From: JBMFOH01 sp049969715 [NCBI: bacterium]
GTDB taxonomy: Bacteria > DUMJ01
Assembly (NCBI GenBank): GCA_049969715.1
Contig: JBMFOH010000043.1
Coordinates: forward strand, 1-10,138
Direction of reading: 5' to 3'
Length of the DNA: 10,138 nucleotides
In this document: one piece after another, positions 1 through 10,138 of the stretch
Layout: every line of letters begins with the position of its first letter
How positions within the stretch are numbered: the stretch's first letter is position 1
Translations under genes and position numbers: made by a program
Notes under the pieces: model-generated
Database searches by the model: none
Seen by the model: only the letters and a program-made list of their open reading frames with translations
What the model was told of the DNA's origin: nothing

Positions 1-1236
1 TCTCTGCCTTATGGGAAAGGTTTCCTTCAGGTTAATATACCAGAAGATGTGTATTATATAATTACTAAGAAGAATACTATTCCTCCAATAAATCTAAAAA
101 GTGAATTTCAGAAAAACCTCTATGGAAAGCTTAATTCTTTTAGAGATAAAAAAGTAGGGATAGCTATACCAGATATCACTAGGTATAACATAAGCTCTAA
201 GGTCTTACCCTTTTTGGTAGATGAACTTAAAGAGATTAGGGTAAGAAAGATAAGTATTATAATAGGTTCTGGCTTACATAGGCCTGCTTCCCAAGAGGAT
301 ATTAAATATCTTATTCCTCCATTATCTATGGATGTTGAAGTAATACCCCATAATGCTATCGATGATTCAGTATTAGTATATCTAGGAGAAACATCAAGGA
401 AGACTCCTATATTTATAAACAGGCATTTTATTGAGTCTGAGAAACGGATAGTTTTAGGGACGATCGAACCTCATCAGTTTGCGGGCTTTACTGGGGGGAA
501 TAAAGGAGTTGTCATAGGCTTAGGAGGGTATAAAACTATAAAGATTAATCATTCCCTTTTAAAGGAGCAAAATGCTAGACTCGGAGTCCTTGAAGGAAAC
601 CCTGTAAGAGAAGATATAGATGAGGCAGGAGAAATTATAGGGATAGATCTAATGATAAATTGTGTCTTAAATGAAAAAAAGGAAATAATAGGAGTATTTG
701 TTGGAGATATTAAGGAAGAGTATAGAAAAGGGGTAGAGCTAGTTAAGCAGATATCAATGATAGAAAGCCCTGAAGTAGATATAGTTATCGCATCTCCGGG
801 GGGATTTCCAAAAGATATAGATATGTATCAGGCACAAAAAGCCTTAGCACATAGTGAGCTTATAGTAAGAGACGGAGGCATTATTATCCTTGTAGCTGAA
901 TGTCGTGAAGGTATAGGGAATGAGCTTTTTTATCAAACAATGAATTCTACTAAAACCCCTAGCGAAGTGATTAAGAATTTTATAAGAGAAGGTTTTGAGA
1001 TAGGACCTCATAAGGCTTTTCTTTTATCTAGAACATTAGAAAGAGTAAAGGTATTTATGGTTTCTAGTTTACCCAAAGAAACGGTGAAAAATCTTTTTAT
1101 GGTGCCATTCGATAGTGTAGATGAGGCTCTAAAGAAAGCCTTAAAAGAACTTGGTAGAGGTTCTAGAATTGCTGTGTTACCTAATGCTTCTTCTATAATT
1201 CCAATAAAGGAGGGTAACAGTGCGAAGAGAAATTAA
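1..1236 (+). CDS. larA: LarA-family nickel-pincer 2-hydroxyacid racemase/epimerase (5' partial)
   Basis: The frame is open from base 1, and the residues before the GTG at 49 (LPYGK, then IPED) match the usual LarA N-terminus. The true start therefore lies just outside the window, and probably only a few residues are missing of a family length near 420. LarA enzymes racemise or epimerise the C2 hydroxyl of 2-hydroxyacids in the cytoplasm, using a nickel pincer nucleotide made by LarB, LarC and LarE. Visible active-site residues are DITR (Asp codon 172-174), the His of GLHRP (277-279), the His of EPH (472-474), the cofactor-linking Lys of GGNK (502-504) and the nickel-ligand His of NHS (550-552). 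The last three are spaced 10 and 16 residues apart, exactly as His174, Lys184 and His200 in Lactobacillus LarA. No larBCE is seen here. The family is clear but the substrate is not. Context suggests sulfolactate rather than lactate (inference); other sugar or hydroxy acids are possible. Confidence 0.9.
   Translation, partial: SLPYGKGFLQVNIPEDVYYIITKKNTIPPINLKSEFQKNLYGKLNSFRDKKVGIAIPDITRYNISSKVLPFLVDELKEIRVRKISIIIGSGLHRPASQEDIKYLIPPLSMDVEVIPHNAIDDSVLVYLGETSRKTPIFINRHFIESEKRIVLGTIEPHQFAGFTGGNKGVVIGLGGYKTIKINHSLLKEQNARLGVLEGNPVREDIDEAGEIIGIDLMINCVLNEKKEIIGVFVGDIKEEYRKGVELVKQISMIESPEVDIVIASPGGFPKDIDMYQAQKALAHSELIVRDGGIIILVAECREGIGNELFYQTMNSTKTPSEVIKNFIREGFEIGPHKAFLLSRTLERVKVFMVSSLPKETVKNLFMVPFDSVDEALKKALKELGRGSRIAVLPNASSIIPIKEGNSAKRN
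1206..1213 (+). promoter_or_regulatory. Shine-Dalgarno fixing the GTG start of the aldehyde dehydrogenase
   Basis: AAAGGAGG lies six bases before the GTG at 1220, inside the end of the LarA-like gene. It supports a GTG start that overlaps the upstream stop by 17 bases, so the two genes are likely translationally coupled. Confidence 0.8.
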
Positions 1237-2620
1237 TGTGTATAACCCTTATGACGGTAGTATAGTAGGAGTAGTAGAAGAATCTACTATAGAAGATGTA
1301 GAAAGAGCGATAGAAAGAGCTGAAAAGGCTAAAGAGTTAATGGCAGATACGCCATTGTATAGAAGGGCTGAAATTTTACGTCGTACTGCCGAACTTATTC
1401 AGCAGAGAAGTGAAGACTTTGCTATGACTTTAGTAAAAGAGGTAGGGAAAACTATAAGAGAAGCAAGGACAGAGGTAAAAAGAGCTGTAGAGATATTTAA
1501 TTTAGCTAGTGAAGAAGCAAAGAGACTTCATGGGGAAACTCTTCCTTTTGATTCTGTAGCTGGTTCTGAGAATAGAAGAGGTTTCTTTGTAAGAGTTCCG
1601 GTAGGAATTATAGGGGCTATAACGCCATTTAATGTTCCATTAGTACTTGCTTCTCATAAGATAGCTCCTGCTATAGCAGGAGGAAACACAGTAGTATTTA
1701 AACCGGCTACTGTTACACCTTTAGTAGGTAAAAAATTAACAGAAACTATATTAGAAACTGGTTTGCCAGAAGATGCCTTGCAGATAGTAATTGGACCAGG
1801 TGATACAGTTGGAAATACTATAGTAAGAGACCCTAGGATTAGGATGATAAGTTTTACAGGTAGCAGGTCTGTTGGATTAGAAATTACAAAGAGTGCAGGG
1901 TTAAAAAAGATCGCCCTTGAGCTTGGCTCTAACTCTGCATTAATAATCTCAGATAAGGGAGATGTATCATCTGCTGCTCAGGCTACTGTAAGAGGAGGAT
2001 TTGCAGTAGCAGGTCAGGTGTGTATCTCTATTCAGAGAGTCTTTGTGGATAGAAAGGTGCTGGATGAATATCTAGATATGCTTATCTCTCTTGTGCAAAG
2101 TCTAAAGGTCGGGGATCCAATGAAAGAAGAGACAGATATGGGCCCTATGATCAATGAACAGGCGGCAGAACGAGTAGAAAGGTGGATAAGAGAAGCGGTA
2201 GATATGGGGGGCAGGATTCTTACCGGTGGAGAAAGAAGTAAGGCTTTACTTCAACCTACAGTTCTTATAGATGTTCCTCTTGAAGCTAAGATTATATCAG
2301 AAGAAGTATTTGGCCCAGTTGTCACAGTAATTCCAGTTAATAATTTACTAGAAGCTATAAAGTTAACCAATGATTCTAAATATGGCTTACAAGCGGGAAT
2401 ATTTACCAATGATATTGAAGAAGCTTTCTTAGCTATTAAGCACCTCGATGTGGGAGGAGTAATAATAAACGATGGACCATCTTATCGAGCAGACTTTATG
2501 CCATACGGGGGAGTAAAGGAAAGTGGTTTAGGAAGAGAAGGTATTAGATATGCTTTGGAAGAAATGACAGAGATAAAGACTGTTTGTTTTAACTTAAAGA
2601 GAGGAGGTTTTAATCTATGA
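1220..2620 (+). CDS. NAD(P)-dependent aldehyde dehydrogenase, candidate sulfolactaldehyde dehydrogenase
   Basis: A complete 466-aa member of the aldehyde dehydrogenase superfamily, which oxidises an aldehyde to an acid through a cysteine thioester in the cytoplasm. Visible hallmarks are TPFN with the oxyanion Asn138, the cofactor-binding Lys161 in FKPA, FTGS at 212-215, the general base Glu234 in LELG, the catalytic Cys268 in GQVCIS and EVFGPV at 362-367. All key residues are present. The GQVCISIQR setting resembles the lactaldehyde and non-phosphorylating glyceraldehyde dehydrogenase branch. It sits between a 2-hydroxyacid racemase homologue and a transaldolase, and its stop overlaps the transaldolase start as ATGA. 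That context fits oxidation of a three-carbon 2-hydroxyaldehyde. With SuyAB-like genes downstream, the best guess is (S)-sulfolactaldehyde to (S)-sulfolactate (inference). Lactaldehyde, glyceraldehyde or a sugar-acid semialdehyde are alternatives. Confidence 0.92.
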
Positions 2621-3261
2621 AGTTTTTCTTAGATACAGCAAATGTAGATGAGATAAGGGAGGCTTATAGTTGGGGAGTAATTGATGGGGTAACTACTAAT
2701 CCTACACTTGTTTCTAAAGAAAATAGAAAATTCTATGAACTCCTAGAAGAGATCTGTTCCATAGTAAATGGTCCTGTGAGTGCAGAGGTAGTAAGTACGG
2801 ATACAGAAGGAATGGTAAAAGAAGCAGAAGACTTGATGAGAATTGCCCCTAATATTGTAGTAAAAATTCCTCTTATAAAAGAGGGGATAAAGGCAGTAAA
2901 AATCCTTAAAGAGAAAGGCATTAAGACAAATGTCACTCTTGTCTTTTCTCCAGGTCAAGCTCTATTAGCAGGTAAGGTTGGAGCAACATACGTAAGTCCA
3001 TTTGTAGGTAGACTAGACAATATAAGTGAAGAAGGTTTAGATTTAGTGCGCAAAATTAAACAGATCTATTCAAATTATGGGTTCAATACTGAAATTATAG
3101 TAGCTGCTATACGTAATCCTATGCATATAATAAATGCAGCCTTGGTAGGAGCAGACATAGCTACCATGAGATTTGAAATTCTAGAAATGCTTTTCCAGCA
3201 TCCTATGACCGATTTAGGATTGGAACAGTTCCTAAAAGACTGGGAAAAAGTTCCTAAATAA
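2617..3261 (+). CDS. Small transaldolase-family protein (TalC/FSA type), candidate sulfofructose transaldolase
   Basis: A complete 214-aa class I aldolase-fold protein of the TalC/fructose-6-phosphate aldolase group. The Schiff-base Lys83 sits in VVKIP, with LDTAN near the N-terminus, GVTTNP at 24-29 and SPFVGR at 127-132. Two positions separate aldolases from transaldolases: E. coli FSA has Gln59 and Tyr131, while true transaldolases have Glu and Phe. Here they are Glu57 and Phe129, so dihydroxyacetone transfer is favoured over free aldol cleavage. Two regions are unusual. The phosphate-site Ser of FSA (Ser166) aligns with Ala164, and the usual TVP(F/Y)K segment reads TMRFE (183-187). These changes fit an acceptor or donor without a normal phosphate, such as 6-deoxy-6-sulfofructose (inference). 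The start ATG has GAGGAGG nine bases upstream and overlaps the preceding stop. Confidence 0.88.
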
Positions 3262-3274
3262 AGGGGAGATTACA

Positions 3275-3799
3275 ATGACATCTTCTGTGAGGAGAAGAAA
3301 AGCTATAGAAGGGTATCTATTTGCATCCCCATGGATTATTGGATTTCTTTTATTTACCGCTGGACCAATGATAGCTTCTTTATTCCTTAGTTTTTGTAAG
3401 TATGATATACTTACTACTCTCAAATGGATAGGGATAGAAAATTATAGACAATTATTTAATGCTCAACTCTTTTGGACAGCTCTATATAATACAGTCTATT
3501 GGGTAGTTTTTGGAGTTCCATTTAGATTGGCTATGGCTCTTCTACTTGCCCTTTTAATGAATAGAAAACTTAGAGGAACTCCATTATTTAGGACAATATT
3601 TTATGTCCCCTCAGTTGTTTCTGGGGTAGCTCTTGCAATGTTATGGGTATGGCTTTTCGATCCTTCTGTAGGCTTAATAAATACATCCCTTAGGATTTTA
3701 GGGGTAGCTAATCCTCCCCTCTGGCTTGGTTCAGAACAATGGTCTAAGCCTGCTCTTATACTAATGAGTTTATGGGGGGTAGGAGGCGAATTAAAGTGA
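3275..3799 (+). CDS. MalF-type sugar ABC transporter permease, C-terminally truncated (probable pseudogene)
   Basis: The N-terminal half of a carbohydrate ABC importer permease of the MalF/UgpA kind. Membrane segments are visible at about residues 14-40, 68-94 and 105-128, and a fourth begins at 158. The family is normally close to 300 aa with six segments and a cytoplasmic EAA loop that contacts the ATPase. This one stops at 174 aa, immediately after the conserved LMSLWGVGG, with only ELK before the TGA. The EAA loop is therefore absent. The rest is not found in another frame, because the following bases encode the binding protein's signal peptide. No MalG-type partner lies in the window. 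The stop overlaps the next gene's GTG. The start is well supported by GGGGAG a few bases upstream. It is unlikely to work as a permease as it stands. Confidence 0.85.
   Translation: MTSSVRRRKAIEGYLFASPWIIGFLLFTAGPMIASLFLSFCKYDILTTLKWIGIENYRQLFNAQLFWTALYNTVYWVVFGVPFRLAMALLLALLMNRKLRGTPLFRTIFYVPSVVSGVALAMLWVWLFDPSVGLINTSLRILGVANPPLWLGSEQWSKPALILMSLWGVGGELK
3781..3786 (+). promoter_or_regulatory. Shine-Dalgarno for the binding protein, also the permease truncation point
   Basis: AGGAGG lies nine bases before the GTG at 3796 and decides that start over the upstream ATG at 3772, which has no ribosome site. The same bases are the Gly-Gly codons where the permease homology ends. Confidence 0.75.
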
Positions 3800-5046
3800 G
3801 GAAGTTTTGGATAGTATTTATAAGTATACTTCTTTGTGTAGGGATAATTGGTTCGGTATACGGAGAGATAAGACTAGAGGTATGGAATAGTGACCATAAT
3901 CCAGATGCACAGAAATGGTATAAAGAGGTATTTGTCCCAGCATTTGAGAAGAGTCATCCTGGGGTAAAGGTGGAGATGGTATTTACTCCATGGGGACCAC
4001 AGTACACAGAAAAGATACTTACAAGTTACGCAGCGGGGAAGGGCCCAGATATCCTTATGGGAGGTGCAGAGTTTATAGATGACTTTGTACTAAAGAATAT
4101 TGTGATAGATATAACAGATAGGGTAAAAGCGTGGCCAGACTATAAAAATTTTGACCCTGCTACTACCGGCAATCAGATATATAATGGAAGGATATATGGA
4201 ATTGTCTTGACGTCTGATAGTCGTCACTTCCTCTATAGAAAGGACCTTTTTAAAGAGGTAGGATTAGATCCTAATAAACCACCGTCTACATGGGAACAGT
4301 TTAGAACTGCTGCATTAAAGCTCACTAAAAAGGAAGGTAATACTCTTGTTAGGATGGGATGCTCTATAGATATGTACTATCAAACACTCAATAATATAGT
4401 CTATCAGAATGGTGGAGAGATGATTAGTCCTGATAAAAGTAATGCTCTCTTCAATAGTCCAGAGGCAGTTGAAGCTTTAGAGTTCTGGGGGAAATTATTT
4501 AATGAGATTGCTCCTCCCGGAACAGTGCTTACCGCTCCTATGCCTCTATTTGCTGCTGGAAAGATTGCTATGGCTCAGTGGTCAGGAACACCTACTATAG
4601 CAGATGTACGTATATATGCCCCTCAGCTTCTTGATCAGGTTGGGATAGCTCCTCCACTAAAGAGAAAGAAGCAAATAGTCTTATGTTATAATAACTGGTT
4701 AGGAATTGGGAGCCAGAGCAAGAATCCTGATATGGCTTGGGAGTTCTTGAAGTTCCATTTAAGACCAACATATATAGCACAATATGCTCATACATTGTAC
4801 AGATTACCTGGACTAAAAACCGCATTGAATCTTCCTATATTGGCTCAGGATCCATTCATTAGAGCCTTAGCAAGACAAAGAGCACAGTATGGTATGGCTA
4901 CATGGACAGCACCAGAATTTAGAAATATAAGAAATGTAATTGATCCTGAGCTTGATAACTTTTTAAGAGGGAAGAAGACTGCTAAACAGGCTTTAGACGA
5001 TGCAGTAGCTAATGTAAATAAGATATTGGCACAGTATAAGAAGTAA
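3796..5046 (+). CDS. Extracellular sugar-binding protein of an ABC importer (family 1)
   Basis: I start this at GTG 3796, giving 416 aa. A Shine-Dalgarno lies nine bases upstream and the protein then opens with a clean Sec signal: MRK, a hydrophobic core to about residue 19, and probable cleavage after VYG (residue 23). There is no proper lipobox, so it is probably a soluble periplasmic protein, which argues for a cell with an outer membrane. The mature part has the usual features of MalE-like solute-binding proteins: the LEVWNSDHN opening strand, AGKGPDIL near 80-87, a TWEQF segment, FAAGKIAM and a C-terminal helical lobe. It would capture a sugar or glycoside for the importer whose permease is broken just upstream. 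In this operon a sulfoquinovoside such as sulfoquinovosyl glycerol is a reasonable ligand (inference). The specificity cannot be read from sequence by eye. Confidence 0.9.
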   Translation: MRKFWIVFISILLCVGIIGSVYGEIRLEVWNSDHNPDAQKWYKEVFVPAFEKSHPGVKVEMVFTPWGPQYTEKILTSYAAGKGPDILMGGAEFIDDFVLKNIVIDITDRVKAWPDYKNFDPATTGNQIYNGRIYGIVLTSDSRHFLYRKDLFKEVGLDPNKPPSTWEQFRTAALKLTKKEGNTLVRMGCSIDMYYQTLNNIVYQNGGEMISPDKSNALFNSPEAVEALEFWGKLFNEIAPPGTVLTAPMPLFAAGKIAMAQWSGTPTIADVRIYAPQLLDQVGIAPPLKRKKQIVLCYNNWLGIGSQSKNPDMAWEFLKFHLRPTYIAQYAHTLYRLPGLKTALNLPILAQDPFIRALARQRAQYGMATWTAPEFRNIRNVIDPELDNFLRGKKTAKQALDDAVANVNKILAQYKK

Positions 5047-5057
5047 CTAAGAATGAT

Positions 5058-5082
5058 GCTCCCGGAGACAGTCTCCGGGAGC
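5058..5082 (+). terminator. Perfect GC-rich hairpin after the binding-protein gene (attenuator or mRNA stabiliser)
   Basis: Bases 5058-5069 and 5071-5082 are perfect 12-base reverse complements around a single A; sterically this folds as a stem of about 11 pairs with a three-base loop. It is strikingly GC-rich against its surroundings. No run of T follows (GAATTACC), so it is not a classical intrinsic terminator. It lies in the longest gene gap of the window, after the binding protein. A stem in that place commonly protects the 3' end of a processed binding-protein message and lowers read-through. Confidence 0.75.
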
Positions 5083-5110
5083 GAATTACCTACAATAGGA
5101 GGAAAATACT

Positions 5111-5899
5111 ATGAGTAATTTCAGGATTGGATGTCAGGTATTGACATGGGGTGGAGATAGAATCGTAAATAGTCTTGAGACGGTGCTATCTCAGGCAAGA
5201 GAGGCTGGATATGAAGGGGTAGAAATAGGAACACGATTTCTAATTAATGTATCTCCTTTAAGACTTAAATCTACGCTTAAAGAAAGGGGTCTAGTCCTTT
5301 CTGGACTTCATACTGGTTTGGGAGACCTAGATAGATTATCGGAGGAAGAAGCTATCACAAATCTAGTAAGGGCTTTAGAATTTGCAAAAGAAGTAGAGAC
5401 CAAATATCTTGTAGTTAGTGGGTGGAGGAAGGAGGGAAAAACAAAAGAGGACTTTTTAAAACAGGCAAGAGTCTTGAGAGAAGTTGGAAATAAAGCTAAA
5501 TCTTATGGAATGTGTATCGCCTATCATAATCATGATTGGGAGATAAAAGATAACTATGGGGAGTTGAAGGAACTTCTAAACCTACTAAATCCAGAGATAT
5601 TCTCCTTAGCACCAGATATTGGATGGGTAATAAAGGCAGGTGGAGAACCTTCTGAATTTTTGGAGACCTTTCTTCCTAGAATAAGCTATCTACATCTAAG
5701 AGACTTAAAGAATAACGATTTTGTAGAGTTTGGTAAAGGGACTGTGGATTATCACAGATTTTTTAATACTCTCAGAGAAAAAGGTTGGTCAGGTTGGGTG
5801 GTTCTAGAGATAGTAGGTTCTCAAGATAGTCCTTTTTCTGACCCATTTAAAGTTGCAAAAGAGGGTAGAGAGTATCTTAAGAGTATATTAAATACATAA
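5111..5899 (+). CDS. Xylose-isomerase-like TIM-barrel sugar isomerase/epimerase or dehydratase (IolE-like group)
   Basis: A complete 262-aa single-domain TIM barrel of the AP-endonuclease-2/xylose isomerase-like family. These are cytoplasmic, divalent-metal enzymes acting on sugars and keto-sugars: isomerases, 3-epimerases, inosose dehydratase and keto-glycoside eliminases. The N-terminal IGCQVLTWG resembles the IolE/hydroxypyruvate-isomerase opening. Likely metal and acid/base residues are HNHDWE at 139-144, Asp169 in APDIGW, His195 in YLHLRD and Glu233 in VLEI. AGGAGG lies eight bases before the ATG. The next gene is a Gfo/Idh/MocA oxidoreductase 17 bases downstream. Such pairs are common in inositol pathways and in routes that oxidise a glycoside at C3 and then eliminate the aglycone. 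Here it could isomerise or help open a sulfoquinovoside, but the exact reaction is unknown. Confidence 0.85.
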   Translation: MSNFRIGCQVLTWGGDRIVNSLETVLSQAREAGYEGVEIGTRFLINVSPLRLKSTLKERGLVLSGLHTGLGDLDRLSEEEAITNLVRALEFAKEVETKYLVVSGWRKEGKTKEDFLKQARVLREVGNKAKSYGMCIAYHNHDWEIKDNYGELKELLNLLNPEIFSLAPDIGWVIKAGGEPSEFLETFLPRISYLHLRDLKNNDFVEFGKGTVDYHRFFNTLREKGWSGWVVLEIVGSQDSPFSDPFKVAKEGREYLKSILNT

Positions 5900-5916
5900 C
5901 CTTGGAGGTGTCATAA

Positions 5917-6999
5917 ATGGCAAAACGGTATGGAGTAGCAGTTATAGGAGCAGGAGATAGGGGAAGGGTGTATAGTAATGTTTGGAAGAACGTAGATGGG
6001 ATAGAATTAGTCTCTATATGTGATATTATCGAAGAACGGGCAGAGAATGTCTATCATCAGTTTAGTTATAAAGCTAGGTACTCAGATTATAAATCCGCTA
6101 TAGATAGGGATGATGTAGATATAGTAACTATATGTACGCCGGCGTATTTTCATTCTGAAATTGGTATCTTTGCTATGGAACGTGGAAAACATGTTTTATG
6201 CGAAAAGCCTATGGACCTATCTTTAGAAAAAGCAGAAAAAATGATAAAAACATCGGAAGAGACAGAGAGGGTATTAGCCTTTGGATTTCAGTACCATAAT
6301 ATAGCTGGCTTTCGTAAGATAAAAAAGGCTATTGATAAGGATATAATAGGTCGTCCAGTAATAATAAAGTTTGCCGACATTCGTCAGATAAGGCCAAAAC
6401 TTGCCATGCATGATGCTATGTATGGAAATGGAGGGCCAATTGTTGATATGTGTTCCCATTATTTTGACCTTATGCGTTGGTACTTTAACTCTGAACCAGT
6501 AAGGGTGATGGCTAGTGGTTTTATCTTTTCAAAGGGCAGGAATGAGTTGTCTACTATACAGTATAAAGCTTTAGATACCGCCAGTATAATTATAGAATTC
6601 TCTTCAGGAGATATAGGAATGATAACAGTAACTTGGGGGTTACCTCCAAAAGTAGATGGAAAGCCAGAGGCAGGTATGATAGGTCCTCTAGGATTATTAG
6701 AAACAGACAACCCCTTTGGTAACAATGAGGTAATATGTAAACTTGAGGGAGGAGTAACAAAAGAGATACAGCTATCCCAGGAGGACCTAGAAGAATGTGT
6801 TTGGCCTGAGAAAACTCTTGTAAAGAGATTCTTATCTGCAATAGACGGTAAAGGGGTTCCCCAGAGAGGGAGAAAGGATGGATATATAGCCCTAGCTTCC
6901 TCTTTAGCAACTATAAAGTCTATTATCCAAAAAAGACCTGTTACGTTAGAAGAGATCTATAGAGAAAAACCAAGTGTAATGGACTGCATGAAAGGTTGA
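5917..6999 (+). CDS. Gfo/Idh/MocA-family NAD(P)-dependent oxidoreductase
   Basis: A complete 360-aa two-domain protein. The N-terminal Rossmann fold carries GAGDRG at 11-16 and an acidic strand end (CDI, near 35-37). The family motif CEKP contains Lys97, and the C-terminal domain carries the motif GGPIVDMCSHYFD at 172-184 with Asp177 and His181 as likely catalytic residues. Members oxidise or reduce sugar hydroxyls in the cytoplasm. Some hold NAD tightly and use it to hydrolyse glycosides through a transient 3-keto sugar; the NAD-dependent sulfoquinovosidases (SqgA, GH188) and GH109 are of this fold. No GH31 sulfoquinovosidase is visible in the window, so this gene is the natural candidate for releasing sulfoquinovose from its glycoside (inference). 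A plain sugar dehydrogenase is equally possible. GGAGG stands eight bases before the ATG. Confidence 0.9.
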   Translation: MAKRYGVAVIGAGDRGRVYSNVWKNVDGIELVSICDIIEERAENVYHQFSYKARYSDYKSAIDRDDVDIVTICTPAYFHSEIGIFAMERGKHVLCEKPMDLSLEKAEKMIKTSEETERVLAFGFQYHNIAGFRKIKKAIDKDIIGRPVIIKFADIRQIRPKLAMHDAMYGNGGPIVDMCSHYFDLMRWYFNSEPVRVMASGFIFSKGRNELSTIQYKALDTASIIIEFSSGDIGMITVTWGLPPKVDGKPEAGMIGPLGLLETDNPFGNNEVICKLEGGVTKEIQLSQEDLEECVWPEKTLVKRFLSAIDGKGVPQRGRKDGYIALASSLATIKSIIQKRPVTLEEIYREKPSVMDCMKG

Positions 7000-7014
7000 A
7001 GAAGGAGGTATATT

Positions 7015-7761
7015 ATGCCTAAAGAAGGGAAATTATTTAGTGTAGATGATGTAAAGGTAGAATTTAGAGACATCCTAAATCAGAGTAATTCTAACCTTTC
7101 ATTTTTAAGCCTAACCTTCTGTATTGTAAAGCCTACAGGAGTTTCTTCATATGTATCATATAAAGATGAAGAGGCTCTTCTTTCCTGTTTAGAAGGTGAA
7201 GGTATCGTAGAAATAGGTAATAATAGTTACACCCTTAAAAGATACGATATACTTTATATCCCAAGAGATACCAAGTTTATACTAAAGAATGAAAAGGATG
7301 TTGATTTTAAGCTATATATAGCTAGAGCGCCAAGTGACTTAGATGTTCCTGCAGTGTATAAATCTTTCGAAGAGGTAATAAAAGATCCGTCTAGGCATAG
7401 ACCCCTCAAGAGAAAGAATGTCTATCTTATGTTAGGGGAAGAAGAAAAAGCTAGTCTTCTCACAGGGGGATATACCTTCTTTGAGACGTATTCTAGATCC
7501 TGGCCAATTCACAAGCACGAAGATCAGGAAGAGGTATACATATTTCTAAAGGGACATGGAGCTATGGAGGTTTTTGATTTGGAAGAAGAAAAAACTTTCG
7601 TAAAGTCAGTAGGACCAGGCGATATAGTTACCATACCTATAGGGAATTACCATCCTGCATTTAGCCATGAAGAACCATTAGAGTTCTTGTGGATTATTGC
7701 AGGTGCTAGATATTGGGTTGGAGATAAGGATAGATCGTTTATGGAGGGTGCAAAAAGATGA
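7015..7761 (+). CDS. Two-domain cupin protein, candidate sugar isomerase
   Basis: A complete 248-aa protein that reads as two cupin barrels. The C-terminal barrel has the metal-site pattern: His166 and His168 in HKHED, Glu172 or Glu173, and His213 in GNYHPAF after the GDIVTIP turn. The N-terminal barrel (about 45-105) keeps the cupin shape, with GEG near 61-63 and the YDILYIPRDT turn at 77-86. It has Lys-Asp-Glu-Glu where the His pair should be, so it probably does not bind metal. Cupins include metal-dependent sugar isomerases such as archaeal phosphoglucose isomerase and KduI-type enzymes, as well as sensors and oxygenases. Its stop overlaps the SuyA-like start as ATGA, tying it to the desulfonation genes. 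A role as sulfoquinovose-to-sulfofructose isomerase is an inference from context. GGAGG lies six bases before the ATG. Confidence 0.8.
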   Translation: MPKEGKLFSVDDVKVEFRDILNQSNSNLSFLSLTFCIVKPTGVSSYVSYKDEEALLSCLEGEGIVEIGNNSYTLKRYDILYIPRDTKFILKNEKDVDFKLYIARAPSDLDVPAVYKSFEEVIKDPSRHRPLKRKNVYLMLGEEEKASLLTGGYTFFETYSRSWPIHKHEDQEEVYIFLKGHGAMEVFDLEEEKTFVKSVGPGDIVTIPIGNYHPAFSHEEPLEFLWIIAGARYWVGDKDRSFMEGAKR

Positions 7762-8042
7762 GTCATAAATTTCTCATTCATAATCAAAATGATAATGTAG
7801 GAGTAGCAGTAAAAGATATAACCAAAGGCGAAATGGTCACAGGGGTAGTGATAGAAGATAGAAGTAAAACCGTAGAGATAGAGGCTATAGACGATATACC
7901 TATAGGGCATAAAATTGCCCTCAGCTCCATTAAAAGTGGTGAGTTAGTGATAAAGTATGGAGTTCCAATAGGGGTAGCTACTAGAGATATTTCTATCGGT
8001 GAACATGTTCATACTCATAATCTAAAGAGTAGGAGATGGTAA
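7758..8042 (+). CDS. suyA: SAF-domain small subunit, SuyA-like (2R)-sulfolactate sulfo-lyase subunit alpha
   Basis: A complete 94-aa SAF-domain protein, the small-subunit form of the UxaA superfamily. The opening MSHKFLIH, the following DNVGVAV (12-18), DIPIGHKIAL (46-55), the GVATRDI strand (72-78) and the His-rich end GEHVHTHN at 81-88 closing in RRW are as I remember them for SuyA, the alpha subunit of the iron-dependent lyase that splits (R)-3-sulfolactate into pyruvate and sulfite. The same domain is the N-terminus of altronate and galactarate dehydratases, so the small subunit alone does not settle the substrate; the large subunit next door is more telling. Its ATG overlaps the cupin stop and GGAGG lies ten bases upstream. 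Two bases separate its stop from the large-subunit start, as expected for equimolar subunits. Confidence 0.78.
   Translation: MSHKFLIHNQNDNVGVAVKDITKGEMVTGVVIEDRSKTVEIEAIDDIPIGHKIALSSIKSGELVIKYGVPIGVATRDISIGEHVHTHNLKSRRW
8031..8035 (+). promoter_or_regulatory. Shine-Dalgarno fixing the large-subunit start at 8045
   Basis: AGGAG directly abuts the ATG at 8036, too close to serve it, but is nine bases from the ATG at 8045. The later start also gives the usual family opening (MERVTFLGYRR), so I place the gene start at 8045, not 8036. Confidence 0.7.
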
Positions 8043-8044
8043 AG

Positions 8045-9202
8045 ATGGAGAGAGTAACATTCCTAGGCTATAGAAGGGAAAATGGTAAGGTTGGGGTAAG
8101 GAACTATGTGGCTATTATCCCTGTAGACGATATTTCTAATACTGCCTGTGAAGGAGTAGGTAAGCTTATTAATGGAACTATTGTGTTATCCCACCCGTAT
8201 GGACGTCTCCAATTTGGTAGAGACCTAGAGTTATTTTTTAAGACTATGATAGGTGCTGGATGTAATCCTAACATTGCATCAGCTATCGTCATTGGTATAG
8301 AACCAAAATGGGCGGAGAAGATAGCAGAAGGCATAGCCAAAACTGGTAAGCCTGTAGAAGCCTTTGCTATAGAAAGATATGGAGATTTAAAAACAATCGA
8401 ACGTGCAAGTAGAGTAGCAAAGGATTTTGTACAAAAGGCTTCAGAGCTAAAAAGAGAACCGATTAACATATCTGAACTTGTAATGAGTATAAAATGTGGA
8501 GAATCAGACACTACCTCAGGTTTAGGGGCTAATCCTACTGTAGGAAAGGTGGTAGAGAGACTTATATCTCTAGGGGGAACGGTTATGTTTGGAGAAACCA
8601 CTGAGTTAACTGGAGGAGAAGATATAGTTGCAAATAGAATGAAGACTCCAGAACTTAGAGAGAAATTCCTAAAAGTATTTAACGAATACCAAGACCTTAT
8701 AAAACGCGAAGGTGTTAGTTTATTAGGCTCTCAACCTACAGAGGGTAATATTGCTGGTGGATTAACTACTATTGAGGAAAAGGCTATGGGGAATATACAG
8801 AAAATAGGAAAAGCAATGGTAGATGGTGTATTAGCACCGGCTGAAGAACCTCCAGGAAATGGACTTTACTTTATGAATACATCTTCTGCTGCTGCAGAGG
8901 CAGTAACGCTCTTTGCTGCAGGAGGTTCTGTAGTGCATCTTTTCCCTACTGGGCAGGGGAACACCATAGGTAATCCTATAATTCCAGTTATTAAGATTAG
9001 TGCTAATCCAGTTACTGTAGCTACAATGAGCGAACATATAGATGTAGATGTAAGTAAAATCCTAACATTAGAAGAGACACTAGAAGAATCTGCGAATAAG
9101 CTTTGGAACGTATTGATAATGACTATTTCTGGAAGATTAACCTCTGCCGAGGTGTTAGGACATAAAGAATTTGTCTTAACAAAATTATTCCCAAGCGCAT
9201 AA
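8045..9202 (+). CDS. suyB: UxaA-superfamily large subunit, SuyB-like (2R)-sulfolactate sulfo-lyase subunit beta
   Basis: A complete 385-aa large subunit of the altronate/galactarate dehydratase superfamily. Features are GYRRENGKVGVRN at 8-20, HPYGRLQFGRD at 50-60, IGIEPKW at 83-89, KCGESDTTSGLGANPT at 150-165, GSQPTEGNIAGGLTTIEEK between 228 and 246, SSAAAEAV at 280-287, HLFPTGQGN at 298-306 and the end TKLFPSA. Altronate dehydratases have a Cys in the HxxGC segment and in the GLGCE segment; here those read HPYGRLQ and GIEPKW. This is the pattern I recall for SuyB. The enzyme removes sulfite from (R)-sulfolactate to give pyruvate, in the cytoplasm, probably with iron. The pairing with a separate SAF subunit also fits. 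A dehydratase for another sugar acid is the main alternative. I made the assignment from memory of the family, not from a search. Confidence 0.8.
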   Translation: MERVTFLGYRRENGKVGVRNYVAIIPVDDISNTACEGVGKLINGTIVLSHPYGRLQFGRDLELFFKTMIGAGCNPNIASAIVIGIEPKWAEKIAEGIAKTGKPVEAFAIERYGDLKTIERASRVAKDFVQKASELKREPINISELVMSIKCGESDTTSGLGANPTVGKVVERLISLGGTVMFGETTELTGGEDIVANRMKTPELREKFLKVFNEYQDLIKREGVSLLGSQPTEGNIAGGLTTIEEKAMGNIQKIGKAMVDGVLAPAEEPPGNGLYFMNTSSAAAEAVTLFAAGGSVVHLFPTGQGNTIGNPIIPVIKISANPVTVATMSEHIDVDVSKILTLEETLEESANKLWNVLIMTISGRLTSAEVLGHKEFVLTKLFPSA

Positions 9203-9219
9203 GAGGCAGGTGATAACGA

Positions 9220-10092
9220 ATGAAATTGGCTTTTTTAAATAGTTGTCTGAGAGAATTAGACCTAGAGGACACTTTTAAGTGGGCAAAAGAAAATGGATTT
9301 CAATGCTTAGAGCTTACAGGTGCCCCTTGGTATAAATATGTAGATATAGAAGAGCTAGCTAGAGGTAATGTAAATTGGCTTATCTCTTTAGAAGAAAGAT
9401 ATGGGATAAATATAGTAGCTATTATGTATGGTGGAAGGAATCTTGATCCCGATTTGAACATCAGAGAAGAGAGCCTCAACAGACTTAAGGCTATAATAAG
9501 ATCCGCTAAAAACCTGAATATACCGGTAGTCAGCACATTTATTGGACGGGACTATACCAAACCTGTAGAAGAGAACTTGAAGCTAGTAAAAGAAGTATGG
9601 CCACCAATAATAGAATTCGCCGAAAGATATAACATAAAGATAGCTATAGAAAACTGTCCTATGATGGGGGTCTGGCCATCTGGATTAAATATTGCTTTCT
9701 CTCCAGAAATATGGAAGGAAATCTTTGATATTCTACCATCTAAGATTCTAGGACTAAACTTCGATCCTTCTCATCTAGTATGGCAAGGGATAGACTACAT
9801 AAAGGCGATAAAAGATTTTGGAGATAGGATATACCATGTACATGCAAAGGATACGGAGATACTTAAAGACAAATTAAGTTCAGCTGGAATATACGGAGAA
9901 AACTGGTGGAGATATAGAATTCCAGGTAGAGGCCTTGTAGATTGGGGGAAGCTTATAGATACCCTATTACAAGTAGGATATGATGGGGTTATAAGTATTG
10001 AGCATGAAGATCCTGTGTGGGAAGGAACAGAAGAAAAGGTAAAAAGAGGTCTTCTTTTAGGTAAGAGGCATCTAGAGCAATTTTTAGACTGA
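9220..10092 (+). CDS. TIM-barrel sugar isomerase/epimerase (xylose-isomerase-like)
   Basis: A complete 290-aa AP-endonuclease-2/xylose isomerase-like barrel, only distantly like the one at 5111. The expected metal tetrad is visible: Glu144 in IAIENCP, Asp182 in FDPSH, His208 in YHVHAKD and Glu261 in ISIEHED. His185 and the RIPGRG loop (233-238) before a DWGKLID helix are further substrate-side features typical of this group. It is a metal-dependent cytoplasmic enzyme for a sugar, keto-sugar or related polyol, and the substrate cannot be named from sequence. It follows the SuyB-like gene by 17 bases, and AGGTGAT, complementary to the 16S rRNA end, lies five bases before the ATG. It could share the isomerisation or glycoside-opening steps of the operon with the first barrel and the cupin (inference). 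Confidence 0.87.
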   Translation: MKLAFLNSCLRELDLEDTFKWAKENGFQCLELTGAPWYKYVDIEELARGNVNWLISLEERYGINIVAIMYGGRNLDPDLNIREESLNRLKAIIRSAKNLNIPVVSTFIGRDYTKPVEENLKLVKEVWPPIIEFAERYNIKIAIENCPMMGVWPSGLNIAFSPEIWKEIFDILPSKILGLNFDPSHLVWQGIDYIKAIKDFGDRIYHVHAKDTEILKDKLSSAGIYGENWWRYRIPGRGLVDWGKLIDTLLQVGYDGVISIEHEDPVWEGTEEKVKRGLLLGKRHLEQFLD

Positions 10093-10138
10093 GGGGTGTA
10101 GCCGTAATATTATTCCAGTGTTAATCGTGTATATTCTC

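Follow-up and report, generated by a model that had tools for sequence, protein, structure and literature searches.

A LarA homologue predicted to racemise sulfolactate in a candidate operon for sulfosugar degradation

Results

Gene content of the locus

The window (the whole stretch of DNA analysed, 10,138 nucleotides) contains 11 closely spaced genes, all on the + strand over positions 1-10092, and they form an operon (table 1). Neighbouring mechanical open reading frames (ORFs) are spaced by -28 to +64 bases. The window opens inside the LarA gene and closes 46 bases 3' of the last gene. Hence, the operon possibly continues beyond either side. Domain matches (Lar_N/LarA_C, Aldedh, TAL_FSA, SBP_bac_1, AP_endonuc_2 in two genes, GFO_IDH_MocA, a KduI/Cupin_2 double cupin, SAF, and GD_AH_second with GD_AH_C) confirmed every gene named in the initial annotation of this DNA, which had omitted the double cupin and the ABC permease. 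This permease is truncated: residues 8-173 of its 174 aa match positions 18-182 in a homologue of 303 aa. Between it and the binding-protein gene there is no further permease gene. The latter starts at a GTG at 3796, with AGGAGG at 3781-3786; the mechanical ORF begins at 3772. An Rfam search of the window gave no match over threshold, and its promoter-like and terminator-like sites showed no excess over shuffles.

Table 1. Genes of the window with their predicted products.
Product	Positions	Strand	Match or remark
LarA homologue, LarAH5 family, predicted nickel-pincer-nucleotide sulfolactate racemase	1..1236	+	NF052595; 5' end outside window
Aldehyde dehydrogenase (ALDH), predicted sulfolactaldehyde dehydrogenase	1220..2620	+	Aldedh 530 bits
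Transaldolase (TAL), short TalC/MipB type, predicted 6-deoxy-6-sulfofructose cleavage	2617..3261	+	TIGR00875
ABC sugar permease, shortened, 174 of about 300 aa	3275..3799	+	
Extracellular sugar-binding protein	3796..5046	+	SBP_bac_1, 5.6e-37
TIM-barrel sugar isomerase/epimerase-like, IolE-like	5111..5899	+	AP_endonuc_2
Gfo/Idh/MocA oxidoreductase (glycoside or sugar oxidation?)	5917..6999	+	GFO_IDH_MocA
Double cupin of the KduI/IolB family, putative sulfoquinovose isomerase (weak support)	7015..7761	+	KduI 2.5e-9
SuyA, small subunit (SAF domain), (R)-sulfolactate sulfo-lyase	7758..8042	+	SAF 2.1e-10
SuyB, large subunit, (R)-sulfolactate sulfo-lyase	8036..9202	+	GD_AH_second + GD_AH_C
TIM-barrel sugar isomerase/epimerase-like, IolO/IolE-like	9220..10092	+	AP_endonuc_2 8.1e-38

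Identity of the SuyAB pair

By sequence, the SuyAB pair is firmly identified as a member of the (R)-sulfolactate sulfo-lyase family. In a quick tree of 98 rows the large subunit falls within the SuyB clade, which is separate from the UxaA and GarD sequences (SH-aLRT of 100 for the outgroup split). This placement leads us to reject an altronate or galactarate dehydratase and bears out, on the sequence side, the SuyAB-like subunits of the initial annotation. The same clade holds the SuyB of a canonical-looking cluster of Paracoccus aestuarii, which comprises a GntR regulator, two UxaA-family genes, a TTT transporter, a hydroxyacid dehydrogenase, an Ldh-family gene and a sulfate exporter. A separate small SAF subunit adjoins the large one in the window, and a SAF homologue is present in 78 of the 80 genome loci retained for SuyB, whose large subunits are 61-78% identical to that of the window. 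ComC-type genes occur in 43 of these loci and SlcC-type genes in 37.

LarA and its association with SuyAB

Since SuyAB is (R)-specific, (S)-sulfolactate requires racemisation ahead of it (PMC12421959, PMC9594981). The LarA of the window scores 475 bits against the LarAH5 model NF052595 (NCBIfam, 'malate racemase'; cut-off 462), has the malate racemase Mar2 (6d6z) as its closest solved relative and groups with SuyAB-linked LarAs. Alignments show that it keeps the residues D72, R75, H108, H174, K184, H200 and K298 (LarA numbering), whose roles in catalysis or in binding the nickel-pincer nucleotide (NPN) we took from PMC7583248. Like Mar2, it has a Lys in helix 14 and a Gln in helix 11. The residue after the catalytic His is Gln; in LarA group 5 this position is reported to be Gln or His, as opposed to the Phe of group 6 (PMC7583248). 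This loop Gln was found in all 25 distinct SuyAB-linked LarAs read and in all three linked to ComA (phosphosulfolactate synthase), and in none of the 47 below-cut-off LarAs read.

We surveyed 770 genomes, in which the NCBIfam cut-off separates 25 LarAH5 genes from 223 weaker homologues. Fourteen of the 25 adjoin SuyB and one more is separated from it by contig ends, against none of the 223. Five of these 15 SuyB-linked cases (G003, G005, G006, G008 and G058) came from the locus set that had generated the hypothesis. The Desulfosporosinus class contributes 10 adjoining genes out of 11, plus one at matching contig ends, and its operon is mostly SuyA-SuyB-LarA, with TctC/TctA transporter genes in several cases. 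Both LarAH5 genes of Verrucomicrobiota also adjoin SuyB. The Chloroflexota match this association only partly: two of their 12 genes adjoin SuyB and the other 10 have no SuyB nearby. Among the SuyB-less genes, four with a loop His have no recognised sulfonate neighbour, and neither does the one at L133, despite its loop Gln. Three other Chloroflexota genes adjoin ComA, one of them beside an SF-type transaldolase (L130). The idea that LarAH5 as a whole is tied to SuyAB thus failed in this phylum. Because the split between Gln and His arose from this failure, it is after the fact and relies partly on the same data; its only new SuyAB-linked case is a Verrucomicrobiota genome (G458). Independent contrasts for the Gln label are few (three changes, two supported pairs).

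LarA is present in 14 of the 80 SuyAB loci. SlcC occurs in none of these 14 and in 37 of the other 66, and ComC in two and 41, respectively. The exclusion between LarA and SlcC is significant in a plain Fisher test on the 80 loci (p = 5.6e-5) and not significant after phylogenetic pairing, where one or two of seven supported pairs differ. LarC was detected in nine of the 11 genomes with a SuyAB-linked LarA (not found in G006 and G008); in G011 and G012 it is split or interrupted by a stop.

Genes for the proposed sulfosugar half of the pathway

Three genomes from the nearest phylum and two Verrucomicrobiota share with the window the set of ALDH, TAL, LarA and SuyAB. In the former, ALDH-TAL-LarA, with ABC and GH31 genes, adjoins SuyAB in divergent orientation, and two of the three carry a weakly fucose-isomerase-like gene (matches below the Pfam cut-off). 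In the Verrucomicrobiota locus L185, SuyAB-ComC-LarA-TAL-ALDH form a single run. The Chloroflexi loci L055, L058 and L035 resemble an extended sulfo-TAL pathway with SuyAB.

The transaldolase of the window (331 bits against TIGR00875, cut-off 246) is 75-77% identical to those of the three nearest-phylum SuyAB clusters. The initial annotation had placed it in a sulfo-TAL pathway; it proved to be of the classical type, outside the clade of SF-transaldolases (SqvA/SftT). It scores 303 bits against the classical TAL 1vpx versus 176 against BmSF-TAL, and the SF-TAL residues are missing (T-L replaces R-H after TTNP, and R replaces W in FVGR/FVGW). As this TAL is, in addition, the sole one found in the genomes of three relatives, it may be a housekeeping enzyme. 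A Pro-to-Arg change in the motif ATMRF is common to five operon TALs (window, L001, L014, L090 and L093), at a position where the solved 1vpx and 3s0c have Pro in the alignment. It gives no rule as a sulfonate marker, since the TAL of L185 has Gly. The ALDH is 69-71% identical to those of the same three clusters and lies below the cut-offs of the lactaldehyde dehydrogenase and SafD models. Its sulfonate-binding residues give a mixed picture: F-N-V and His(+8) are as in Bacillus megaterium SlaB, but the position that is Arg in RlGabD and Asn in SlaB, located by its offset from the catalytic Cys, is Ala.

None of the 11 window genes is a sulfoquinovose (SQ) isomerase of known type (SqvD, FucI-type), SqvB or a GH31 sulfoquinovosidase. 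Because both ends are open, genes for SqvD, SqvB or a sulfoquinovosidase could lie outside the window. The best isomerase candidate within it is the double cupin, a weakly supported putative SQ isomerase. Two SuyAB clusters of Verrucomicrobiota encode homologues of it, one in L185 (222 aa aligned at 48% identity) and one in L014 (33%, cut off by the contig end); a search without positive control found no cupin in seven genomes of the nearest phylum. The first TIM-barrel protein scores 109 bits against myo_inos_iolE, below the cut-off of 290, and the second is 51-52% identical to the products of two Paenibacillus piri genes, one of which is about 7 kb from SuyAB. The Gfo/Idh/MocA protein has 3ezy and DgpA as its nearest solved proteins and is 37-38% identical to Gfo genes in the SuyAB loci L039 and L036. 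Its identity to the L062 and L040 proteins, which we took as GH188 on the basis of PMC10755693, is 30-35% over partial stretches only. Of the SqgA sulfonate pair Arg166/Lys172, the Arg aligns and the Lys does not. With this residue overlap being partial, SqgA (GH188) is at most a possible identity. Among solved structures, the GH31 protein of L001 comes closest to alpha-glucosidases and YicI (limit 1e-50), which disfavours a YihQ-type sulfoquinovosidase.

The complete sulfoquinovose operon of the initial annotation therefore holds for SuyB and for the recurring ALDH/TAL/LarA/SuyAB set, and falls short for the SF-TAL, the known SQ isomerase and GH31. It had also suggested that the released sulfite is respired. 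The three SuyB-carrying genomes of the nearest phylum yielded no sulfite reductase scoring above cut-off and lend this no support.

Discussion

The evidence leans towards an operon that lets a single cell degrade a sulfonated hexose, most likely SQ, fully into sulfite and intermediates of central metabolism, with LarA inverting sulfolactate. SQ would be converted to 6-deoxy-6-sulfofructose, here perhaps, and tentatively, by the double cupin. The TAL would transfer the dihydroxyacetone half to glyceraldehyde 3-phosphate, yielding fructose 6-phosphate and (S)-sulfolactaldehyde, which the ALDH would convert to (S)-sulfolactate. From its genomic context and residues, LarA is predicted to be a nickel-dependent sulfolactate racemase in place of SlcC/ComC, turning the (S) into the (R) form with its NPN. 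SuyAB, a member of its family by phylogeny, is predicted to cleave (R)-sulfolactate into pyruvate and sulfite. The racemase would thus close the gap between the (S)-sulfolactate that is made and the (R)-sulfolactate that is cleaved, in one cofactor-bound step instead of the two NAD(P)-linked dehydrogenases, SlcC and ComC, used elsewhere. The initial annotation had listed a 2-hydroxyacid racemase homologue, which is indeed present, and gave it no role; it is the most informative gene of the operon. More generally, the Gln-loop branch of LarA, including the 'malate racemase' type of Desulfitobacterium, is probably an NPN sulfolactate racemase. It would have joined SuyAB several times, replacing SlcC/ComC, in sulfosugar operons and in the sulfolactate operons of sulfite reducers, and it also occurs beside phosphosulfolactate synthase; in the window it would complete an SQ pathway with a classical-type TAL and a cupin-type SQ isomerase.

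The sulfo-TAL pathway was reportedly first described in 2020 by Liu et al. and by Frommeyer et al., and the paper of Liu et al. (2020) may mention a racemase gene. No LarA-type sulfolactate racemase was described among the matches listed from open PMC papers. The union of sulfo-TAL and SuyAB is already known: a 2022 review (PMC9594981) reports SuyAB in sulfo-TAL clusters from both Thermotogae and Chloroflexi, contradicting the view in the initial annotation that sulfo-TAL pathways stop at sulfolactate export. The new point here is LarA. The extended sulfo-TAL clusters likewise combine a transaldolase route with SuyAB and a predicted complete use of SQ carbon, but the window has a classical TAL instead of SF-TAL, lacks SqvD and SqvB, and has LarA, the cupin, Gfo and two TIM barrels; in the available text of that review, 'racemase' appears only in the reference list. 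The tandem sulfofucolytic-sulfolactate sulfolyase pathway of Paracoccus wurundjeri (PMC12421959) also joins sulfosugar cleavage, racemisation and SuyAB desulfonation in one organism. It differs in using an Entner-Doudoroff-type cleavage and SlcC with ComC; in the available text the sole match to 'lara' is an author name. The SlcC/ComC system of Chromohalobacter salexigens (cited in PMC9594981 and PMC12421959) bridges (S)-sulfolactate to SuyAB as LarA would, by two NAD(P)-linked enzymes; across the 80 loci, LarA never co-occurs with SlcC and twice with ComC. Finally, the window LarA is over the cut-off of the family of LarAH5/Mar1, the malate racemase of Desulfitobacterium hafniense (PMC7583248, PMC11770544). 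As described there, Mar1 was tested on malate and other acids and not on sulfolactate, its low malate affinity was noted, and linkage by gene context was 'not apparent'. The main text of both papers, as available, has no match to 'sulfo'.

Other identities of the key enzymes seem improbable to different degrees. An altronate or hexonate dehydratase, in an operon handling plain sugar acids, would have the same Pfam domains as the SuyAB-like pair, and galactarate dehydratase is its only solved relative of note, but the well-separated SuyB clade and the SlcC-, ComC- and sulfate-exporter-type genes adjoining its members make this hardly credible. A LarA acting on malate (or tartrate), its place beside SuyAB serving another dicarboxylate, is quite improbable. 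It would fit the malate racemase activity for which LarAH5 is named, the Mar2-like Lys and Gln, and the fumarase-type genes in 13 of the 80 SuyAB loci. However, none of these 13 loci bears LarA (most neighbours are unnamed, and a malate enzyme is possible among them), LarA is repeatedly associated with SuyAB and with ComA, and the authors on Mar1 themselves suggest that its native substrate may be something other than malate and saw no linkage by gene context (PMC7583248, PMC11770544).

The operon might instead combine two functions without sulfosugar cleavage, i.e. sulfolactate use by LarA, SuyAB and perhaps the ALDH, and ordinary sugar catabolism by the TAL, ABC, TIM-barrel and Gfo proteins. 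The classical TAL and the SuyAB-LarA operons of the Desulfosporosinus class, which lack recognised sugar genes, point that way. We find this improbable given that three genomes have ALDH-TAL-LarA next to SuyAB in divergent orientation, accompanied by GH31 and, in two of them, by the weakly FucI-like gene, and that SuyAB, ComC, LarA, TAL and ALDH form one run in L185. A substrate other than SQ, either another sulfosugar or a sulfonated cyclitol, which Gfo and both TIM-barrel proteins of inositol type would oxidise and rearrange ahead of the TAL, deserves some weight although it is unlikely; LarA and SuyAB would keep their roles. It is suggested by four genes with IolE-, IolG-, IolB- and IolO-like relatives (no score reaches the cut-off), the lack in the window of the FucI-type isomerase and GH31 of its relatives, the pair of Gfo and TIM-barrel (TIMb) genes about 7 kb from SuyAB in P. 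piri (L036), and the Gfo and TIM barrel beside LarA in L039. Yet the TAL requires a 2-ketose, which SQ gives by a single isomerisation, and L185 (19.9 kb) has the cupin-SuyAB-LarA-TAL-ALDH set with no Gfo or TIM-barrel match. In L182, a paralogous cluster of Gfo-TIMb-TIMa-permease stands in 19.9 kb that lack SuyAB, which suggests that this module may be general.

Much organic sulfur is stored in SQ, a sulfonated plant sugar, and in the sulfolactate made from it. Sulfolactate cleavage needs the (R) form and SQ yields the (S) form, a mismatch for which the solutions in the literature surveyed are pairs of dehydrogenases. If the predicted racemase is real, these thermophiles, sulfite reducers and Verrucomicrobiota would invert sulfolactate with just one nickel enzyme, nickel would be linked to sulfonate cycling, and the malate racemase Mar1 would gain a likely natural substrate.

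Operon content and identity of the large subunit

The 11 genes of the window all lie on the + strand, with intergenic gaps of -28 to +64 bases between mechanically called ORFs and a G+C content of 38%. They encode, in order, a LarA homologue (lacking its 5' end), an aldehyde dehydrogenase (ALDH), a TalC-type transaldolase (TAL), a truncated ABC permease, a sugar-binding protein (SBP), an IolE-like TIM barrel, a Gfo/Idh/MocA oxidoreductase (Gfo), a double cupin, SuyA, SuyB and a second TIM barrel. The operon has no second permease gene, and the shortening of the first reflects either a true deletion or an assembly join. The sole long gap of the operon holds a hairpin.

Table. Coordinates of individual features in the window and in related loci
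Location	Positions	Feature
Window	3275-3799	ABC permease ending at 174 aa; reading frame continues into the SBP gene's ribosome-binding site
Window	5058-5082	11-bp GC-rich hairpin 3' of the SBP gene; stretch folds at -22.7 kcal/mol
L036 (Paenibacillus piri)	850-8084	Gfo-TIM-barrel-ABC module
L182 (Paenibacillus piri)	6633-11236	Paralogous Gfo-TIM-barrel-ABC module
L130 (Chloroflexota)	2258-6606	One short contig: PF03601-like exporter, PLP-dependent enzyme (PF00291), LarAH5, SF-type TAL
L055 (Chloroflexi SuyAB locus)	13641-14753	M24 peptidase-family gene
L036 (SuyAB locus of another phylum)	1-831	M24 peptidase-family gene

We analysed the loci of the best 80 of at least 583 relatives of the large subunit (61-78% identity). 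In a 98-row tree made by a quick method, the window protein falls inside the SuyAB clade, outside which lie altronate dehydratases, a galactarate dehydratase and a haloarchaeal homologue (SH-aLRT 100). This placement argues against an altronate or galactarate dehydratase. The initial annotation had called the subunit SuyB-like, to be abandoned if it clustered with these enzymes; since the tree separates them, the call stands as far as sequence can tell, and the protein is by this measure a genuine SuyB. That annotation had also proposed the union of a sulfo-TAL pathway with SuyAB in one organism. It is already known in principle, because the consulted portions of two papers describe sulfosugar cleavage joined to SuyAB: sulfo-TAL clusters of Thermotogae and Chloroflexi that include SuyAB and may consume the whole sulfoquinovose (SQ) carbon (PMC9594981, 2022), and a sulfofucose tandem pathway with SlcC/ComC and SuyAB (PMC12421959, 2025).

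Clustering, followed by Pfam searches of cluster representatives, named the recurrent neighbours of SuyB: Ldh_2 (ComC type), D-2-hydroxyacid dehydrogenase (SlcC type), FCD-GntR regulators, TTT transporters and PF03601 exporters. ComC occurs in 43 of the 80 loci and SlcC in 37 (tblastn, 1e-25). An annotated Paracoccus aestuarii plasmid consecutively encodes a GntR regulator, two UxaA-family genes, a TTT transporter, a hydroxyacid dehydrogenase, an Ldh-family gene and a putative sulfate exporter, a row resembling the Paracoccus sulfolactate genes in excerpts of PMC9594981 and PMC12421959. Fumarase-type (PF05681) genes are present in 13 of the 80 loci, none with LarA (L004, L011, L019, L021, L025, L029, L049, L052, L065, L070, L071, L072 and L078). 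At 1e-25, neither LarA nor SlcC nor ComC was matched in the 18-21 kb of three SuyAB loci of Moorella and Thermanaeromonas (L002, L005, L007).

Association between LarA and SuyAB

LarA is encoded in 14 of the 80 SuyAB loci. SlcC is present in 0 of these 14 against 37 of the 66 loci without LarA (Fisher p = 5.6e-5), and ComC in 2 of 14 against 41 of 66 (p = 0.002), many of the 80 loci being short contigs in which some gene absences are not real. The LarA state changes 10 times on the SuyB tree, at least seven of them forced by supported branches; paired contrasts on this tree gave no significant LarA pattern. The window LarA exceeds the cut-off of LarAH5, the 'malate racemase' family (475 vs 462), as do 8 of the 10 SuyAB-linked LarAs scanned out of the 14 (L001 and L006 fall below).

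We then analysed whole genomes: 82 of the Desulfosporosinus class, 387 Verrucomicrobiota and 301 Chloroflexota, counting weaker LarA homologues down to E 1e-80 (1e-90 in Chloroflexota). In the Desulfosporosinus class, 10 of the 11 LarAH5 over the cut-off have a SuyB with 73% identity or more no further than ~2 kb away. The eleventh (genome G052) lies 213 bases from a contig end, and in the same genome 121 bases separate SuyB from the beginning of another contig. Such a SuyB occurs in 12 genomes of the class, one of which (G044) has it as two contig-start fragments and has no LarAH5 over the cut-off. Of the 80 below-cut-off homologues, none has such a SuyB on its contig at a distance of 30 kb or less. 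Both LarAH5 of Verrucomicrobiota adjoin SuyB (found in 3 genomes), against 0 of 84 weaker homologues; for Chloroflexota the counts are 2 of 12 (SuyB in 16 genomes) and 0 of 59. In total, 14 of 25 LarAH5 are SuyB-adjacent, plus one split by a contig break, and 0 of 223 weaker homologues. Five of these 15 cases (G003, G005, G006, G008, G058) belong to the locus set that gave the idea; ten are new.

The remaining ten Chloroflexota LarAH5 comprise three beside ComA, those of L130 and L131, and five without a recognised sulfonate neighbour, whose neighbours were only partly named. The three adjoin PF02679 ComA (phosphosulfolactate synthase) and count as one event because the ComAs are 93-96% identical. 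Their clusters (L126, L127, L129) combine ComA and LarAH5 with a gene of the M20 peptidase family, and are possibly a sulfolactate-making pathway. L131, near a contig start, groups in the ComA-linked LarA clade. SuyB was not found at 1e-110 in the L130 genome.

Operons of the Desulfosporosinus class comprise few genes (GntR-SuyA-SuyB-LarA, several continuing with TctC and TctA), so that sulfolactate would be the obvious substrate of their LarA. One locus (L140) has a single LarA gene between two SuyAB copies, and the LarAs of G021-G023 share 88-94% mutual identity. Desulfitobacterium hafniense is listed as using sulfolactate as electron acceptor (excerpt of PMC12890257) and is the source of Mar1, the type enzyme of LarAH5. 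In the consulted part of PMC7583248, the Mar1 authors reported low affinity for malate, considered that its substrate may be a different one and saw no linkage by gene context.

A glutamine in the loop after the catalytic histidine

In Mar2 and LarA, the two residues that follow the catalytic His are believed to point towards the side chain of the substrate (PMC7583248, in part). The first is Gln in 24 of 24 SuyAB-linked LarAs of the tree set and in that of G458 (L153); L152, a second copy of L014, was not recounted, and the split LarA of G017 was left out. Gln is also first in the window LarA, in 3 of 3 ComA-linked LarAs and in L130, L131 and L133. His takes this place in four LarAH5 genes of Chloroflexota that lack a recognised sulfonate neighbour. 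Among the 47 below-cut-off LarAs that were read, out of 223, Gln is absent (6 HY, 12 HL, 1 HH, 28 HF); for this set, SuyB was sought across the whole genome, and ComA, SuyB and TAL in ~4 kb. When LarAs are labelled by neighbours, Gln occurs with a sulfonate gene in 30 cases and without in 2, other residues in 0 and 51. The Fisher value of 1e-20 overstates this association, because Gln changes just 3 times on the tree and just 2 supported pairs are comparable. Gln is common to distant lineages (the L001 type, L006, L050). The window LarA also retains the Mar-type Gln that precedes the catalytic Lys, as well as the Lys of helix 14. It is sister to L032 (98/90), and both join eleven SuyAB-linked sequences, the majority from the Desulfosporosinus class, at 87/71, which is less than full support.

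Proposed route from sulfosugar to sulfolactate

The nearest SuyB among the best 80 of at least 583 is that of L001 (78% identity), in a MAG; SuyB occurs in 3 of 7 genomes of its phylum (76-78%). Their clusters run ALDH-TAL-LarA-SBP-permease-permease-GH31, divergent from GntR-SuyA-SuyB, and LarA is broken into two ORFs in G017. In these three genomes the operon TAL is the only one found. The window TAL scores 176 bits to the sulfofructose transaldolase BmSF-TAL vs 303 to 1vpx, and the Chloroflexi L055 TAL 255 vs 156. In alignment, the SF-TAL signature is R-H after TTNP and the W of FIGW/FVGW (L008, L035, L041, L051, L055, L058, L130); the window, L001, L014, L090 and L093 have T-H, S-H or T-L after TTNP, plus R. 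From gene company alone we predict that the window TAL cleaves sulfofructose; its sequence lends this no support, since the SF-TAL signatures are lacking.

The double cupin may isomerise SQ. In Verrucomicrobiota L185 the order is cupin, 303-aa protein (no Pfam match), SuyA, SuyB, ComC, LarA, TAL, ALDH and ROK (identities to the window: cupin 48%, TAL 58%, ALDH 34%), and in L014 ALDH-TAL is divergent from SuyAB-LarA-cupin. These two genomes thus link the cupin to the SuyAB/LarA/TAL/ALDH set. No isomerase other than the cupin was recognised in the L185 run, so the cupin is our likeliest candidate, by analogy with cupin phosphoglucose isomerases, which it matches weakly (E 0.003 and above; the top match is KduI). 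Another protein type lies 3' of GH31 in G016 and G017 (the L001 contig stops 285 bases past GH31): a 439-aa protein whose score against the C-terminal domain of fucose isomerase is 29.2 bits in one genome and 21.8 in the other (cut-off 29.3), with a Chloroflexi L058 counterpart at 35.0 bits. PMC9594981 assigns the SQ isomerase SqvD to this Pfam family.

The Gfo and two TIM barrels may open a glycoside, as the GH188 sulfoquinovosidase SqgA does, or process another sulfosugar. Paenibacillus piri has one Gfo-TIM-barrel pair at ~7 kb distance from SuyAB (L036) and a second copy (L182) with no SuyAB in 19.9 kb; in L039 LarA is followed by Gfo with a TIM barrel.

Cofactor, sulfite and overall reading

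Of 11 genomes that encode a SuyAB-linked LarA, nine also encode LarC, in two cases split or interrupted by a stop, whereas it was not found in G006 and G008; LarC further occurs in 1 of 3 genomes having a SuyAB locus without LarA. NIR_SIR gave no match over the cut-off in the three SuyB-bearing genomes of the nearest phylum, G004 or G006; Desulfosporosinus G005 has eight. Sulfite respiration, as the initial annotation had proposed, would fit the Desulfosporosinus type and not the nearest relatives of the window, which more likely export sulfite given the lack of NIR_SIR matches.

The genome test partly overlaps the locus set that gave the idea, and we slightly lowered our confidence in both parts of the reading on that account. 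From the observed gene content, protein families, SuyB clade and LarA association we infer every reaction step: on balance, the operon would probably take a sulfosugar to central metabolites and sulfite in the cell, with LarA racemising sulfolactate. We hold with somewhat greater confidence that the LarA branch with the Gln loop is a nickel-pincer nucleotide sulfolactate racemase, and that the SQ route of the window would use a classical-type TAL and a cupin isomerase.
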